Below the pieces are notes generated by a model that was not told where the DNA came from, did no database searches, and saw only the letters and a program-made list of their open reading frames with translations. The position numbers and the translations under genes were made by a program. Positions 1-64,000 of a stretch of DNA of 64,000 bases are shown here, one piece after another. Source of the DNA: Hymenobacter pini (GTDB lineage: Bacteria > Bacteroidota > Bacteroidia > Cytophagales > Hymenobacteraceae). The stretch spans positions 62,001 through 126,000 of the forward strand of contig NZ_JAIZZH010000004.1 in assembly GCF_020421205.1 (NCBI RefSeq), written 5' to 3'. The first letter of the stretch is position 1. Every line of letters begins with the position of its first letter.

Positions 1-936
1 CACCGGTAAGCCCAGGAAGGGGGCTACCGACACATCCGACAATCGGAACCACGCAAACACCGCGTGGCGCGGCTGCGGCGGTACTACTTTAATAAACGGA
101 TGCTGGGCTGCTGCCTGGGCCACCGCTGCATCGTGAAAGCCGTGCCCCATAAATAGCCATACTACATCGGGGTGGCTGGGTGCCAGCGCAACAGCTGCCG
201 CTAGCAGCAGCGGAATATCGTTGGCCCGCCCGAAGGTACCCGCATACAGTATTACCCGCTTGCCCGCCAAATTCCAGCTACGGCGTAGGTTCTCCACGGC
301 CGCATCGGTGGCCAACTCGGCCAACTCCAAGTCAGTCCCGTTGAGTAGAGTATGCACTTTCTGGGGCGCGAAGGGATAACGGGTACCGGTGGCCTGCCCT
401 ACCTCTCGCACGTACGCCGTCATATCCGGCGACAGGGTTACCACGGCTTGCGCCTGCTGGTACATGCGGCGCTCCATACGATACAGAGCCCGTTGCAGCT
501 GCGGATTGGGTACGGCACCCATGGCTATGGGGAAAGCCGGCCACAGATCCTGCACCTCAAACACCCACGGCACCCGACGCCAGCGGGCCACCTGCGCCGC
601 GGCCCAAGCCGCCGTAAGCGGCGTGCTGATGCCCCAGATAACGTCTGGCTTATCGATGCGCACCCCTTCCCGCAAAGCGTAGGCAGCGTACTGCGCAAAG
701 GCCAGCCCGCGCCGGGCCACGCCCATGCGGTTTTCGTAGGGTACGGCGGCGGCGCGCAACTCTACCCCGGCCGGCACCCACGCAAAATCGTGCGTGAGGC
801 GCTGTGTTTCCCAGGTATTAGTAGTAATGAGCGTGACGCGGTGTTGCTGCGCCAGCTGGGCCAACAGGGAATAATGCCGGCTGGTGGCTGGACAATCGGG
901 GTTGGTGTGGTACTGGCTAAAAACGGCAATGTGCAT
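1..936 (-). CDS. Glycosyltransferase family 4 protein, partial (C-terminus outside window)
   Basis: The frame is open from an ATG at 936 to the window edge (312 codons), so the C-terminus is missing. The protein starts MHIAVFSQYHTNPDCPATSR, the N-terminal pattern of WbuB/WcaI-like GT4 enzymes, and carries a conserved VFEVQDLWPAFPIAMGA segment near residue 120. From about residue 200 it enters the second Rossmann domain (VILYAGTFGRANDIPLLLAA). Such enzymes transfer a sugar from a nucleotide donor to lipid-linked glycans at the cytoplasmic membrane; the substrate cannot be told. It begins 29 bases after the gldB stop on the same strand, so the two are probably co-transcribed. No signal peptide is seen. 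The family is clear; the specific role is unknown. Confidence 0.85.
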   Translation of the reverse strand, partial: MHIAVFSQYHTNPDCPATSRHYSLLAQLAQQHRVTLITTNTWETQRLTHDFAWVPAGVELRAAAVPYENRMGVARRGLAFAQYAAYALREGVRIDKPDVIWGISTPLTAAWAAAQVARWRRVPWVFEVQDLWPAFPIAMGAVPNPQLQRALYRMERRMYQQAQAVVTLSPDMTAYVREVGQATGTRYPFAPQKVHTLLNGTDLELAELATDAAVENLRRSWNLAGKRVILYAGTFGRANDIPLLLAAAVALAPSHPDVVWLFMGHGFHDAAVAQAAAQHPFIKVVPPQPRHAVFAWFRLSDVSVAPFLGLPV

Positions 937-965
937 CTGCTCAGGTAAAAACTGCCGCGCTTCAA

Positions 966-1991
966 TTAGCTCACCCGCCCGCGGTTCACCTTGGGCCGGT
1001 AGTGCGAGTCGTTGAGGATGCGCTGGGCGTTTTTATCGGCCATGAGCTGCTTCAGCGTCACGTTGGGGTGCTCAGCCATGTATTTGCGCACAATCTGCCA
1101 GCCAATCCAGGCCCCTACCCTACCAGGGCAGGTTTTATCAATTTCTGGGATGTTGGGCCGCTCCCCGATGTACTTCTGAATAGTGAACGGCGCCGTGTTA
1201 TACAGCAGATTCTTCTCAATGAAGTGGGACCAGATTTTGCCTTCGTTGAAGTGCACCCCAGCCATTTCCTTATCAGTATAGCCCATCAGCAAGGAGTCGG
1301 CGGTGCAGGGCAGTACCTTTTCGGCGAAGTACAGAGCTTTGCCAAACTGCACCATTTCGCCCAGCATGGTCTGGTTAGTCAGCTGTTTCTGATTGTACTT
1401 GCTGCTGATGGCCAGCGCAGTTGTGGGCACCAGGTGGTCGGGCGTGTAGCGCCGCAGAATGTAGCCCGGCACGTTGGGCCGGTACGCCGCCTTGGGACCC
1501 ACAAAAAAGTCGGTGCTGAGCACCATCAGGCTGTCATTCACAAACAAATCCTGACTTAGCCCGCTCACGAAAGTTTTGACGGGGGGCACCCGGAAATCGG
1601 GAAAGTAATAGCGGATATACTGAAACATGGGCTTCAGCTGCTGCTCCAGTCGGGTAGTGGTAAATGTGCTGTCGGCCTGGCGGCCCAGCTTTTGCAGGCC
1701 GGCATTGGTGGCCAGGCGCGTAAGCGTGGAGGCCAGCACCGGGGCCGGATACTGCGCACTCTGCAAATACTGCCGGGCAAACAGCCCGTGCTCCTGCACA
1801 AACCGGCTGGCGTCGGCGGTGTTCTTGATTTGGAAGAAAGGTGCTTCCAAGCGTTCCAGCTGCACTGGCGCCGAAACCTTGGCTATTTCGGGGTTCATCT
1901 CGCAGCTTTCCTGGTTGCTGCCGCAGGCCAGCACCAGAGGAATGGCCGCTACCAAGGCGGCCAGAGTACGCAAACGGGCAGGAATATGCAT
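966..1991 (-). CDS. gldB: Gliding motility lipoprotein GldB
   Basis: This 341-residue protein begins with a lipoprotein signal ending in LVLAC (Cys near residue 23), so it should be exported and lipidated. The body matches the GldB family by recognition (LEAPFFQIKN near 50, a YIRYYFPDF segment near 125, and a conserved NEGKIWSHFIEKNLLY-type stretch). In Flavobacterium GldB is one of the lipoproteins needed for gliding and for stability of the type IX secretion/gliding apparatus. A GTG three bases upstream is an alternative start; the ATG at 1991 is preferred. It is followed by a glycosyltransferase and lies back to back with an outer-membrane barrel gene. gldD is about 11 kb away, in a separate transcription unit. 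Confidence 0.88.
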   Translation of the reverse strand: MHIPARLRTLAALVAAIPLVLACGSNQESCEMNPEIAKVSAPVQLERLEAPFFQIKNTADASRFVQEHGLFARQYLQSAQYPAPVLASTLTRLATNAGLQKLGRQADSTFTTTRLEQQLKPMFQYIRYYFPDFRVPPVKTFVSGLSQDLFVNDSLMVLSTDFFVGPKAAYRPNVPGYILRRYTPDHLVPTTALAISSKYNQKQLTNQTMLGEMVQFGKALYFAEKVLPCTADSLLMGYTDKEMAGVHFNEGKIWSHFIEKNLLYNTAPFTIQKYIGERPNIPEIDKTCPGRVGAWIGWQIVRKYMAEHPNVTLKQLMADKNAQRILNDSHYRPKVNRGRVS

Positions 1992-2082
1992 CACGCTTCT
2001 ATCTTTAAGGCGAAATTAGCCAAAACCAAACGGCCTTTGGCCGTGGCTTCGTGTTTCTGCTCATCGTAATTCTGTAGCTGCC

Positions 2083-2763
2083 ATGAAAAAAGCCCTGCTT
2101 GCCCTCGTTTTCAGCGGTACAACCATTGGGGCGGCGTCGGCCCAGGTTGAAATCGGCCTGAAAGTTTCTCCCTCTATCTCGCTGCTGCGCGCCGATTCGC
2201 CCAGCGCCTACGGCTTTCAGAACCAGAAATCCAAGATGAGCATCGGCGGCGGTATTATTGTCGATTATTTCTTCGGGCAGAATTACGCCTTCAGCACTGG
2301 GCTGGAACTCACCGGCAAGGGTGGCACTATCACCTACTTCGACCCCAACGTCGGCACCAACGGCCAGCGCATTGAACAAAAAATCGGGCTGCAGTACCTG
2401 CAGGTGCCCGTTACGGTGAAGCTGTTCACCAACGACATTGCCACCGACACCAAGCTGTATTTCCAGCTGGGGGGCTCCCTGAACGCCGCCATTGCCGGCC
2501 GCATCAACGGTGATAAGCGCTACACTGACCCCGGCAATGGTCAGGAATCCAAAGCAGCCAAGCACGTTATCATTCCGGATGCTGCCTTGCGGGGGGGCTT
2601 CGGGGTAGAATACCAACTCGGTCAAAGCACCAAGGTACTAGCCGGCTTCAGCTACCACCGCGGCCTGTTCAACATCGATAATTACTTTAAAGACGTGCGG
2701 AAATTCAAGGATGTAGAACTCAAAAACAGTGAGTTTGCCCTGGACCTGGGCCTGAAATTCTAG
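2083..2763 (+). CDS. Outer-membrane beta-barrel protein (PorT-like family)
   Basis: The 226-residue product begins with a signal peptide (MKKALLALVFSGTTIGAASA, cleavage near 20). It then shows the alternating aromatic/polar strands of a small outer-membrane barrel and ends in a terminal-strand pattern, ALDLGLKF. Phrases such as SIGGGIIVDYFFGQNYAFSTGLEL are typical of the Bacteroidota outer membrane beta-barrel (PorT/OMP_b-brl) family. The ATG at 2083 gives the signal peptide directly. It is monocistronic and closed by the strong palindrome at 2785-2830. Substrate or partner is unknown; these proteins often serve in envelope assembly or as small porins. Confidence 0.8.
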   Translation: MKKALLALVFSGTTIGAASAQVEIGLKVSPSISLLRADSPSAYGFQNQKSKMSIGGGIIVDYFFGQNYAFSTGLELTGKGGTITYFDPNVGTNGQRIEQKIGLQYLQVPVTVKLFTNDIATDTKLYFQLGGSLNAAIAGRINGDKRYTDPGNGQESKAAKHVIIPDAALRGGFGVEYQLGQSTKVLAGFSYHRGLFNIDNYFKDVRKFKDVELKNSEFALDLGLKF

Positions 2764-2784
2764 GGCTACTGTTCTGCATCACGC

Positions 2785-2830
2785 AATAAAAAAGCCCGCT
2801 GCTCTGGCCAGAGCAGCGGGCTTTTTTATT
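2785..2830. terminator. Bidirectional intrinsic terminator
   Basis: A perfect 23-bp inverted repeat with no loop (AATAAAAAAGCCCGCTGCTC... and its mirror) is flanked by A- and T-runs. It can terminate the barrel gene on the plus strand and the small exported-protein operon on the minus strand. Confidence 0.9.
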
Positions 2831-3002
2831 GCCCAGCAAATCCCACGCGGGTAGTAACTCGCCCGCCGGCTACCAGCAACGGCTGCCGGGTGGTAGGCAC
2901 AGGCCGGAAGGCGGCACAATGAGCACAATAGTAGGCCCCGCCTAAACAGCTGCCGGCTACCACCAGAAACTGTAGCCAGTTGATGATTCGTCTCAATGGC
3001 AT
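2826..3002 (-). CDS. Possible small membrane-associated protein (58 aa)
   Basis: This is a short frame 14 bases after the preceding minus-strand gene (a TTG at 3014 would start it 2 bases after). It encodes MPLRRIINWLQFLVVAGSCL, then a Gly/Ala/Cys stretch with a CAHC pair. The N-terminal half could be a membrane helix or signal. Its stop lies inside the terminator palindrome, so the ORF exactly fills the otherwise 190-base 3' region of the operon, which argues weakly that it is real. No family is recognised. It may be spurious. Confidence 0.35.
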   Translation of the reverse strand: MPLRRIINWLQFLVVAGSCLGGAYYCAHCAAFRPVPTTRQPLLVAGGRVTTRVGFAGQ

Positions 3003-3016
3003 ATACAAGCCCAAGC

Positions 3017-3463
3017 TTAGTGCCGACGGCGGGTTGCGGCCACGGGCAGGTTAAAGAAAAGCACTTCCCGCTGGTTAGGCGCCACTAGTAGCTCTTGTTG
3101 CTGCTGCGCTCTACCGTAGCCGCAGGAAATGCTCACGGCAGCATTGCTGGGCAGCGTGAACGTGAAATCCCCCGCCGAATTGGTTACTGCCACTACTTGG
3201 GGTGCATTGGTCAGCCACACGGTAGCACCCGGCAGCGGCATACCATCGGCTCCGGTTACGGCACCTGTAATAGTTACCGAAGTATTGGTGCGCGCAGCTT
3301 CCACCGGAGCTGCAGCCGGCCGCGGCGCTGTTGCTGCTGGCTGAACTGCTTCAACTTTGGCCGGAGCCGCCGTTTTCTTCTTGGTGATGACCGGGCCTGC
3401 GCTGGCATTAACCTGACACAAGCAAGCCACTACTACCGCACAGAGGAGTTGAACAGAACGCAT
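3017..3463 (-). CDS. Exported protein with carboxypeptidase-like regulatory domain
   Basis: The 148-residue product has a signal peptide (MRSVQLLCAVVVACLCQVNASAG), an Ala/Pro-rich linker to about residue 60, then one domain beginning SVTITGAVTGADGMPLPGAT. This Gly/Pro-rich opening with VTNSAGDFTFTLPS marks the CarboxypepD_reg-like beta-sandwich that is common at the N-terminus of SusC/TonB receptors in Bacteroidota. Here it stands alone with no barrel after it, so the protein is a free periplasmic or surface module. It is the middle gene of a minus-strand operon that starts at 3903. Function unknown. Confidence 0.7.
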   Translation of the reverse strand: MRSVQLLCAVVVACLCQVNASAGPVITKKKTAAPAKVEAVQPAATAPRPAAAPVEAARTNTSVTITGAVTGADGMPLPGATVWLTNAPQVVAVTNSAGDFTFTLPSNAAVSISCGYGRAQQQQELLVAPNQREVLFFNLPVAATRRRH

Positions 3464-3498
3464 GATGCAACAAGAAAAGACAGTGGGAATAAGTTGCT

Positions 3499-3903
3499 TT
3501 ACCGCTGAGCGCTACCGACCGTAAGCGGGCTTTGCAACAGGCCGGATACGGGCTGTCTGTCTTCCAGCCACCGGAAAGTACTGTACTGCCCGGCACTCAG
3601 GATGCGCAGCAGGCAGGCATCGTAGTGAGCCAGCGCTTGGTTGCCTGTGAGAGCCTGCTGCTCCTGCAACTCTCGCAGCGTTGCCCGGCGTACTTCGGCA
3701 GCCTGCTGGCTGTTCAGCCGTAGCATGTCGGTCAGGTAGCAGGTGAGCTGCAACGAGCGGGCCTGCAGTTCCGCCGCGTCCTTACCCGCACTCTTCTGCA
3801 GCTGCTCAACTTTTGTCACTTTGCGGTGCACCGGATGCGTAGCGGCCGTGGCCGAGGCGTTCAGTACGGATACCAGCAGGAGGGCGTGTAGAGTCTTTTT
3901 CAT
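3499..3903 (-). CDS. Hypothetical exported protein
   Basis: The start is set at the ATG at 3903 because it yields a signal peptide (MKKTLHALLLVSVLNASATA); the longer frame upstream lacks one. The mature part (about 110 residues) is helical and rich in Gln, Ala, Leu and Arg (QSAGKDAAELQARSLQL, then LNSQQAAEVRRATLRELQEQ), with two Cys residues. It resembles the small periplasmic helical proteins that Bacteroidota often encode beside sensor systems, but no named family is recognised. A -7-like box lies 52 bases upstream at 3955-3962. It heads the operon with the carboxypeptidase-regulatory-like protein. Confidence 0.6.
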   Translation of the reverse strand: MKKTLHALLLVSVLNASATAATHPVHRKVTKVEQLQKSAGKDAAELQARSLQLTCYLTDMLRLNSQQAAEVRRATLRELQEQQALTGNQALAHYDACLLRILSAGQYSTFRWLEDRQPVSGLLQSPLTVGSAQR

Positions 3904-3954
3904 GAGAGCAGGTGTAGTAGCAGGTAACAGATGGCCGAAGCGTTGAACTTGCAC

Positions 3955-3962
3955 CAAACGTA
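3955..3962 (-). promoter_or_regulatory. Candidate -7 promoter box (TACGTTTG)
   Basis: The minus strand reads TACGTTTG, a full match to the Bacteroidota -7 consensus TAnnTTTG, placed upstream of the exported-protein operon. The only TTG further upstream is about 26 bases away, so the -33 half is not convincing. Confidence 0.35.
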
Positions 3963-4263
3963 ACAGCCGCTAGTCACCACCGCCTACCCAATTATCCCAA
4001 TGCGGGAAAAACCTTCCTGAACGCCCCCTTTTTTTATGTGAGCAGGTAGTACTCCATGCCCAATCCGCGCTGGCACCGAGCTACGTACGTCCCGGCCTAC
4101 ACCGGATTTGGCGAGTCAAATACCGGGTTGGGCTGTTTTCTCGCTGGCGCATTATTTGCGTCTGCAGCGCGGCTACTAACTTGCGGCGGCTGAGCTTCAG
4201 GCCTTTCCCAAAAAGAAACACGTGGCATATCCAGCCGGTTGATCCACTTTCTACTACTGCTCT
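3963..4263. other. Gene-free intergenic region between divergent units
   Basis: This spacer holds the upstream regions of the minus-strand exported-protein operon and the plus-strand LytTR regulator. I see no hairpin terminator, RNA gene or ORF that I can support. A GTATTTGAC-type stretch and a TTATTTG near 4150 could be promoter parts but do not fit the -33/-7 spacing well. Confidence 0.4.
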
Positions 4264-4989
4264 ATGGCTCCCTCTTTTGCTTGCGTAATTGTTGATGACA
4301 ACGAAATCAATCGGTTGACGCTAGAGCACATGGTGGAGCTAACTCCGGAACTCAACCTGGCGGCTTCATTGCCGGGTAGCCTAGAGGCGCTGCAGTATTT
4401 CCGGGAAGGAGGAACAGCCGATTTGCTGCTGCTGGATATTGAAATGCCTCACCTCACGGGCCTGGAGCTGGCTCGCCTGCTGCCCCAGCCGGCACCGGCA
4501 GTTATTATGGTAACCACGCACCGGGATTTTGCCGTGGACGCCTTTGAGCTTCAGGCCGCCGACTACTTGGTGAAGCCCGTGGATTTACCCCGTTTCACGC
4601 AGGCCGTAACCCGAGTGCTGGACCGGCGACAGCCACAGCCTGCTCCGGCAACCGCTCCTGCTGCCGCTGATACCAGTAGCTCCGAGCTTTTTATCAAAGT
4701 GGGCACGAAAATGCTCCGGTTGAATTTCGACGACGTGCTTTTCATCGAAGCCATGTCGACCTATTCCATTCTGGTGACGGCCACGCAGAAGCACATCATA
4801 TACCTTACGCTCAAAGCCCTCACCGACCGGCTTCCGTTTGCTCACTTTGTGCGGGTACACCGCAGCTACATTGTGAATACGCAGCGCATTGATGCCATTG
4901 AAGACAACATGCTGCAAATGGGCAAGTACGAAGTGCCCGTGGGCAAATCGTACCAGGAGGACTTCTATCGTCAGTTGCGCGGCCTCTAA
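4264..4989 (+). CDS. LytTR-family response regulator
   Basis: The 241-residue regulator has an N-terminal receiver domain (residues 5-120) with the acidic pair D11/D12, phosphoacceptor D58 in LLLLDIEMP and the conserved Lys in DYLVKPVD near 104. A Pro/Ala linker follows, then a C-terminal LytTR DNA-binding domain (about 138-241; LNFDDVLFIEAMSTYS, VRVHRSYIVN). Such proteins bind direct repeats to control cell-surface or signalling genes. LytTR regulators usually pair with LytS-like kinases; here the neighbour is a hybrid kinase on the opposite strand, ending 24 bases away, so a functional link is only suggested. Confidence 0.92.
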   Translation: MAPSFACVIVDDNEINRLTLEHMVELTPELNLAASLPGSLEALQYFREGGTADLLLLDIEMPHLTGLELARLLPQPAPAVIMVTTHRDFAVDAFELQAADYLVKPVDLPRFTQAVTRVLDRRQPQPAPATAPAAADTSSSELFIKVGTKMLRLNFDDVLFIEAMSTYSILVTATQKHIIYLTLKALTDRLPFAHFVRVHRSYIVNTQRIDAIEDNMLQMGKYEVPVGKSYQEDFYRQLRGL

Positions 4990-5013
4990 ACGCGCCGAAC
5001 TCTGCTCATTGAT

Positions 5014-7341
5014 TTATTCGGCGGGCAGTTCGCGGGGCAATTCCTGTAGTGCCCGCTTTACCTGGGCTACTAACCGAGCTACGGCTTCGTGTGATGGGCC
5101 CTGCTCCGAGCCTTTCGCGGGAATATGCTGCTCCAGCTGCAGCAGAGCGGCACTTACGTCCCGCACGCCCAACGATTCAATACCGGGCTTGATGTGATGC
5201 ACCACGGCGGCTACCTGGGCCCAGTCGCCGGTAGCGGCGGCAGCCTCCAGTTGCACCAAGCTGGCGGGCACGTTGCTCAGGAAGGAGCGGATAATCTTCA
5301 ACACAAAAGCTTCGCGCCCGTGCGATAAGGCCCGCAGCCTGGTAAGGTCGTAGCTACTGGTTACGGCGGGGCCAGCACTGTGCATGAGTCTTTCCAGGGA
5401 ATGATACAGGTCTGCTTCCTCGAAGGGCTTGGTCAGACAATCATTCATACCTGCCGCCAGGTATTTGGCATTGTCGGCCCGAAATGCATTAGCCGTCAGG
5501 GCCAGAATTGGCACGTTGGCTTTGCTGGCATCCGGCAGTTGCCGGATCAGGGCGGTAGCCTCTAGCCCGCTCATGCCGGGCATTTGAATATCCATCAGCA
5601 CCGCATCGTACAGCTGCTGCTGGTACATATCTACGCCCTGCCGGCCATTTTCGGCCTCATCAACGGCCACGCCCCATTCTTCCAGCAGCATCCGGGCCAC
5701 GTCCCGGTTAATTTCATTGTCTTCCACCAGCAGTACCCGCCGGCCCTGCAACGCCCCAGTATCGAAGGTGGAGGCTGCCAGGGCCGTGCTTACTGGCGCG
5801 GTGCGCGGCAGCGTCAGCTGAAACCGAAATGAGCTTCCTTTGCCAACCTCGCTTTCCACCTGCAGCGTGCCGCCTAACTGGTCTACAATGGCCCTGGAAA
5901 TGCTCAGCCCTAAGCCAGTACCGCCAAACCGCCGGGTTGTATCGGCGTAGGCCTGGGTAAAGCCCTCAAAAATGCGCTGCTGCTGCTCTGCCGGAATACC
6001 TATGCCAGTATCAGTCACGGAAAATTCCACGGTTAATGTTTCCGGCGTTTCGTCCAGCTGCCGGCCCATTACATCAATATGGCCGCCTCGCTCCGTGAAT
6101 TTTACTGCGTTGGCCATCAGGTTAATCAGCACCTGGTTCAGGCGGTACGGGTCGCCGGTAACCCAAGGCAACGGGCACGAGGTTTTTAGCGGAGTACCCG
6201 ATACGGTAATGCCTTTTTCGATGGCCTGATGCACCAAGGGCTGAATGGCTTCCGCCATGGAGTCACAGAGGTTGAAGGCCGTTTGCTCGAACTCTAGCTT
6301 GCCGGAAGTAATCTTGGCCATGTCCAGCACATCATTGATGATGCTGAGCAAATGCTGCCCGGAACTCCGGATTACCCGCAGGAACTCCAGCTGCCGGGCA
6401 TCCAGACGGGTTTTGCCCAACTGCGCGGCCATACCCAGCACACCATTCATGGGCGTACGGATTTCGTGGCTCATGTTGGCCAGGAAGTTCTCCCGGGCCC
6501 GCACGGCCGCCTCCGCTTCGTCGCGGGCATGACTGAGTTCCTGCTCTACCCGGATGCGCTTGGTGATGTTGACAAGGTACAGATTCACGTAGCCCTCATC
6601 GGGAAAGGGCATCACAAACACCGTGTAGAAACTGCTGCCCACCGGAATATCTACTTGCCAAGGCGCGTTCTGCTCCAAGGCCGTAGCGGCCAGTCGTTGT
6701 GCTTTAGTCAGTAAGCGCGCTTGGTCTACCTCGTCGAGGGCCGCGTGCAGCGCGCTGGCAGCCGGGTTGTTGTATAGTACCTGCCCCTCCGCATCAATCC
6801 GGAAAATCGGGTTAGGATTCTGCCCCGGAATGCTGGCTACCGCCCGCAGTTGCTCGGTAGCCCGATGGTATTCCGTTACGTCCCGCACCCGCGTCATGCT
6901 ACGGGCACCTATTTCGTTTACAGCCAGTACCGGCACAAAGTCCCGCTCCAGAATCCGGCCGTCATTCAGGTACAGCAGTTCATTGAATACTGGCTCACCC
7001 TTCGTCCGCAACTCATGAATGCGCCGCTCGAAAGCGGGTACGTCGGCTACCATCCGCAGCATTACGGTGGCTAGTTCCTGCCAAGGTCGGCCCAGCCAGT
7101 ACGCTGCCGGTTCTGGTAGCTCCCACAACGTACAGAAGTGGTCATTGAGCAAGGCAATCCGGCCCTCCGGCCCCACCAGTACCACGCCCTCCTGCACTTG
7201 GTTAATCAGATACTGCAGACGGGTTTCCACCGTCTGGGCATCTTTTTTTACCTGCTGCAGTTCCTGCTCCAGCTCCAGAATCCGCTGGTAGGCGTGAGCG
7301 GCGTCCAAAAATTCAACAGGAACAGGTACGGGCGAAATCAT
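5014..7341 (-). CDS. Soluble hybrid sensor histidine kinase (PAS-PAS-HisKA-HATPase-REC-Hpt)
   Basis: The ATG at 7341 is chosen over a TTG 54 bases upstream, giving 775 residues. Order: a coiled coil (residues 15-40), two PAS domains (about 45-265), HisKA with the phospho-His in NMSHEIRTPMNG near 291, a HATPase with N-box NQVLINLMANAVKF, DTGIGIP and GGTGLGLSIS, a receiver (VEDNEIN; Asp in LMDIQMPGMSG), and a C-terminal Hpt with VVHHIKPGIESLG. There is no signal peptide or transmembrane helix, so it senses something inside the cell. This phosphorelay architecture can pass phosphate out through the Hpt domain, possibly to the LytTR regulator. No output domain is present. Confidence 0.92.
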   Translation of the reverse strand: MISPVPVPVEFLDAAHAYQRILELEQELQQVKKDAQTVETRLQYLINQVQEGVVLVGPEGRIALLNDHFCTLWELPEPAAYWLGRPWQELATVMLRMVADVPAFERRIHELRTKGEPVFNELLYLNDGRILERDFVPVLAVNEIGARSMTRVRDVTEYHRATEQLRAVASIPGQNPNPIFRIDAEGQVLYNNPAASALHAALDEVDQARLLTKAQRLAATALEQNAPWQVDIPVGSSFYTVFVMPFPDEGYVNLYLVNITKRIRVEQELSHARDEAEAAVRARENFLANMSHEIRTPMNGVLGMAAQLGKTRLDARQLEFLRVIRSSGQHLLSIINDVLDMAKITSGKLEFEQTAFNLCDSMAEAIQPLVHQAIEKGITVSGTPLKTSCPLPWVTGDPYRLNQVLINLMANAVKFTERGGHIDVMGRQLDETPETLTVEFSVTDTGIGIPAEQQQRIFEGFTQAYADTTRRFGGTGLGLSISRAIVDQLGGTLQVESEVGKGSSFRFQLTLPRTAPVSTALAASTFDTGALQGRRVLLVEDNEINRDVARMLLEEWGVAVDEAENGRQGVDMYQQQLYDAVLMDIQMPGMSGLEATALIRQLPDASKANVPILALTANAFRADNAKYLAAGMNDCLTKPFEEADLYHSLERLMHSAGPAVTSSYDLTRLRALSHGREAFVLKIIRSFLSNVPASLVQLEAAAATGDWAQVAAVVHHIKPGIESLGVRDVSAALLQLEQHIPAKGSEQGPSHEAVARLVAQVKRALQELPRELPAE

Positions 7342-7473
7342 GCTGATGAAAAAAGTGCTGCCTCGCAAGTACGCAACCCCTCGCCGAATGGTCAACTCTT
7401 CTGGCTGAATGCATCATTTTGCCCTGTAAATACTAGCTCTCGGTAGCTAAATACCTAAGCCATCCATCAGCAA

Positions 7474-7508
7474 AAACGCCCGTTACACTTCCAGTGCAAC
7501 GGGCGTTT
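7474..7508. terminator. Intrinsic terminator of the rng unit
   Basis: An 11-bp perfect stem (AAACGCCCGTT / AACGGGCGTTT) flanked by A/T runs lies 39 bases beyond the rng stop on the minus strand. Confidence 0.8.
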
Positions 7509-7546
7509 CTTCTATCAGGAGGAGTTTTTTTCGCAGAAAAAATCCG

Positions 7547-9154
7547 TCAGTCAGTTATTTCCAGTTCCCGGTCCTGCAACCGGCTCATGGCCGCCGCGGC
7601 CGAGTGCAGCTCGATTTCCTCGCCGTGCTCGTCCTCAATGCGGTACTCAGTGAGGCCCAGACTCGTGTCCTTCATCACTTTTACCCACTTGTAGTACTTC
7701 AAGTACCATTTCATCTGCCGGCTTACCAACCCTTTGGTGTAGTAGGCGTGCAGGAAAGGATGCACCGAAAGCGTAATACCCGACTGGTTTTGGGCTACCA
7801 GCAGGTCGTCAATGCTGTTGTCGATTTCGTCCGTCACGAGGATGGAAGCGGAAATCTTACCCGTGCCACCGCAGGTAGGGCACACCTCACCGGTGACAAT
7901 GGCTTCGGCCGGCCGCACGCGCTGCCGGGTAATCTGAAGCAGGCCAAACTTGGTGATGGGCAGAATGGTGTACCGTGCCTTATCATGTTTCATGATGCTG
8001 TGCACGGCATCTTCTACCTTCTTGCGGCTCTCGCCCGATTTCATATCAATGAAATCGACGACGATGATGCCGCCCATGTCGCGCAGCCGGAGCTGGCGGG
8101 CTACTTCTTTGGCAGCCGCGAGGTTTACGTGCAGGGCGGTGGCCTCTTGGTCGCCTTCTTGGTTGCTCTTGTTACCTGAGTTTACATCGATAACGTGCAG
8201 AGCTTCCGTGTGTTCCACCACCAGGTAACCGCCTCCGGGCACCGTTACGGTTTTGCCAAACAGCGTTTTCAGCTGTTTCTCAATACCGTACTGCTCGAAG
8301 ATTTTCACCTTACCGGTGTGCAGCTTCAGCAGCCCCAGCTTATCGGGGGCAATCTGCTGCAGGTAGCTGCGCATTTCCTCATACATCGGCGCCGAGTCCA
8401 CGGTAATGGCATCGAACGACTCGTTGAGCATGTCGCGCAGCATAGAAGAGGTGCGGCCCAGCTCGCCCAGAATCTTGTCGTTGGGTTTCCCCGTCTTCAG
8501 GTTCTGGAACAGCGTGTTCCATTTCTCCACCATATTCGTCATATCCCGGTCGAGTTCAGCCACTTCGCGGCCTTCGGCCACGGTGCGGATAATCACGCCA
8601 AAATTATCGGGCTTGATGGAGGCAATGAGCCGCTTAAGCCGCTCCCGCTCCGTTTTGCTGACAATCTTTTTGGATACGCTGATGGTATTCGAAAACGGCA
8701 CCAGCACCAAGTAGCGGCCAGCCATGGAAATATCCATTGACAGGCGCGGCCCTTTGGTGGAAATCGGCTCCTTGATGATTTGCACCACCAGTTGCTGGCC
8801 CTTTTTCAGGACGTTGTCGATTTTGCCGACTTTGTCGAGCGTCCCGTCAAACTGAAAGGTTTTCAGGGGCCCAACGGGTATTTTCTGCGAGTGGACGCCT
8901 TTGCCCCACTTCACCAAAGAAGGAAAATTCTCCCCCAGGTCGCCGTAGTGCAGGAAGGCGTCTTTTTGGTACCCGATGTCAATGAACGCGGCGTTCAGAC
9001 CGGGCATAACTTTCTTGACCGTGCCCAGGAAGATGTCACCCACCGAGTAGGCGGTGTCGTTGCGGTCGAAATGATATTCGATGAGCCGCTTGTCCTGTAG
9101 CAGGGCAATCCGTTCTCCGTCCTGAGTAGAATTAATGATTAATTCGTTACTCAA
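7547..9154 (-). CDS. rng: Ribonuclease G/E family endoribonuclease
   Basis: The 535-residue enzyme carries an S1-type RNA-binding segment near residues 38-120 (VGDIFLGTVKKVMPGLNAAF), the DNase I-like catalytic core with HVIDVNSG and VVDFIDMKS supplying the two metal-binding aspartates, and a zinc-link CPTCGGTG. It is RNase G-sized and has no long C-terminal degradosome scaffold. The likely job is 5'-end-dependent RNA decay and rRNA maturation. The start codon is TTG (MSNELIINSTQ), the only sensible start for the conserved N-terminus. The leader upstream of it is over 110 bases and contains a hairpin. It precedes the terminator at 7474-7508 and follows the bS22-like gene. Confidence 0.95.
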   Translation of the reverse strand: MSNELIINSTQDGERIALLQDKRLIEYHFDRNDTAYSVGDIFLGTVKKVMPGLNAAFIDIGYQKDAFLHYGDLGENFPSLVKWGKGVHSQKIPVGPLKTFQFDGTLDKVGKIDNVLKKGQQLVVQIIKEPISTKGPRLSMDISMAGRYLVLVPFSNTISVSKKIVSKTERERLKRLIASIKPDNFGVIIRTVAEGREVAELDRDMTNMVEKWNTLFQNLKTGKPNDKILGELGRTSSMLRDMLNESFDAITVDSAPMYEEMRSYLQQIAPDKLGLLKLHTGKVKIFEQYGIEKQLKTLFGKTVTVPGGGYLVVEHTEALHVIDVNSGNKSNQEGDQEATALHVNLAAAKEVARQLRLRDMGGIIVVDFIDMKSGESRKKVEDAVHSIMKHDKARYTILPITKFGLLQITRQRVRPAEAIVTGEVCPTCGGTGKISASILVTDEIDNSIDDLLVAQNQSGITLSVHPFLHAYYTKGLVSRQMKWYLKYYKWVKVMKDTSLGLTEYRIEDEHGEEIELHSAAAAMSRLQDRELEITD

Positions 9155-9226
9155 TGGATTAAGCGGTTAGAGTAGAATCCCTGGCGGAGCAGCCCCTTGT
9201 GGGAAGCGTGCCCCCCGAAACCCGTA

Positions 9227-9261
9227 AAGGGAAGCCAGCGCACGGGGCGCCGGCTTCCCTT
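9227..9261 (-). promoter_or_regulatory. Hairpin in the rng leader
   Basis: A 10-bp perfect stem (AAGGGAAGCC / GGCTTCCCTT) with a 15-base GC-rich loop lies 73 bases upstream of rng and 110 bases past the bS22-like stop. It is followed by only a short T-run on the minus strand, so it may be a weak terminator or a structured 5' leader. Confidence 0.5.
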
Positions 9262-9278
9262 CCAAGCCACGGGGAAAG

Positions 9279-9286
9279 CAAACTTA
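9279..9286 (-). promoter_or_regulatory. Candidate -7 box for rng (TAAGTTTG)
   Basis: Minus-strand TAAGTTTG fits TAnnTTTG. It would place the rng start site near 9272, upstream of the hairpin. No clear -33 TTTG is seen at 19-21 bases. Confidence 0.35.
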
Positions 9287-9370
9287 TGGCCACTCTCAGA
9301 GAACCTAAGTGAAAGATAGACGGGTACGGTTTCCGCTTAGGAAATACCCGCCAGCAAACCCCGGCAGGGC

Positions 9371-9460
9371 TTACTTCTTCTTGTGACGGTTCTTGCGCAG
9401 ACGCTTCTTCCGCTTGTGAGTGGCAATCTTATGACGCTTTCTTTTTTTACCGCAAGGCAT
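9371..9460 (-). CDS. bS22-type small ribosomal protein (AURKAIP1/COX24 domain)
   Basis: This 29-residue, extremely basic ORF reads MPCGKKRKRHKIATHKRKKR, followed by LRKNRHKKK. The composition and the KRKRHKIATHKRKKRLRKNRHK core match the short AURKAIP1/COX24 proteins found throughout Bacteroidota and related to mitochondrial mS38 and bacterial bS22, which bind the small ribosomal subunit near the decoding region. It lies between rng and a TPR gene on the same strand. It is too short for routine gene callers. The homology is by pattern recognition; the ribosomal role is known for the family and inferred here. Confidence 0.88.
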   Translation of the reverse strand: MPCGKKRKRHKIATHKRKKRLRKNRHKKK

Positions 9461-9508
9461 GTTGATGTGGGTTAAGTGGTTGAATGATTCTTTTTCTTTT
9501 AATAATCA

Positions 9509-9564
9509 CCAATAATTGGTTGTCGGCTATTAGATGAACCTAGCAATTGACAACCAACAACTGG
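9509..9564. repeat. Imperfect inverted repeat (TTGGTTGTC type)
   Basis: Two 16-base arms (CCAATAATTGGTTGTC and GACAACCAACAACTGG) face each other across 24 bases between the bS22-like gene and the TPR gene. It resembles the GTTGCTGG-type repeat near 30.9 kb. Confidence 0.5.
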
Positions 9565-9572
9565 TAACTACT

Positions 9573-10490
9573 TTACTGTAGCTTCTTTAGCTCTTCATCC
9601 ACCGTAGCGGCCAGGGCCGGGTCGGGGCTGATGCTTTTGGCTTTCTGGAAGGCTTTGCGGGCTTCTTCCTTCGCGCCGGTTTTGGCTAACGAGACGCCAA
9701 GATAAAACTGTCCGTCGACGTTTTCGGGGTTTACTTTCACAAGCTCCTCAAAACGCTCTACTGCCCGGCTGAACTGACCGCTCTTAATAGCCAGCAAACC
9801 AAGGTTATACAGCGTTTTCTCGTTTTTCGGATCAGCTGCCAGCACTTCCCGCAATAGGCCTACGCCTTTCATGGGGTTGCTGGTGTTCATGTACGCCATA
9901 CCTAGGTTGTTCTTGGCGTCGAGGTTGTCGGGGTTGTTTTTCAACACCCGCTCGTACAACTCCCGGCACTTGGCACCCAGCAGGTTCTGGCGCTCCTCAG
10001 TGGTGGCAAAGCTAAACGCTTCGAAGTACGCATCGGCGGCCCGTTTCCAAGTTTGCTCGCCGGGGCGGGCCACGGCAACTTGCTCCAGGTAATAGCCGGC
10101 ACTGTCGAAACGCTCCACACCCTTGTACTTATCAGCCAGTTGCTGCGCCAGGCGCAACTTCGCCGACTGTTCGGTTTCGGCCGTGAACTTACGCACCAAC
10201 GCAGTAATTTCCTGACGCTGAGCGGCCGGCACCGCCATGTGTGGCTGCTCGGGGGTAGCCTCATGGCTGCCCACTGGGTGGCCGTGCTCATCCAAGCCGC
10301 TAGCGGCCGTGGAAGGAGCGGCGGCCCCTTGGTCACGGTTGGCGGTGCGGGCGGCGCTTTGCGTCAGCGACTCTTTGCCCTCCTTGGGCTTCACAATTAC
10401 CTTCGGCAACAAAAACAAACCGGCCACCAGCGCAAACGCCAGGGCCAGAACAAGGATTTGATGCTTGGAAGATGCGGTAGTGGATGCCAT
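9573..10490 (-). CDS. Membrane-anchored tetratricopeptide repeat protein
   Basis: From the ATG at 10490 (a GTG lies two codons upstream) the 305-residue product has a short cytoplasmic tip, one transmembrane helix (ILVLALAFALVAGLFLLP, about 12-30), a low-complexity linker with a His/Gly/Pro patch, and at least three TPR units from residue 125 onward (NPDNLDAKNNLGMAYMN, DPKNEKTLYNLGLLAIK, NPENVDGQFYLGVSLAK). TPR solenoids bind partner proteins, probably on the periplasmic side here. It lies between bS22/rng and HU in a conserved Bacteroidota neighbourhood. The partner is unknown. Confidence 0.85.
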   Translation of the reverse strand: MASTTASSKHQILVLALAFALVAGLFLLPKVIVKPKEGKESLTQSAARTANRDQGAAAPSTAASGLDEHGHPVGSHEATPEQPHMAVPAAQRQEITALVRKFTAETEQSAKLRLAQQLADKYKGVERFDSAGYYLEQVAVARPGEQTWKRAADAYFEAFSFATTEERQNLLGAKCRELYERVLKNNPDNLDAKNNLGMAYMNTSNPMKGVGLLREVLAADPKNEKTLYNLGLLAIKSGQFSRAVERFEELVKVNPENVDGQFYLGVSLAKTGAKEEARKAFQKAKSISPDPALAATVDEELKKLQ

Positions 10491-10498
10491 CAGCACGG

Positions 10499-10554
10499 GA
10501 AAAAAGCCGGCCGCCGGGTTGCCTTAGCAGGGCATGCCCGGCGGCTCAGCCGGC
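10499..10554 (-). terminator. Intrinsic terminator after the HU gene
   Basis: A GC-rich stem (GCCGGC and CGCCGGG with their complements) ends in a TTTTTT run on the minus strand, 20 bases past the HU stop. Confidence 0.75.
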
Positions 10555-10574
10555 AAACAAATGAAACGGGATGC

Positions 10575-10877
10575 TTAGGCAGCCAGTTCCTTGATTTTTT
10601 TGCTGTTTTTGATCTTACCAATGAAGGTCTTCGACGGCTTGAAGCTGGGGATGAAATGCTCGTCGATGATAATCGACGTGTTTTTCGAGATGTTGCGGGC
10701 TACTTTTTTCGCGCGTTTTTTGTTTACGAAAGAGCCAAAGCCACGCACATAAATGTTGTTGCCTTCAGCCATCGAGTCCTTCACGACTTTGAAGAAGGCT
10801 TCTACGGTAGCCGAAACTTCTGCTTTCTCGATGCCGGTCTTGTCGGCAATTTCGGCAATTACTTCTGCTTTAGTCAC
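10575..10877 (-). CDS. HU/IHF-family DNA-binding protein
   Basis: This 100-residue protein has the helix-turn-helix dimerisation half (MTKAEVIAEIADKTGIEKAE), the hallmark VRGFGSFVNKKRAKKVARN strand, and an arm reading ARNISKNTSIIIDEH. In canonical HU/IHF the arm tip is RNPxTG with an intercalating proline; here the proline is replaced, a change I recognise from other Bacteroidota HimA-like proteins. It should bend or compact chromosomal DNA as a dimer. The start is GTG. A strong promoter and a repeat-rich leader lie upstream (see 10934-10982 and 10987-11017), and a terminator follows. It is divergent from mutY. Confidence 0.93.
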   Translation of the reverse strand: MTKAEVIAEIADKTGIEKAEVSATVEAFFKVVKDSMAEGNNIYVRGFGSFVNKKRAKKVARNISKNTSIIIDEHFIPSFKPSKTFIGKIKNSKKIKELAA

Positions 10878-10933
10878 GCTGGTAAGTGTACTAGGGAGTG
10901 AAAAATGTTCTGGTTGGCAAAAAAGATGCCGCT

Positions 10934-10982
10934 CCTCAAAACGTAAGCACTTGCCCGGTAAGAGTTTGCCTGCGTTTTGAGG
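10934..10982 (-). promoter_or_regulatory. Nested repeat at the 5' end of the HU leader
   Basis: Ten-base arms CCTCAAAACG / CGTTTTGAGG enclose 29 bases. Inside are two copies of GTAAGnnnTTGCC spaced 15 bases apart (plus-strand reading). The predicted HU start site falls at the outer arm, so the transcript would begin with this hairpin. Confidence 0.6.
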
Positions 10983-10986
10983 GGCA

Positions 10987-11017
10987 CAAAGGTAGTCCCC
11001 TTTTTCGGTTTTACAAA
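10987..11017 (-). promoter_or_regulatory. Promoter of the HU gene
   Basis: Minus strand TTTG (11017-11014), 19 bases, then TACCTTTG (10994-10987): both halves and the spacing match the Bacteroidota -33/-7 consensus. Expected start near 10980, giving a leader of about 100 bases. Confidence 0.65.
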
Positions 11018-11078
11018 CGGTTTTCCTGCAATCTGACCGGGTGTCACGGTTGCATCCAACTTATTCTTTCTCAAACCC

Positions 11079-12170
11079 TTGAGCCCATCCCCAACAGACT
11101 CCTCCCGCTCCTGGTTTTCGACGGCCCTGCTGAATTGGTACCCCCGCCACCGCCGCGACCTGCCGTGGCGCCACACCCGTGACCCCTACGCCATCTGGTT
11201 GTCGGAGGTGATTTTGCAGCAAACGCGCGTGAAGCAGGGTCTCCCCTACTACCTCGATTTCATCACCTCCTACCCCACCGTGCAGGATCTGGCGGCAGCC
11301 CCGCAGGACGAAGTACTACGGCACTGGCAGGGGCTGGGCTACTACTCTAGGGCCCGCAACATGCACCATACGGCTCAGCAAGTAGTGCAGCAATATGGGG
11401 AGCAGTTTCCGGGCAGCTACCAGGAACTGCTGCAACTGCGTGGCGTGGGGCAGTACACGGCAGCGGCCATTGCTTCCTTTGCTTACGATGAGCAGGTGGC
11501 CGTACTGGATGGCAACGTGTTTCGGGTGCTGGCCCGGGTGTTTGGCTTGAGCCAGGATATTGCCGTGCCCGCCAGCCGCAAGGTGTTTCAACAGCTAGCC
11601 GACACGCTGATTCCGGCCAGCCAGCCAGCCGAATTCAACCAGGCCATTATGGAGTTTGGGGCTATCCAATGCACGCCCCAGAAGCCCGACTGCCTGTTCT
11701 GCCCGCTGCAGCAGCACTGCTTCGCGTTTCAACGAGGATTGGTGCAGGAGTTGCCCGTTAAGAGCAAGGCCAAAGCGGCCCGCACCCGCTACTTCCATTA
11801 CCTCGTGCTGCGGTACGCGGATACGGTGTACCTGCGCAAACGGGGGCCCAAGGACATATGGGAAGGGTTGTACGACTTTGCTTTGCACGAGGCAGATACC
11901 GCCGACTTACCTGCATTGGCGGTAGTGGAGGCCGTGGAAAGCCTGGGTGGGCGTATGCTCACTAACACAGCCGAAGAGCCCGTAGCCGCACTGCGCCACG
12001 TGCTGAGCCATCAAAAAGTAGAAGCCAAATTTCACCCGGTATGGCTGGAGGCACCTTTGTCAGCAGAGGTGCTGCAGCGCACAGGTTTGGCACCTTATCA
12101 GGCAGCAGCCATTGAGGACTTACCCAAATCAATTTTAATAACTAACTATATTAGCAATATTAACATATAA
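11079..12170 (+). CDS. mutY: A/G-specific adenine glycosylase MutY
   Basis: The 363-residue enzyme removes adenine mispaired with 8-oxoguanine. Visible are the catalytic region WLSEVILQQTRVKQG (Glu near 43), the helix-hairpin-helix LRGVGQYTAAAIASF, the catalytic Asp in VAVLDGNVFRVLAR, and a complete 4Fe-4S loop C-x6-C-x2-C-x5-C (CTPQKPDCLFCPLQQHC near 200). The C-terminal third is the NUDIX-like 8-oxoG recognition domain. No ATG precedes the conserved N-terminus, so a TTG at 11079 is the likely start. It begins the mutY-ssb-gldD order known from Flavobacterium, where gldE normally sits between ssb and gldD. Confidence 0.95.
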   Translation: MSPSPTDSSRSWFSTALLNWYPRHRRDLPWRHTRDPYAIWLSEVILQQTRVKQGLPYYLDFITSYPTVQDLAAAPQDEVLRHWQGLGYYSRARNMHHTAQQVVQQYGEQFPGSYQELLQLRGVGQYTAAAIASFAYDEQVAVLDGNVFRVLARVFGLSQDIAVPASRKVFQQLADTLIPASQPAEFNQAIMEFGAIQCTPQKPDCLFCPLQQHCFAFQRGLVQELPVKSKAKAARTRYFHYLVLRYADTVYLRKRGPKDIWEGLYDFALHEADTADLPALAVVEAVESLGGRMLTNTAEEPVAALRHVLSHQKVEAKFHPVWLEAPLSAEVLQRTGLAPYQAAAIEDLPKSILITNYISNINI

Positions 12171-12182
12171 ATAGCCAATTAT

Positions 12183-12214
12183 TTTGGCATTATATGTTCT
12201 TTTTCGTATCTTTA
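12183..12214 (+). promoter_or_regulatory. Promoter of ssb
   Basis: TTTG (12183-12186), 20 bases, then TATCTTTA (12207-12214), one base off the -7 consensus. It sits in the AT-rich mutY-ssb spacer and predicts a start near 12220, about 38 bases before ssb. Confidence 0.6.
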
Positions 12215-12257
12215 AACCACTGAATAATAATCTGCTTCTTCTTAAAAGAACATTCTA

Positions 12258-12677
12258 ATGGCAAGCGTAAACAAGGTTATTCTGATTGGGCACTTGGGCA
12301 AAGACCCCGAGGTGCGGCACTTGGAAGGTGGCAACACGGTGGCTAATTTCACTATGGCCACCAATGAGTACTATAAAGACAAGCAAGGCAACCGCGTAGA
12401 GCGTACCGAGTGGCACACTATTGCTGCGTGGCGTAGCTTGGCTGAGCTGGCCGAGAAATACCTTCGGAAAGGCCAGCAGGTGTATGTAGAGGGCCGCATC
12501 CGTACCCGGCAGTACCAGGATAAAGACAACCAGACGCGCTATGTGACGGAAATTGTAGCCGAAGAAATTTCCTTACTGGGCAGCCGCTCTGCTGCCGATG
12601 CCGGGCAGCCTGCACCGGCAGCCGAAGCACCGACCACGTTCCGGCAGGAGCCGGAACTGGACCAGCTCCCTTTTTAG
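12258..12677 (+). CDS. ssb: Single-stranded DNA-binding protein
   Basis: This 139-residue protein has a full OB-fold (MASVNKVILIGHLGKDPEVR; WHTIAAWRSLAELAEKYLRKG; YVEGRIRTRQYQDKD), a short Ala/Pro linker and the acidic C-terminal tip ELDQLPF that recruits replication and repair enzymes. It acts as a tetramer at forks and repair sites. A promoter is seen directly upstream, and a hairpin terminator closes it 45 bases downstream, so it can be transcribed apart from mutY and gldD. Confidence 0.97.
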   Translation: MASVNKVILIGHLGKDPEVRHLEGGNTVANFTMATNEYYKDKQGNRVERTEWHTIAAWRSLAELAEKYLRKGQQVYVEGRIRTRQYQDKDNQTRYVTEIVAEEISLLGSRSAADAGQPAPAAEAPTTFRQEPELDQLPF

Positions 12678-12722
12678 CATCTACTCTGCTAGCCGGCGCT
12701 TAGTGCCGTCCTATGCTATATT

Positions 12723-12754
12723 CAGAAAGCCCCGGCAGTAGCCGGGGCTTTCTG
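12723..12754 (+). terminator. Intrinsic terminator after ssb
   Basis: A perfect 14-bp stem (CAGAAAGCCCCGGC / GCCGGGGCTTTCTG) with loop AGTA. Confidence 0.8.
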
Positions 12755-12828
12755 CACATTAGGGAACGGGTGCAGACATGGCACTGGTTTCTTGGTACCT
12801 TTACCTGCTCATCCGACCCCGCTTCCGC

Positions 12829-13425
12829 ATGGCCGTTTCCTCTTTCTTGCGCGCTACCGGCGCGGTGTGTTTGCTCACGCTGCTAGCTGCTGGCTGCACC
12901 ACCACGCCCGACTTCACACCCAAACCCAAGGGTTATAACCGCATCGACCTACCGCCCCATGCTTACCAACAGCTGGCGCCGGGGCACCCGTATACATTTG
13001 AGTACTCGCGTTACGCCAAAATTCTGCGCGACTCCTCGTATCTGGCGCAGCCGCACTGGATCAATGTGTACTATCCGCAACTCAAGGCCAATGTGCAGAT
13101 TACCTACGCCGACCTCAAGAGCCGGTCGCAGCTATATGGCAAGCTGCTGGAAGATGCCCGCAAGCTCACCAGCAAGCACGAAATCAAGGCCACGGCCATT
13201 GACGAATCGGTGCTAAAAACCCCAAACGGTATGCGCGTAGCGGTGTTTGAGCTGCAGGGCGAGGTACCCAGCCAGTTTCAGTTTTACACTACGGATAGCA
13301 CCCGCCACTTCTTCCGGGGGGCCCTGTATTTCCGTACCGCTACGGCCAACGACTCGTTGGCCCCGGTGATTGAGTACGTGAAGCAGGACGTGGTACGGTT
13401 ACTTAATACCTTGAAGTATCGGTAA
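12829..13425 (+). CDS. gldD: Gliding motility lipoprotein GldD
   Basis: The start is set at the ATG at 12829, which gives a lipoprotein signal with the lipobox LLAAGC (Cys near 22); a longer frame begins at 12778. The 198-residue product matches Gld[42 protein letters not shown] and the C-terminal [20 protein letters not shown]. GldD is required for gliding and for type IX secretion in Flavobacterium. It follows ssb, as in that genus, but the intervening gldE is absent here. recG follows 74 bases later. Confidence 0.93.
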
Positions 13426-13499
13426 AACCGGCTGCCAGCCGCTTACCAGCCACCCACTAAACCAAACAGCCATCAGCCAGTAGTTACCAGCTGATCAGG

Positions 13500-15599
13500 A
13501 TGAGTAATTTCTTTCAGACTAAGATTGAGTACCTGCGGGGAGTAGGCCTACAACGGGCGCAGCTGCTGCAGAAAGAACTGAATCTGTTCACGTACGGTGA
13601 CCTGATTCAGCGCTACCCTTTCCGGTACCTCGACCGCACCCAGTTTTACAATATCTGCGACCTGCACGACGACCTGCCGTTTGTGCAGGTGAAGGGCATA
13701 TTGCGCGGCCGTGAGGTGATTGGCGAGGGCCCCAAAAAGCGCATGGTGGCCAAAATAGTGGATGCCAGCGGCGAGTTAGAGTTGGTGTGGTTCAAGGGCG
13801 TAAACTACCTGGAGAAGATTATTAAAAATCACCAGGAGTACATTGTATTCGGCAAGCCCACCATGTTTCAGGGCCGCCCCCAGATGGCTCACCCGGAGCT
13901 GGAAGAGGTAACCGAGCAGAAAGCCGGCCAGAGCTACCTGCAGCCCGTATATAATACCACCGAAAAGCTCAAGAATTACCACCGCGTAGACAGCAAGGCC
14001 ATTGCACGCATGGCCAGCGACCTGCTGAAAATTGCGCTGCCGCAGGTCCAGGAAACCCTTTCGGCCGACCTCATCCAGCAGTATGGCCTGATGGACAAAG
14101 CCACGGCGCTGCAGCAGATTCACTTTCCGCAAAACTCTGATCTGCTGCAGAAGGCCCGTTTTCGGCTGAAGTTTGAGGAGTTGTTCTACGTGCAGTTGAA
14201 GCTACTGCGCCAGCGCGACCAGCGCAAAGTGACGCTGGCCGGCCAGATTTTCAAGGAGGTGCCCACCTTGGTGCACTTCTACAAAAACGTGATGCCCTTC
14301 GACCTCACTGGAGCACAGAAACGGGTGATTCATGATATCTATAAGGATTTCTGCGCGGGCAAGCAGATGAACCGACTACTGCAGGGCGACGTGGGCTCCG
14401 GAAAAACCATTGTGGCCTTCATCAGCATGCTCATGGCCGCCGACAATGGGGCCCAAAGCTGCCTGATGGCGCCCACCGAAATCCTGGCCGACCAGCACTA
14501 CGTGGGCCTGAAGGGCTTTGCCGATTTGCTGGGGCTCAAAATTGGCAAGCTTACGGGCAGTACCCGCACCGCCGAGCGGCGCGTGCTGCACGAGCAGCTC
14601 CGCTCCGGCGAGATGCACATGCTGGTGGGCACCCACGCTTTGCTGGAAGATGTAGTGCAGTTCAAGAATTTGGGTCTCACCATCATGGACGAACAGCACC
14701 GCTTCGGGGTGGCCCAGCGTTCCAAGCTCTGGCAGAAAAACCCCCACGTAATCCCGCACGTGCTGGTAATGACCGCTACGCCCATTCCGCGTACTCTGGC
14801 CATGACCCTCTACGGCGACCTTGACGTATCTGTCATCGACGAGTTGCCGGCCGGCCGCAAGCCCATCGTGACGGTGCACCGCTTCGACTCAAACCGACTC
14901 AAGGTATTCGGCTTTCTGCGTGACCAGATTCGGCTGGGCCGGCAGGTGTACATCGTGTACCCGCTGATTGAGGAAAGCGAAACCATGTCCGATTACAAGG
15001 ACCTCATGGATGGCTACGAAAGCGTGGCCCGTGCCTTCCCCGAGTTTCAGATCAGTATTGTGCACGGCCGCATGAGTGCCGCCGAGAAGGACGCCGAAAT
15101 GCAGCGCTTCCTCAAAAACGAAACGCAGATTATGGTGGCTACCACCGTAATTGAAGTAGGTGTGAACGTACCCAATGCCTCCGTAATGGTGATTGAGAGC
15201 ACCGAGCGGTTTGGCCTTTCGCAGCTGCACCAGCTGCGGGGCCGGGTGGGCCGGGGTGCCGAGCAGAGCTACTGCATCCTGATGAGTGGCTATAAGCTCA
15301 GCAAGGATTCGCGCACCCGCATTGAAACCATGGTGCGCACCAACAACGGCTTCGAAATTGCCGACATCGACCTGAAATTGCGCGGCCCCGGCGACCTAAT
15401 GGGCACGCAGCAAAGCGGGGTACTGGACCTGCTGATTGCCGACTTAGCCAAGGACGGCCGCATTCTTACGGAGAGCAGGGCGGCGGCCCAAGCTATTCTG
15501 CACGATGACCCTGGCCTAAGTAAACCGGAAAATCTGGCCATCCGGCGGCACATCGAGAGCCTGCCCGCTACGGCCGTAAACTGGAGCCGCATCAGTTAA
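13500..15599 (+). CDS. recG: ATP-dependent DNA helicase RecG
   Basis: This 699-residue helicase has an N-terminal wedge/OB region (about 55-190), then the superfamily 2 motor with Walker A GDVGSGKT near residue 300, the DEQH box MDEQHRFGVAQR, motif III VMTATPIPRTLAMTLYGDLD and motif VI QLHQLRGRVGRG. RecG regresses stalled forks and processes recombination intermediates. The length is normal. It ends just before a 65-base perfect hairpin. No frameshift or unusual feature is seen. Confidence 0.97.
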   Translation: MSNFFQTKIEYLRGVGLQRAQLLQKELNLFTYGDLIQRYPFRYLDRTQFYNICDLHDDLPFVQVKGILRGREVIGEGPKKRMVAKIVDASGELELVWFKGVNYLEKIIKNHQEYIVFGKPTMFQGRPQMAHPELEEVTEQKAGQSYLQPVYNTTEKLKNYHRVDSKAIARMASDLLKIALPQVQETLSADLIQQYGLMDKATALQQIHFPQNSDLLQKARFRLKFEELFYVQLKLLRQRDQRKVTLAGQIFKEVPTLVHFYKNVMPFDLTGAQKRVIHDIYKDFCAGKQMNRLLQGDVGSGKTIVAFISMLMAADNGAQSCLMAPTEILADQHYVGLKGFADLLGLKIGKLTGSTRTAERRVLHEQLRSGEMHMLVGTHALLEDVVQFKNLGLTIMDEQHRFGVAQRSKLWQKNPHVIPHVLVMTATPIPRTLAMTLYGDLDVSVIDELPAGRKPIVTVHRFDSNRLKVFGFLRDQIRLGRQVYIVYPLIEESETMSDYKDLMDGYESVARAFPEFQISIVHGRMSAAEKDAEMQRFLKNETQIMVATTVIEVGVNVPNASVMVIESTERFGLSQLHQLRGRVGRGAEQSYCILMSGYKLSKDSRTRIETMVRTNNGFEIADIDLKLRGPGDLMGTQQSGVLDLLIADLAKDGRILTESRAAAQAILHDDPGLSKPENLAIRRHIESLPATAVNWSRIS

Positions 15600-15610
15600 C
15601 GACTCAGGTT

Positions 15611-15675
15611 GTAGATACAATAAGGCCCGGCCGGTTTCATGAATGATGAAACCGGCCGGGCCTTATTGTATCTAC
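15611..15675. terminator. Very long perfect hairpin after recG
   Basis: Thirty-base arms that pair without mismatch are separated by the loop GAATG. The core is GGCCCGGCCGGTTTCAT and its complement. It can act as a terminator of recG, though it lacks a proper U-run and the stem is unusually long. Confidence 0.75.
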
Positions 15676-15688
15676 CCAAGCATAAAAA

Positions 15689-15707
15689 AGACGACTTAAA
15701 GTCGTCT
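15689..15707 (-). terminator. Intrinsic terminator of the 15718-15951 gene
   Basis: AGACGACTT, one base, AAGTCGTCT forms a perfect 9-bp stem; on the minus strand it is followed by TTTTTTAT. It lies 11 bases past the small gene's stop. Confidence 0.8.
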
Positions 15708-15717
15708 GGCAGAGGAG

Positions 15718-15951
15718 CTATTCAATGGAAGTGGCAGTGACGGCAGGAGCAGTAGCCTGCCAAAAGGACGACCCGCCTCCCGTCTTTCGCTTGACGGCCG
15801 GTGAGCTTTGCAACAGCGAGGCTGTCCGGGCCGGGAGTTGCCAGGTAGCACGAGTCGGCTTGGCAACCATTTCCGGGCTCAGAGCCTGCTGATTCAGCTT
15901 ACCCAGGACAACCAGCGAAATCATAAGAGAAAAGCGTAACAAAGACTTCAT
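15718..15951 (-). CDS. Small exported protein, unknown function
   Basis: The 77-residue ORF begins with a plausible signal peptide (MKSLLRFSLMISLVVLGKLNQQA), followed by a short Ser/Thr/Ala/Gly-rich tail with no recognisable domain. That it has its own textbook terminator 11 bases after the stop supports a real transcription unit. Upstream lies an AT-rich region of 429 bases. No family is recognised. Confidence 0.5.
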   Translation of the reverse strand: MKSLLRFSLMISLVVLGKLNQQALSPEMVAKPTRATWQLPARTASLLQSSPAVKRKTGGGSSFWQATAPAVTATSIE

Positions 15952-16380
15952 AACAAATGGCCAACGTTAAGTAGTCGCAAGCGGGCACAAATTTCAGACC
16001 AATGGTTTTGAAATCCTACAAACCCTCCTTAAAAACTACAGAAAAATCAAAGAAAAAGCCTCTGCATACCATTTAAGCCCAAAACGCACAGCACATCTCA
16101 CAAACATTGAATATACAAAATATTCATTTTGCTCGATAAAGCCGAACGTGTCCCGGCTGTTGTGATTTTGCCCTTTGCCTATACATTTTGTATTACAAAG
16201 TACGGCTATACTCTTCACCTCTGACGTCCGTTTGACGTTAAGAAAGCATGAACTATTTGCCGGAGGCGTATCCTATGGCTGCAAAGCGGGGGTGTGTACG
16301 AACTACACCACAAGTTGGATACCTTTGGAGAGTACATTTTTTTGAGAATCTGACTTCCCTTCACGTAACTGTCTTTACCT
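15952..16380. other. AT-rich gene-free region with several short palindromes
   Basis: This stretch is clearly richer in A/T than its surroundings. It contains GAATAT-5-ATATTC (near 16117), TTTGTA-T-TACAAA (16187-16199) and two TGACGT words about 10 bases apart (near 16222-16237). I see no convincing gene: a 60-codon minus frame at 16036-16218 and a plus frame at 16248-16466 have no supporting features. It probably carries the promoters of the two flanking divergent genes. Confidence 0.45.
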
Positions 16381-17829
16381 GTGCGTTTTTCTTTTTTGTT
16401 GACTGCGGGAATTTCGGCAGCTTTGTTTCTGTCGGCCGCTCCGAAGGTGTTGGCGCAACGCGTTAAATCAGCAGCTTTCAGCTACCTTCCAGAGCAGTCA
16501 GAGGACCGGTATAACCAACGTGTTACCAAGAAAACGCTGCCGCTCACGGCGGGCAGCTTTATAATACTGGCGCACAAAGCGGGCACAGAATACGCCGTGG
16601 AGCGCTACGACGCCGACCTGAAGCGCCTGTGGAGTACCACCTTACCCTTGGCGGCCGGGGAAAGTATTGATGGCTTCACGCGCAGCAACGGCCAGGCCAC
16701 GGTGGTGGTGCATCAGGGCGGCAGCGCTCAGCAGCTCACGGGCTACACCATTGATCTGACGTCGGGCCAGAAAAGCCCGGCGAAAAAGCTGCTGGATGCC
16801 GGCCTGCGCGAACGGCGGCCAGGCGTATCCTTTTCCCCGGATGGCACCAAGCTGGTGGTGTGGCGCTACCTCACGCAGGGCAACCAACTGAAAGCTATTA
16901 CCGCCAGTATCTACGATGAGAAGTTGCTGAAACTGAAAGACCGCACCTTCGACTTTCACGACCAGGGTGGCTTCTTCTCAACCACTGTGCACGTGGGGAA
17001 CGATGGCTCGCAATATGTAACGCTGGTGGGTGATGAGATGAAGAAGCTCAGCGTGCGCCGCTACCGCAACGATTCGCCCGATGTAAAAGTGATGTCGGTA
17101 TCGGTGGGTGGCACGTTTGGCGGTAAGGTTGTCAACGTGTTCGACTCCCGGTTCCAGCTGCTGCCCGATAATACCTTGTACGCGGCCGCCATTTGCAACG
17201 AGCGGGAAGGCGGGGCCTACTACAGCCTGAAGGCCGTAAAGTTTGACTTTTCGGGCGAAGGCGACATGAAGTTTGCGCCGGAATTCCGCTTTACTCCGGA
17301 ATATTTGGCTGAGGTAAATAAGGCCAGCAGCACCCAGGCGAAACGCTTAGAAGACGTCTACCTGACCGACTTACTGCTCAACGATGAGAAGCAGCTGGTA
17401 GTAGTAGCCGAAAAGAAGTATGAAGAAGGGGGCGACGACTCGCCTGGCCACACTCGTGAGTTGCATCTGTTCGGCTACAACGAGTTTCAGACGCCAACCT
17501 GGCACAGCATTATCGCTAAAGACCAAGTAGCCCCCGCCGCCGAGGGATTTAGCAGCATTGGGTACCGGGCTGCCGTGTTTGGCCAAGACCTGCAGGTAGT
17601 AACCTGGGAAAAGCTCAAGAACAAATCGGACTTGTACCTGCGCCGCGTGAATGTGCAAACGGGCGTGGTATCGGAGCCGAAAGGCCTGGGGCTGAACGTG
17701 GCCGCCGACCAGAACCCCTCCTACGTGAAGGACTTCACGACTTGGCTCGACGCCAAGACTATCCTTGGTGTCAGCCGTCCCAACAAAAAATCGGCAGCAC
17801 TAATGCTGAATAAGATAGTGGTTAAATAA
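16381..17829 (+). CDS. Exported protein of unknown function, possible beta-propeller
   Basis: The 482-residue product starts with GTG and has a signal peptide (MRFSFLLTAGISAALFLSAA, ending near LAQ). The mature protein is built of repeating strand-rich blocks with SPDGTKLVVWRYLTQG, HVGNDGSQYVTLVGDEMK and LLNDEKQLVVVAEKKYEEGG, which look like propeller blades (WD40/PD40-like). No enzyme motif is seen. It is monocistronic with a terminator after it. A role in binding or sensing at the cell surface would be a guess. Confidence 0.75.
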   Translation: MRFSFLLTAGISAALFLSAAPKVLAQRVKSAAFSYLPEQSEDRYNQRVTKKTLPLTAGSFIILAHKAGTEYAVERYDADLKRLWSTTLPLAAGESIDGFTRSNGQATVVVHQGGSAQQLTGYTIDLTSGQKSPAKKLLDAGLRERRPGVSFSPDGTKLVVWRYLTQGNQLKAITASIYDEKLLKLKDRTFDFHDQGGFFSTTVHVGNDGSQYVTLVGDEMKKLSVRRYRNDSPDVKVMSVSVGGTFGGKVVNVFDSRFQLLPDNTLYAAAICNEREGGAYYSLKAVKFDFSGEGDMKFAPEFRFTPEYLAEVNKASSTQAKRLEDVYLTDLLLNDEKQLVVVAEKKYEEGGDDSPGHTRELHLFGYNEFQTPTWHSIIAKDQVAPAAEGFSSIGYRAAVFGQDLQVVTWEKLKNKSDLYLRRVNVQTGVVSEPKGLGLNVAADQNPSYVKDFTTWLDAKTILGVSRPNKKSAALMLNKIVVK

Positions 17830-17891
17830 ATCACGGATGCAGAGGATGGCACTGATGCCGCAAATCTGTTCCGGCACGTCTGTTTTGATGC

Positions 17892-17927
17892 AAAAAGGCC
17901 GCTCCTGTTCCTAGGGGCGGCCTTTTT
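17892..17927. terminator. Bidirectional intrinsic terminator
   Basis: AAAAAGGCCGC / GCGGCCTTTTT forms an 11-bp perfect stem with A and T runs on both sides, between the convergent exported-protein gene and gdhA. Confidence 0.88.
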
Positions 17928-17949
17928 GTGGGCGGATATTCCTGCTGGT

Positions 17950-19374
17950 TTACGGAAAGATGCCCAATGACTGGTAGCTCACGCCAATTTTTTCAATAGC
18001 GTTGTAGAAGGCGGCCGTGCGCAGATCGGTGATGCCGGGCACGTCGTCCATCACTTTACGGATAGAATGGTAAGCCGTAATCATGGTGTCTTCAAGGCCG
18101 GAATGCACCAAGTCAATTTCATCGGCGCCGTGCACAATGAGTTGGCGCTCCTGGTCGGTGATGGCTTTGCCGGTAGTTCGCTCAATAGTTTCTACCAAGC
18201 GGCGCATGGCACCTTCTTCGGCCCGCTTGCCCATGCGTCCGAAACGCACGTTCGACAAGTTTTTCAGCCACTCAAAGTACGATACCGTTACGCCGCCGGC
18301 ATTCAGGTACAAGTCGGGCAGGATGATAACGCCCTTATCGAGCAGGATTTTCTCGGCGGCCTGGGTGGTAGGCCCATTGGCTCCTTCCGCAATGATTTTG
18401 GCTTTGATGCGGTCCGCGTTACCTTCATGAATCTGATTTTCCAAAGCGGCCGGAATCAGTACGTCACACTCCCGCTCCAGCAAATCCAGCGACTCGGCCA
18501 AGTCTTCGGCCCCGGCAAACCCCAGAATGGTGCCGCCCTGCTGCCGGTGCCGGAATACAGCATCTACATCCAGGCCGGCTTCATTGTAGATTCCACCTTC
18601 CCGCTCGGCAATACCGATGATGAGTGCCCCAGCTTCCTGACAGAATTTGGCCGCGTAGTAGCCCACGTTGCCCAGTCCCTGCACAATAATGCGCTTGCCC
18701 GCCACGCCGCTGCTCAGGCCCACTTTGGCTAGTATTGGTTCGTCCAGCAGCAGCTCGCGCAGGCCGTAGAACACACCCAGACCTGTGGCTTCGGTTCGCC
18801 CCCGAATACCGCCCTGCCCTACCGGCTTGCCGGTCACGCAGCCTAAGGCGTTGGTGTCACCGTATTTGAAGGTCATGTAGGTATCGGCAATCCAAGCCAT
18901 TTCGCGGCTGCCCGTACCGTAGTCGGGTGCCGGCACGTCCATACCGGGGCCGATAAGATTTTTTTTGATTAGCTCCGTGGCATAGCGGCGGGTCACGCGC
19001 TCCAGCACGTGCTCGGGCGTGGTGCGCGGGTTGATTTTCACGCCGCCTTTCGCCCCACCAAACGGCACATCCACAATGGCGCACTTAAACGTCATGAGCG
19101 TAGCCAGCGCCATTACTTCCTCCTCATCCACGTACACGCTGTAGCGGATGCCACCCTTGCTGGGCAGCTTGTGGTGACTGTGCTGCACCCGGATACCCTC
19201 GAACACCTGCACGTGGCCGTCGACTTCCACTGGGAAATTTACTTTGTAGATGCTGTTGCAGGCCCGGATCTGGGCCAGAATACCGGGGTCGAGCTTGGAG
19301 AAACTGGCCGCGTGGTCGTAAAACCGCAGCACGCTCTCGTAAAAGTCTTTACCCTGTACCTGTTCGTTGGCCAT
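17950..19374 (-). CDS. gdhA: Glu/Leu/Phe/Val dehydrogenase (glutamate dehydrogenase)
   Basis: The ATG at 19374 gives 474 residues; a longer frame to 19443 lacks conserved sequence. The N-terminal dehydrogenase half shows [30 protein letters not shown] (substrate Lys residues) and PAPDYGTG with the catalytic Asp. The C-terminal Rossmann half begins near 215 with [12 protein letters not shown]. It interconverts glutamate with 2-oxoglutarate and ammonia. The family also includes branched-chain and phenylalanine dehydrogenases; the dense glutamate-type motifs and length favour GDH, but cofactor choice is not settled. It is a single gene between terminators. Confidence 0.88.
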
Positions 19375-19614
19375 AGCTGGAGGGAGTTGAAGGTGGGAGT
19401 ATCTACCTGCAAACGGTACCCCGGCCACTGGCGTTGTGCACAACCAGTATTAAGTGCCATGGCCTACTTCCAAAATGCAGCAAGCCGCCCCCGAAATGGG
19501 AGCGGCTTGCTGTTTCTCTGATTCTCGTCAGTTTCATGACCCGCAGAAAGCGCCTGCCAGCACCGTCCACAAAATCCGTGAAATTCGCGAGGAATCCATG
19601 TTAATCAGTGGTCC

Positions 19615-21402
19615 TTAGTATACGTACTCGTTGGCGGCAATCAGCTTATCGGCAATGCGGCGACGAGCGTCTTTGGCGTTGAACAAGTCGGCCTTGGTGA
19701 AGCGCTTGAGGCCCATGGCCAGCAGACGCTGCTCATCGCCTTCCGTCATGGAGGCAATGGCATCTTTGCCGAACTTGTTTACCTGGTCTACGGTGTCGGC
19801 CAGGTACACGCGGGCAATATCAATCTGCGTCGACAGTTCCTCCTCGCCTTTCACGCCGGCTTCTTTCTCCACGCGCAGCAGGGTGCTTTCGGCGGTGTAC
19901 ACTTTGATGGCCATGTCGGCAATGTTCATCAGTACCTCCTGCTCTTTGGCCAGGGAGTTCATGTACTTCTGTACGGCCGTACCGGCTACCATCAGAATGG
20001 CCTTTTTCAGCTTGGCAATAGTCTTTTTCTCGGTGGCAAACAGGCCGGTTTCTTCTTCCAGGTTGAAGTCCGGAATAGCCATCAGCTCCTGCTGCACAGC
20101 CTGAGCCGGGCCCATCAGGTCCAGCTCCCCTTTCAGGCCTTTCTTCAGGATCATATCCACCGCCAGCATGCGGTTGATTTCGTTGGTACCCTCGAAGATG
20201 CGGTTGATGCGCGAATCCCGGTAGGCGCGGTCCATGGGGTAGTCGGCCGAGAAGCCGTAGCCACCGTACACCTGCACGCCTTCGTCCACCACGTAATCCA
20301 GCACTTCCGAGCCTTCCACTTTCAGGATGGCGCACTCCACGGCAAACTCGCGGGCAGCACCCAGCAGGGCTTCGTTGTGGCTCTGGCCCTTGCCGAGCAG
20401 TTCCTGCTCCATGTGGAAGATGTCCATACCGGCCCGGTAAATAGCCGATTCTACGGCGTAGATACGGATAGCCTGCTGGGCCAGCTTGTACTTGATAGCG
20501 CCAAACTTGCTAATGGGCAGCTTGAACTGCACCCGCTCGTTGGCGTACTTCACGCTCAACGTAGCCGCCATTTTAGAGGCACCCAAGCAAGCCGCGGCCA
20601 GCTTGATGCGGCCGATGTTGAGGATGTTGAAAGCAATGAGGTGGCCTTTGCCAATCTCACCCAGCACCGCCGACTTCGGCACCTTCACGTCCGACAGGAA
20701 CACCTGACGGGTCGAGGAGCCTTTAATACCCATTTTGTGCTCCTCGTTGCCGAGGCTCAGGCCGGGCGTGTTTTTCTCCACGATGAAGCCGGTGAACTGC
20801 TCCCCGTCAATCTTGGCGAATACGATGAATACGTCGGCGAAGCCGCCATTCGTAATCCACATTTTCTGGCCGTTGAGTACATAATGCTCCCCGTCTTCGG
20901 TCAGCACGGCTTTGGTTTTAGCGCCCAAGGCGTCGGAGCCCGAGCCGGGCTCGGTGAGGCAGTAGGCACCCATCAGCTCGCCCGAGGTCAGGCCGGGCAG
21001 GTACTTCGCCTTCTGCTCCTCGTTGCCGAAATACAGAATGGGCAGCATAGCAATGCCCGTGTGGGCCGCAAAAGCTACCGGGAATGAGTGGCCGCCGCCT
21101 ACCCCTTCCGTCACGCGCAGCGACGTGGGGAAGTCCATATCCAGTCCGCCGTACTGCTCAGGAATGCTCACCCCGAACAGGCCCAGCTCACCTGCCTTTT
21201 CCATCAGGCTGCGCATCAGGCCTTCCTCGTGGTTATCGAGGCGCTCCAGCAGCGGCTGCACTTCCTTCTCCACGAAGTCCAGCGCCGTCTGGTGCATCAT
21301 GTTCTGCTCCTCCGAAAAATCGGCGGGCGTAAATACGTCTTGGGCGTTGGTTTCCTTAATGATAAACTCGCCGCCCTTCACAAGCTGGTTGGTTACTTCC
21401 AT
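19615..21402 (-). CDS. Acyl-CoA dehydrogenase, large (VLCAD-like) form
   Basis: This 595-residue flavoprotein performs the first oxidation of beta-oxidation. It shows QYGGLDMDFP, the FAD/substrate segment AYCLTEPGSGSDALG, MWITNGGFAD, and RIFEGTNEINRML carrying the catalytic Glu. The extra C-terminal helical domain of about 170 residues is typical of the very-long-chain/ACAD9-like branch. It is preceded by an operator-like sequence almost identical to one in front of the MarR gene about 5 kb upstream, so it is likely part of the same fatty-acid regulon. Electron acceptor genes (etfAB) are not in the window. Confidence 0.93.
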   Translation of the reverse strand: MEVTNQLVKGGEFIIKETNAQDVFTPADFSEEQNMMHQTALDFVEKEVQPLLERLDNHEEGLMRSLMEKAGELGLFGVSIPEQYGGLDMDFPTSLRVTEGVGGGHSFPVAFAAHTGIAMLPILYFGNEEQKAKYLPGLTSGELMGAYCLTEPGSGSDALGAKTKAVLTEDGEHYVLNGQKMWITNGGFADVFIVFAKIDGEQFTGFIVEKNTPGLSLGNEEHKMGIKGSSTRQVFLSDVKVPKSAVLGEIGKGHLIAFNILNIGRIKLAAACLGASKMAATLSVKYANERVQFKLPISKFGAIKYKLAQQAIRIYAVESAIYRAGMDIFHMEQELLGKGQSHNEALLGAAREFAVECAILKVEGSEVLDYVVDEGVQVYGGYGFSADYPMDRAYRDSRINRIFEGTNEINRMLAVDMILKKGLKGELDLMGPAQAVQQELMAIPDFNLEEETGLFATEKKTIAKLKKAILMVAGTAVQKYMNSLAKEQEVLMNIADMAIKVYTAESTLLRVEKEAGVKGEEELSTQIDIARVYLADTVDQVNKFGKDAIASMTEGDEQRLLAMGLKRFTKADLFNAKDARRRIADKLIAANEYVY

Positions 21403-21507
21403 GGCTGGGTGAGATGTTGATGTGGGAAAATGTCGAAGTCAAAAAGCTGAAACTGCTCGGCTTGCCTACTATTTACCGACAAGCCAGCCCGGTTGTTTCC
21501 GCGTACC

Positions 21508-21544
21508 GAAAGATATAAAAAATTGTTATGCTTGCCGACTAATT
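21508..21544 (-). promoter_or_regulatory. MarR-type operator and -7 box before the acyl-CoA dehydrogenase
   Basis: The operator (21523-21544, plus strand TTGTTATGCTTGCCGACT...) matches the site at 26739-26760 at about 18 of 22 positions. A minus-strand TATCTTTC box at 21515-21508 lies 7 bases downstream of it, the same spacing as at the MarR promoter. Confidence 0.6.
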
Positions 21545-21556
21545 ACAGCAAAAGAG

Positions 21557-21943
21557 TTACGCGTGGCTGATTCCAGCCATGCGCAATATGTGCACAGCTA
21601 CCTTGTTAGGTATAGGTCCTTTCATCTTCATACCGCCAGTATTTCCATACCAACCATCTGTCAGCGGTCCTACGGTCACCAAGCCAACTTGAGGATGTCT
21701 CTTCAGCCAATTTTGCACGGTATTTCGGTCACCTTCTGTTAGCGAGACATTGACTCTATACACGTAAAAGTCGTCCATGCTACCACCCATAAACATACCT
21801 AGTGATTCGACGAAGTCAAGGACGTGTTCCTCCAGTTCTGCTAAATCAGACGTTTCGGGAAGCTGAACGGGTTGATATCGAACCCGAAAGCATAATTGCC
21901 GAAACTCTTTGACACGCAGTTTCTTACGGATACGTTTTTTCAT
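21557..21943 (-). CDS. YggL-like (DUF469) protein
   Basis: The first two thirds (MKKRIRKKLRVKEFRQLCF) read like the DUF469/YggL family: a basic N-terminal tail, an FRVRYQ strand, then helices and a strand-rich middle. In Enterobacteria YggL binds the ribosome; the family is small (about 110 residues, close to the 128 here). The C-terminal third (GMKMKGPIPNKVAVHILRM) is longer than usual. It lies between the acyl-CoA dehydrogenase and the thiolase but has no obvious metabolic link. Assignment is by N-terminal pattern. Confidence 0.65.
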   Translation of the reverse strand: MKKRIRKKLRVKEFRQLCFRVRYQPVQLPETSDLAELEEHVLDFVESLGMFMGGSMDDFYVYRVNVSLTEGDRNTVQNWLKRHPQVGLVTVGPLTDGWYGNTGGMKMKGPIPNKVAVHILRMAGISHA

Positions 21944-22042
21944 AATCAGATTTACCTAAGCTTTGGCTTGTGCCGTGAGCGGGTGAGTTTTCCGGAAGCC
22001 CCCAGGCTGCCAGTCCGCCCACGGCACAGGCTAAAGCATGTG

Positions 22043-23221
22043 CTACTTCAGAAGCTCGTAGATGCCGGCTACGCCCTGGCCACCACCCACGCAGGCGGTT
22101 ACCATGCCGTACTTCTGGCCCCGGGCGCGTAGCTCGTGGAACAGCTGAATGCTGAGCTTGGCACCCGAGCAGCCCAGCGGGTGACCCAGGGCAATAGCGC
22201 CGCCGTTCACGTTGAGCTTATCGGGGTTGAGGCCCAACTCCCGGATTACACCGAGGCTCTGCGAGGCGAAGGCCTCGTTCAGCTCAATCAGGTCGATGTC
22301 GTCTAGCTTCATGCCGGCCTGCTTCAGGGCTTTGGGAATGGATTTGATGGGACCCATACCCATGATGCGCGGGTCGATGCCCTCAGTGGCGTAGGTTACC
22401 ATGCGGGCAATGGGCTCCAGGTTCAGCTCTGTCACCATGCGCTCCGACATCACCAGCACGAAAGCAGCACCATCGGAGGTCTGCGAGGAGTTGCCAGCCG
22501 TTACCGAGCCGTTGGCGGCAAATACAGGCTTCAGCTTGCCCAGGGCTTCCATCGACGTATCGGCGCGGGGACCTTCGTCGGTATCCACCACGAAGGAGCG
22601 GGTTTTCTTCTTGCCGGTGGCCTGGTCGAGGTAGGTTTCCTCCACGGTAATCGGCACAATCTGCTCCTTGAACTTGCCTTCCTGAATGGCCTTGATGGCC
22701 TTCTGGTGCGAGTTGTAGGCAAACTCGTCCTGATCTTCGCGGGTGATTTTGTAGTCCTGGGCTACGGCTTCGGCGGTGAGGCCCATACCGAGGTAGTAGT
22801 CGGGGTGCTTCTGGGCCAGCTTGTAGTTGGGTACCGTTTTCCAGCCCACGGTAGGCACCAGGCTCATGCTTTCGGTACCGCCGGCCACGATGCAGTCGGC
22901 CATACCAGCGGCGATTTTACCGGCGGCCATGGCAATGGTTTCCACGCCCGAGCCGCAGTAGCGGTTCACAATCAGGCCCGACACGTTCATGGGCAAAGCC
23001 AGCAACGAAATCAGGCGGCCCATCTGCAGACCCTGCTCGGCCTCCGGTACGGCGTTACCCACAATCACATCGTCGATGCGGGTGGGGTCCAGCTGGGGCA
23101 CCGAGGCCACCAGATGCTTGATGACATCGGCGGCGAGGTCATCGGGGCGGGTGAAGCGGAAACCGCCGCGGTTGGCTTTGCCAACGGCCGTACGGTAACC
23201 AGCTACGATATATGCGTTCAT
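22043..23221 (-). CDS. fadA: Acetyl-CoA C-acyltransferase (thiolase)
   Basis: The 392-residue thiolase carries the acyl-enzyme Cys in [16 protein letters not shown] (near 90), [15 protein letters not shown] and the catalytic C-terminal [16 protein letters not shown] and CVGGGQG motifs. It cleaves 3-ketoacyl-CoA to acetyl-CoA and a shortened acyl-CoA, the last step of beta-oxidation. It lies downstream of the FadB-like fusion gene, separated by 451 bases that contain the frameshifted four-helix-bundle gene. The fadA symbol is by function; an acetoacetyl-CoA thiolase cannot be excluded. Confidence 0.93.
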
Positions 23222-23228
23222 GTTTTTT

Positions 23229-23258
23229 AGTACTGAGTAGTGAGACGTGAGTAGTTAG
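23229..23258. repeat. Left flank repeat (GAGTAGTGAG type)
   Basis: TACTGAGTAGTGAGACGTGA and the following bases resemble, in inverted orientation, the sequence at 23646-23679. The two bracket the frameshifted four-helix-bundle gene. Confidence 0.4.
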
Positions 23259-23281
23259 ATGCTGTTCTCCGGTCGGAGATG

Positions 23282-23633
23282 TTAAATCAGTGACTTTTGT
23301 AGACCGAACAGCATTTTCTGCAATTCTGTGAGTTGCGAGGAAATGGTATTGAGATTCTCTTCTGAAACATAGCCGAAGGAAGCCGCCAGCAGAAACTGGG
23401 TTTCCAGTTCATAAGCAGAGCCGTTTGCTATAGCCAGAAACTGCCGGAATTCCGGCTTGGAGTTCCGGCCGGCACCTTCCGCAATAATTGGAAGGCAACG
23501 ACACGGCGGCACGGCGCATTTGCGACACCAGCCCATACCGCTCATTATCCGGAAACCCGGCGCAAAGCTGATATGTGAGCTTGGTTATGCTCATCGCCTT
23601 CTGCCAAACCTTCAGCTCCTTATACTGATGCAC
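23282..23633 (-). pseudogene. Frameshifted four-helix-bundle (S23-like) protein gene
   Basis: Two overlapping minus-strand frames give the two halves of one protein. The first (from 23633) reads MHQYKELKVWQKAMSITKL and RYGLVSQMRRAAVSLPSN; the second (ending 23282) reads IAEGAGRNSKPEFRQFLAIA and YELETQFLLAASFGYVSEE. Joined, they match the usual family length (about 117 residues) and its VSLPSN-IAEGxGRNS junction. One extra T in AATTATTGCG, near 23485, breaks the frame. It is either a genuine lesion, a sequencing error, or programmed frameshifting. The family includes proteins from 23S rRNA intervening sequences, but no rRNA is nearby. Confidence 0.8.
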
Positions 23634-23645
23634 AGCCAGAAAATC

Positions 23646-23679
23646 TCAATACTCAATACCAACTACTCACTACTAATTA
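23646..23679. repeat. Right flank repeat (inverted GAGTAGTGAG type)
   Basis: AACTACTCACTACTAATTAC and preceding CTCAATACTCAATACC mirror the left flank at 23229-23258. The repeat covers the fadB-like stop codon. Confidence 0.4.
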
Positions 23680-26081
23680 CGAAGCGGTTTGCCGGTGGTG
23701 AGGATGCTCTGGATACGTTCCAGCGTTTTCCGCTCGCCGGTGAGGGAGAGGAAGGCTTCGCGCTCCAAGTCCAGCAAGTATTGCTCCGATACTTCCGTGG
23801 GGCTGCTCAGGTCGCCGCCGCACATGATGTAAGCCAGCTTATTGGCAATTTTCAGGTCGTGGTCGGAGATGTAGCGGCCCTCCTTCATGGCGTGCGTACC
23901 CGTCATGAACATACCCAGCGCGCCTTTGCCCTGCACCTTGATGTTGGTTTTCTGTACGGGCTGGGTGTAGCCATCCTCGGCCAGTTCAATGGCAGCGGCT
24001 TTGGCTTGCGCCAGCACCCGGTTGCTGTTTACTACCACTTCATCACCGCGGCGCAGGAAGCCCAGGTCGAAGGCTTCATGAGCGGAGGTAGACACTTTGG
24101 CCGTGGCAATAGTCATGAAGGAGTTGCGCAGCAGGTTGTATTCCGGCTCCCCTTCCTCGTACTTCAGAGCGGTGCGCAAAGTCATTTCCTTCGAGCCGCC
24201 GCCGCCCGGAATCAGGCCCACGCCAAACTCCACGAGGCCGATGTAGCTCTCGGCTGCCGCCACTACCCGGTCGCAGTGCAGGTTCAGCTCGCAGCCGCCG
24301 CCCAACGTGAGGCCGTGGGGGGCACCCACTACCGGAATGCTGCTGTAGCGCATGCGCATCATGGCCTGCTGGAACTGGGCAATCATCAGATTCAGCTCGT
24401 CGTACTCCTGATCCAGCGCGAACATGTACACGAGGCCCAGGTTAGCACCAGCAGAGAAGTTCGGCGCGTCGTTGCCGACTACCAGGCCGCGGAAGTCCTT
24501 TTCGGCCAGTTCCACGCCTTTCAGCAGCCCTTGGATTACGTCGGAGCCCAAGGCGTTCATCTTGCTGTGGAACTCCACGTTCAGGATACCGTCGCCCATG
24601 TCGAGCACCGAGGCCCCGGCGTTTTTCCACAGCACTTTGCCGGTGGCGCGCAGGTTATCCAGAATGATGAAGTTTTCCACGCCCGGAATGGCTTTATAGC
24701 CTTTCGAGTCGATATCGTAGAACTGCTTCACCCCGGCCTCGCTCACTTTGTAGAAGCTGGTATGGCCGGCGGCTACCATTTCCTCTACCCAGGGAGCCAC
24801 GGTTTTGCCTTCTGCCTTGGCTAGCTCCAAGCCCTTCTGCACACCCAGGGCATCCCAGGTTTCGAAGGGGCCCATGTCCCAGCCGAAGCCGGCGCGCAGG
24901 GCGTCGTCAATCTTGTAAAGCGAGTCGGTAATTTCCGGAATCCGGTTGCTCACGTAGGCAAACAGGCCGGCAAACGTCTTGCGGTAGAAATCCGCCGCTT
25001 TATCCTTGCCAGCTACCAGCACCTTGAACCGGTCGGCCAGCTTCTCAATGGGCTTAGTCGTTTCCAGGGTGGCAAACTTCACCCGGGCGCTGGGCTTATA
25101 TTCCAGCGTGTTCAGGTCGAGGGCCTGAATTTCCGACTTACCACCTTCGCCGCGTACTTTCTTGTAGAAGCCCTGGCCGGTTTTGTCGCCCAGCCACTTG
25201 TTCTCGGCCATCTTCTTGATGAAGTCCGGCAGCTGGAACACGTGCTTGGCTTCGTCGTTGGGCAGGTTCTGGGCGAGGCCGTTGGCCACGTTGATCATCG
25301 TATCCAGACCCACCACGTCGGAGGTACGGAATGTGGCTGACTTGGCGTGGCCGATAACCGGGCCGGTGAGCTTGTCTACTTCCTCTACCGTGAGGCCGAG
25401 CTGGCTCATTACCTGCACCACGTCCATGATGGCGAAAACGCCCACGCGGTTGGCAATGAAAGCGGGCGTATCCTTGGCCAGTACCGTGGTTTTGCCCAGG
25501 TACAGGTCGCCGTAGTGCATCAGGAAATCCACCACCGACTGGTCCGTGTCCGGGGTCGGGATGATTTCGAGCAGTTTCAGGTAGCGCGGGGGGTTGAAGA
25601 AGTGCGTGCCGCAGAAATACTTCTTGAAGTCGTCGGAGCGGCCCTCCGTCATCAGGTGAATCGGAATGCCCGAGGTGTTGGAGGTGATGAGCGTGCCGGG
25701 CTTGCGGTACTGCTCCACGCGCTCAAACAGGCTCTTTTTGATGTCGAGACGCTCCACTACCACCTCAATCGTCCAGTCGCACGAGGCAATGTCCTTGAGG
25801 TTATCGTCGAAGTTGCCGGTTTTGATGCGGCTCACGTCCTGCTTGCGGTACAGCGGCGAGGGGTTGGCCTTCACAGCGGCTTCCAGCGAGCTGTTCACGA
25901 TGCGGTTTTTTACCGCCGGCGAGTCCAGCTTCAGGCCTTTGGCCTCTTCGGCTGGCAGCAGTTCCTTGGGGGCAATGTCGAGCAGCAGCACCTGCACACC
26001 GATGTTGGCGAAGTGGCACGCAATGCGCGAGCCCATCACACCGGAACCCAGCACGGCTACTTTTTTGATGGTACGATTCAT
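23673..26081 (-). CDS. 3-hydroxyacyl-CoA dehydrogenase / enoyl-CoA hydratase fusion (FadN-like)
   Basis: This 802-residue fusion catalyses the two middle steps of beta-oxidation. The N-terminal half is the NAD-dependent dehydrogenase (VAVLGSGVMGSRIACHFANI at 8-27; FCGTHFFNPPRYLKLLEII; GFYKKVRGEGG). The C-terminal half (from about residue 500) is a crotonase domain with NFSAGANLG and GLTLGGGCELNLHCDRVVAA. The order dehydrogenase-then-hydratase is that of FadN/YusL of Bacillus, opposite to E. coli FadB. Downstream lies the thiolase, upstream the MarR gene, consistent with one metabolic unit. Confidence 0.93.
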   Translation of the reverse strand: MNRTIKKVAVLGSGVMGSRIACHFANIGVQVLLLDIAPKELLPAEEAKGLKLDSPAVKNRIVNSSLEAAVKANPSPLYRKQDVSRIKTGNFDDNLKDIASCDWTIEVVVERLDIKKSLFERVEQYRKPGTLITSNTSGIPIHLMTEGRSDDFKKYFCGTHFFNPPRYLKLLEIIPTPDTDQSVVDFLMHYGDLYLGKTTVLAKDTPAFIANRVGVFAIMDVVQVMSQLGLTVEEVDKLTGPVIGHAKSATFRTSDVVGLDTMINVANGLAQNLPNDEAKHVFQLPDFIKKMAENKWLGDKTGQGFYKKVRGEGGKSEIQALDLNTLEYKPSARVKFATLETTKPIEKLADRFKVLVAGKDKAADFYRKTFAGLFAYVSNRIPEITDSLYKIDDALRAGFGWDMGPFETWDALGVQKGLELAKAEGKTVAPWVEEMVAAGHTSFYKVSEAGVKQFYDIDSKGYKAIPGVENFIILDNLRATGKVLWKNAGASVLDMGDGILNVEFHSKMNALGSDVIQGLLKGVELAEKDFRGLVVGNDAPNFSAGANLGLVYMFALDQEYDELNLMIAQFQQAMMRMRYSSIPVVGAPHGLTLGGGCELNLHCDRVVAAAESYIGLVEFGVGLIPGGGGSKEMTLRTALKYEEGEPEYNLLRNSFMTIATAKVSTSAHEAFDLGFLRRGDEVVVNSNRVLAQAKAAAIELAEDGYTQPVQKTNIKVQGKGALGMFMTGTHAMKEGRYISDHDLKIANKLAYIMCGGDLSSPTEVSEQYLLDLEREAFLSLTGERKTLERIQSILTTGKPLRN

Positions 26082-26225
26082 TCTTGGGGAGGAATGAGGT
26101 GGGTGAGAAATGAAGAATCAACTACTGGGTCAGCTGCCCAACTACTCGTCATGCCGAGTTTATAGAAACACGAACGTCCCTATTCTGGTTGGGCGTCTGA
26201 CGAAACAGAAACTCCAAGCCGCCGG

Positions 26226-26702
26226 CTAAGCCGGCGACTCGGAGCGCAAGGGTTTCAGCTTAAAATCATCGAAGAGGGTTTTGCCCTCAATCATGCCGGT
26301 AATCTGGCTAACTACCTTGAAAAATACCGTTAGTTCGCTCTGGGGGATTTTCTCGCGCACTTTCTGGTTGAAGTGGCGCACCGTTTGGCGGGAAATTTCT
26401 TTTTTCTTGAGACCTTCTTCCGTCAGAAAAATGCGCACTGAGCGTTTGTCCTGCGTATCGGCTTGCTTGTAGATCAGCCCCTTTTCCTCCATGCTCCGTA
26501 GGATTCGGGTGAGGCTCCGGGTTTCCAGTCCCAGCAGCGGCGCTATCTTGGTGGCCGGGGTGCCGTTCTCCTGGTCGATGTTCAGCAACACAAAGCCGAT
26601 GCTGGTGGTAATATCGTGCTTGGCAGCTTGTACATTGTACATGCGCGAAATGGCGTGCCAGGCAACTTTGATGTTGTAATCGACGGTTTCTTCGGGAGTC
26701 AT
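26226..26702 (-). CDS. MarR-family transcriptional regulator
   Basis: The ATG at 26702 is preferred to a TTG 15 bases upstream, giving 158 residues. The winged helix-turn-helix occupies the middle (ATKIAPLLGLETRSLTRILR, with wing SVRIFLTEEGLKKKE), flanked by dimerisation helices. MarR proteins bind palindromes as dimers and release on ligand binding. Its own promoter carries a palindrome-like site at 26739-26760 that recurs before the acyl-CoA dehydrogenase gene, and it is the first gene upstream of the FadN-like and thiolase genes. An acyl-CoA-responsive repressor of beta-oxidation is the best guess. Confidence 0.85.
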   Translation of the reverse strand: MTPEETVDYNIKVAWHAISRMYNVQAAKHDITTSIGFVLLNIDQENGTPATKIAPLLGLETRSLTRILRSMEEKGLIYKQADTQDKRSVRIFLTEEGLKKKEISRQTVRHFNQKVREKIPQSELTVFFKVVSQITGMIEGKTLFDDFKLKPLRSESPA

Positions 26703-26723
26703 GGGAAGGTACTGCAAGTCCGG

Positions 26724-26760
26724 TAAACATACAGAAAACTGTTATGCTTGCATACTAGTT
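26724..26760 (-). promoter_or_regulatory. MarR-type operator and -7 box upstream of the regulator
   Basis: The plus strand at 26739-26760 contains GTTATGC-TT-GCATACT, a 7-2-7 near palindrome. A minus-strand TATGTTTA box (26731-26724) lies 7 bases from it. The site covers the expected -33 region, as expected for a repressor operator. Confidence 0.62.
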
Positions 26761-26848
26761 TCACAAAAAAGTTTTGGCCTTCTCAAAAAGCAAGACCCCA
26801 TCACTACAAAATGACAGGGCCCTGAGGTTTTTAAGCGTGTTTTTGCGC

Positions 26849-27490
26849 TTAGCCGAAATGGTAGTTGAAGCCCAGCCCCACCGAGTAATAGGCAAGCCAA
26901 GAGCTCTGGTTGATGTGCCCGCGCGTGGGCCGGTTCAACAGCATTTCGGCGGCCCCAGACCAATGTGGTGAGAGCCGCTTGGTAAGGCCCGCTCCTACGC
27001 TTAACTGGGTCTGGGTCAGCTTATCGGGCCGTGAGTAGGTTTGACCGGTGCTTACTAGGCGCTGGGTAACTGTGCGGCTGGAATGTAACACCGTTGCTCC
27101 GCCAATTACCTGCAACTGTAGCCGGTTGCCTGGCTGCCGGCTGAGGCTGTAGCGTGCCAGCAGTGGCACTGAAAAGCTTTTGAAACCTGGGCTGTTGGTT
27201 TCAACTGTTCCGTCAGGGTTAGACAGTAGTTGATCCTGACCAGAGGATTTCCGGTAGGCCAAGCCGGTTTGCAGCCCTAGCCGGGGCGTAAGCTGATAAC
27301 CGGCTACTACCTCAACGGGCAGAATAGTCAGCTCATTTTGGCCAGTGAAAGAGTAGGTTACAGCGTACCGCTGCACGGCCGCTCTGAGCCCAATCGACCA
27401 AGGATTAGTAGCTGAGGGTTGTTGCGCGAAAACAGGACCACACAACAGGCTCAGCCCCAGGCCAGCCCATATTCTTGTAGAAATAGTCAT
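26849..27490 (-). CDS. Outer-membrane beta-barrel protein
   Basis: The ATG at 27490 gives a clean signal peptide (MTISTRIWAGLGLSLLCGPV, cleaved after FAQQ region) and a 213-residue product. The mature part is strand-rich with alternating residues and ends in the barrel pattern YYSVGLGFNYHFG. It resembles the PorT/outer membrane beta-barrel family of Bacteroidota. Frames upstream of the ATG encode no signal. It has no evident link to the fatty-acid genes beside it. Confidence 0.72.
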   Translation of the reverse strand: MTISTRIWAGLGLSLLCGPVFAQQPSATNPWSIGLRAAVQRYAVTYSFTGQNELTILPVEVVAGYQLTPRLGLQTGLAYRKSSGQDQLLSNPDGTVETNSPGFKSFSVPLLARYSLSRQPGNRLQLQVIGGATVLHSSRTVTQRLVSTGQTYSRPDKLTQTQLSVGAGLTKRLSPHWSGAAEMLLNRPTRGHINQSSWLAYYSVGLGFNYHFG

Positions 27491-27660
27491 TCCGTATTGC
27501 TGTAATAAATACAATGTGCACAGCAAACCTAGTAAAATGCCGGAAGCTCCGCCACTCATCCGCCACAAGAAAACGCCGGTGCGTAATCAGGTAGTGGTGA
27601 TGAGCAGTGGAGCTTCCGGGTAGCTCAAGAGGCCCGTATGAAACCGGGCTATTCTAACAG

Positions 27661-29442
27661 TTACCGATGGCCGTCCTGATGATAGAGGCTGTCGATGATT
27701 TCCTTGTTGTTTTCAGTGATGACTTTGCGCTTCACCTTCATAGTAGGCGTCATTTCGCCGGTTTCCACGGTCCAGAGTTTCGGCAGCAGGGCAATCTTTT
27801 TAACCTGCTCCCACTGGGCAAAACCGGTGTTGTACTTGTGCACGAGGTCCTCGTACATCTTCACCACCTTCTCGTTTTTCACGAGCTCTTCGTTGGAGCA
27901 GTTGCAATCCACGCCGTTGCGCTTGCACCAGCCCTTCAGATCATCAAAGGAAGGTATAACCAAGGCTGAGGGAAATTTCTGGCCGTCGCCGACTACCATG
28001 CACTGCTCCACCAGCGGCGACTCCTTCAGCTTGCCCTCAATCACCTGCGGAGCAATGTACTTGCCACCCGAGGTCTTGAACATCTCCTTCTTGCGGTCGG
28101 TGATTTTGAGGAAGCGGCCTTCCACCAGCTCGCCAATGTCGCCGGTGTGGAACCAGCCGTCGGCGTCAAACTCCTTGGCCGTCAGCTCGGGCTTGTTGTA
28201 GTAGCCTTTCATCACCGACTCCGACTTGGTGAGGATTTCGCCATCCTGGGCAATCTTCACCTCGGTGTTGTCGATGATGGGGCCTACGGTGCCAATCATG
28301 TTGTTTTCGGGTTCGTAGCCACCTACGGCAATTACGGGCGAGGTTTCGGTGAGGCCGTAGCCCTCCATCACCCGGATGCCACCGGCCCAGAATACGCGGG
28401 CCAGGCGGGGCTGTAGGGCGCCGCCGCCACTTACAATGCACCGCAGGTTGCCGCCCAGGGCTTCGCGCCACTTGCTGAAGATGAGCTTATTGGCCAGCGC
28501 CAGCTGAGTGTTGTACAGGAAGCCGCCGTCTTTCTGGTTGTCGTACTTCAGGCCCAGGTCCAGGGCCCAGAAGAACAGGCTTTTCTTGACACCGGTTTGC
28601 TCGTGGCCTTTCGCCACAATCTTGTCATATACCTTCTCCAACAGGCGCGGCACGGTGGTGAAGATTTCGGGCTTTACCTCGCGCAGGTTGTCGGCAATGG
28701 TTTCCATGCTCTCGGCGTAGTAGATGCTCACGCCGTTGATGAGGTAGAGGTGGGTTACCATCCGCTCGAAGATATGGCAGAGCGGCAGGAAGCTCAGGGC
28801 TTTATCGTCTTTGGTAACCGGCACAAAACGCTGGGAGTTGCGGCAGTTGCTGAGCAGGTTGTTGTGGGTGAGCATTACGCCCTTGGGCTGGCCGGTGGTG
28901 CCGCTGGTGTAAATGAGCGTGAGCAGGTCGTCGGGCTGCACGGCAGCTTTCAGGGGCTCCAGGTCTTGGGCGTTGCCCTTCTTGCCTAGCTCCAGCAGTT
29001 CGTCGAAGTGGCGGGCCCCGTCAATCTTATCGAAGGTGAAGACGTTTTCGGCGGGGATATTCAGGCCTTGCGTGGCCTCGCGCACTTTGTCCAGCAGCTT
29101 CTTATCCGAGACAAAAACGGCTTTTACCCCGGCGTCCTGGAAGATGTACTTGTAATCCTCCACGGTAATGCTGGGGTACATGGGCACGCTAGTGGCCCCC
29201 AACTGCGCAATACCGAAGTCAGAGAACATCCACTCCGGGCGGTTCATCGAAATAATGGCCACTTTATCGTCTTTGCCAATGCCCAGGCTACGCAGCCCCA
29301 GGCTCACTTGGTTGACTTTCTCCACCACCGTATCGGTGCTGATGGGCTGGTACTGACCGTCGATTTTGGCGGCGAAACAATCAGGCTTATTATACTTCTG
29401 CTGCAGGTTGGGCAGAATGTCGAACGTACGGCGAATATCCAT
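27661..29442 (-). CDS. fadD: AMP-dependent long-chain acyl-CoA synthetase
   Basis: This 593-residue ligase activates fatty acids to acyl-CoA. It shows the P-loop-like LTLIYTSGTTGQPKGVMLTH, the adenylate motif GYGLTETSPV and the hinge DGWFHTGDIGEL, all in the expected order. The ATG at 29442 is preferred to a GTG 15 bases upstream. It lies upstream of the beta-oxidation cluster on the same strand and can feed it. Length and motifs favour long-chain substrates; the assignment as FadD rather than another AMP ligase is by family pattern. Confidence 0.9.
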   Translation of the reverse strand: MDIRRTFDILPNLQQKYNKPDCFAAKIDGQYQPISTDTVVEKVNQVSLGLRSLGIGKDDKVAIISMNRPEWMFSDFGIAQLGATSVPMYPSITVEDYKYIFQDAGVKAVFVSDKKLLDKVREATQGLNIPAENVFTFDKIDGARHFDELLELGKKGNAQDLEPLKAAVQPDDLLTLIYTSGTTGQPKGVMLTHNNLLSNCRNSQRFVPVTKDDKALSFLPLCHIFERMVTHLYLINGVSIYYAESMETIADNLREVKPEIFTTVPRLLEKVYDKIVAKGHEQTGVKKSLFFWALDLGLKYDNQKDGGFLYNTQLALANKLIFSKWREALGGNLRCIVSGGGALQPRLARVFWAGGIRVMEGYGLTETSPVIAVGGYEPENNMIGTVGPIIDNTEVKIAQDGEILTKSESVMKGYYNKPELTAKEFDADGWFHTGDIGELVEGRFLKITDRKKEMFKTSGGKYIAPQVIEGKLKESPLVEQCMVVGDGQKFPSALVIPSFDDLKGWCKRNGVDCNCSNEELVKNEKVVKMYEDLVHKYNTGFAQWEQVKKIALLPKLWTVETGEMTPTMKVKRKVITENNKEIIDSLYHQDGHR

Positions 29443-29614
29443 GCGGAGAACGGGCACTTGGTGGGGTTGGCAGTAAAGGGAAAGAGGTACTGGCTAGCAT
29501 GATACGAGCAAATACCTCAACAGTAACGGGAAACGCTGCTTAAATAACTATTTTTTTCCGGGTAAAGCGCTATTCAGGGCCGAAATGAGCCTAGGGCAGT
29601 GGCCAGCTTTTGCG

Positions 29615-29622
29615 TAGCTTTG
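29615..29622 (+). promoter_or_regulatory. Candidate -7 box (TAGCTTTG)
   Basis: TAGCTTTG fits TAnnTTTG, 25 bases before the ureohydrolase-like gene. No -33 TTTG at the right distance is evident. Confidence 0.35.
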
Positions 29623-29647
29623 TCGGAGTCCGCACCCGCCGCGCCCG

Positions 29648-30835
29648 ATGAACCTGGCCATCTTTTTTGACCCGATCAGCGAAGAGCTGGTTTCCGCTGC
29701 ACCCGCTTCTACTACGCTAGCAAGCTACGCAACGCCATTCCTAGACACGTTTCCGGACTGGCGGGCGGCCGACCTCGCCCTGATTGGGCTGGATGAATGG
29801 CGGGGCAGCGCCGAAGGCGCGCCGGCCCAGCACGGAGCCGATGCTGTCCGCAAGTGCTTGTATCAGCTACAGAAAGGCTCCGGGCCCTGCCGGCTGGTTG
29901 ATTTGGGCAACCTACGCCCCGGCCTGACGCTGGAAGACACCTACCAGCGCCTGCGCGAAATCATTGCGGCCCTGCTGGAGCACAACACCGTTCCGTTGCT
30001 GCTGGGCGGCTCCCACGACCTGGATTACGGGCAGTTTCTGGCCTACGAAACGTTGGAGCGGCCCATCAGCTTTGCCACCATTGACGCCCGCGTGGATATG
30101 GCCGAGCCGGATGGCGCAACGCCCGAGGACAGCCACCTGCGCCGGATGCTGCTGCACGAGCCCAGCTTCCTGTTCAACTTTGCGCAGCTGGCTCACCAGC
30201 AATACCTAGTAGCTCCCGATGTGCTGGCGGCCCTGGAGAAACTGCACTTCGAAACCCTGCGCGTGGGCCAGGTACGCGACGATATCCGGCAGGCCGAGCC
30301 GCTGCTCCGCCAGGCTGATTTTGTGACGGTGGATATTGCCGCGCTGCGCTGGAATGATGCTCCCGGCTATTACCCCGCCAACCCCTTCGGCCTCACCAAC
30401 GAAGAAGCCGCCAAGCTGGCTTGGTACGCGGGCTGTAACGACCAGCTTTCCTCCTTCGGCCTCTACGGCTACCGCCCCGACTACGACACGCACGGCCTCG
30501 CCGCCATGGTACTGGCCACTATGCTGTGGTACTTCATTGAGGGATACTACCACCGCCGCCGCGAAACCGACTTCCGGGGCCCCAGCTTTGTGCGGTACGC
30601 CGCCGGCCTGCATGGCCCACCCGACTACAGCACCCTCGATGATGACCAGGTAGAAGAAGGGCCCGACCGGATTGTATTTTACAAGTCACAGCAGACAGAC
30701 CGGTGGTGGATGGAAGTGGTGAACCTGGCCGGTAATGCCAAACGCATTGTACCCTGCAGCTACCAGGACTACCTGCACGCTGCGCAAGGCGACGTGCCAC
30801 ACCGCTGGATTCTGACGCAGGCTTTGCTGGGGTAA
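29648..30835 (+). CDS. Ureohydrolase-fold protein with degenerate metal site
   Basis: The 395-residue product belongs to the arginase/agmatinase/formimidoylglutamase fold by LLLGGSHDLDYGQ, FATIDARVDM and VTVDIAALRWNDAPG. Canonical enzymes use H (GGDH), D-x-H-x-D and D-x-D as manganese ligands. Here H123, D146, D150 and D229 remain, but the middle His is Arg148 and the second Asp of the last pair is Ala231. Two of six ligands are therefore missing. It is a formimidoylglutamase-like protein that may be inactive or have another role. A repeat follows the stop. Confidence 0.75.
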   Translation: MNLAIFFDPISEELVSAAPASTTLASYATPFLDTFPDWRAADLALIGLDEWRGSAEGAPAQHGADAVRKCLYQLQKGSGPCRLVDLGNLRPGLTLEDTYQRLREIIAALLEHNTVPLLLGGSHDLDYGQFLAYETLERPISFATIDARVDMAEPDGATPEDSHLRRMLLHEPSFLFNFAQLAHQQYLVAPDVLAALEKLHFETLRVGQVRDDIRQAEPLLRQADFVTVDIAALRWNDAPGYYPANPFGLTNEEAAKLAWYAGCNDQLSSFGLYGYRPDYDTHGLAAMVLATMLWYFIEGYYHRRRETDFRGPSFVRYAAGLHGPPDYSTLDDDQVEEGPDRIVFYKSQQTDRWWMEVVNLAGNAKRIVPCSYQDYLHAAQGDVPHRWILTQALLG

Positions 30836-30842
30836 ACACTGA

Positions 30843-31004
30843 GTTTCTGGTTGCTAGTTGCTGGTTTTTAGTTTGAGTAATGCAAATGCCTATTTCGCCC
30901 GAGAAGTCCTCTGCAACCACACCGCCTGACGCTGACAATAAGGGTGCAGAGGCTGCCGCTTCTGGCTTGGCCCAACCAGCAACCAGCAACCAGCAACTAG
31001 AAAC
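30843..31004. repeat. GTTGCTGG-type inverted repeat that enters a gene
   Basis: The arm at 30843-30866 (GTTTCTGGTTGCTAGTTG...) pairs with 30981-31004 (AACCAGCAACCAGCAACTAG...) at 22 of 24 positions, across about 114 bases. The second arm lies inside the cytochrome b5-like frame. Confidence 0.6.
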
Positions 31005-31227
31005 GTATACCCGCGGCCAACTGGCTCTGCGTAATGGGCAAGACCGGGACGAAATCTGGGTAGCGTACCGCGGGCTGGTGTATGATGTGAGCCGCTCCCG
31101 CCTCTGGAAGCGCGGCAACCATTACGAGCACTGGGCCGGCCAGGACCTGACCAAAGAGCTGGACCAGGATGCACCACACACGCCCAACGTTTTCGACAAA
31201 TTCCCGGTTATTGGCCAATTAGGCTAA
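30880..31227 (+). CDS. Cytochrome b5-like heme/steroid-binding domain protein
   Basis: The C-terminal part (from residue 42) matches the short cytochrome b5-like domain: LALRNGQDRDEIWVAYRGLV, DVSRSRLWKRGNHYEHWAG, DLTKEL and FDKFPVIGQLG. A heme or steroid ligand is likely but not proven. The first 40 residues are low-complexity (SSATTPPDADNKGAEAAASG) and residues 34-42 come from the repeat arm at 30981-31004, so the true start may be further downstream or the tail may be newly acquired. It is followed by murQ after 24 bases. Confidence 0.75.
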   Translation: MQMPISPEKSSATTPPDADNKGAEAAASGLAQPATSNQQLETYTRGQLALRNGQDRDEIWVAYRGLVYDVSRSRLWKRGNHYEHWAGQDLTKELDQDAPHTPNVFDKFPVIGQLG

Positions 31228-31251
31228 TTCTGCCGCTACTTCCTCTTTTCC

Positions 31252-32052
31252 ATGAGCACCACTGAAAGCACTTCCCTTTTCAACCACCTGGAAACCCTGT
31301 CAACGCACGAGCTGCTGGCCGGCATCAACAGCGTTGACCAAACCGTGCCGCAGGCGGTAGCCAAAGTACTGCCGCAGATTGAAGCACTGGTGGAAGCTAC
31401 CGTTGAGCGGCTGGGCCGGGGTGGGCGGCTGTTTTACATCGGGGCTGGTACCAGTGGACGGCTTGGCATTCTGGATGCCTCGGAGTGCCCACCCACGTTT
31501 GGGGTGCCCCACGGCGTAGTGATTGGGCTGATTGCCGGCGGCGACACCGCCATTCGGAAAGCCGTAGAAAATGCTGAGGATGACGCTGAGCAGGCTTGGA
31601 AAGATCTGCAGGCGTACGACATCAATGAGAAAGACATTGTAGTGGGCATTGCCGCCTCGGGCCGCACGCCCTACGTAATTGGCGGACTGGAGCAGGCCCG
31701 CCAACACGGCGTGGTTACCGGTTGCATTGTGTGCAACGCTGGCTCCCAGGTAGCCGCCGTGGCCGAGTTTCCGGTGGAGGTAGTAACCGGCCCCGAGTTC
31801 GTGACTGGTAGCACCCGCCTGAAAGCCGGAACTGCCCAGAAACTGGTACTGAACATGCTCACTACCGCCACCTTTATCCGGCTGGGCCGCGTGAAGGGCA
31901 ACAAAATGGTGGACATGCAGCTCAGCAACGCCAAACTAGTGGACCGCGGGGAACGGATGCTCATGGACGAGCTCCACATCAACCAGGAAGAAGCGGCCGC
32001 CCTACTCCGCCAGCACGGCTCGGTTCGGGCGGCGTTGGATGCGCATCGGTAG
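31252..32052 (+). CDS. murQ: N-acetylmuramic acid 6-phosphate etherase
   Basis: The 266-residue enzyme converts MurNAc-6-phosphate to GlcNAc-6-phosphate and D-lactate in cell-wall recycling. The SIS core has LFYIGAGTSGRLGILDASEC, PPTFGVPHG and TGSTRLKAGTAQK, with the catalytic glutamates of the family expected in that core. It is about 30 residues shorter than E. coli MurQ, which may reflect loss of the C-terminal cap. It is followed by a strong hairpin. Confidence 0.95.
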   Translation: MSTTESTSLFNHLETLSTHELLAGINSVDQTVPQAVAKVLPQIEALVEATVERLGRGGRLFYIGAGTSGRLGILDASECPPTFGVPHGVVIGLIAGGDTAIRKAVENAEDDAEQAWKDLQAYDINEKDIVVGIAASGRTPYVIGGLEQARQHGVVTGCIVCNAGSQVAAVAEFPVEVVTGPEFVTGSTRLKAGTAQKLVLNMLTTATFIRLGRVKGNKMVDMQLSNAKLVDRGERMLMDELHINQEEAAALLRQHGSVRAALDAHR

Positions 32053-32074
32053 CGCAAGTAGTTCAGGTAGTGAA

Positions 32075-32123
32075 GGGCCGGGTTTCTGGAGCCAACTTTC
32101 AGGTGGCTCCAGAAACCCGGCCC
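32075..32123 (+). terminator. Intrinsic terminator after murQ
   Basis: Twenty-base arms (GGGCCGGGTTTCTGGAGCCA and its complement) pair perfectly around a 9-base loop. The stem is long and the T-tract is short. Confidence 0.75.
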
Positions 32124-32195
32124 GCTTATTCAGAGTTAGCCAAGAAGAACTGCCAGCCCAGGCTCCGGTATGGGCTTTTCCCTTCTGTTTCTTCT

Positions 32196-32762
32196 ATGCA
32201 TACCATCGAGCCGCACTACGCCTGGCTGGAACAGTACCAGGCTTCTGAAGACCCCCGCTCTCCCCTGTTCGAGGCCGAAAACAGCCTTGACACCTACACC
32301 AATACCATTTACGGTTACTACATCCACCCGCAGTGGGACAGCCTTGATTCCGACACGCTGTACCTGAAAATTCTGTTTGTGGACTACGACCTGGGTGCGG
32401 CCATCATTGAGTTTATTGGCGAGTGGAATGATGCCATTGAAAACGACATCATGCTGCTCAAGCGCAACATCGTGGATTTGATGACCCATGAGGGTATCCG
32501 CAAGTTTGTGCTCATCGGCGAAAACGTGTTCAACTTCCACGGCTCCGACGACTCGTACTATGAGGAGTGGTTCGAGGATGTAGAAGACGGCTGGATTGCC
32601 GCCGTAAACTTCCAGGAGCACGTTATCCGCGAAATGCGCCAGTACAACATTGACTCCTACGTGAACTTCGGTGGCCAACTAGATGAAATGCCGTGGCGCA
32701 CGTACCCACCCCGCAAGCTGTTTGAGGTGGTTGATAATTTGCTGCAGCGCCGCTTGGGCTAG
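32196..32762 (+). CDS. Conserved hypothetical acidic protein
   Basis: The ATG at 32196 gives 188 residues with no signal peptide or membrane helix. It is rich in aromatic and acidic residues (YEEWFEDVEDGWIAAVNF; GGQLDEMPWRTYPPR). A clear hydrophobic strand pattern (KILFVDYDLGAAIIEF; KFVLIGENVFNFHGSDD) suggests a compact alpha/beta fold. No family is recognised. It sits behind the murQ terminator and before the small-lipoprotein pair, so it is probably transcribed alone. Confidence 0.7.
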   Translation: MHTIEPHYAWLEQYQASEDPRSPLFEAENSLDTYTNTIYGYYIHPQWDSLDSDTLYLKILFVDYDLGAAIIEFIGEWNDAIENDIMLLKRNIVDLMTHEGIRKFVLIGENVFNFHGSDDSYYEEWFEDVEDGWIAAVNFQEHVIREMRQYNIDSYVNFGGQLDEMPWRTYPPRKLFEVVDNLLQRRLG

Positions 32763-32850
32763 ATTATTTTATCAATCCGAATGGATAGTCAGCAGGACTA
32801 ACCGCTAATTGATAAACCTAGGCTCCTCGCTTTGCTCGGAATGACAATAA

Positions 32851-32882
32851 AAAAGGGCCGCACCTTTCGGAGCGGCCCTTTT
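32851..32882 (-). terminator. Intrinsic terminator of the first small lipoprotein
   Basis: AAAAGGGCCGC / GCGGCCCTTTT forms an 11-bp perfect stem ending in a T-run on the minus strand, 25 bases past the stop. Confidence 0.85.
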
Positions 32883-32906
32883 CTGTGCGCCGAGAGGCGC
32901 GCCTGC

Positions 32907-33128
32907 TTACTTAGCGTCAGCCGAGTCAGCAGCGTTTTCCATAGCGTCAGCTTTAGCGTCAGCCGAGTCACGAACGGCGTCAGCCTTTTCTTCCATGGCG
33001 TCAGCTTTAGCTTCGCCAGAAGCTTCTACGTTTTCAGCAGCTTGCTCCTGAGCATCTTCTTTCTTGCTGTCGCAAGAAGCGAAAGAGAACGAAGCGGCAG
33101 CCAGGGCGAGGAACAGTACTTTTTTCAT
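32907..33128 (-). CDS. Small acidic/Ala-rich lipoprotein, copy 1
   Basis: The ATG at 33128 gives 73 residues with a lipoprotein signal MKKVLFLALAAASFSFASC (Cys 19). The mature part is an E/A/K/D-rich amphipathic tail with EAKADAMEE-type heptads (DAKADAMENAADSADAK). It is nearly identical in plan to the gene at 33365-33601, and both have the same promoter signature and terminators. Coiled-coil-forming surface lipoproteins of this kind could stabilise the envelope, but no function is known. Confidence 0.72.
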   Translation of the reverse strand: MKKVLFLALAAASFSFASCDSKKEDAQEQAAENVEASGEAKADAMEEKADAVRDSADAKADAMENAADSADAK

Positions 33129-33209
33129 GATGAGGTTTGGTTGAGAGAATGAATTCGTTTTTTGTTGAATCAGGCCGCTTTTCACGAGGAACAGCGGCGA
33201 AATTCAGCT

Positions 33210-33240
33210 CTTTATTCCCGCATGTTGAGAAGGTAACCCA
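33210..33240 (-). promoter_or_regulatory. Shared promoter signature, copy 1
   Basis: Minus strand TGGGTTACCTTCT, 13 bases, TAAAG. The same arrangement with exactly 13 bases stands before the second paralog. It does not fit the TTTG/TAnnTTTG promoter. Confidence 0.55.
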
Positions 33241-33304
33241 ACAGTAGAATATTTTTTTCTACGGGGCTGTCTACCTGAGCAGTGCCCAGCATTACACCAA
33301 CCAA

Positions 33305-33338
33305 AAAAGCCTGCCCTCCGTGGGGAGGGCAGGCTTTT
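33305..33338 (-). terminator. Intrinsic terminator of the second small lipoprotein
   Basis: AAAAGCCTGCCCTCC / GGAGGGCAGGCTTTT is a perfect 15-bp stem with loop GTGG and a T-run on the minus strand. Confidence 0.87.
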
Positions 33339-33364
33339 AGTCGGGCGCCGAGAAGCGCGCCGGC

Positions 33365-33601
33365 TTACTTGGCGTCTTGCGCGTCAGCAGCGTTTTCCAT
33401 AGCGTCAGCTTTGGCTTCGGTAGCGTTTTCTACCGAGTCAGCACCAGCTTCGTTGCCAGCAGCTTCCATAGCGTCGGCTTTAGCTTCGCCAGCCTCTTCT
33501 ACTTTCTCAGCCTGAGCTTCCTGAGCGTTTTCAGTCTTGCTGTCGCAAGAAGCGAAAGAGAACGAAGCAGCAGCCAGGGCGAGGAACAATACCTTTTTCA
33601 T
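33365..33601 (-). CDS. Small acidic/Ala-rich lipoprotein, copy 2
   Basis: This 78-residue paralog has an identical 22-residue start (MKKVLFLALAAASFSFASCD, then SK), Cys19 as lipid site, and an acidic coiled-coil-like tail with two EAKADAME heptads. Copy 1 lies downstream after an independent terminator. The nearly unchanged signal peptide and the shared promoter indicate a recent tandem duplication. The tail is more diverged than the signal. Confidence 0.75.
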   Translation of the reverse strand: MKKVLFLALAAASFSFASCDSKTENAQEAQAEKVEEAGEAKADAMEAAGNEAGADSVENATEAKADAMENAADAQDAK

Positions 33602-33669
33602 GGTGGGGTAAATTGAGAGAATGAAATTTCAATTGGAGAAGATTCACCGGTTTCTGCCGAGAATCGAGG

Positions 33670-33700
33670 CTTTATCTGGGTTTAGCCAGAAGGTAACCCA
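33670..33700 (-). promoter_or_regulatory. Shared promoter signature, copy 2
   Basis: Minus strand TGGGTTACCTTCT, 13 bases, TAAAG, identical in layout to the site before copy 1. It ends 68 bases before the start codon. Confidence 0.55.
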
Positions 33701-33753
33701 CTCCCAAAAGAAATTTCATCTTTTCTTCATCTGCTCCACTATATAGCGCCACT

Positions 33754-35076
33754 CTACTTTTTGCGGAACACGATACCGATGGGCACGCCGGTGAAGTCGA
33801 AGTTCTCGCGCAAGCGGTTCTCGAGGTAGCGGGCGTAGCTTTCCTTCACGTATTGGGGCAGGTTGCAGAAGAATGCAAACACCGGGTTGTGCGTGGGCAG
33901 CTGGGTGGCGTACTTGATGCGGACCATTTTGCCCTTCTGGATGGGCGGCGGGTACTTCTCAATTTCCTTCAGCATCACCTCGTTCAGTTCCGATGTAGGA
34001 ATTTTGCGGCGCTTGTTCTCGTACACGTCAATGGCCGTTTCAATGGCCTTGTGCACGCGCTGTTTGTTGAGCACCGAAATGAAGATGATGGGCGGGTAGC
34101 TGATGGGGGCAATTTTCTCCCGAATCTTGTCTTCGAACTCCTTGGCTGTGTTGGTTTCCTTGTTCTCGATGAGGTCCCACTTGTTCACCAGAATCACCAG
34201 GCCCTTACGGTTCTTATCGGCTAGGCCGATGATGTTCAGGTCCTGGGCCTCAATGCCGCGGGTGGCGTCGAGCATCATGATGCATACGTCTGACTCTTCG
34301 AGGGCCCGGATGGAGCGCAGCACCGAGTAGAACTCCACGTCTTCGTGCACTTTGGTTTTGCGGCGCAGCCCGGCCGTATCTACCAGCATAAACTCTTTGC
34401 CGAAGGCATTGTAGCGAGCTTGGATGGAGTCGCGGGTAGTGCCGGCAATGTCCGTCACGATGCTCCGGTCGGTGCCCAGCAGTAGGTTCACGAACGAGGA
34501 CTTACCCACGTTAGGACGGCCTACTACGGCAATTTTCGGGATGCCCAAGTCGGGCTCTTCTTCCCCTACTTCCTCAAAGTGGCTGATAACGGCATCGAGC
34601 AAGTCACCGGTACCCGAGCCGCTCTGCGAGCTGATGGGGTAGATTTCGCCGTCGCCAATGCCCAGCGTGTAAAACTCACCGGCGGCATGGGCACGGGCGT
34701 TGGTATCGGCTTTATTAGCGACGATGTAGATGGGCTTTTTGCCCTGGTAGCGGCGCAGCACGTTGGCAAACTCCTCATCGAGGTGATGCACACCGGCGTC
34801 CACGTCCACCATAAACAGCACCACATCGGCTTCTTCAATAGCCAGCTTTACCTGCTTGTTGATTTCGCCTTCGAAGATGTCGTCGGAGTTGTGCACGTAC
34901 CCGCCCGTATCGATGACGGTGTAGTAGGTACCGGTCCACTCGCCGTAGCCGTAGTGTCGGTCACGGGTTACGCCGCTCTCGTTGTCCATGATGGCCTTGC
35001 GCTGGCCTACGAGGCGGTTGAACAGGGTGGACTTGCCCACGTTGGGACGGCCCACAATAGCAATGGTATTCTTCAT
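33754..35076 (-). CDS. der: Ribosome biogenesis GTPase Der (EngA)
   Basis: The 440-residue protein has two consecutive GTPase domains: P-loops GRPNVGKSTLFN (residues 8-19) and GRPNVGKSSFVN (near 185), each with switch DTxG and NKxD (NKAD; NKWD) motifs, then a KH-like C-terminal domain. The tandem arrangement is diagnostic of Der, which acts in 50S subunit assembly. Length is standard. It lies 179 bases downstream of era, across the palindromic element at 35161-35255. Confidence 0.97.
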   Translation of the reverse strand: MKNTIAIVGRPNVGKSTLFNRLVGQRKAIMDNESGVTRDRHYGYGEWTGTYYTVIDTGGYVHNSDDIFEGEINKQVKLAIEEADVVLFMVDVDAGVHHLDEEFANVLRRYQGKKPIYIVANKADTNARAHAAGEFYTLGIGDGEIYPISSQSGSGTGDLLDAVISHFEEVGEEEPDLGIPKIAVVGRPNVGKSSFVNLLLGTDRSIVTDIAGTTRDSIQARYNAFGKEFMLVDTAGLRRKTKVHEDVEFYSVLRSIRALEESDVCIMMLDATRGIEAQDLNIIGLADKNRKGLVILVNKWDLIENKETNTAKEFEDKIREKIAPISYPPIIFISVLNKQRVHKAIETAIDVYENKRRKIPTSELNEVMLKEIEKYPPPIQKGKMVRIKYATQLPTHNPVFAFFCNLPQYVKESYARYLENRLRENFDFTGVPIGIVFRKK

Positions 35077-35160
35077 GTGTCTGACTCCAGCCGCCGGCCC
35101 GACCAGTTTCGGCAGTGCCCGGAGTAGTTAAGTGAGTGTGAGGTCGGAGGTATGGTGTGT

Positions 35161-35255
35161 CAGAACGAGTACCCCGGAGCCATGCTCCGGCTCGCGCCAG
35201 GCAGGTAATTACCTTCTTAAGCGGGCCGGAGCACAGCTCCGGGGTACTTGTTCTG
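35161..35255. repeat. BIME/REP-like palindromic element between era and der
   Basis: Two arms of 35 bases (35161-35195, beginning CAGAACGAGTACCCCGGAGC, and 35221-35255) are inverted copies differing at about four positions, 25 bases apart. Each arm holds its own hairpin (CCGGAGC...GCTCCGG). It starts right after the era stop and may serve as a terminator. Confidence 0.65.
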
Positions 35256-36155
35256 TTACTGGCTGTACCCGAAGCGGTTTAGAGCTTTCGGGTCGGTGCG
35301 CCAGTTTTCGTTGACTTTAACGTGGATTTCGAGGAACACTTTTTTCTGGAAAAACTTCTCCATTTCCTCGCGGGCCCAAGTACCAACCTTCTTCAAAGCC
35401 GCGCCCTGCTGGCCGATGATGATACCTTTCTGGCTGCTGCGCTCCACGAAAATGGTGGCCCGCATCCGAATAATATCCTCGTCTTCCTTAAACTCCTCAA
35501 TGCCTACCTCGCAGCTGTAAGGCACCTCTTTTTTGTAGAGCTTGAAGATTTTCTCCCGAATCATTTCGGCGGCAAAAAACCGCTCCGGCTTGTCCGTTAG
35601 TTCGTCCTTGGGGTAGTATGGGGGGTGCACCGGCAGGTAACTCAGCACTAAGTCCAGCAGCTCGCCCGTACCAAACTTCTCGAGAGCTGAAATGGGCAGT
35701 ACCCGGGCCGCATTGGGTAGGTGCTGCCGCCAATATTCCACCTTGGCTTCCACCTCGGCCTGATCGGCTTGGTCAATCTTGTTGACGAGCAGCAGAATGG
35801 GTGTATCTACCATCTTGCGCAGGCGCTCCACCACCGGCTCCTCGTCGTGCTTTTCGTAGATGTCCGTCACGAACAGAATCACGTCGGCGTCCTCCAGCGA
35901 CGAGTACACAAACGACATCATGGCGTTGTGCAGCTCGTATTTGGGCTGGATGATGCCGGGGGTATCGGAGTAGACCAGCTGAAAGTCGTCGCCGTTCAGG
36001 ATGCCCAGGATGCGGTGGCGCGTGGTTTGGGCCTTGCTGGTAACGATGCTGAGCCGCTCGCCCATCAGAGCGTTCATCAGCGTAGACTTGCCCACGTTGG
36101 GTTTGCCGATGATGCTCACGAAGCCGGCGCGGTGCGGTTTGGGGTCGGTATTCAT
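35256..36155 (-). CDS. era: GTPase Era
   Basis: The ATG at 36155 is chosen: it places the P-loop GKPNVGKS at residues 17-24, as in other Era proteins. Motifs include DTPGI, NKID and the SALEKFGT effector region, then a KH domain with GIIIGQQGAALKKVG near 250. At 299 residues the length fits. Era assists 16S rRNA maturation and small-subunit assembly, so its pairing with der makes functional sense. A -7-like box is found 24 bases upstream. Confidence 0.97.
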   Translation of the reverse strand: MNTDPKPHRAGFVSIIGKPNVGKSTLMNALMGERLSIVTSKAQTTRHRILGILNGDDFQLVYSDTPGIIQPKYELHNAMMSFVYSSLEDADVILFVTDIYEKHDEEPVVERLRKMVDTPILLLVNKIDQADQAEVEAKVEYWRQHLPNAARVLPISALEKFGTGELLDLVLSYLPVHPPYYPKDELTDKPERFFAAEMIREKIFKLYKKEVPYSCEVGIEEFKEDEDIIRMRATIFVERSSQKGIIIGQQGAALKKVGTWAREEMEKFFQKKVFLEIHVKVNENWRTDPKALNRFGYSQ

Positions 36156-36178
36156 TTCAGAATCTGAAATTTGGGGTG

Positions 36179-36186
36179 CAAAGGTA
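36179..36186 (-). promoter_or_regulatory. Candidate -7 box for era (TACCTTTG)
   Basis: Minus strand TACCTTTG fits the consensus exactly, with the era start 24 bases away. No -33 element is evident. Confidence 0.42.
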
Positions 36187-36384
36187 CGGGTTTTCGGTGG
36201 CCCTTTTGCTGCCCGGCCGAACATTGGCCGGGAGAAGTTTGTCTAGCTCGCGGAAACCTGACTAGGATCAGTTTTCTGTTGCCAGTCAATGTGCGACCTT
36301 TGCGCCTTTGTCAGGCAGCAAAGCCGCCACGGCGGTTGTTTCTGTACGCATCGTTGGCCATAATGGCCGGCTTATCACCTCTTT

Positions 36385-37431
36385 ATGCCCTCATCTGCTT
36401 CTTCCAAAGGCCGCATTGGCGTGCTCCTCGTGAACCTGGGCACGCCCGACTCGCCCAACACGCCCGACGTGCGCCGCTACCTCAACGAGTTTCTGACGGA
36501 TGCCCGCGTAATTGACATGCCGGCCGCCGTGCGCTACCCCTTGTTCCGGGGCCTGGTGGTGCCGCTGCGGGCCCCCAAATCGGCTAAGGTGTACCAGCAG
36601 CTCTGGGATAAGGACCGGGGCTCTCCTCTACTCTACCACGGCCTCGATTTGCAGAAGCTGGTGCAGGAGCAGCTCGGCCCCGATTACCTGGTGGCCTTTG
36701 GCATGCGCTACCAGAACCCCAGCATTGAGCGGGCGTTGCAGGAGCTGCGCGACGCGGCGGTGGAGCGCATCATTGTGCTGCCGCTGTTTCCGCAGTACGC
36801 CGCCGCCAGCACTGGCTCGGTGCAGGAAAAGGTGATGGACATTGTGAGCAAGTGGTGGGTGGTGCCCAGCATCAGCTTCATCAGCACGTTTGTGGATGAC
36901 CCAGGCTTTATCCGCAGCTTCGCAGCCTTGGGTAAGGCGGAGCTGGACAAGCATAACTACGACCATGTGGTGTTCAGCTACCACGGTATTCCGGAGCGGC
37001 ACGTGCTGAAGGGCAGCCACAAAGGCTACTGCAAGCTGGGCAACTGCTGCAACAGCTATAACAAGAACAACCGCTACTGCTACCGGGCCCAGTGCTTTGA
37101 AACCTCGCGCCAACTGGGCGCGGCTTTAGGCCTCAGCCCCGAGCAGTACACCACCTCCTTCCAGAGCCGCCTGCAAAGCCGCCTGCGCGACCCGTGGCTG
37201 CAGCCCTACACCGATGAAGTACTGAAAACCTTCCCGGAGCGGGGCATCCACAACGTGCTGGCTTTCAGCCCCGCCTTTGTGGCCGACTGCCTGGAAACCA
37301 CTATTGAGGTGGGCGAAGAATTCAAGGAAATGTTTGAGGAAGCCGGCGGCAAACACTGGCAGCTTGTACCCAGCCTCAACTCCTCCCCTTTGTGGGTAGA
37401 AGCCGTAACGGATATGATTCGGCACCACTAA
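36385..37431 (+). CDS. hemH: Ferrochelatase
   Basis: The 348-residue enzyme inserts iron into protoporphyrin IX, the last step of heme synthesis. It shows GVLLVNLGTPDSP, the catalytic His in FSYHGIPERH and the conserved Glu in CLETTIEVGEE. A Cys cluster (KGYCKLGNCCNSYNKNNRYC, then YRAQC) lies in the loop near residues 210-240 and might ligate a 2Fe-2S cluster, but such clusters in known ferrochelatases are placed differently. The gene is monocistronic with a bidirectional terminator after it. Confidence 0.95.
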   Translation: MPSSASSKGRIGVLLVNLGTPDSPNTPDVRRYLNEFLTDARVIDMPAAVRYPLFRGLVVPLRAPKSAKVYQQLWDKDRGSPLLYHGLDLQKLVQEQLGPDYLVAFGMRYQNPSIERALQELRDAAVERIIVLPLFPQYAAASTGSVQEKVMDIVSKWWVVPSISFISTFVDDPGFIRSFAALGKAELDKHNYDHVVFSYHGIPERHVLKGSHKGYCKLGNCCNSYNKNNRYCYRAQCFETSRQLGAALGLSPEQYTTSFQSRLQSRLRDPWLQPYTDEVLKTFPERGIHNVLAFSPAFVADCLETTIEVGEEFKEMFEEAGGKHWQLVPSLNSSPLWVEAVTDMIRHH

Positions 37432-37451
37432 TCTTTTACATGCAAGCCTAC

Positions 37452-37488
37452 AGAAAAGCCCTGCAATATCACGTTGCAGGGCTTTTCT
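37452..37488. terminator. Bidirectional intrinsic terminator
   Basis: AGAAAAGCCCTGCAA / TTGCAGGGCTTTTCT is a perfect 15-bp stem with A/T runs on both sides, between convergent hemH and the PRC-barrel gene. Confidence 0.88.
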
Positions 37489-37512
37489 TTTGGTTAGGAA
37501 GGGGCTGATAGT

Positions 37513-37998
37513 TTATCCTAGCTTGCGGCGCTGATAGAAGGAAGAACCATCATACACCGGTTGTCCATAAAAATCGGCGCTGGCCGGAGCTGGCAGTGGC
37601 AAATTCAGGGCGCGTAGCATAGCTTCCTCGTACTGGCGGGTAATCTGAATTTCCACATAGGGCGGATACTCTAGTACACTCTGGGCCGTGAGGGAGGGTA
37701 CAAACACGTTGTTAGCCTCTTCATCCAGCGCAGCCACGCCAATTGGCAGCAAAATATGCCGGTCCCGCTCATTTATGCTCAGGCTGTCGTCCAACTCAAT
37801 ATCCAAGTAGCGCACCTTCAGTGCGTCCTCATCTACAATCAGTTCGTATACCTGCCCAAACTGCCGGCCATCGGCCCCGCGCACCGACCAGCCCCGCACA
37901 TCGGGGTTGCCATCGGCTACTTCAAATTCAGTTAGGTCGCGCAGGCGGCGCAGGTGCATTCCTTCGGCAGACGGTATCGGATCAGGCGTAGTATCCAT
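37513..37998 (-). CDS. PRC-barrel domain protein
   Basis: The 161-residue protein opens with a short polar tail and then MHLRRLRDLTEFEVADGNPD, GWSVRGADGRQFGQVYELIV and KVRYLDIELDDSL, the PRC-barrel pattern known from photosynthetic reaction centre H subunits and RimM. A second, more divergent half follows (RHILLPIGVAALDEE). Free-standing PRC-barrel proteins in bacteria are linked to membrane stress or cytoskeletal partners, but the role here is not defined. It is followed by the TM-anchored protein at 38042. Confidence 0.75.
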   Translation of the reverse strand: MDTTPDPIPSAEGMHLRRLRDLTEFEVADGNPDVRGWSVRGADGRQFGQVYELIVDEDALKVRYLDIELDDSLSINERDRHILLPIGVAALDEEANNVFVPSLTAQSVLEYPPYVEIQITRQYEEAMLRALNLPLPAPASADFYGQPVYDGSSFYQRRKLG

Positions 37999-38041
37999 AG
38001 GGCAAGAATGACTCGGCGGAAATGAGTATGGCGGAAAAGGA

Positions 38042-38695
38042 TTATTGAGGCGGCTCGTTCAGGGCCTGTACCAACTCAGCGGCCTGCTGAAAATAGGCTT
38101 TCACCTGCTGCTGCTCCTCGGAGGTTGTGCTGCGGCCACTGAGGCCCTCCGTAAGCGTGGCAAGCTGCCGAACGGCTTTTTCCTGTTCAGGGTAGGCTTT
38201 TTGCTGGATTGCCTGTATCAGGGAAGCAGCGGCTACATAGCCGGGCCGCAGGCTGGTACCGGCTTCGCCCAGGCGGCTGGTGGCACTGGTCAGGTCGTCG
38301 CGGCGGGTCTGCACCGTGGGGTCCTGCAGATCAACCCGGTCGGCCAACTCTACCAGTGCGGAGGTCAGAAGCCGCAGTCCTTCTTGCCCATACGTTGGCT
38401 TAGACGCGTCGCCTTGGGCAAAAGCCGTCAGCACGGCTGGCGTAACCGGCGCGGCCTCCTCGGCCGCCATATCGCCCACGGCGTCGTTAGCTGGGGCTGG
38501 ACCGGTTTCAGCGCCAGTCGTGCTATCAGGCGGGGCTGGAATGCCTGAGCCAGCAGGGGCTCGCTCATCGGTAGGCGGCGCAGTTTCGGCCCGAAACAGA
38601 AAGTACGCCCCGATGCCTACCACCGCCAGCACTATCAGCAGCAGCAACCACGGACTAGGAGTATTTTTTTTGCGTTGAATATTGATATCAGCCAT
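38042..38695 (-). CDS. Hypothetical protein with N-terminal membrane anchor
   Basis: The ATG at 38695 gives 217 residues. One helix (PWLLLLIVLAVVGIGAYFLF, residues 13-32) anchors it. The next 60 residues are Pro/Ala/Gly-rich and probably disordered. The C-terminal 120 residues are predicted helical, with a regular heptad-like pattern (LLTSALVELADRV; EQEKAVRQLATLTEGLS). No domain is recognised. It could be a periplasmic coiled-coil protein. Its neighbours give no hint. Confidence 0.6.
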   Translation of the reverse strand: MADINIQRKKNTPSPWLLLLIVLAVVGIGAYFLFRAETAPPTDERAPAGSGIPAPPDSTTGAETGPAPANDAVGDMAAEEAAPVTPAVLTAFAQGDASKPTYGQEGLRLLTSALVELADRVDLQDPTVQTRRDDLTSATSRLGEAGTSLRPGYVAAASLIQAIQQKAYPEQEKAVRQLATLTEGLSGRSTTSEEQQQVKAYFQQAAELVQALNEPPQ

Positions 38696-38787
38696 ATAAC
38701 CGGAAGAGAAGAAAAGACGCGAGACCTTACGTGGCCGGGACAAATTATGATGCATTGGCCAAATCCCCATCTTTCCAAAAACAAGCA

Positions 38788-38817
38788 GGCCCCGCACCTG
38801 ACTAGCAGAGCGGGGCC
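38788..38817 (-). terminator. Intrinsic terminator after the cysteine desulfurase gene
   Basis: GGCCCCGC / GCGGGGCC forms an 8-bp stem; the minus strand continues into TGCTTGTTTTTG. Confidence 0.65.
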
Positions 38818-38845
38818 CGGAAAACAGGTTAACACAGCCACGGAC

Positions 38846-39985
38846 TTACGCTGGCACCTTGCGGTACATCTTGGCCAGTTGCTCAACGGCGTAATCAACT
38901 TCCTCAGCCGTATTGTACTTGCTCATCGAGAAGCGGATGGTGCCCCGGTTGGGGTCGGCGTTGAGGGCATTGAGCACGTGCGAGCCGGCATTAGCCCCGC
39001 TGGTACACGCTGAGCCACCCGATACTGATACGTGGTTGATATCGAGGTTAAACAGGAGCATCTCGTTCAGCTCCGAAGGTGGCAGGCTTACGCTCAGCAC
39101 CGTGTATAGGCTCTGGTCGGCGTCGGCAGAAGTGCCGTTGAACTCCACCCCATCAATCTCCTGCCGTAGCCGCTCAATAAACCGGTCTTTTAGCCCCTGT
39201 ATGTGGCGCTGATGCTCAGCCATCTCACGGTAGGCAATTTCCAGCGCCTTGGCTAGACCTACAATTCCGTACACATTTTCGGTACCAGCCCGCTGGTTAC
39301 GCTCCTGTGAGCCGCCATGTATCAGAGCGTCTACCGTTTGGCCCGAACGACGGTACAGAAACCCGATGCCTTTGGGGCCATGAAACTTATGGGCCGAGCC
39401 TACCAGAAAGTTAGCCTTTAGCTGCTGCACATTGTGACGGTAGTGGCCCATCGTCTGCACCGTATCAGTATGGAATACGGCGTTGTGCTGGGCACAGATT
39501 TCGCCAATAACCTGAATATCATTGAGGTTGCCAATTTCATTGTTGGCGTGCATTAGGCTCACAAACGTACGCGGGTTGCTGGCCAACAGCTCATCGAGGT
39601 GGGCCAAGTCGAGGCGGCCCTGCGCATCGTGGCGCAGGTAGCTCAGTTGCATACCTTGTTTTTCTAGGGCCTGCATGGTGTGCAGTACGGCGTGGTGTTC
39701 CAGCGGCGAGGTAATGCCATGCTGCAGGCCTAAGGTGCGTACCGAGCCAAAAGCAGCGTAGTTGTCAGCCTCAGTTCCGCAGGAGGTAAATACAATTTCG
39801 GCCGGCGCAGCATTGATCAGGTGCGCAATGGTTTTGCGGGCGTTTTCGATGGCGGCGCGTACTTGCCGGCCGTGACCGTGAATGCTGCTGGGGTTGCCGA
39901 AGTGATTTTGCAGAAACGGCAGCATGGCATCCAGCACTTCGGGGTCCAGCGGCGTGGTAGCGGCGTTGTCGAAATACACGTTCAT
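38846..39985 (-). CDS. Cysteine desulfurase (NifS/IscS family)
   Basis: The 379-residue PLP enzyme takes sulfur from cysteine for iron-sulfur clusters and thiolation. It shows VYFDNAATTPLDPEVL at the N-terminus, PLP-binding HTDTVQTMG and the Schiff-base Lys in SAHKFHGPKGIGFL, and the catalytic Cys in GGSACTSGAN. This SGSACxS-type loop belongs to group I (IscS/NifS). The start ATG at 39985 is preferred to a TTG two codons upstream. No isc or suf scaffold genes lie nearby, so its partner is not evident. Confidence 0.93.
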   Translation of the reverse strand: MNVYFDNAATTPLDPEVLDAMLPFLQNHFGNPSSIHGHGRQVRAAIENARKTIAHLINAAPAEIVFTSCGTEADNYAAFGSVRTLGLQHGITSPLEHHAVLHTMQALEKQGMQLSYLRHDAQGRLDLAHLDELLASNPRTFVSLMHANNEIGNLNDIQVIGEICAQHNAVFHTDTVQTMGHYRHNVQQLKANFLVGSAHKFHGPKGIGFLYRRSGQTVDALIHGGSQERNQRAGTENVYGIVGLAKALEIAYREMAEHQRHIQGLKDRFIERLRQEIDGVEFNGTSADADQSLYTVLSVSLPPSELNEMLLFNLDINHVSVSGGSACTSGANAGSHVLNALNADPNRGTIRFSMSKYNTAEEVDYAVEQLAKMYRKVPA

Positions 39986-40031
39986 AAACAAAACGGAAAG
40001 CAGATGGAAACGCAGGAAGGAAAAGCGCCCG

Positions 40032-40039
40032 CAAAAATA
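40032..40039 (-). promoter_or_regulatory. Candidate -7 box for the desulfurase gene (TATTTTTG)
   Basis: Minus strand TATTTTTG fits TAnnTTTG 47 bases before the start codon. A TTG 16 bases upstream is a weak -33 candidate. Confidence 0.42.
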
Positions 40040-40084
40040 GTGGTTTCCATTGGGCCAAGCCGCACAAGCTGCACCCGAACAAGC

Positions 40085-40129
40085 AACGAGCCATCTGCTC
40101 CCGCTAGTATTTGGGGCAGATGGCTCGTT
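40085..40129 (-). terminator. Intrinsic terminator of glmM
   Basis: AACGAGCCATCTGC / GCAGATGGCTCGTT is a perfect 14-bp stem around a 17-base loop, 32 bases beyond the glmM stop. Confidence 0.75.
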
Positions 40130-40160
40130 TAATCGGCTTCCTCAGGAAACCGGTCGCAGC

Positions 40161-41549
40161 TTACTGGCTGATTATTTCCTTGATGTCGCCGATGATTTTG
40201 TTTGCCAAATGGTCGGCCGTGGCATTCGAGTCCGACTCGGCGTAAATCCGGATAATGGGCTCCGTGTTGGACTTGCGCAGGTGCACCCACTCCTTGTCAA
40301 ACTCGATTTTCACCCCGTCGATGGTGTTCACCGGCTGCTTGGCGTAGCGCTTCTCCATTTCTACCAGCACCTGGTCGGTATTGATTTCGGGGGTCAGCTC
40401 AATCTTGTTCTTCGAGATGAAGTAATTCGGGTACGAAGCCCGCAGGCGCGTCATGGTCAGGCCGGTTTTAGCCAGATGACTCAGAAACAGCGCAATACCC
40501 ACCAAAGAGTCACGACCGTAGTGCAGTTCGGGGTAGATGATACCACCGTTGCCCTCGCCACCAATTACAGCACCGGTTTCCTTCATTTTATTCACCACGT
40601 TCACCTCACCCACCGCGGCAGCGGCGTATTGGCCGCCGTGCTTTTCGGTCACGTCGCGCAGGGCGCGGGTGCTGCTCAGGTTGCTCACGGTGTTGCCACC
40701 GCCCAGTTGCTGCAGCACGTAATCAGCCACGGCTACCAGCGTGTATTCCTCGCCGAACATAGTACCGTCTTCATTCACCAGAGCCAAGCGGTCCACGTCG
40801 GGGTCTACCACAATGCCTAGGTCAAACGAGCCTTTTTCCAGCACCCGCGCAATGTCGCGCAGGTTCTCGGGTAGCGGCTCGGGGTTGTGGGCAAAGTCGC
40901 CGGTTGGCTCGCAGAACAGCTTTTCAATCACCTCCACGCCCAGTTGCTCCAGCAGCATGGGCACTGCAAAGCCACCGGTGGAGTTTACGGCATCCACCAC
41001 CACCCGGAAGTTCTTGGCCTGAATAGCCGCCTTGTCTACCAAAGGCAGGGCCAGAATGGCGTTGATGTGCTCTTGCAGGAAAGTATCGTCGGTGGAGTAG
41101 CTGCCCAGTTTGGTCACGGGAGCAAACTCGAAGGCCTCTGAGTCGCCAAGGTTCAATACTTGCTTGCCCTCCACATCCGAGATAAACTCGCCCTTGCTGT
41201 TGAGAAGCTTCAGGGCATTCCACTGCTTGGGGTTATGCGAGGCCGTCAGAATAATACCGCCGCCCGCATGCTTGGCCGGCACGGCCATTTCCACGGTTGG
41301 GGTAGTGCTCAGGCCCAGATCAATAACATTGATGCCCAGGCCCTGTAGTGTCGCCGCTACCAGCCGGCTTACCATGTCTCCGGAAAGCCGGGCGTCGCGG
41401 CCGATGATGATGGTATTGTTATCGGTTTGCTGTAGTACCCAGGTGCCAAAAGCGGCTGCGTACTTCACCACGTCAATGGGCGTCAGACCGTCGCCGGCGG
41501 CTCCGCCAATGGTTCCCCGGATGCCCGAAATAGATTTGATCAGTGCCAC
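40161..41549 (-). CDS. glmM: Phosphoglucosamine mutase
   Basis: A GTG at 41549 starts the conserved (M)ALIKSISGIRGTIGG, giving 462 residues; the longer frame to 41723 has no homologous N-terminus. The phosphoserine loop ILTASHNPKQWNALKL, the metal loop DPDVDRLALVNED and the sugar loop EGNGG are complete. The enzyme makes glucosamine-1-phosphate for peptidoglycan and LPS. A -7-like box lies 46 bases upstream. It is transcribed alone, divergent from mazG. Confidence 0.94.
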   Translation of the reverse strand: MALIKSISGIRGTIGGAAGDGLTPIDVVKYAAAFGTWVLQQTDNNTIIIGRDARLSGDMVSRLVAATLQGLGINVIDLGLSTTPTVEMAVPAKHAGGGIILTASHNPKQWNALKLLNSKGEFISDVEGKQVLNLGDSEAFEFAPVTKLGSYSTDDTFLQEHINAILALPLVDKAAIQAKNFRVVVDAVNSTGGFAVPMLLEQLGVEVIEKLFCEPTGDFAHNPEPLPENLRDIARVLEKGSFDLGIVVDPDVDRLALVNEDGTMFGEEYTLVAVADYVLQQLGGGNTVSNLSSTRALRDVTEKHGGQYAAAAVGEVNVVNKMKETGAVIGGEGNGGIIYPELHYGRDSLVGIALFLSHLAKTGLTMTRLRASYPNYFISKNKIELTPEINTDQVLVEMEKRYAKQPVNTIDGVKIEFDKEWVHLRKSNTEPIIRIYAESDSNATADHLANKIIGDIKEIISQ

Positions 41550-41594
41550 TGTAGAGTTGCTGTGTTGAGGTGCGAAACGCAGGAAATGAGGCCG

Positions 41595-41602
41595 CAAAAG
41601 TA
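41595..41602 (-). promoter_or_regulatory. Candidate -7 box for glmM (TACTTTTG)
   Basis: Minus strand TACTTTTG fits the consensus 46 bases upstream of the GTG start. No -33 element is evident. Confidence 0.42.
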
Positions 41603-41699
41603 GCCAACTAAAGCTGGTTTCCCTACGAAAGAATTGGGCTGACGGATGTTCTGTCTGCCCCCGCTTGCATGTAGGAACAGTGAAAGCCGCCGAGCGTTG

Positions 41700-41707
41700 T
41701 ATATTTG
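41700..41707 (+). promoter_or_regulatory. Candidate -7 box for mazG (TATATTTG)
   Basis: TATATTTG fits TAnnTTTG and ends 5 bases before the mazG ATG, so the transcript would be leaderless or nearly so. No -33 half is evident. Confidence 0.32.
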
Positions 41708-41712
41708 AGGTA

Positions 41713-42519
41713 ATGGAATACACTTCTTCTGCCCGTCGGCCTCAGCAGCTGGTAGCCTTTGGCCGGCTGCTTGATGTGCTGGACCGCCTCCGGGCTGAGT
41801 GCCCCTGGGACCGGAAACAAACCCTGGAAAGCCTGCGTCACCTCACCATTGAGGAAACCTATGAACTCAGCGACGCCATCATCCGCCACGACCTGCCCGA
41901 CCTGAAAAAGGAGTTGGGCGACGTGATGCTGCACCTGACGTTCTACGCTAAGATAGCCAGTGAACAGGGTGCCTTCGATATTGCCGACGTGCTAAACGCC
42001 CAGTGCGAAAAGCTCATTTTCCGGCATCCGCATATCTACGGCAACGTACAGGCTGATGACGAGGAAGCCGTAAAGCGCAACTGGGAGCAGCTTAAGCTGC
42101 AGGAAAAAGGAAATTCCTCCGTATTAGGTGGCGTGCCTTCCTCGTTACCGGCTCTGGTAAAGGCCATGCGCATTCAGGAAAAAGCCCGTGGGGCTGGCTT
42201 CGACTGGGAGAAGCCGGAGCAGGTATGGGAAAAGGTGCAGGAGGAGTTGGCCGAGTTTCAGCAGGAATTTGCCGCCGACCCCACCGAGGCAAGCTTCGAG
42301 CGGGCTGCTGCCGAGTTTGGCGATTTGCTGTTCTCCCTCATCAACTTTGCCCGACACGCGGGCATCAACCCTGAGGAGGCCCTGGAACGCACTAACCGTA
42401 AGTTCATTAAGCGCTTTCAGCACTTGGAAACCCAGGCAGCGGCCGATGGCCATGCTCTGCGCGACCTGACCCTGGCCCAGATGGATGTGTACTGGAACCA
42501 AGCAAAACAATTGCCGTAG
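41713..42519 (+). CDS. mazG: Nucleoside triphosphate pyrophosphohydrolase MazG
   Basis: The 268-residue protein contains two MazG folds: the first with RAECPWDRKQTLESLRHLTI and EETYELSDAI, ELGDVMLHLTFYAKI; the second with EELAEFQQEF and EFGDLLFSLINFARH. The E-E-x-E-and-E-x-x-D metal motifs are preserved in both. It hydrolyses (d)NTPs to monophosphates, probably removing damaged nucleotides. The ATG at 41713 is chosen because the longer frame lacks homology. Confidence 0.93.
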   Translation: MEYTSSARRPQQLVAFGRLLDVLDRLRAECPWDRKQTLESLRHLTIEETYELSDAIIRHDLPDLKKELGDVMLHLTFYAKIASEQGAFDIADVLNAQCEKLIFRHPHIYGNVQADDEEAVKRNWEQLKLQEKGNSSVLGGVPSSLPALVKAMRIQEKARGAGFDWEKPEQVWEKVQEELAEFQQEFAADPTEASFERAAAEFGDLLFSLINFARHAGINPEEALERTNRKFIKRFQHLETQAAADGHALRDLTLAQMDVYWNQAKQLP

Positions 42520-42597
42520 TCAGCTTGCCAAAACCGCAAACAAAATAGCCTTTTTTTGAGGTGCACATGGTTTTAAAGCGTTTAAACCCATTTTTCA

Positions 42598-42630
42598 TTT
42601 GGCGGCACTCAGGTTTTTTAATTAGGTTTG
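42598..42630 (+). promoter_or_regulatory. Promoter of the exbB operon
   Basis: TTTG (42598-42601), 21 bases, TAGGTTTG (42623-42630): a full match to the -33/-7 consensus. It predicts a start near 42637 and a leader of about 160 bases. Confidence 0.6.
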
Positions 42631-42797
42631 CCAAGGCTAGTTCTGTTTTTGTCACTGACTTTGCTCACGAGCAGACCCATCCCGCGTTAGTGGGGTGCGG
42701 GTGAGTAACTTTCCCGGCAAAACCGAACAGCCACTTTTTTTCATTTTTTCACACGTACGTCAACCTTTCACCAACAACCCACTAATTCTCCGGAACA

Positions 42798-43679
42798 ATG
42801 GAACAAAAGAATGCCATGAACAAGCCCGCGGCCCGGCCCGCTGCTGCTCCAGCGCCGAAGGGCGATGCTAAAAGCGGTGGCTCGTCTGCGTTTGCAATTT
42901 TCGCCATCCTGTTTGCCCTCGTTTTCAGCGTAGTTATCTACGTATTCGTAATGGGCGACGGCAGCCACTTCCAAGGCGGCAACCACGATAACAACCCCGT
43001 TGCTGGTGACTACTTCGGCATCGTGTACAAAGGCGGTGTACTGGTACCCGTGCTGATGACCATGTTCCTGTGCGTAATCATCTTCTCGATTGAGCGCGCT
43101 CTGACTATTGGTCGTGCTAAAGGCACCAAGAGCATTGAAGCTTTCGTACGCACCGTGCGTCAGAAGCTGAACGTAAACGACATCACCGGTGCTATTGCCG
43201 CCTGCGACCAGCAGAAAGGCTCGGTAGCTGCCGTAGTGAAAGCCGGTCTGGGCAAATACCAGGAGATGGCTCGTGAGCGCAACATGGAGAAAGACCAGAA
43301 AGTACTGGCTATCCAGAAGGAAATCGAAGAGTCGACCGCTCTGGAACTGCCCATGCTGGAGAAAAACCTGGTTATCCTCTCTACCCTGGCTTCTATCGCC
43401 ACGCTGGTAGGTCTGCTGGGTACGGTATTCGGTATGATCAAGGCCTTCTCGGCTCTGGCTCAAGGTGGTGCTCCTGACGCAGTAGGTCTGGCTAACGGTA
43501 TCTCGGAAGCTCTGATCAACACCGCTCTGGGTATCGGTACCTCGGCTATTGCCATCGTTGCCTACAACTTCTTCACCAGCAAAATTGACGAGCTGACCTA
43601 CAGCATCGACGAAGCTGGCTTCAGCATCATTCAGACCTTCGCTGCGCAGCACGGCGAAACCGAACACCACGCTGCGTAA
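42798..43679 (+). CDS. exbB: MotA/TolQ/ExbB proton channel family protein
   Basis: The 293-residue protein has a basic N-terminal tail, a first helix (AIFAILFALVFSVVIYVFVM, 34-53), an extracellular insertion, a second helix at about 83-100 and a third around 190-240 with LSTLASIATLVGLLGTVFGMI and the typical ALGIGTSAIAIVAYNFF. This is the ExbB pentamer channel that harvests the proton gradient. The promoter lies upstream with a 160-base leader. Downstream are two exbD copies and tonB. Confidence 0.93.
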   Translation: MEQKNAMNKPAARPAAAPAPKGDAKSGGSSAFAIFAILFALVFSVVIYVFVMGDGSHFQGGNHDNNPVAGDYFGIVYKGGVLVPVLMTMFLCVIIFSIERALTIGRAKGTKSIEAFVRTVRQKLNVNDITGAIAACDQQKGSVAAVVKAGLGKYQEMARERNMEKDQKVLAIQKEIEESTALELPMLEKNLVILSTLASIATLVGLLGTVFGMIKAFSALAQGGAPDAVGLANGISEALINTALGIGTSAIAIVAYNFFTSKIDELTYSIDEAGFSIIQTFAAQHGETEHHAA

Positions 43680-43681
43680 TT

Positions 43682-43705
43682 TTTAGTGCTCAGCTGAGCA
43701 CTAAA
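43682..43705 (+). promoter_or_regulatory. Intra-operon palindrome between exbB and exbD
   Basis: A 24-base perfect palindrome (TTTAGTGCTCAG and its mirror) starts two bases past the exbB stop. No U-run follows, so it is more likely an RNA stabilising or processing hairpin than a terminator. Confidence 0.55.
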
Positions 43706-43752
43706 GCGCACGCCAATTCGTTTCTGAAGTACGCTTTTCAACAACACCAGCA

Positions 43753-44382
43753 ATGCCTAAAGTAAAGCCTCATAGAACCTCGCCGTCGTTGGATATGACC
43801 CCGATGGTGGACTTGGCCTTCCTGCTGGTGACCTTCTTCATGCTCACCACCAAGTTTGCCCCGGAAGAGGCCGTGGTGGTGGACACGCCGTCTTCAACCT
43901 CGGAAATTCGCCTGCCGGAGTCGCACGTAATCACCATTGCGGTGGACGACCAAAAGCGCGTGTTTTTCGGTGTTGATGACGACGCTATCAAGTCTGATTT
44001 GCTGACGCAAGTGGGCGCGAAATACGGTGTGAGCTTCACGCCTTCGCAGATCCAGGCCTTTAAAGGCGTTGCCTCCAGCTTTGGTACCCCTATCGAGAAA
44101 ATGCCTGCCCTGCTCAGCCTCGACAGCGAGCAGCGCAAGAATGTAAAGCAGGAAGGTGTTCCGGCTGACTCGGTAAACAACCAGCTGATGGAATGGGTAC
44201 AAACCGCTCAGCGACTAAGCGTGAAATCAGCCTACGGTAAGCCGGCTTTCGTTGCCATTAAAGGTGACAGCAAGACCGACGTACCGACTGTGAGAAAGGT
44301 CATCCAGCTGATGCAGGAAAAGAACATTAACAAGTTCGAACTGATTACCGACCTGGAAACGAAACCCGTAGCCGGTAAGTAA
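43753..44382 (+). CDS. exbD: Biopolymer transport protein ExbD, first copy
   Basis: The 209-residue protein has one N-terminal helix, SLDMTPMVDLAFLLVTFFML (residues 13-32), whose Asp is the proton-path residue of ExbD, and a periplasmic domain ending in PTVRKVIQLMQEKNINKFEL. It forms a dimer within the ExbB pentamer. It is longer than the second copy by 36 residues, mostly in an acidic loop (SEQRKNVKQEGVPADSVNN). Confidence 0.92.
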   Translation: MPKVKPHRTSPSLDMTPMVDLAFLLVTFFMLTTKFAPEEAVVVDTPSSTSEIRLPESHVITIAVDDQKRVFFGVDDDAIKSDLLTQVGAKYGVSFTPSQIQAFKGVASSFGTPIEKMPALLSLDSEQRKNVKQEGVPADSVNNQLMEWVQTAQRLSVKSAYGKPAFVAIKGDSKTDVPTVRKVIQLMQEKNINKFELITDLETKPVAGK

Positions 44383-44393
44383 CCCGCACAGAC

Positions 44394-44915
44394 ATGGCAG
44401 AAATACAACAACAGGCCGACTCCGGTAAAGGAGGTAAGAAGCGGGCCAAGAAAATGTCGACCAAAATCGACATGACCCCGATGGTGGACTTGGCCTTCCT
44501 GCTTCTGACCTTCTTTATGTTGACGACGACGTTCAGCAAGCCTACCGTTATGGAAGTAGCCATGCCGGTAAAGCCGAAGCCGAACGATCCGGAGCCCCCG
44601 GCAATCAAAGAATCCAATGCTCTGACGGTACTGTTGGGCGAGAACAACAAGGTCTATTACTATGATGGCCTGTTGAGCGCTTCCCAAAAGCCAGAGCTGA
44701 AACTTTCCAACTATAGTGCCGATGGCATTCGGAAAGTGCTTTTGCAGCGCAACCGCAACCCGCAACTGGTTGTGCTGATCAAGCCAGTCGACAAGTCGAA
44801 CTATAAGAACATGGTCGATATTCTGGATGAGATGAACATCACGAATACCAAAAAGTATGCGCTGGTGAACATCACGAAACCCGACGAAGAACTTATTCAA
44901 TCTTCTGGATTATGA
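44394..44915 (+). CDS. exbD: Biopolymer transport protein ExbD, second copy
   Basis: The 173-residue paralog has a Lys-rich tail, then KIDMTPMVDLAFLLLTFFML near 28-47 with the conserved Asp, and a standard ExbD periplasmic domain (LKLSNYSADGIRKVL; VLIKPVDKSNYKNMVDIL). Two tandem ExbD copies are common in Bacteroidota and may form heterodimers. It overlaps tonB by the ATGA sequence. Confidence 0.92.
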   Translation: MAEIQQQADSGKGGKKRAKKMSTKIDMTPMVDLAFLLLTFFMLTTTFSKPTVMEVAMPVKPKPNDPEPPAIKESNALTVLLGENNKVYYYDGLLSASQKPELKLSNYSADGIRKVLLQRNRNPQLVVLIKPVDKSNYKNMVDILDEMNITNTKKYALVNITKPDEELIQSSGL

Positions 44916-45742
44916 TGGACAACGCACAGTTGGCCAAAGCAACTCTCGACGACATCGTTTTCGAGGGGCGCAATAAGGCCTATGGAGCCTACGTAATCCG
45001 GCGGATCTACGGCAAGCACGTTACCCGCGCCGTTCTCATCTCTATTGCGCTGTTTGCTCTTTTCATTGCGTTTCCTCTGGTGGCGCGTATGCTGAAGAAA
45101 GACGAAGTAGTGGCGGATGAGAAAATGCTGAAGGTAAACGTGCTGGAAGCGCCGCCGCTGGATGCGACTAAGCCGCCACCCCCACCGCCGCCACCACCAG
45201 ACGCGCCGCCACCACCGCCACCCAAGCTCACCACGGTAAAATTTGTACCGCCGGTTATCAAAAAGGATAACGAGGTGCAAAAGCAGGAAGAAATTCCGGA
45301 CCAGGAAGAGCTGAAGGAAAAGGTGGTAGCTAACGAAACCGTGAAAGGCAACACCGACAACCCCGCCGACTTGGCTGGTTTGGAACCCGGTGAAGGCACG
45401 AAAGCGGTAGAGGAAGTGGTGGAAACTAAGCCTTACACCTACGTTGAACAAATGCCGGTATTTCCCGGTGGCCAGGAGGCACTGCTCAAGTACATTGCTG
45501 AGCACATCAAGTACCCCGCCATGGCACTGCGCAACCAGGTTGAAGGCCGCGTATTTATCAAGTTCGTAGTAGGTCCCGATGGATCGGTTACGAATGCGGA
45601 AGTACAGAAGGGTATTGGTGCCGGTTGCGACGAAGAGTCGCTACGGGTTATCAAAAACCTGCCCCGCTTTACTCCTGGTAAGCAAAATGGTCGCGCTGTA
45701 TCCGTGTATTACACGGTGCCCGTAACCTTCGCTATCAAGTAA
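44912..45742 (+). CDS. tonB: TonB-like energy transducer, copy 1
   Basis: The 276-residue protein has the Bacteroidota TonB start LDDIVFEGRNKAYGAYVIRR in the cytoplasm, a membrane helix at about 38-57 (ALFALFIAFPLVARM), a polyproline hinge (DATKPPPPPPPPPDAPPPPP, residues 86-105), an acidic linker and the C-terminal TonB domain (EGRVFIKFVVGPDGSVTNAE; RALKNLP-type close). It couples ExbB/D to outer-membrane receptors. It overlaps exbD by four bases. Confidence 0.92.
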   Translation: MMDNAQLAKATLDDIVFEGRNKAYGAYVIRRIYGKHVTRAVLISIALFALFIAFPLVARMLKKDEVVADEKMLKVNVLEAPPLDATKPPPPPPPPPDAPPPPPPKLTTVKFVPPVIKKDNEVQKQEEIPDQEELKEKVVANETVKGNTDNPADLAGLEPGEGTKAVEEVVETKPYTYVEQMPVFPGGQEALLKYIAEHIKYPAMALRNQVEGRVFIKFVVGPDGSVTNAEVQKGIGAGCDEESLRVIKNLPRFTPGKQNGRAVSVYYTVPVTFAIK

Positions 45743-45776
45743 GCTACCTGCTCAGCGGCTCCGGCCACTGACACTC

Positions 45777-45816
45777 AGAAGCCCCGAATCAGGCAGAAGC
45801 CTGGTTTGGGGCTTTT
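45777..45816 (+). terminator. Intrinsic terminator after tonB copy 1
   Basis: An 18-bp stem with about three mismatches (AGAAGCCCCGAATCAGGC and complement) and a TTTT run, 34 bases past the stop. Confidence 0.65.
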
Positions 45817-45905
45817 GCTTTCTGTACCGCTGAAAAAATTATGCGGCACACATACTATCGCCTCATATATAGCCGTTGAGTAGTTGAAAGCCAGCCGATA
45901 AGAAT

Positions 45906-45923
45906 CCGTTATGCTATAACTGG
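45906..45923. promoter_or_regulatory. Palindrome upstream of TonB copy 2
   Basis: CCGTTATGCTATAACTGG contains the inverted pair GTTAT-GCT-ATAAC. It lies 50 bases before the start codon and could be an operator. Confidence 0.3.
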
Positions 45924-45973
45924 CTAGGTAAGAACTTGTGCCGATTTCTTCATTCACTTATCCCTTATATATC

Positions 45974-46795
45974 ATGACCACATCCCCACACACCGCCCTC
46001 CCCTCCCTCGACGACATTGTATTTGAGGGGCGCAACAAAGCGTATGGAGCGTATGTGCTCCGCCAAACGTATGGCCAGCATATCCGAAAGGCCTCAATCA
46101 TCGGGGTTAGTTTGGCCGCCCTGCTATTAGCTGTGCCAGTAGTGGTACAGCGCATCTGGCCCGCCGCTCCGCCGGTGGTTGAGGTTCCGGTAGAAATACC
46201 GGTAGTAACGCTCATTCGAGACCCCAAGATTGAACAGACGGTGCAGCCAGTGGCACCAACTGCCCGCCCCACAATAGTGGTGACGCCGCCTCGTGTCTTT
46301 CCAAGCCGTATTGTTCCGGATGACCAAGCCCCCATCGACAAGCCGGAAGACCAGCTTACTGCGTCACCCATTGACGGCCCGGTAGCAGTTGGTACGGTTC
46401 CCCAGACTGGTATTGGGGGCTTGGAAGGTATTGGCACGGGCAATGATACAGCCTCAAAACCTGCCGCCCCAGCCGTAACCGAGCCTTTCATCCATGTAGA
46501 GGAAATGCCGGAATTTGCAGGCGGAACGGCCGCTTTGACCAAATATCTGCAGCGTAATCTGCATTATCCGTCCCAGGCGCTTCGGGCCGGGGTGGAGGGC
46601 AAAGTGTTTATTTCCTTCACTGTGAATGCCGATGGCACCATTCAGGATGTAACCGTGCTGAAAGGGCTGGGATTTGGCACTGACGAGGAGGCCAGCCGCG
46701 TAATCCGGCAGATGCCGGCTTGGAAGCCCGGGTATCAGAATCACCATGCGGTGCCGGTACGGTATTCCCTGCCCATCACCTTCAAATACGAGTAG
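45974..46795 (+). CDS. TonB-like energy transducer, copy 2
   Basis: The ATG at 45974 gives 273 residues. It repeats the N-terminal LDDIVFEGRNKAYGAYVLRQ motif of copy 1, has one helix (AALLLAVPVVVQRIW, about 37-54) and the same C-terminal fold (EGKVFISFTVNADGTIQDV; RQMPAWKPGYQ), but its hinge is a diluted Pro/Val mix in place of polyproline. The separate terminators indicate independent regulation. A tandem duplication with altered hinge suggests a specialised partner receptor. Confidence 0.88.
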   Translation: MTTSPHTALPSLDDIVFEGRNKAYGAYVLRQTYGQHIRKASIIGVSLAALLLAVPVVVQRIWPAAPPVVEVPVEIPVVTLIRDPKIEQTVQPVAPTARPTIVVTPPRVFPSRIVPDDQAPIDKPEDQLTASPIDGPVAVGTVPQTGIGGLEGIGTGNDTASKPAAPAVTEPFIHVEEMPEFAGGTAALTKYLQRNLHYPSQALRAGVEGKVFISFTVNADGTIQDVTVLKGLGFGTDEEASRVIRQMPAWKPGYQNHHAVPVRYSLPITFKYE

Positions 46796-46840
46796 GCCTG
46801 GTTTACATATAGCCGTAGTTGAATTGATTTTTAGGAAGTC

Positions 46841-46877
46841 AAAAAATAGCTGGTTTGCTTTCAACCAGCTGTTTTTT
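46841..46877 (+). terminator. Intrinsic terminator after TonB copy 2
   Basis: A 15-bp stem with one mismatch (AAAAAATAGCTGGTT / AACCAGCTGTTTTTT), 45 bases past the stop, with a T-run. Confidence 0.75.
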
Positions 46878-46978
46878 GGCTTTTTTTGCGGTGTAATCCG
46901 TAGCTGGGTAGTAACCTGCTGAACAAAATAGCCGCAAACTGGCGTTTACTGGATACTTACCTGCTCATCTTACCTACT

Positions 46979-47233
46979 ATGTCTGACCTGCCTCCCACCC
47001 ACGAACGACTTGGCAATCGTAGCCAATCGTCAGTGGTCCGTTATTTTACGCTCGTTATGTCGGTGCTTTACGTAGCCTTGGGGGTAGTCCTCTGGCTGGC
47101 ACCGGCTGGGGCGTTCAATCTTCCTACTACGCCTCGCTATCTGCTGGCGGCAGTCTTCGTATTTTACGGAATCATTAGATTTGTCCGCACCTATCGGCAA
47201 CATTTCAAAAAAAACCAAGATGACGCACGCTAA
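46979..47233 (+). CDS. Small membrane protein, unknown function
   Basis: The 84-residue ORF has two hydrophobic helices (YFTLVMSVLYVALGVVLWLA near 21-40; YLLAAVFVFYGIIRFV near 54-69) and a basic tail. It overlaps the PstS-like gene by 14 bases, a sign of translational coupling. No family is recognised. It may help the lipoprotein's export or sit with it in the membrane. Confidence 0.7.
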   Translation: MSDLPPTHERLGNRSQSSVVRYFTLVMSVLYVALGVVLWLAPAGAFNLPTTPRYLLAAVFVFYGIIRFVRTYRQHFKKNQDDAR

Positions 47234-48182
47234 GATTTTAGGTGCAGGCGCCTGCCTCGTGTTAGGCACTTGGCTGACGGGCTGCGGTAATAACTCATCT
47301 TCCGGCTCCTCGCAGCCGCTTGATACCCCTACCAGCGGTACTATCCGCATTGGGATAGATGAAACGTTTGCGCCTATCCTGAAGTCACAGGTTGATACCT
47401 TCCAGAAGCTGTACCCGGATGCCCACGTAAATGCCAGCTACCGGCCCGAGTTAGACGTAATGCAGGCGTTTATGGCTGACAGTATTCGGCTGGCCGTAGT
47501 GGCCCGGAGGTTATCGGCTGATGAGGAAAGCCGGTTTCAGCAATTAAAGATTGTTCCCCGCGCCATTCGGATTGGGGTTGATGGAGTGGCTATTATAGTG
47601 CACCCCAGCAACCCTGACTCGTTGATGACCATGGCGCAGCTAAAAGGCATTTTTACGGGCCAGTTCACGCAGTGGAAACAGCTCAGCGGTACCAATACAC
47701 TGGGTGGCATTACGGCGGTGTTTGACAATAACAACTCCAGTACTGCTCGCTTCGTGCAGGACTCCGTTACGCGGGGCGCGGCTCTTACGAAAGGAGTATA
47801 TGCCTCCAAATCGAACCCAGCGCTGCTCGATTACGTTGCTACTCATCCCAGCGCTATTGGCGTAATTGGAGTGAACTGGATTAGTGACCGGGACGACTCA
47901 GCTGTGCAGAAGTTTCTGAAGCGCGTGCGCGTGGTGGCAATTAGTCCGAAAGCCACCGGGTCAACTCCCGAAGACTATATTCAGCCCTACCAAGGATACT
48001 TAGCTCAGAAGAAATATCCGTTGCGCCGAGAGCTGTACGTAATAAGCCGGGAAGCTAGGGCCGGACTTGGCACCGGTTTTGCATCCTTCCTGGCAGGAAA
48101 TAAAGGTCAGCTCATTATGCTGAAATCGGGCTTGATGCCTGCAACCGGTCAGGTTCGCATGGTAGAAGTAAAGCCCAACTAA
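47220..48182 (+). CDS. PstS-like substrate-binding lipoprotein
   Basis: The ATG at 47220 (overlapping the previous gene) gives a 320-residue lipoprotein with the lipobox LTGC (Cys near 22). The mature part has the phosphate-type periplasmic binding fold: GTIRIGIDETFAPILK, then ITAVFDNNNSSTARFVQDSV and YPLRRELYVISREARAGLG. In Bacteroidota such PstS-like proteins sit in the exb/tonB operon without pstCAB genes, as here; the ligand is unknown. The TPR gene follows 47 bases later. Confidence 0.85.
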   Translation: MTHAKILGAGACLVLGTWLTGCGNNSSSGSSQPLDTPTSGTIRIGIDETFAPILKSQVDTFQKLYPDAHVNASYRPELDVMQAFMADSIRLAVVARRLSADEESRFQQLKIVPRAIRIGVDGVAIIVHPSNPDSLMTMAQLKGIFTGQFTQWKQLSGTNTLGGITAVFDNNNSSTARFVQDSVTRGAALTKGVYASKSNPALLDYVATHPSAIGVIGVNWISDRDDSAVQKFLKRVRVVAISPKATGSTPEDYIQPYQGYLAQKKYPLRRELYVISREARAGLGTGFASFLAGNKGQLIMLKSGLMPATGQVRMVEVKPN

Positions 48183-48229
48183 GTTTGCTCATCTCCCTCT
48201 CCAACGACTTTTCACTAAACCTTTTGCAC

Positions 48230-49852
48230 ATGAACCTCAAGCCCTGGAAGCTCACGCTCCTCGCCGCTTTATCAGTTACCGGTTCGGCCGCTCTTGCTCA
48301 GACTAGCCCCCAGAAAGCCATTGAATTGGAACGCTACGGTGAGGCTCGGTCCGCACTACTCCGTGCTCCGCAGTCGAATGAAACGAACTTTGAGTTGGGT
48401 CGCCTGTATCAGATGCGCGACATGCCCGACTCAGCTGCCTACTACTTCAACCGGGTTTCGCTGAACCAGAAGGACCCCATGACGATGGTAGCCGCTGGTC
48501 GCGCTGCCTTGGCGCAGGGGAAAACTGCCGAAGCTGAAATTCAGTTTGACAACGCCGTGAAGGCCTCTAAAGGCAAAGACCAGAAGGTGTACACGATGAT
48601 TGCGCAGGCTTACGCGGAATCCAATGTGAAAGACACCGGCAAGGCTTTGCAGTACGTGAGTGCTGGCGAAAAGCTGAACAAAGGCAAAGATGACCCAGCT
48701 CTGATGATTGCGCGCGGCGACATCTATCTGAAGTCGGAAACGGGTGGTGGTGAAGCCATGAACAGCTACGAGCGGGCCTCACTGGCCGACCCCAATAACG
48801 TGCAGGCGTACGTGCGTAAGGGTCAGTTGAACATGCGTGCTCGTACGTACAACGAAGCAAAAACCAACTTCGACAAGGCCATCAGCATCGACCCCAACTA
48901 CGCCCCGGCTTACAACTCGCTGGCTGAGACGTACTACTTCGCGGGCCGTTACGACGATGCTTTGTCGCAGTTCCAGAAGTATACCTCGTTGGCTGAGAAG
49001 TCTTCGACCACAGATGCTAAAAACGCGTCCTTCTTGTACCTGACCAAGAAGTATCCGGAAGCACTGACGGAGGTAGACAAAGTGTTGGCGAAAGACCCCA
49101 AAAACCTGACCATGCTTCGTCTGCGGGCCTACAGCCTCTACGAAACCGGCAAAAACGACGAGGCCCTGGCTGCTATGCAGCAGTACCTGGACGTAGCTCA
49201 AGCCAACAACAAAGTAATTACCGAGGACAACGTGTACTACGGTAAGATGCTGATCAAAGGTGGCAAAACCACTGAAGGTGCAGCCATCATCAAGAAGGCT
49301 ATCGACGCTGACCCCAAGAAAGCGTCAGAGTTGCAGAACGAGCTGGCGCAGGCCTACCTGGCGGCTAAGGATTACCCAAATGCCATTACTACTCTGAAAG
49401 CCCGGATGGCTGCTAACAAGGGCGGTGAGCTGACGGATAAGGTGTACTTGGGCCGTGCATATGAGCTGAATGGCCAGTATGCCCAAGCCGACAGTCTGTA
49501 CGGCGTAGTACTGACGGAACGTCCGAACTACATTCCCGGTTACCAGATGCGCGCCCGCGCCAATGCTAACCAGGATAAGGACTCGAAGCAGGGTCTTGCC
49601 AAACCGTACTATGAGCAGTACATCAAAGTAGCTGGTGCCGCTGAAGATGCAAGCAAGTATAAGTCGGGCCTGATTGAGGCCAACAAGTACCTGGGCTACT
49701 ACTACTACCAGAAAGGCGACAAGACTACTTCGCTCCCCTACTGGCAGCAGGCCCTGGCATTGGACCCTAACGACCAGCAAGCCAAAACGGCCATTGCTGA
49801 AATTACGAAACCAGCCAAAGCCCCCGCTAAGGCGCCTGTGAAGCGCAAATAA
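48230..49852 (+). CDS. Exported tetratricopeptide repeat protein
   Basis: The ATG at 48230 gives 540 residues with a signal peptide (MNLKPWKLTLLAALSVTGSA). More than eight TPR-like helical pairs fill the mature protein (SNFELGRLYQMRDMP; DPNYAPAYNSLAETYYFAGR; DPKNLTMLRLRAYSLYETGK; LDPNDQQAKTAIAEI). It ends in a basic KAPAKAPVKRK tail. Such solenoids gather partner proteins. It closes the exb/tonB cluster before a strong terminator. Confidence 0.9.
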   Translation: MNLKPWKLTLLAALSVTGSAALAQTSPQKAIELERYGEARSALLRAPQSNETNFELGRLYQMRDMPDSAAYYFNRVSLNQKDPMTMVAAGRAALAQGKTAEAEIQFDNAVKASKGKDQKVYTMIAQAYAESNVKDTGKALQYVSAGEKLNKGKDDPALMIARGDIYLKSETGGGEAMNSYERASLADPNNVQAYVRKGQLNMRARTYNEAKTNFDKAISIDPNYAPAYNSLAETYYFAGRYDDALSQFQKYTSLAEKSSTTDAKNASFLYLTKKYPEALTEVDKVLAKDPKNLTMLRLRAYSLYETGKNDEALAAMQQYLDVAQANNKVITEDNVYYGKMLIKGGKTTEGAAIIKKAIDADPKKASELQNELAQAYLAAKDYPNAITTLKARMAANKGGELTDKVYLGRAYELNGQYAQADSLYGVVLTERPNYIPGYQMRARANANQDKDSKQGLAKPYYEQYIKVAGAAEDASKYKSGLIEANKYLGYYYYQKGDKTTSLPYWQQALALDPNDQQAKTAIAEITKPAKAPAKAPVKRK

Positions 49853-49871
49853 TTAGCGCGTACAGTGCAAG

Positions 49872-49904
49872 AAAAAGGCCCGCTACTTGGTAGCGGGCCT
49901 TTTT
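49872..49904. terminator. Bidirectional intrinsic terminator
   Basis: AAAAAGGCCCGCTA / TAGCGGGCCTTTTT is a 14-bp perfect stem, between the convergent TPR gene and rluD. Confidence 0.87.
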
Positions 49905-49929
49905 GCGTTTACAACGGCTACTAAGCGCC

Positions 49930-51009
49930 TTATAGGTGCTCGGCGGCGTACTTATCCCACTCAGCCAGCACGGCTTCAAAATCAGCGGGCAATTCGGCTT
50001 CAAACTGGACAAACTCACGCGAGATTGGGTGCTCGAAGCCCAACGACTTGGCATGAAGTGCCTGCCGGGGCATTAGCTCCAGCATTTTTTCCGCGAATGC
50101 TTTATAGGACCCTGTACGCTGACCGTAAACAATCTTGTCGCCGCCGTAGGTGGCATCTCCGAACAGGGGGTGCCCAATGTGCTTCATATGTGCCCGTATC
50201 TGATGGGTACGGCCGGTTTCTAGGTTGCACTGCAGCAAAGCCACTTTGCCGAAGGAGCGTAGCACTTTATAATGCGTTACGGCATGCTTGCCCTGCTCCC
50301 CATCTGGGTACACCGCCTGCACCTTCCGGTCCTTGAGGCTGCGCCCGATATGGCCCCGGATGGTACCGGCTGCTTCTTTGGGTACACCCCACACCAAGGC
50401 CAGGTACGTACGCTCAATGGTGTGGTGGAAAAACTGATTGGAAAGGTGCGTCATGGCAAATTCCGTTTTACCAATCACCAGCAGCCCCGACGTATCCTTG
50501 TCGATGCGGTGCACCAGGCCCGGACGAATTTCTCCGTTTTTTCCGGTAGGCAGGTTCTGAAGGTGATACGCAAGGCCGTTGACTAGCGTACCGTTCCAGT
50601 TGCCGAACGCCGGGTGCACTACCAGCCCGGCCGGTTTATTCACAATGAGCAGCTCGGCATCCTCGTAACGAATATCGAGGTCCATAGGCTCGGGTACTAC
50701 CTTAAATTCCCGCGGAGGCTCGGGCAGCGTAATGGTAATGGTGTCGCCGGGCTTGACGCGGTAGTTAGACTTCACCGGCCGGTCGTTCACCTGCACAGCT
50801 TCAGCTCGAATAGCGTTCTGAATACGGGTGCGCGAGGTGCTGGGCAGACGGTTCAGCAGGAACTTATCCAAGCGCAGCAATTCCTGACGCCGGTCGGCCG
50901 TGATGCGGTGGTGTTCATACAACTCATCCCCTTCCTCTTCTATTTCCACGTCCGGCGGCACGGCAGCAGTAGGTAGCAAGGACGTGGTCAGGTCTTCTTC
51001 GGGCTCCAT
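49930..51009 (-). CDS. rluD: RluD-family 23S rRNA pseudouridine synthase
   Basis: The 359-residue enzyme has an S4 RNA-binding domain (LRLDKFLLNRLPSTSRTRIQ) and the RluA-type catalytic core with the Asp in LVHRIDKDTSGLLVIGKTE and closing LETGRTHQIRAHMKHIGHP. The likely targets are U1911, U1915 and U1917 of 23S rRNA, as for E. coli RluD. The family also has RluC/RluA members; S4 plus length favour RluD. Confidence 0.93.
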   Translation of the reverse strand: MEPEEDLTTSLLPTAAVPPDVEIEEEGDELYEHHRITADRRQELLRLDKFLLNRLPSTSRTRIQNAIRAEAVQVNDRPVKSNYRVKPGDTITITLPEPPREFKVVPEPMDLDIRYEDAELLIVNKPAGLVVHPAFGNWNGTLVNGLAYHLQNLPTGKNGEIRPGLVHRIDKDTSGLLVIGKTEFAMTHLSNQFFHHTIERTYLALVWGVPKEAAGTIRGHIGRSLKDRKVQAVYPDGEQGKHAVTHYKVLRSFGKVALLQCNLETGRTHQIRAHMKHIGHPLFGDATYGGDKIVYGQRTGSYKAFAEKMLELMPRQALHAKSLGFEHPISREFVQFEAELPADFEAVLAEWDKYAAEHL

Positions 51010-51065
51010 TATAAACGCGGAATTGCAGCCTTACACCGTAAGACCGGGGTTCTATAAAACAGTAA

Positions 51066-51089
51066 CAGCCGGAGCAAATGCTCCGGCTG
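51066..51089 (-). terminator. Hairpin after the OmpH gene
   Basis: CAGCCGGAGC / GCTCCGGCTG is a perfect 10-bp stem with loop AAAT. The minus strand continues into TTACTGTTTTATA, so termination is plausible but weak. It shares the CCGGAGC hairpin core with the element near 35.2 kb. Confidence 0.5.
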
Positions 51090-51124
51090 CACGGTTGTGA
51101 GAATGTTTCAGAAGTGGCCGGGCC

Positions 51125-51757
51125 TTACTTCTTAGTCTTGGTTTTGGTTTTGCTGGCGGCGGGTACGGCCGAAGGAGCCTGGGCAGCGGGCGTTGTTACT
51201 TTAGGAGCAGCCGGGGCAGCAGCACCGGGCGTAATGCCCATTTTCTTCAGAATCAGGTCCGATACGTCGCCGTCTTTAGGGCCGTGCAGCAGCACCGGGC
51301 TGGCTCCGTCGGAGTTCAGGATGTACGTATAGCCGTTTTCTTCGGCCACCGCGTCAATATTCTTCTGCAGCTTGTCCAGGGCCGGCTTCAGCAAGGCCTG
51401 CTGCTTTTGCTGCAACGACATTTCGGCGTTCTGCTGGAACTCCTGCATCGACTGCTGCAGGTTCTGCAGTTCCTTCTCCTTATCGGCTTTCACAGGGTCA
51501 GGCATGGTGGCACCGCCCTTCTGATAAGCTTCCAGCTTCGTGCGAAAATCGTTTTGCTTGGCATCCAGCTGGTTTTTGAGCTGGGTGCTGTAATCTTTCA
51601 ACTGCGACTCAATCTGCTTGCTCTCGGGCATCTGGCTCAGCACGTATTCCACGCTGGTATAGCCAATTTTCAGCGGTGCGGCCGTCTGTGCCATCGAAGC
51701 CGTTGCCGTAGTGAAGGTGAGGGCGGCAGCAGCCAGCGCAACGCGGAATTTGTTCAT
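51125..51757 (-). CDS. skp: OmpH/Skp-family periplasmic chaperone, copy 1
   Basis: The 210-residue protein (ATG at 51757; another three codons upstream is possible) has a signal peptide (MNKFRVALAAAALTFTTATA), then KIGYTSVEYVLSQMPE and long helical coiled coil (KQNDFRTKLEAYQKGGAT, QQSMQEFQQNAEMSLQQK) typical of Skp tentacles. It shields unfolded outer-membrane proteins. It forms an operon with a second copy and bamA. Confidence 0.9.
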   Translation of the reverse strand: MNKFRVALAAAALTFTTATASMAQTAAPLKIGYTSVEYVLSQMPESKQIESQLKDYSTQLKNQLDAKQNDFRTKLEAYQKGGATMPDPVKADKEKELQNLQQSMQEFQQNAEMSLQQKQQALLKPALDKLQKNIDAVAEENGYTYILNSDGASPVLLHGPKDGDVSDLILKKMGITPGAAAPAAPKVTTPAAQAPSAVPAASKTKTKTKK

Positions 51758-51802
51758 GGTGGTCATCAAAAAGAAAAAGGTCAGAGAGTTAGATGCGTAA
51801 AG

Positions 51803-52483
51803 TTACTTTTTTCGGGTAGATGGCCGCGCCGGCATTTTGGCGGGTTGCTTCCCGGCTACCGGTTCCTCCTCCGCGTTAGCATCGGTGGCGGGTGTCTGGG
51901 GGGTAGCCACGGTTTTCACGGGTCCTTTCTGGCCGGGCTGGTTGCGCTCCTCCGAGGCTAACCCCAGTTCCTCCAACACAAACTCCGTGTAATCATGGAT
52001 GGGGTTGGTGTAGAGCATAGTCAGGTCGCCGGACTTGTCGAACACAATGGCCAATTGCTTTTTCTTGGCTACTTTCTCGATGGCCTCAAACACCTTGTCC
52101 TGCACCGGCTTGGTGAGTTCCTGGCGCTTCTTGAAAAGCTGACCTTCGAACCCAAAGATTTTGTTCTGGTAGGCTTTGATATCCTGCTCCTTCTTCAAAA
52201 TCTCATCCTGCCGCTTTTTTTTCATGGCTTCCGTAAGAACCACTTCTTCGGCCTGATAATTCCGGTACAGCTTATCCAGGTCTTTTTTTTGCGTCTCAAT
52301 GTCCTTCTGCCAGTTAGCCGACAGGGTATTGAGTTCCTGCTGAGCCTGCGTGTAGGCCGGCATCTTGCTCAGAACAAACTCTGAATCGACGTAGCCAAAC
52401 TTTTGTGCCTGCGCTTGGTGCGGCACTGCAGCAGTTCCCAGCAAAGTCAGCAACGCCACCACCCATAATCCAAACTGTTTCAT
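51803..52483 (-). CDS. skp: OmpH/Skp-family periplasmic chaperone, copy 2
   Basis: The 226-residue paralog has a signal peptide (MKQFGLWVVALLTLLGTAAV), the conserved QKFGYVDSEFVLSKMPAYTQ start and a long coiled coil (DLDKLYRNYQAEEVVLTEAM), then a Pro/Ala tail rich in Lys (PRPSTRKK). The pair, just downstream of bamA, is a standard Bacteroidota arrangement. The two copies differ in the tail, which may reflect different clients. Confidence 0.9.
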   Translation of the reverse strand: MKQFGLWVVALLTLLGTAAVPHQAQAQKFGYVDSEFVLSKMPAYTQAQQELNTLSANWQKDIETQKKDLDKLYRNYQAEEVVLTEAMKKKRQDEILKKEQDIKAYQNKIFGFEGQLFKKRQELTKPVQDKVFEAIEKVAKKKQLAIVFDKSGDLTMLYTNPIHDYTEFVLEELGLASEERNQPGQKGPVKTVATPQTPATDANAEEEPVAGKQPAKMPARPSTRKK

Positions 52484-52519
52484 ACTGATACGTGAAGATA
52501 AGCAGTGGCGCCGGCGGGA

Positions 52520-55051
52520 TTAGCGCAGCTGCTGCCCGATGATAAAATGGAACATGCCTTTGTCCTGCTTCTGCCCGGGGGTAGAAACCGGCACTTTGTC
52601 GAAGCCCCAGCCGTAGTCGAAGCCTAGCAAACCAAATGCCGACATGAAAATGCGGGCCCCTACCCCGGCTGAACGGTACAGTTTGTAGGGGTTGTAGTTG
52701 GTGTATTGTTCAAAGGCGTTACCGGCTTCTGCGAAGCTGAGCACGTACACCGTGGCCGCCGGGTTGAGGCTTACCGGATAACGCATTTCCATCACGAATT
52801 TATTGTACACCACCCCCCCGGCCGATGATTGACGGGAAGGCGGCAAGGCGTTATTATCGTTGGGGTCGGCGTAGCCACGTAGGCCGATGTATTCGGTACC
52901 GGCAATGAAGTTGCTAGAGCCACCATAGCCCAAGCCCGAGCCACCCAGTTTAAACCGCTCGAACGGCCCAATGGGGCGGCTGCTGTTGTAGCTGCCGATA
53001 AATCCGAAGTGCGCGCGGGTATTGAGTACCAGTTTGCCTACTACCGGCGAGAACCACGAGGCGTCGAACATCCACTTGTGGAATTCTACCCACTCCGTTA
53101 CGCTGGGGTGCGCCCCTGGGAACAGCGAGTAGGGCGGCGTCAGGTTCACGCTCAACGACAGCGAGGAGCCGCGCCGCGTGAACGTCGGGTTGTCAATACT
53201 GTTGCGCGACAACGTGGTGTTGAACGTCACGTTGGTAGCATTACCAGTGCCGTTGGGGAAGAAGTTATTACCCAGCGCGGTGTAATTCTGCAGCTTATAC
53301 TGCGTCACAGACAGGGCATTGCTCAGCGTGAAGTAGTCATCGGGCCAGCGCAGGCGGCGGCCCAGGCTTACGCTGCCCCCGTTGGTTTTCAGGAAGGCAC
53401 CCGTCTTAGCGTCGAAGTTGGTACCAAGACGATAAATAGTCTTGGTCAAGCTCACCGACAGGGAGTTAGGCTTGCGCCCGCCCAGCCAAGGCTCGGTAAA
53501 TGAGAATGAATACGCCTGGTACTGCAACCCGTTGGCCTGCACGTTCAGGGCTAGGCGCTGACCGTCGCCGGCCGGCACGGGCGTCCAGTTACGCAGGGTG
53601 CCTGCTTTGCGCAGGGAGAAGTTATTGAACACCAAGCCCACCGTACCGATGAAGCCCGCATAGCCACCCCAGCCGCCCGAAAGCGTAATCTGATCAGAAG
53701 GCTTTTCCTCCACGGTGTAGTTGATATCCACCGTACCGTCGGCTTGGTTGGGCACTGGGTTTAACCCTATTTTCTCGGGGTCAAAGTAGCCCAGCGTCGC
53801 AATTTCGCGCTGGCTGCGGATCAGGTTTTCCCGGCTGAATTTCTCGCCCGGCAGCGTGTACAAAGCCCGCCGAACCACGTGGTCGGAGGTTTTGGTGTTG
53901 CCGGCAATGTTTACATCCTTGATGCGCGCCTGTACCCCTTCGGTCACGCGCATTTCGATGTCGATGGAGTCGCCTTCTACCTTCGTCTCCACAGGGTCAA
54001 TCTGGAAGAACAGGTAGCCGTCGTTCATGTACAGCGACGATACGTCCTGGCCCGTAGGGTTGTAGTTCAGGCGCTTGTCCAGCGTTTCTTTGCTGTACAC
54101 GCTGCCCTCCCGGATGCCCAGCACCGAGGCCAGCGTCTTGTCATCGTACAGGTAGTTGCCTTTCCAGGTAATGTTGCGGAAGTAGTATTTCGGGCCCTCA
54201 TCTACCTTCACCGTGAGGCGCAGCCCGTCACCCTGCCGCGACAGAGAATCGGAGACAATAACGGCGTCGCGGTAGCCTTGGCTATTGTAGAACTCAATGA
54301 GCTTCTGCTTATCGTCGGCAAACTCTTTGGCCTGATACTTACCCGAGTTGAAGATTTTAGGAAACTTCTTCTCCTTGGTCTTTTTGAACTTGCCTTTCAG
54401 CTTACCGTCTTTGAAAGCCGTATTGCCCTCAAATACGATGTCGTTGATTTTGACTTTCGAGCCCTTGTCAACATTGATGAGCAGCACCACGCTGTTCGAC
54501 AGCGCCGAGTCCGGCTTCTGCACAATGTTCACCTTGGCATCCAAGAAGCCTTTGTTGGTGTAGAACTTGCGCACCTGCGAGCGGGTGTTGCTCAGCAAAG
54601 CGTCCGTTACCACCTTACCCCGAATGAGCTTAATCTTGTTCTTCAGCTCATCAGCCTGACCCTTGCCAATACCCGTAAACTCGAACTTGGAAAGCCGGGG
54701 CCGCTCCTTCAGGTTGAAATCCAGGAATACCCGGTTGCCTTCTACCCGCGCAATGCTTACGCTTACGTCACCGAGAATACCTTGGTCCCAGAGCTTCCGG
54801 ATGGCCCGCCCGATTTCTTCACCGGGAATAGTAATTGGGTCGCCAACTTTCAGACCGGTTAATCCAATCAGCGTGTTAGGGTCGAGGTAGCGGGCACCAC
54901 TGATAGTGATTCCGCCCAACGTATACCGTTGGCCCTGCTCGCCCTCTGCCGGAGCTGGTTGGGCTTGGCCCAGCGCTGCCGGAGCCGCCGCCGCGCCTAA
55001 AGCCAAAGCAAGTACAGTAGCAGGAAGTAGCTTTTGATACGAAGAACTCAT
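52520..55051 (-). CDS. bamA: Outer-membrane assembly factor BamA
   Basis: The 843-residue protein has a signal peptide, five POTRA domains (about 45-430; GARYLDPNTLIGLTGLKVGD, then GKVVTDALLSNTRSQVRKFY) and a 16-strand barrel ending in FDYGWGFDKVPVSTPGQ and FIIGQQLR. A conserved-type barrel motif GFIGSYNSSRPIGPFERFKLG and the RGYAD loop region are seen. It folds other outer-membrane proteins and should be essential. uppS precedes it with 9 bases between; the OmpH genes follow. Confidence 0.97.
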   Translation of the reverse strand: MSSSYQKLLPATVLALALGAAAAPAALGQAQPAPAEGEQGQRYTLGGITISGARYLDPNTLIGLTGLKVGDPITIPGEEIGRAIRKLWDQGILGDVSVSIARVEGNRVFLDFNLKERPRLSKFEFTGIGKGQADELKNKIKLIRGKVVTDALLSNTRSQVRKFYTNKGFLDAKVNIVQKPDSALSNSVVLLINVDKGSKVKINDIVFEGNTAFKDGKLKGKFKKTKEKKFPKIFNSGKYQAKEFADDKQKLIEFYNSQGYRDAVIVSDSLSRQGDGLRLTVKVDEGPKYYFRNITWKGNYLYDDKTLASVLGIREGSVYSKETLDKRLNYNPTGQDVSSLYMNDGYLFFQIDPVETKVEGDSIDIEMRVTEGVQARIKDVNIAGNTKTSDHVVRRALYTLPGEKFSRENLIRSQREIATLGYFDPEKIGLNPVPNQADGTVDINYTVEEKPSDQITLSGGWGGYAGFIGTVGLVFNNFSLRKAGTLRNWTPVPAGDGQRLALNVQANGLQYQAYSFSFTEPWLGGRKPNSLSVSLTKTIYRLGTNFDAKTGAFLKTNGGSVSLGRRLRWPDDYFTLSNALSVTQYKLQNYTALGNNFFPNGTGNATNVTFNTTLSRNSIDNPTFTRRGSSLSLSVNLTPPYSLFPGAHPSVTEWVEFHKWMFDASWFSPVVGKLVLNTRAHFGFIGSYNSSRPIGPFERFKLGGSGLGYGGSSNFIAGTEYIGLRGYADPNDNNALPPSRQSSAGGVVYNKFVMEMRYPVSLNPAATVYVLSFAEAGNAFEQYTNYNPYKLYRSAGVGARIFMSAFGLLGFDYGWGFDKVPVSTPGQKQDKGMFHFIIGQQLR

Positions 55052-55060
55052 GTTCTGGAA

Positions 55061-55807
55061 TTACGAAACGGTTAGCTGCTCACTGGTTTTCCCAAACCGA
55101 CGCTCCCGCTGCTGATACGCTCTCAGGGCATCGTAGAAATGCTCGCGCCGGAAATCCGGCCACAGCAAATCGGTAATAAACAGTTCCGTATAGGCCAGCT
55201 GCCACAATAAAAAGTTGCTGATACGCTGTTCGCCACTTGTGCGAATCAGTAATTCCGGATCCGGAATGCCTGCTGTTGATAAGAAGCTTGCCATAGTAGC
55301 TTCCGTAATCTGCGCGGGCTGCAGCCGACCAGCGGCTACTTCGGCGGCCATCCGCTGCGCCGCCTGCGTCAAATCCCACCGGCCGCTGTAGCTCAGCGCC
55401 AACAGCAGGGTGGTACGGGTGCCGCCTTTGGTAAGCTCCATGGCTTCGGCCAACTCCTTCTGGCATGAAGCCGGCAGGTTTTCAATCTGCCCAATGGCCT
55501 GCAACCGAATGTTGTTCTTCAGCAACGTAGGCGTTTCCTGCCGAATGGTATGCACCAACAGTTGCATCAGGGCCATTACCTCGTGCTGGGGCCGGCCCCA
55601 GTTCTCGGTCGAGAAGGCATACAGCGTCAGATAGCGCACCCCGGCTTCAGCCGCCGCCTCCACGGTTTCCCGTACTGCCGTAATGGCACTCTGGTGACCG
55701 AAAATGCGTAAGCCGCCTTTTTTCTTTGCCCACCGCCCATTACCGTCCATAATGACGGCTACGTGCGCGGGGATATTCTGAGAGTCAAGTTCGGACCGGA
55801 CGGCCAT
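55061..55807 (-). CDS. uppS: Isoprenyl transferase (undecaprenyl diphosphate synthase)
   Basis: The 248-residue cis-prenyltransferase has the diphosphate-binding VIMDGNGRWAKKKG (Asp near 21), FSTENWGRPQHEV and the C-terminal RTSGEQRISNFLLWQLAYTE. It makes the lipid carrier for peptidoglycan and O-antigen. It sits in an operon with bamA downstream, a common Bacteroidota arrangement. Confidence 0.96.
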   Translation of the reverse strand: MAVRSELDSQNIPAHVAVIMDGNGRWAKKKGGLRIFGHQSAITAVRETVEAAAEAGVRYLTLYAFSTENWGRPQHEVMALMQLLVHTIRQETPTLLKNNIRLQAIGQIENLPASCQKELAEAMELTKGGTRTTLLLALSYSGRWDLTQAAQRMAAEVAAGRLQPAQITEATMASFLSTAGIPDPELLIRTSGEQRISNFLLWQLAYTELFITDLLWPDFRREHFYDALRAYQQRERRFGKTSEQLTVS

Positions 55808-55896
55808 TGGTACTTTTTGCGTAAAGAGGCCGCAAGTTACGCAAATGGTTGCATTCCCCTCTGCCTGATAACCCCTTGCGGTACACCCGCTAAAAT

Positions 55897-55937
55897 ACGC
55901 ACCGCCCCTGACACTTCATGCGTCGGGGGCGGTGCGT
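55897..55937 (-). terminator. Hairpin between uppS and the DUF6089 gene
   Basis: ACGCACCGCCCCTGAC / GTCGGGGGCGGTGCGT pairs 15 of 16 bases. It lies 18 bases beyond the 55955-56710 stop and would end that unit before uppS. Confidence 0.65.
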
Positions 55938-55954
55938 GGCTAAGCTGAGTACGG

Positions 55955-56710
55955 TTACTCTTTCTTACGCTTCTCCTGGCTTTTATCGGGGCAACGAATT
56001 TTATAGAACGTGTACGAGATACTAAGCCCGTTGTAGAAGTACCAATCTTGGTCGTGCGGATTGCCTATCCGATCATCCTGGCCCCGCGTCTTACCATCAA
56101 TGTGGTCCAGTTGGTCTGAAAAAGTCTTGCGGGCCCCTACTTCCAAACCCAGGTTCCAGTGCGTAGACAGGGCGTATTTGAACCCTACCCCGGCGGGTAT
56201 AGCCACGCTAAGCACATTTCCTTTCTGGTTGAGCTGTGCCTGGTTTGAGCTACCAGTGGTAGTATTGGCAAAGAAGCCCGCCACGCCCACAAACACGTAA
56301 GGCGTAAAGTGCACTTTGTCTTCCCGGCTGTGGTAGTCGTAAAAATTATACTCCATTCCCCCTCCAAGCTCAATCAGGTTTCCCTTCATGTAGGCCGCCC
56401 GGTACGCGGCAAGCGGAGTGGTGTTACCGTTCGTGCCTTTTACCGTTCCATCATCGGCGCGCAACATTCCTACCAAGGCGTTGGCCCGTAGAGTCACCGC
56501 TCCCGACATATCTTTCCGATAAAAAACGGTAGCGGCCGGCCGGTTATTCAGAAACCGATAACCCGGCGATAATTCTCCTTTGTATACCAACCCACCCAAG
56601 CCTACGCCTAGCTCGCTGGTATTCTGAGCGGCCGCTGCGCGGCCAAAAAAAATACTCCCTACCGACCCAAGGGCGATAAGGAGCATTTGATGTGAAGCTG
56701 ATTTTAGCAT
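55955..56710 (-). CDS. DUF6089-like outer-membrane protein, copy 1
   Basis: The 251-residue product has a signal (MLKSASHQMLLIALGSVGSI, cleaved near 28), then strand-rich GLGGLVYKGELSPGYRF and PYVFVGVAGFF, and a C-terminal YNGLSISYTFYKIRCPD. It matches the DUF6089 outer-membrane barrel family with its paralog just upstream. These proteins accompany bamA/uppS in Bacteroidota; function unknown. Confidence 0.78.
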   Translation of the reverse strand: MLKSASHQMLLIALGSVGSIFFGRAAAAQNTSELGVGLGGLVYKGELSPGYRFLNNRPAATVFYRKDMSGAVTLRANALVGMLRADDGTVKGTNGNTTPLAAYRAAYMKGNLIELGGGMEYNFYDYHSREDKVHFTPYVFVGVAGFFANTTTGSSNQAQLNQKGNVLSVAIPAGVGFKYALSTHWNLGLEVGARKTFSDQLDHIDGKTRGQDDRIGNPHDQDWYFYNGLSISYTFYKIRCPDKSQEKRKKE

Positions 56711-56753
56711 TACGCTGACTGTTGGAGAAAGTGACAGTCAGCAGCAGTGCTGA

Positions 56754-57665
56754 CTATCTGAATTTGGGGTTGCGTACGCGCGGAGCCAAAATGTAGTTCA
56801 CCGAAAGGCCCAGCGTGGTGTACCAATCCTTTTCGTTGCTCTTACCACGCATCTGACCGCCCTGATTGAACTTGTCGTACGTGTTAGGAACCTGAGCGGT
56901 GCCTTTGGTGATGTCCCAGCCGAAGTACTGAGCAGCATCGCCCTGCAGATTGCTCTTCTGAGCTACATAATTGCCACTTACGTCGTCAAGATAGTCAGTA
57001 AAGGTTTTACGGAAGCCCAACTCGATACCTACATCAAAAGCTTTGTTCAGCTTGTAGCGGGCACCCGCACCAAACGGAATCACAAACTGGGTTAGAGAAT
57101 AGCCCGATGACTGCCCTTCAGTACGCAGAGGCTGCAGATTGATATACGAGCCGGCGCTCAAATTATTGCTGTTCTCGCCAACCAATCCTTTGGGGTTATG
57201 GTGAATTACACCTACACCACCAAACAGATAGGGAACAAAATCCGGACGCTTGATGTAGTTATTACGGTTTTCAATCAAATCGAAAACGCCGGTAACTGCC
57301 AGTTCCAGAATGTCGTTGCGGAAGTTCATATTCCGGTTGTAACGGAATTTTGCATCCGGGTCGTTTTGATCAGCTGCTTTAGCATCATCACCGGTAATGC
57401 GGCCGTACGACAGCGAAAGGCGGCCCGAAATACGCGGAGCGAAACGGCGCATAGCATATAGGCCGATGTTTGGACGGGTAGCGCCGGCTCGGAAGCTGGG
57501 AATACTGGGCTTGGGCGTAATATCCCCGAAATAGGCCATGCCGTTCAGAGTCAGGCCAACGGAGTTGTACTGCTTCCGTTTGCTGAACTGCTGTGCACTC
57601 GCCTCAGACGCTGCCAGCGCGAGGACCAGCACCAGGGCCAGAGAGTGAGTCAAAAATTGCTTCAT
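56754..57665 (-). CDS. DUF6089-like outer-membrane protein, copy 2
   Basis: The 303-residue product has a signal (MKQFLTHSLALVLVLALAAS, cleaved near ASA) and typical DUF6089 strands (GLTLNGMAYFGDITPKPSIP, GLYAMRRFAPRISGRLSLS, FVPYLFGGVGVIHHNPKG). It is 52 residues longer than copy 1, with extra loops. A -7-like box lies 73 bases upstream. The gene is transcribed toward copy 1. Confidence 0.82.
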   Translation of the reverse strand: MKQFLTHSLALVLVLALAASEASAQQFSKRKQYNSVGLTLNGMAYFGDITPKPSIPSFRAGATRPNIGLYAMRRFAPRISGRLSLSYGRITGDDAKAADQNDPDAKFRYNRNMNFRNDILELAVTGVFDLIENRNNYIKRPDFVPYLFGGVGVIHHNPKGLVGENSNNLSAGSYINLQPLRTEGQSSGYSLTQFVIPFGAGARYKLNKAFDVGIELGFRKTFTDYLDDVSGNYVAQKSNLQGDAAQYFGWDITKGTAQVPNTYDKFNQGGQMRGKSNEKDWYTTLGLSVNYILAPRVRNPKFR

Positions 57666-57737
57666 ATTAAACGAAGGTTAGTAGTATCGATCTGGAAGAG
57701 TGCAAAAAGCTGGTATGGGCACGGTTGCAGTGAGTGA

Positions 57738-57745
57738 CAAAAGTA
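57738..57745 (-). promoter_or_regulatory. Candidate -7 box for the DUF6089 unit (TACTTTTG)
   Basis: Minus strand TACTTTTG matches the consensus and would start a transcript with a leader of about 65 bases. The -33 half is missing. Confidence 0.35.
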
Positions 57746-57792
57746 GAAGAAGCCGTGGACTTTAAAAAGATTTATCGGAAAATGTCTATCCT

Positions 57793-58686
57793 TTAAACGG
57801 GTATCCCGGCGGGGTTTCTACGGTCTAAGCCCCAATTTAGCTTACTGCGCAAGGTACTCAGGAAGTTAACGTGGTTTAGTTTTACCAGACGAGCATTAAA
57901 GTTTTCTCGGCGAACGGCTATCTGAATACCGGCCTCCACGGTGTTGGAGCGAGAATCGAGCGACAGCAAAAAATTGTTGCTGCGGCCCTCGATTTCAAAC
58001 GAAATCACGCTTCGATCCGACACAATCAGGGGGCGTACATTCAGATTGTGAGGGCATACGGGAGCAATAATAAAATTGTTCGTTTGCGGGAGCATAACCG
58101 GACCACCGCAGCTCAACGAATAGCCGGTAGAGCCAGTTGGCGTAGAGACAATCAGGCCATCGGCCCAGTAGGAATTCAGGTATTCGCCATCAATGTAGGT
58201 GTGCACTACAATCATGGACGAAGTATCCCGCTTCAGAATACTGAACTCATTGAGCCCGAAGTTGATATCTCCGAACGTATCTGGGTCGGTATCAACGCGG
58301 ATGAGGCTCCTGTCTTCCAACACAAAGTGGCCTTTGAACAGAGCGTCAATGGCCTGGGCTATTTTATCAGGGGAGATGGTGGCCAAAAAGCCCAGACGGC
58401 CGGTGTTGATACCAAGAATGGGAATCTGCAATGAGCCTACGTGGGTCACAGTGTCAAGCAAAGTACCATCACCCCCAATGCTGAGCACAAACCGGTTGGA
58501 GGCTAGTGAGTCGCCGCGGCGGAAAGTGGAAATACCCGCAGGCAACTGAATGTGCTGGCTGAGGTAAGCGTGAAACGATTCCAGAATACTGACTTCGGCC
58601 TGACGACGCACCAAGTCGTCTATCATTTCCTGCATGAAAGCAGTCTGATTTTCGTCGAAGGGCTTGCCGAGAATGGCTATCTTCAT
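57793..58686 (-). CDS. nadK: NAD kinase
   Basis: The 297-residue kinase phosphorylates NAD to NADP. The GGDGT motif (LSIGGDGTLLDTV near 77), GINTGRLGFLA and SPTGSTGYSLSCGGP are intact. The start MKIAILGKPFDENQTAF is standard for the family. It lies upstream of the DUF6089 pair on the same strand. No oddities are seen. Confidence 0.97.
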   Translation of the reverse strand: MKIAILGKPFDENQTAFMQEMIDDLVRRQAEVSILESFHAYLSQHIQLPAGISTFRRGDSLASNRFVLSIGGDGTLLDTVTHVGSLQIPILGINTGRLGFLATISPDKIAQAIDALFKGHFVLEDRSLIRVDTDPDTFGDINFGLNEFSILKRDTSSMIVVHTYIDGEYLNSYWADGLIVSTPTGSTGYSLSCGGPVMLPQTNNFIIAPVCPHNLNVRPLIVSDRSVISFEIEGRSNNFLLSLDSRSNTVEAGIQIAVRRENFNARLVKLNHVNFLSTLRSKLNWGLDRRNPAGIPV

Positions 58687-58724
58687 AACAAAAAAATAAC
58701 CTAGGCACGAGCTAGGTAAGGCGG

Positions 58725-60191
58725 TCAGATAGGGAACTGCGTGCGGAAGAAGAATCCGCCCTGTTGCTCCCGGTTACGGGTGTATTCCAGCGTAAACACC
58801 CAATCGTAGTACGTAACCAAATGCATGGCTACCCCCGCTGAAGCCAGCAGCCGGTTGGGCAATTGGTTGCCGGGTTGTACGGCTGGCTGGCGTACGTAGC
58901 CGGCATCAACAAAGGTATTTAAATAAAAAACCAGCGGGATGTTATTGAAGCGAGAGCTAGGCAGACCGTTGAGTTGAAGCTTGCCCACATCCAGCAACCG
59001 GTACGTGAGTCCCTGCTGCAGCAAACCCAGATACCGGCCTTCCAACACGTACGCATCATAACCGCGCACGAGCACATCGTAGCCAAAAGCGCGGTTGTCG
59101 GGGTAGGCAAGCGCTTTGGCAAACCGGAGCTGTCCGGTGGCCCCTGCGCTGTAATAGAATGGTCCGCCCAGCGCTACGTAGCGCGCATAACGGCCCCGTA
59201 CCGTGAGAATGTTCGGGCTGCGGTTGGCGAGAAACGCCCGGTACGTGACGTTCAACTGCGCAAACTGCCCCGTGAGCGGGTAGGCGAAGGTGTTGCGCTG
59301 ATTGAGGGTGCTCAGGAGGCTGATTTCCGCGTATTCGCGGCGGGGGCCATTGAGGAAATAGCGCGGATTGTAGTGCAGGACGGAATCAGACACTTGCTCG
59401 TAGTGATACGATACATCCAGCGCGGTAAGATGCTGCACGGTACGACGCCAGCGGATGCCAACGGATGCATACTGGCGCTCAATAGGAAACCCGGAATCTT
59501 GCCGCAGATTGCGGAGTCTGTCGTTGACGGTGGCGTAATCCAGCGCGCGGCTGCGGTAGTACGAGTAGCCGGCCCCAAACCCAATACGCCGACGACGGCC
59601 ATAGCCGGGGGCTTCGTAGAACAGCTCATATTTGCGGTTGAAGCCTAGCTGCAGGTTCCCCAGTAGCTGCTCGTTGCGGCCCCGAAAGTTGCGGCGCACC
59701 AAGTGTACGCCGTAATCAACGCGCTGCCACCGGTCGGGGCGGTCCAGCCAAGAGCGGAAATTTCGGTCGGCCAGCGAGAATATGGGCACTGGGAACGTGT
59801 ACCACCGCTCCTGCACGCTGTAGAGTATTGTCAGCTCCCCGTCGCGGCACACGGCCTGCACCAACACTTGGTGAAACAGCTGCAGATTGTAAAGCCGGCG
59901 GCGGTTGGCCTCTAGTCGGCGGCCGAGCTTGGCTGTGGTGAGCGTATCGCCTTCCCTAAAGTCCAGCTCCGCCCGCAGCACTGTTTCCTTCGTTACCTTA
60001 TTGCCTACAAACAGCACTCGGCCCACACGTAGCGAGGGGTAGCCCGGGCATTGGGCCAGCACAGCACTATCGGAAGCGGCACGCAGTAGCGTGTCGGGCC
60101 AAGAAGCAGCTGGCGGAACGGGCTTTAACGGCACCACTGCTGGTGATGCATAAAAAGCGCCCAGCCACAAAAGCAGAACCGAAAGCAGCAC
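58725..60191 (-). CDS. Second Omp85-type outer-membrane protein (BamA/TamA-like)
   Basis: The 488-residue product starts at GTG with a signal peptide (LLSVLLLWLGAFYASPA). One POTRA-like domain follows (VGRVLFVGNKVTKETVLRAE; LEANRRRLYNLQLFHQVLVQ), then a 16-strand barrel with GFGAGYSYYRSRAL and the terminal GGFFFRTQFPI. A single POTRA is unlike BamA (five) or TamA (three), so it may insert or secrete a particular cargo. It follows the CBS gene by 13 bases. Confidence 0.78.
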   Translation of the reverse strand: MLLSVLLLWLGAFYASPAVVPLKPVPPAASWPDTLLRAASDSAVLAQCPGYPSLRVGRVLFVGNKVTKETVLRAELDFREGDTLTTAKLGRRLEANRRRLYNLQLFHQVLVQAVCRDGELTILYSVQERWYTFPVPIFSLADRNFRSWLDRPDRWQRVDYGVHLVRRNFRGRNEQLLGNLQLGFNRKYELFYEAPGYGRRRRIGFGAGYSYYRSRALDYATVNDRLRNLRQDSGFPIERQYASVGIRWRRTVQHLTALDVSYHYEQVSDSVLHYNPRYFLNGPRREYAEISLLSTLNQRNTFAYPLTGQFAQLNVTYRAFLANRSPNILTVRGRYARYVALGGPFYYSAGATGQLRFAKALAYPDNRAFGYDVLVRGYDAYVLEGRYLGLLQQGLTYRLLDVGKLQLNGLPSSRFNNIPLVFYLNTFVDAGYVRQPAVQPGNQLPNRLLASAGVAMHLVTYYDWVFTLEYTRNREQQGGFFFRTQFPI

Positions 60192-60204
60192 GCGGGTAGG
60201 AAGC

Positions 60205-60882
60205 TCAGATATTGAGGTAGCGCAGCAAGGCGTTGTAGCGCTCCTGTTCGTCCTCGGTTACCTCGCCAGTACCACTAAACTGCGCCGTAATGGAATAGCC
60301 AAAACGCTCCAATGTAGCAATAATGCGCGTGAGGTTGGGCGTGTTAAGCTTGAGCGTGAGCCGGATGCGGTACGGGTCGTGCTCATCCTGGGCCACGTGG
60401 GCACTCATAATCTTGGCGTTGTTTTCCTCTACGTACCGGCTAATCTGCGACAGGGAGTAATCCCGCTCCTCCATGGCCAGCACCAGAATACCCTGCTGAC
60501 TAGTGGTAACGGGCACTTTACCGAAGGCCGCCAGCGTGTCGCTAACCGTTACCACGCCCATATACTCGTGTTGGGCATCGAGCACGGGTACCAGTTGAAT
60601 TTTATTCTGAACGGCCAGTTCAATGATGTTATAGAAATGCTGATCGTGCTGCACGTGTACTTCGGCGTAGTTCAGCGGCAGGCTGCCAAGCAGGCACTCT
60701 ACCCCTTCCCTATCCAGCAAGTCCGATTCAGTAATCAGGCCCCGGTACTGACGATTATCGAGCACGGGCAATTGGCCAACGTGAAACTCCTCCAGCCAGC
60801 GGGCAGCCTTCTCCGTGGAATCCGTCACCTTCAGAGGCGGAATCATCTGATTCAGTAAGTCTTCGGCAAGAATGGAATTCAT
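60205..60882 (-). CDS. CBS-domain protein with ACT-like C-terminus
   Basis: The 225-residue protein has two CBS domains (QMIPPLKVTDSTEKAARWLE; VQNKIQLVPVLDAQHEYMGV) and, from about residue 140, an ACT-like fold (ILVLAMEERDYSLSQISRYV; LKLNTPNLTRIIATLERFG). CBS pairs bind adenosine nucleotides; the ACT part suggests another small ligand. It is probably an energy-sensing protein, co-transcribed with the Omp85-type gene. Confidence 0.8.
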   Translation of the reverse strand: MNSILAEDLLNQMIPPLKVTDSTEKAARWLEEFHVGQLPVLDNRQYRGLITESDLLDREGVECLLGSLPLNYAEVHVQHDQHFYNIIELAVQNKIQLVPVLDAQHEYMGVVTVSDTLAAFGKVPVTTSQQGILVLAMEERDYSLSQISRYVEENNAKIMSAHVAQDEHDPYRIRLTLKLNTPNLTRIIATLERFGYSITAQFSGTGEVTEDEQERYNALLRYLNI

Positions 60883-61023
60883 TGGAGAAGGAACAAAAGC
60901 GAAATTAAAGCTCCAGCAATATAAGCTACCCGTACGCAGGAAAACTACCCGAAGCAGAGGTTACCGCTAGTGTACGGTAAGGAGCGCCGAACTGGCGTAG
61001 GGGTTGCACCTGAGAGTACTCTC

Positions 61024-61800
61024 CTACACACTTACCGGCATGCTGGTGCGGGCCAAGAAAGCCTGCAGCAAGTGGTTGAATTCACGGGGCCGCTCCATCA
61101 TGGGGGCGTGGCCGCAATGATCGAGGAAGCGGAGTTCCGAGTGCCGAATCAGGCGGTTGAACTCGTGGGCTACTACAGGCGGCGTGATGGTATCATTCAG
61201 GCCCCATACAAGCAGCGTGGGCACTTGAATCTTTTGTAGCTCTTTAGCCAGGTTATGCCGCTGGGCGGAGCGGGCAATGCTGATGATGCGCAGACACTTA
61301 GCGTTGGAATTAGTAACACTGAACACTTCATCAACCAGCTCCTGCGTGGCCACGGCGGGGTCGTAGAAGGTGTAGGCTACCCGTTCCTGCACATAGGCGT
61401 AGTTGCCACGCTTGGGGAAAGAGCCGCCCATGCCATCCTCAAACAACCCGCTGCTGCCAGTGAGTACCAACCGGCTTACTCGGGTTGGGTTTTGCAGCGC
61501 GTACACCAAGGCAATGTGCCCGCCAAGGGAGTTGCCCAATACGGTGCAGGGCTGGGTTAGATTGATTTCAGCCAGAAAATCCTCTACAAAATTGACGAGG
61601 CCCGGTACGCCGGCTTTAAGCAGCGGCATATCGTAGATGGGCAGCAGCGGAATAATCACCCGGTAGGTGGGGCTGAAATGCTGCACTACGTCCTGCCAGT
61701 TGCTCAGGGCACCAAACAGGCCGTGCAGCAGCAGCAGCACCTCCCCAGTGCCTTCATCAACGTACTGAAATCCGTTTTTTTCCTTGATCTGCAACTCCAT
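61024..61800 (-). CDS. Alpha/beta hydrolase
   Basis: The ATG at 61800 gives 258 residues. The oxyanion segment LLLLHGLFGALSNW, the nucleophile elbow VLGNSLGGHIALV (Ser near 93), the Asp in VWGLNDTITPP and the His in DHCGHAPMMERP complete a classical triad. The substrate is unknown. It starts 5 bases after the amidotransferase stop. Confidence 0.88.
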   Translation of the reverse strand: MELQIKEKNGFQYVDEGTGEVLLLLHGLFGALSNWQDVVQHFSPTYRVIIPLLPIYDMPLLKAGVPGLVNFVEDFLAEINLTQPCTVLGNSLGGHIALVYALQNPTRVSRLVLTGSSGLFEDGMGGSFPKRGNYAYVQERVAYTFYDPAVATQELVDEVFSVTNSNAKCLRIISIARSAQRHNLAKELQKIQVPTLLVWGLNDTITPPVVAHEFNRLIRHSELRFLDHCGHAPMMERPREFNHLLQAFLARTSMPVSV

Positions 61801-61805
61801 TGTGA

Positions 61806-62417
61806 CTAGGAAATGCACCCGCTGCTGACCGGAGCAGGCTGTGCAATGATACAATTCTTGACCCAATTGCCCAGAAGTGCTAATCCGTGCGGGGTCAGCA
61901 GCGCTTCCGGGTGAAATTGCACGCCGTAGACTGGCAGTGTACGGTGACGCAGGGCCATAATTTCGCGGCTGTTATCGGCGGTGTAGGCCAGCGGCTCGAG
62001 GCAATCTGGCAACGCCTGCACTACCAGCGAGTGGTAGCGGGTAACCGGCATGTGGGCCGGCAGGTTTTGCCAGAGGGCATCGGGCTGCGTCCACTCAATT
62101 TCCGAAATCTTGCCGTGCATGGGCCGCTGCCCCCGCTGCACACGGGCCCCGAAAAACTCGCCCAGCGCCTGGTGCCCCAAACAAACGCCCAGGATAGGCT
62201 TGCTGGTATGGTACTGCTGGATTACCGGCAGCAAATTACCCGCGGCAGCCGGAGTACCCGGCCCCGGCGAAAGCACTAAGGCATCAAACGTAAGCTGCTG
62301 CAGTTCTGGCAACGGCGTATCGTTGCGGCGCACCACCACCTCGCACCCCAACTGCCGCAGATAATCCAGCAGGTTGTAGGTGAATGAATCGAAGTTGTCG
62401 AGTAGTAATACGCGCAT
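61806..62417 (-). CDS. pabA: Anthranilate/aminodeoxychorismate synthase glutamine amidotransferase
   Basis: The ATG at 62417 begins MRVLLLDNFDSFTYNLLDYL, the conserved TrpG/PabA start, giving 203 residues. The nucleophile Cys79 in GVCLGHQALGEFFG and the His/Glu in GVQFHPEA are present. It feeds ammonia to a chorismate enzyme. Since trpE or pabB is not in the window, TrpG and PabA cannot be told apart; many Bacteroidota use one for both. Confidence 0.9.
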   Translation of the reverse strand: MRVLLLDNFDSFTYNLLDYLRQLGCEVVVRRNDTPLPELQQLTFDALVLSPGPGTPAAAGNLLPVIQQYHTSKPILGVCLGHQALGEFFGARVQRGQRPMHGKISEIEWTQPDALWQNLPAHMPVTRYHSLVVQALPDCLEPLAYTADNSREIMALRHRTLPVYGVQFHPEALLTPHGLALLGNWVKNCIIAQPAPVSSGCIS

Positions 62418-62452
62418 AAATACCAGTAAGTAAGCCTCCCCATGGGAACGGC

Positions 62453-62974
62453 CTAGAACACACCCCGCAGCCGCTCCAGCAGCGTACCGGCGAAGGGCAT
62501 TACGAAGGCCACCACGCTCAGGGCAACCGGCGTAGCCTGCTGCACAATGGGCAGCACCTGGGAGCCAGCCACCAACTCGGGCGAAATCAGCCGTACGCCG
62601 GCCAACCCAATGCCGTGCAGTAGCAGGCTCATGCCCAGCACCCACTTCAGCACCCCGCTGGCGGCTCCGCCCAGGTTATCCAGCATCCCCAGTGGCGTGA
62701 GGTGTACGGCCGTTTTGATGAACGTACTGAGCAGGTGCACGCCCCACACAATAGCGGCAAACACCAGTATAAACGACACCAGCGGCAGCAGCCCAAATGC
62801 CTCACCTACGTAATGCCGCACCAGCGGAATAGCGTCGTTGAGAAGGGCCAGGCCACCTACCACGCCCAGTACGAAAGCCAGCAGCGACGCTACTTCCAGC
62901 ACCAGCCCGCGCCGGTACCCCTGCACGGCTCCAATGGCCAGCGGAATCAGCAGCAGGATATCGAACGTCGACAT
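62453..62974 (-). CDS. CvpA-family membrane protein
   Basis: The 173-residue protein begins MSTFDILLLIPLAIGAVQGY and RRGLVLEVASLLAFVLGVVG, typical of CvpA, and has four hydrophobic segments. CvpA proteins are linked to colicin V production and envelope function. It lies in a tight minus-strand string with the amidotransferase and YqeY genes. Confidence 0.88.
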   Translation of the reverse strand: MSTFDILLLIPLAIGAVQGYRRGLVLEVASLLAFVLGVVGGLALLNDAIPLVRHYVGEAFGLLPLVSFILVFAAIVWGVHLLSTFIKTAVHLTPLGMLDNLGGAASGVLKWVLGMSLLLHGIGLAGVRLISPELVAGSQVLPIVQQATPVALSVVAFVMPFAGTLLERLRGVF

Positions 62975-63034
62975 GCAGCGGGCGGAATCATGAGGCTAGT
63001 GTTGAAGCCAGAGGCTTCAGCACCAACGCTTACT

Positions 63035-63499
63035 TTACAAATTCGTGTTGTTCAGCAGGTTGCTTACCGTCTGGGAAATCATGCGGCCATCGGCCTGACC
63101 CGACAGCTCGCGGGCGGCTACGCCCATTACCTTGCCCAAGTCAGAAGGACCAGTAGCACCTACACGCTGAATGATGGCCACCAGCTTCTCCACCAAATCA
63201 GCCTCAGAAAGCTGCTGGGGCAGGTATTCCTCAATGATAGCCAGCTCGGCCAGTTCTACTTCTTCCAGGTCGGAGCGGAACTGCTTCTGGTAGGTTTCGG
63301 CGGCTTCGCGGCGCTGCTTGGCAGCTTTGGTCAGCAGCTTCATTTCGGCATCAGCGGTGAGGGGTGCACCGTGCTGGCCTTCGGCAGTTTCGGCCAGCAA
63401 AATCTGCGACTTGATGCTGCGCAGGGCCGTGAGGCGCACTTTGTCTTTGGCCAGCATGGCCTTTTTAATATCAGCGTCGATGGTTTCTTTCAGAGCCAT
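63035..63499 (-). CDS. GatB/YqeY-domain protein
   Basis: The ATG at 63499 gives 154 residues. It shows the YqeY pattern: MALKETIDADIKKAMLAKDK, VRLTALRSIKSQILLAE and LAIIEEYLPQQLSEADLVEK. It resembles the tail domain of GatB and may bind tRNA. It heads the string with cvpA, pabA and the hydrolase, divergent from pdxJ. Confidence 0.94.
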   Translation of the reverse strand: MALKETIDADIKKAMLAKDKVRLTALRSIKSQILLAETAEGQHGAPLTADAEMKLLTKAAKQRREAAETYQKQFRSDLEEVELAELAIIEEYLPQQLSEADLVEKLVAIIQRVGATGPSDLGKVMGVAARELSGQADGRMISQTVSNLLNNTNL

Positions 63500-63629
63500 A
63501 GCAAGGAGGGATAATGTGAGTGCAAGATTACGGCTTTTTTCAGGCAACGGCGGGAAGCAGCCACCGTGGAAAGTCACCAGCATTGGGGCAGGGCTGAAAC
63601 CCGGAAGCCGGGCCGCCGGTTTGGCTCCG

Positions 63630-63637
63630 TATCTTTG
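63630..63637 (+). promoter_or_regulatory. Candidate -7 box for pdxJ (TATCTTTG)
   Basis: TATCTTTG fits TAnnTTTG 24 bases before the pdxJ ATG. No -33 half at the right distance is found. Confidence 0.38.
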
Positions 63638-63661
63638 GACACGTACCTGTTAGTCTGCCGT

Positions 63662-64000
63662 ATGACAAAGCTTAGCGTAAACATAAATAAAATAGCCACC
63701 CTCCGGAATGCCCGCGGCCACAACCGCCCCGACCTGCTGCAGGCGGCCCGGGATTGTGAGCGGTTTGGTGCCCAAGGCATTACGGTGCACCCCCGCCCCG
63801 ATGAGCGTCACATCCGGTACCAGGACGTGCGCGACCTGAAAGCTGTGGTGACTACTGAGCTGAACGTAGAAGGCAACCCCACGCCTGATTTCATTGACTT
63901 GGTGCGGGAAGTGCGGCCGGAGCAAGTGACGCTGGTACCCGATGCGCCCGACGCCATTACCTCCAATGCCGGTTGGGACACCATTCAGCACCAGGAATAC
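63662..64000 (+). CDS. pdxJ: Pyridoxine 5'-phosphate synthase PdxJ, partial (N-terminus)
   Basis: The window ends after 113 codons. [20 protein letters not shown] is the family opening; [17 protein letters not shown] and [12 protein letters not shown] hold catalytic-site residues (His, Glu) of the TIM barrel. It condenses 1-deoxyxylulose phosphate with aminoacetone phosphate to make pyridoxine phosphate. About half of the usual length is visible. Confidence 0.96.

Follow-up and report, generated by a model that had tools for sequence, protein, structure and literature searches.

A probable ECF sigma factor promoter before Hymenobacter lipoprotein genes, and a candidate anti-sigma factor fused to a DegS-like protease

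Two small lipoprotein genes of Hymenobacter pini, lying in tandem within a stretch of 64,000 nucleotides (hereafter the window), are preceded by a two-box element that recurs before lipoprotein genes and before one ECF sigma factor gene across Hymenobacter-type genomes. Taken jointly, the observations are very probably best explained if the element is the promoter of this ECF factor, the next gene encodes its anti-sigma factor and the whole forms a self-contained envelope-stress circuit. In the product of that next gene, one chain bears an anti-sigma-like domain, a membrane helix and a protease resembling DegS.

The two-box element in the window

The minus strand of the window carries TGGGTTACCTTCT at 33700-33688 (paralog A) and at 33240-33228 (paralog B), and TAAAG follows exactly 13 bases later in both copies (33674-33670 and 33214-33210). 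An earlier note, made from the letters of this DNA, had read both paralogs as preceded by TGGGTTACCTTCT-N13-TAAAG, with an identical 13-base element and a differing spacer, and had described the products as small acidic lipoproteins. All of this is borne out: both copies stand at those coordinates, only 2 of the first 11 of the 13 spacer bases are alike, and the proteins of 78 and 73 aa have a mature pI of 4.05 and 4.10, respectively. The features of the locus are the following:

33754..35076, minus strand: der (EngA) GTPase gene (PF01926 1.2e-56, PF14714 7.2e-32)
33688..33700, minus strand: TGGGTTACCTTCT, -35-like box (core GGTTACC) upstream of paralog A, conserved in orthologs
33670..33676, minus strand: GATAAAG, -10-like box of paralog A, 15 bases after GGTTACC and 68 nt before the ATG
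33365..33601, minus strand: paralog A, 78-aa acidic lipoprotein, lipobox FASC, pI 4.05
33303..33338, minus strand: terminator-like hairpin 3' of paralog A, stem -29.0 kcal/mol
33228..33240, minus strand: TGGGTTACCTTCT, -35-like box upstream of paralog B
33210..33216, minus strand: AATAAAG, -10-like box of paralog B, 15 bases after GGTTACC and 81 nt before the ATG
32907..33128, minus strand: paralog B, 73-aa acidic lipoprotein, start ATG 33128
32849..32883, minus strand: terminator-like hairpin 3' of paralog B, -36.2 kcal/mol (longer stretch folded)

The pair lies directly downstream of der, which is a neighbour of the lipoprotein locus and stands outside the regulon. For paralog B, a GTG at 33185 was rejected as the start in favour of the ATG at 33128. 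Terminator-like hairpins after both genes, which were read by eye and then folded (a simple terminator scan listed neither), make paralogs A and B look like separate transcription units. Paralog B also carries CDSKKED, in which K-(D/E)2 stands further from the Cys than in C-X-K-(D/E)2, the optimum given for the surface export signal (PMC5080379).

A genome search for GTTACCTTCT-N12..14-TAAAG returned these two places only and none for the reversed pattern; the exact 13-mer TGGGTTACCTTCT has no further copy in the genome of 5,147,199 bases. Scanning the window with up to 3 mismatches gave 26 matches against 13.9 expected, and 1 of 100 shuffles reached 26. This count alone would not have settled the motif; the orthologs, described below, settle the question. 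Both window copies lack the first T of the genus -10 consensus, TATNAAG.

The promoter class across the genus

Searched for without mismatch in 61 Hymenobacter-type genomes, GGTTACC-N15-TATNAAG gave 90 sites, spread over 50 of the genomes, whereas the reversed control gave 5. Lipoprotein genes, as called by a lipobox pattern that is also positive at 426 of 4000 random positions within the same loci, begin just downstream of 83 of these sites, while six stand before one ECF sigma gene and one elsewhere. The tally was made in two readings, 82 sites (75 lipoprotein, six ECF, one other) and then eight, all before lipoproteins; one of the 83 has a lipoprotein start interrupted by unread bases (L300). 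When the spacer was varied from N12 to N18, the 61 genomes gave 27 control matches and 122 sites, of which N15 accounts for 90 and the other spacings for 32. At N16, lipoproteins follow 13 of 16 sites. For N12, N13, N14 and N17 together, the figure is one of 16, namely an N14 site of G003 that precedes the ortholog of the window gene (L017), and N18 gave zero sites in the 61 genomes. A fixed spacing and near-exclusive lipoprotein targets are what the promoter of a sigma factor would show. The strict N15 pattern finds no site in 11 of the 61 genomes and the ECF gene is present in all 11, so some sites escape this pattern.

A search of this kind can return pattern-like sites only and would overlook other target classes; within this scope, almost all targets that can be recognised in the genus are lipoproteins, most of them small and acidic or rich in Thr/Ala. 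They are not all small, since a lipoprotein of 301 aa, which has a membrane stretch at its C-terminus, stands behind the same promoter in two genomes (L113:49-951 and L139:56-958). Two tandem Gly/Ser/Thr-rich lipoproteins were seen in L136 and L141, with a spacer of 16 before the first and of 15 before the second; they have signal peptides in common with the window pair and a different mature part. An Arch_flagellin Pfam match of the lipoprotein in L040 scored under the cut-off and was set aside as spurious.

The ECF sigma gene and its fused partner

The sigma gene that carries the element and the gene that follows it are located as follows:

G000:C10:313600-314181, outside the window: ECF sigma gene, 193 aa (TIGR02937, PF04542)
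G000:C10:314271-315464: partner gene, 397 aa, directly after the ECF gene

The class profile TIGR02937 recognises the sigma factor above its cut-off (1.6e-15, 57.1 bits versus 42.9), as does PF04542 (7.8e-7, 29.2 bits versus 24). Concerning region 4, a Pfam match is absent and the TIGR02937 alignment reaches residue 183 of 193; many of the invariant columns belong to the C-terminal GYTNADNAKNQKYKCL stretch. The protein of the window genome is 98% identical to a sigma factor of Hymenobacter metallilatus. A single copy (E <=1e-50) is present in 60 of the 61 genus genomes, and the exception, an assembly of 340 contigs (G059), has no ECF match, yet a site stands before a lipoprotein in it (L298). 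Among the 95 genus sites examined, 16 stand before the ECF gene, and in the Hymenobacter sites the element ends 11 nt (once 12) before its ATG. In the window genome one element faces the ECF gene, while a second, divergent one faces a small lipoprotein that shares the promoter region. Two boxes at a fixed spacing are thus found before both the sigma gene and its targets, which is the arrangement of an ECF-dependent promoter.

An ECF-alignment scan of named genomes returned more than 80 loci, of which the best 80 (641,430 bases) are considered here. The partner is directly downstream of the ECF gene in 79 of these best 80, and the last one (L284) ends at the contig end. Its length is 335-398 aa, with 428 aa in L218 when counted from an earlier ATG. 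The structure model of the partner (mean pLDDT 85, pTM 0.53) predicts helices 4-15, 21-33 and 35-96 on the presumed cytoplasmic side and a helix 109-149 with the hydrophobic stretch in it. Beyond this, it predicts a helix at 154-181 and a trypsin fold, and then a helix and a strand at the C-terminus. The catalytic His-Asp-Ser triad of an HtrA/DegS serine protease domain (peptidase S1C) is kept in 79/79 homologs from the best 80 loci, and PF13365 is found in 45/45 partner members. In a structure comparison with DegS-deltaPDZ that covered residues 140-360 only, residues 191-358 gave a Z of 19.8, and HtrA1 also reached a Z near 20. PDZ is absent among the 11 Pfam families found in the 45 members and the model ends about 35 residues past the protease fold; the partner is not classed as DegS because this domain is missing. 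The tail after the protease (residues 378-396 in L214, and homologs) reads QQ-x-KKLQDYVF-x-VKVY in most of the 20 tails compared; a plain protease would not usually end in this way, and the tail may serve as a regulatory strand.

For the N-terminal domain, no anti-sigma family occurs among the same 11 Pfam families of the 45 members. Modelled alone, the N-terminus gave eight top Foldseek matches that all come from sigma/anti-sigma complexes (E 1.1-3.6), the three complexes (RslA, ChrR and SigK entries) being named here by entry title. The antisigma model NF052375 matched 14 of 44 members at E up to 0.01, below its cut-off. A sequence search of the PDB placed PPAR receptors first, at E 0.12 and up, which were taken as chance matches, and RslA (3hug) at E 0.63. 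Judged by any one of these tests, the case for an anti-sigma domain is weak. The gene order and the predicted topology are those of a class I anti-sigma factor (ASDI), which lies beside the sigma gene and has one membrane helix and an extracytoplasmic domain.

One might suppose that the ECF factor reads the promoters but is controlled otherwise, the partner being a quality-control protease of the HtrA type whose helix bundle at the N-terminus is unrelated. The weak likeness of this bundle to anti-sigma domains would agree with such a view, as would the figure of only 6% given for Bacteroidetes ECFs with a class I anti-sigma domain nearby (PMC7406223). We nevertheless consider it unlikely, given the almost invariable position of the gene directly after the ECF gene, the usual layout of helix bundle, membrane helix and extracytoplasmic domain, and the provenance of the eight best fold matches. 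An anti-sigma role of the partner is also in line with a related sigma group (L182-L184), where the gene after the sigma gene lacks a protease (and has no NCBIfam match in the two tested) and a Do-family HtrA gene stands divergently beside the sigma gene in 3/3 loci; these HtrA genes, all interrupted by the end of the stretch, score 395-414 bits, with the cut-off at 416. Adjacency in this group and fusion in the other support a working link between both functions. In a phylum sample of 247 genomes, 31 matches to the partner were found at E <=1e-30, 16 of which span the whole fused protein and 15 the protease part only.

The module beyond the genus

The genera named among the best 80 loci are Hymenobacter, Solirubrum, Pontibacter, Adhaeribacter, Rufibacter, Spirosoma, Larkinella, Fibrivirga, Mucilaginibacter, Parapedobacter, Lacibacter, Flavihumibacter and Flaviaesturariibacter. 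In these loci the pattern GGTTAC-N14..17-TA[TC]NAA has 159 sites, and two control patterns have 4 each. Specifically, 76 sites stand before the ECF gene (in 75 of the 80 loci), a further 62 lie within 700 bases on the divergent strand, and 21 are elsewhere; the five loci that were missed (L229, L238, L239, L240 and L260) carry GGTTAC with CATTAA or GAATTAA, which a looser pattern finds. A divergent small lipoprotein is encoded in 75 of the best 80 loci, behind a strict site in 53, a weaker one in 12 and none in 10. The logos were built from sites chosen by the pattern and most of their conservation is there by construction; the G before TATTAA and the T at the fourth base, each present in 98% of 71 ECF-upstream sites of the best 80 loci, are positions that the pattern leaves unfixed. 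In many genomes (L230-L247 and others) the ECF gene's own promoter has GGTTAC without the second C and a GTATTAA second box, and the lipoprotein promoters mostly retain GGTTACCTTTT and GTATNAAG. Possibly the promoters differ in strength from one target to the next. Searched for genome-wide in 16 genomes outside the genus, GGTTACC-N15-TATNAA had 27 sites versus 27 controls, thus no excess; by their coordinates, nine of the 27 sites are close to the ECF gene. A dispersed regulon is accordingly established for the Hymenobacter-type genus only.

The earlier note had also remarked that the signature is unlike the TTTG/TAnnTTTG promoter of the window, and had offered an ECF-type sigma factor or an activator as its reader. 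The remark was correct, as the second box is not TAnnTTTG, the primary-sigma box of Bacteroidota. As for the reader, two boxes 15-16 bases apart, an element before a single-copy ECF gene and before the lipoprotein divergent from it, and the conservation of this arrangement in other genera all favour the sigma factor. That GGTTACC is an activator binding site upstream of promoters read by another sigma factor has some appeal on account of the nearly palindromic core (GGT-N-ACC dyad symmetry). It is quite improbable, however, with a second box at a fixed gap of 15-16 bases that has further constant positions and differs from the primary-sigma box, and with the element preceding the ECF gene in 75 of the best 80 loci; moreover, no activator gene was recognised among the neighbours in the two fully listed loci.

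Conservation of the element before orthologs

A search with the lipoprotein gave a match in 39 of 59 relatives' genomes, and the 30 best-matching loci, the own copy included, were taken as the ortholog set. GGTTACC-N13..17-TA[TC]NAA[G/C], mostly with N15, occurs within the last 200 bases before the ATG in 27 of these 30 best loci, and near matches occur in the other three, which are the own copy, L039 (with CATTAAG) and L030 (with GGTTACT). The conserved core in the orthologs is GGTTACC-N15-TATAAAG; TTCT is variable, and the TAAAG of the window is the end of the TATNAAG box. The earlier note had allowed that the motif might be duplicated junk absent from relatives, and a full or near match was found in 30/30 best ortholog loci. 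The paralogs are indeed tandem duplicates (56 of 78 aligned positions identical) and tandem copies also exist in G006, G013 and G077, but a functionless remnant of recent duplication has virtually no chance as the explanation of the shared 13-mer and is ruled out by the ortholog and control counts, because 27 of the 30 best ortholog loci keep both boxes and three have near matches, while the spacer has diverged with the boxes kept and the element also precedes single orthologs in relatives and other lipoproteins. In two other families (L334, L335), PG1828-type lipoproteins lie just 3' of der with a TTTG-type upstream region and without GGTTACC-TATNAAG, which suggests that, in the Hymenobacter lineage, ECF control was acquired by a lipoprotein linked to der.

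The proposed circuit and known systems

GGTTACC would be the -35 box and (G)TATNAAG the -10 box, 15-16 bases apart, of promoters through which the ECF factor would activate its own gene and a set of mostly small lipoproteins, including the window pair and the divergent lipoprotein. The steps past the promoter are modelled on E. coli RpoE-RseA-DegS (PMC8103513). The partner would begin with an anti-sigma domain of three helices in the cytoplasm, followed by one membrane helix, another helix and, in the periplasm, a serine protease of the DegS/HtrA type without PDZ. At rest, the anti-sigma domain would hold the sigma factor at the inner membrane; upon envelope damage the fused protease may become active and make the site-1 cut in its own or a neighbour's chain. 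The freed sigma factor would then read GGTTACC-N15/16-TATNAAG promoters, its own included, and lipoprotein output would rise. Reinforcement of the outer membrane is the favoured putative role of these lipoproteins, and the divergent lipoprotein possibly acts back on the protease as a feedback ligand. Induction of the window pair in a special condition, as the earlier note supposed, is plausible.

In common with RpoE-RseA-DegS (PMC8103513), the proposed system has an anti-sigma factor in the membrane that holds an ECF factor, a periplasmic serine protease of the DegS type, positive autoregulation and an envelope theme. In E. coli the anti-sigma and site-1 protease jobs are split between RseA and DegS (PMC8103513), whereas here the anti-sigma-like domain and the protease share one chain without PDZ. 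Furthermore, no RseB-like protein was recognised among the neighbours scanned here, and the recognisable targets are lipoproteins, unlike the chaperones and sRNAs of the E. coli system. Closer in taxonomy is EcfO-Reo of Bacteroides/Phocaeicola, a Bacteroidota ECF/anti-sigma pair linked to envelope stress with lipoprotein (NigD) targets, which shows that ECF factors of this phylum can have lipoproteins as targets (PMC9308784, PMC13114119). The accounts cited describe Reo as spanning from the cytoplasm to the surface with an outer-membrane beta-barrel, and describe no protease (PMC9308784, PMC13114119); the present partner differs in having a single predicted membrane helix and a trypsin-like domain. 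The anti-sigma factors reported from thetaiotaomicron likewise belong to Bacteroidota and affect the outer membrane, but are dual membrane-spanning, and a fused protease is unmentioned in the account cited (PMC13088901).

The window pair matches the PG1828 lipoprotein family (NF050142, PG1828_fam_lipo) weakly, paralog A at 3.2e-6 (27.8 bits) and paralog B at 1.9e-6 (28.5 bits), both below the curated cut-off of 50 bits and hence outside the family. Two lipoproteins of the G160 ECF locus score above that cut-off, in-frame neighbouring sequence included. We take PG1827 and PG1828 to be neighbouring genes in P. gingivalis. PG1827 is an ECF factor, SigH (PMC5607195), and PG1828 is triacylated (PMC10126205). 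A check of the family covered 18 of 20 loci, P. gingivalis not among them, with ORFs of at least 110 aa in 1.5 kb on each side. The motif was present at this ECF locus in four of the 18 (L336, L347, L348 and L349) and without an ECF gene within 1.5 kb in one (L338), and neither motif nor ECF gene was found within 1.5 kb in the other 13 (L331-L335, L337, L339, L340 and L342-L346). With 13 of 18 family loci showing neither, the idea that PG1827/PG1828 are the same ECF-lipoprotein pair was left unconfirmed.

Significance

An ECF factor with autoregulation and a membrane anti-sigma factor is of a known kind. A literature search, which did not extend to the main ECF reclassification literature, found no description of a trypsin-like protease in one chain with an anti-sigma factor. 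Rather tentatively, we propose a one-chain stress sensor that unites anti-sigma factor and site-1 protease, could make the first cut without a second protein and controls a sigma factor whose recognisable targets in the genus are almost exclusively lipoproteins. If it is true that the fused protein cuts itself, the RseA/DegS relay would be compressed into one molecule. Apart from the partner, the analysis provides a promoter code that can be tested, and a list of targets, for an ECF factor common to Hymenobacter, Pontibacter, Spirosoma, Mucilaginibacter and relatives, in a phylum where few ECFs (6%) are recorded with a recognisable class I anti-sigma partner nearby (PMC7406223). With these comes an initial entry point to the regulation of small Bacteroidota lipoproteins whose function is unknown.
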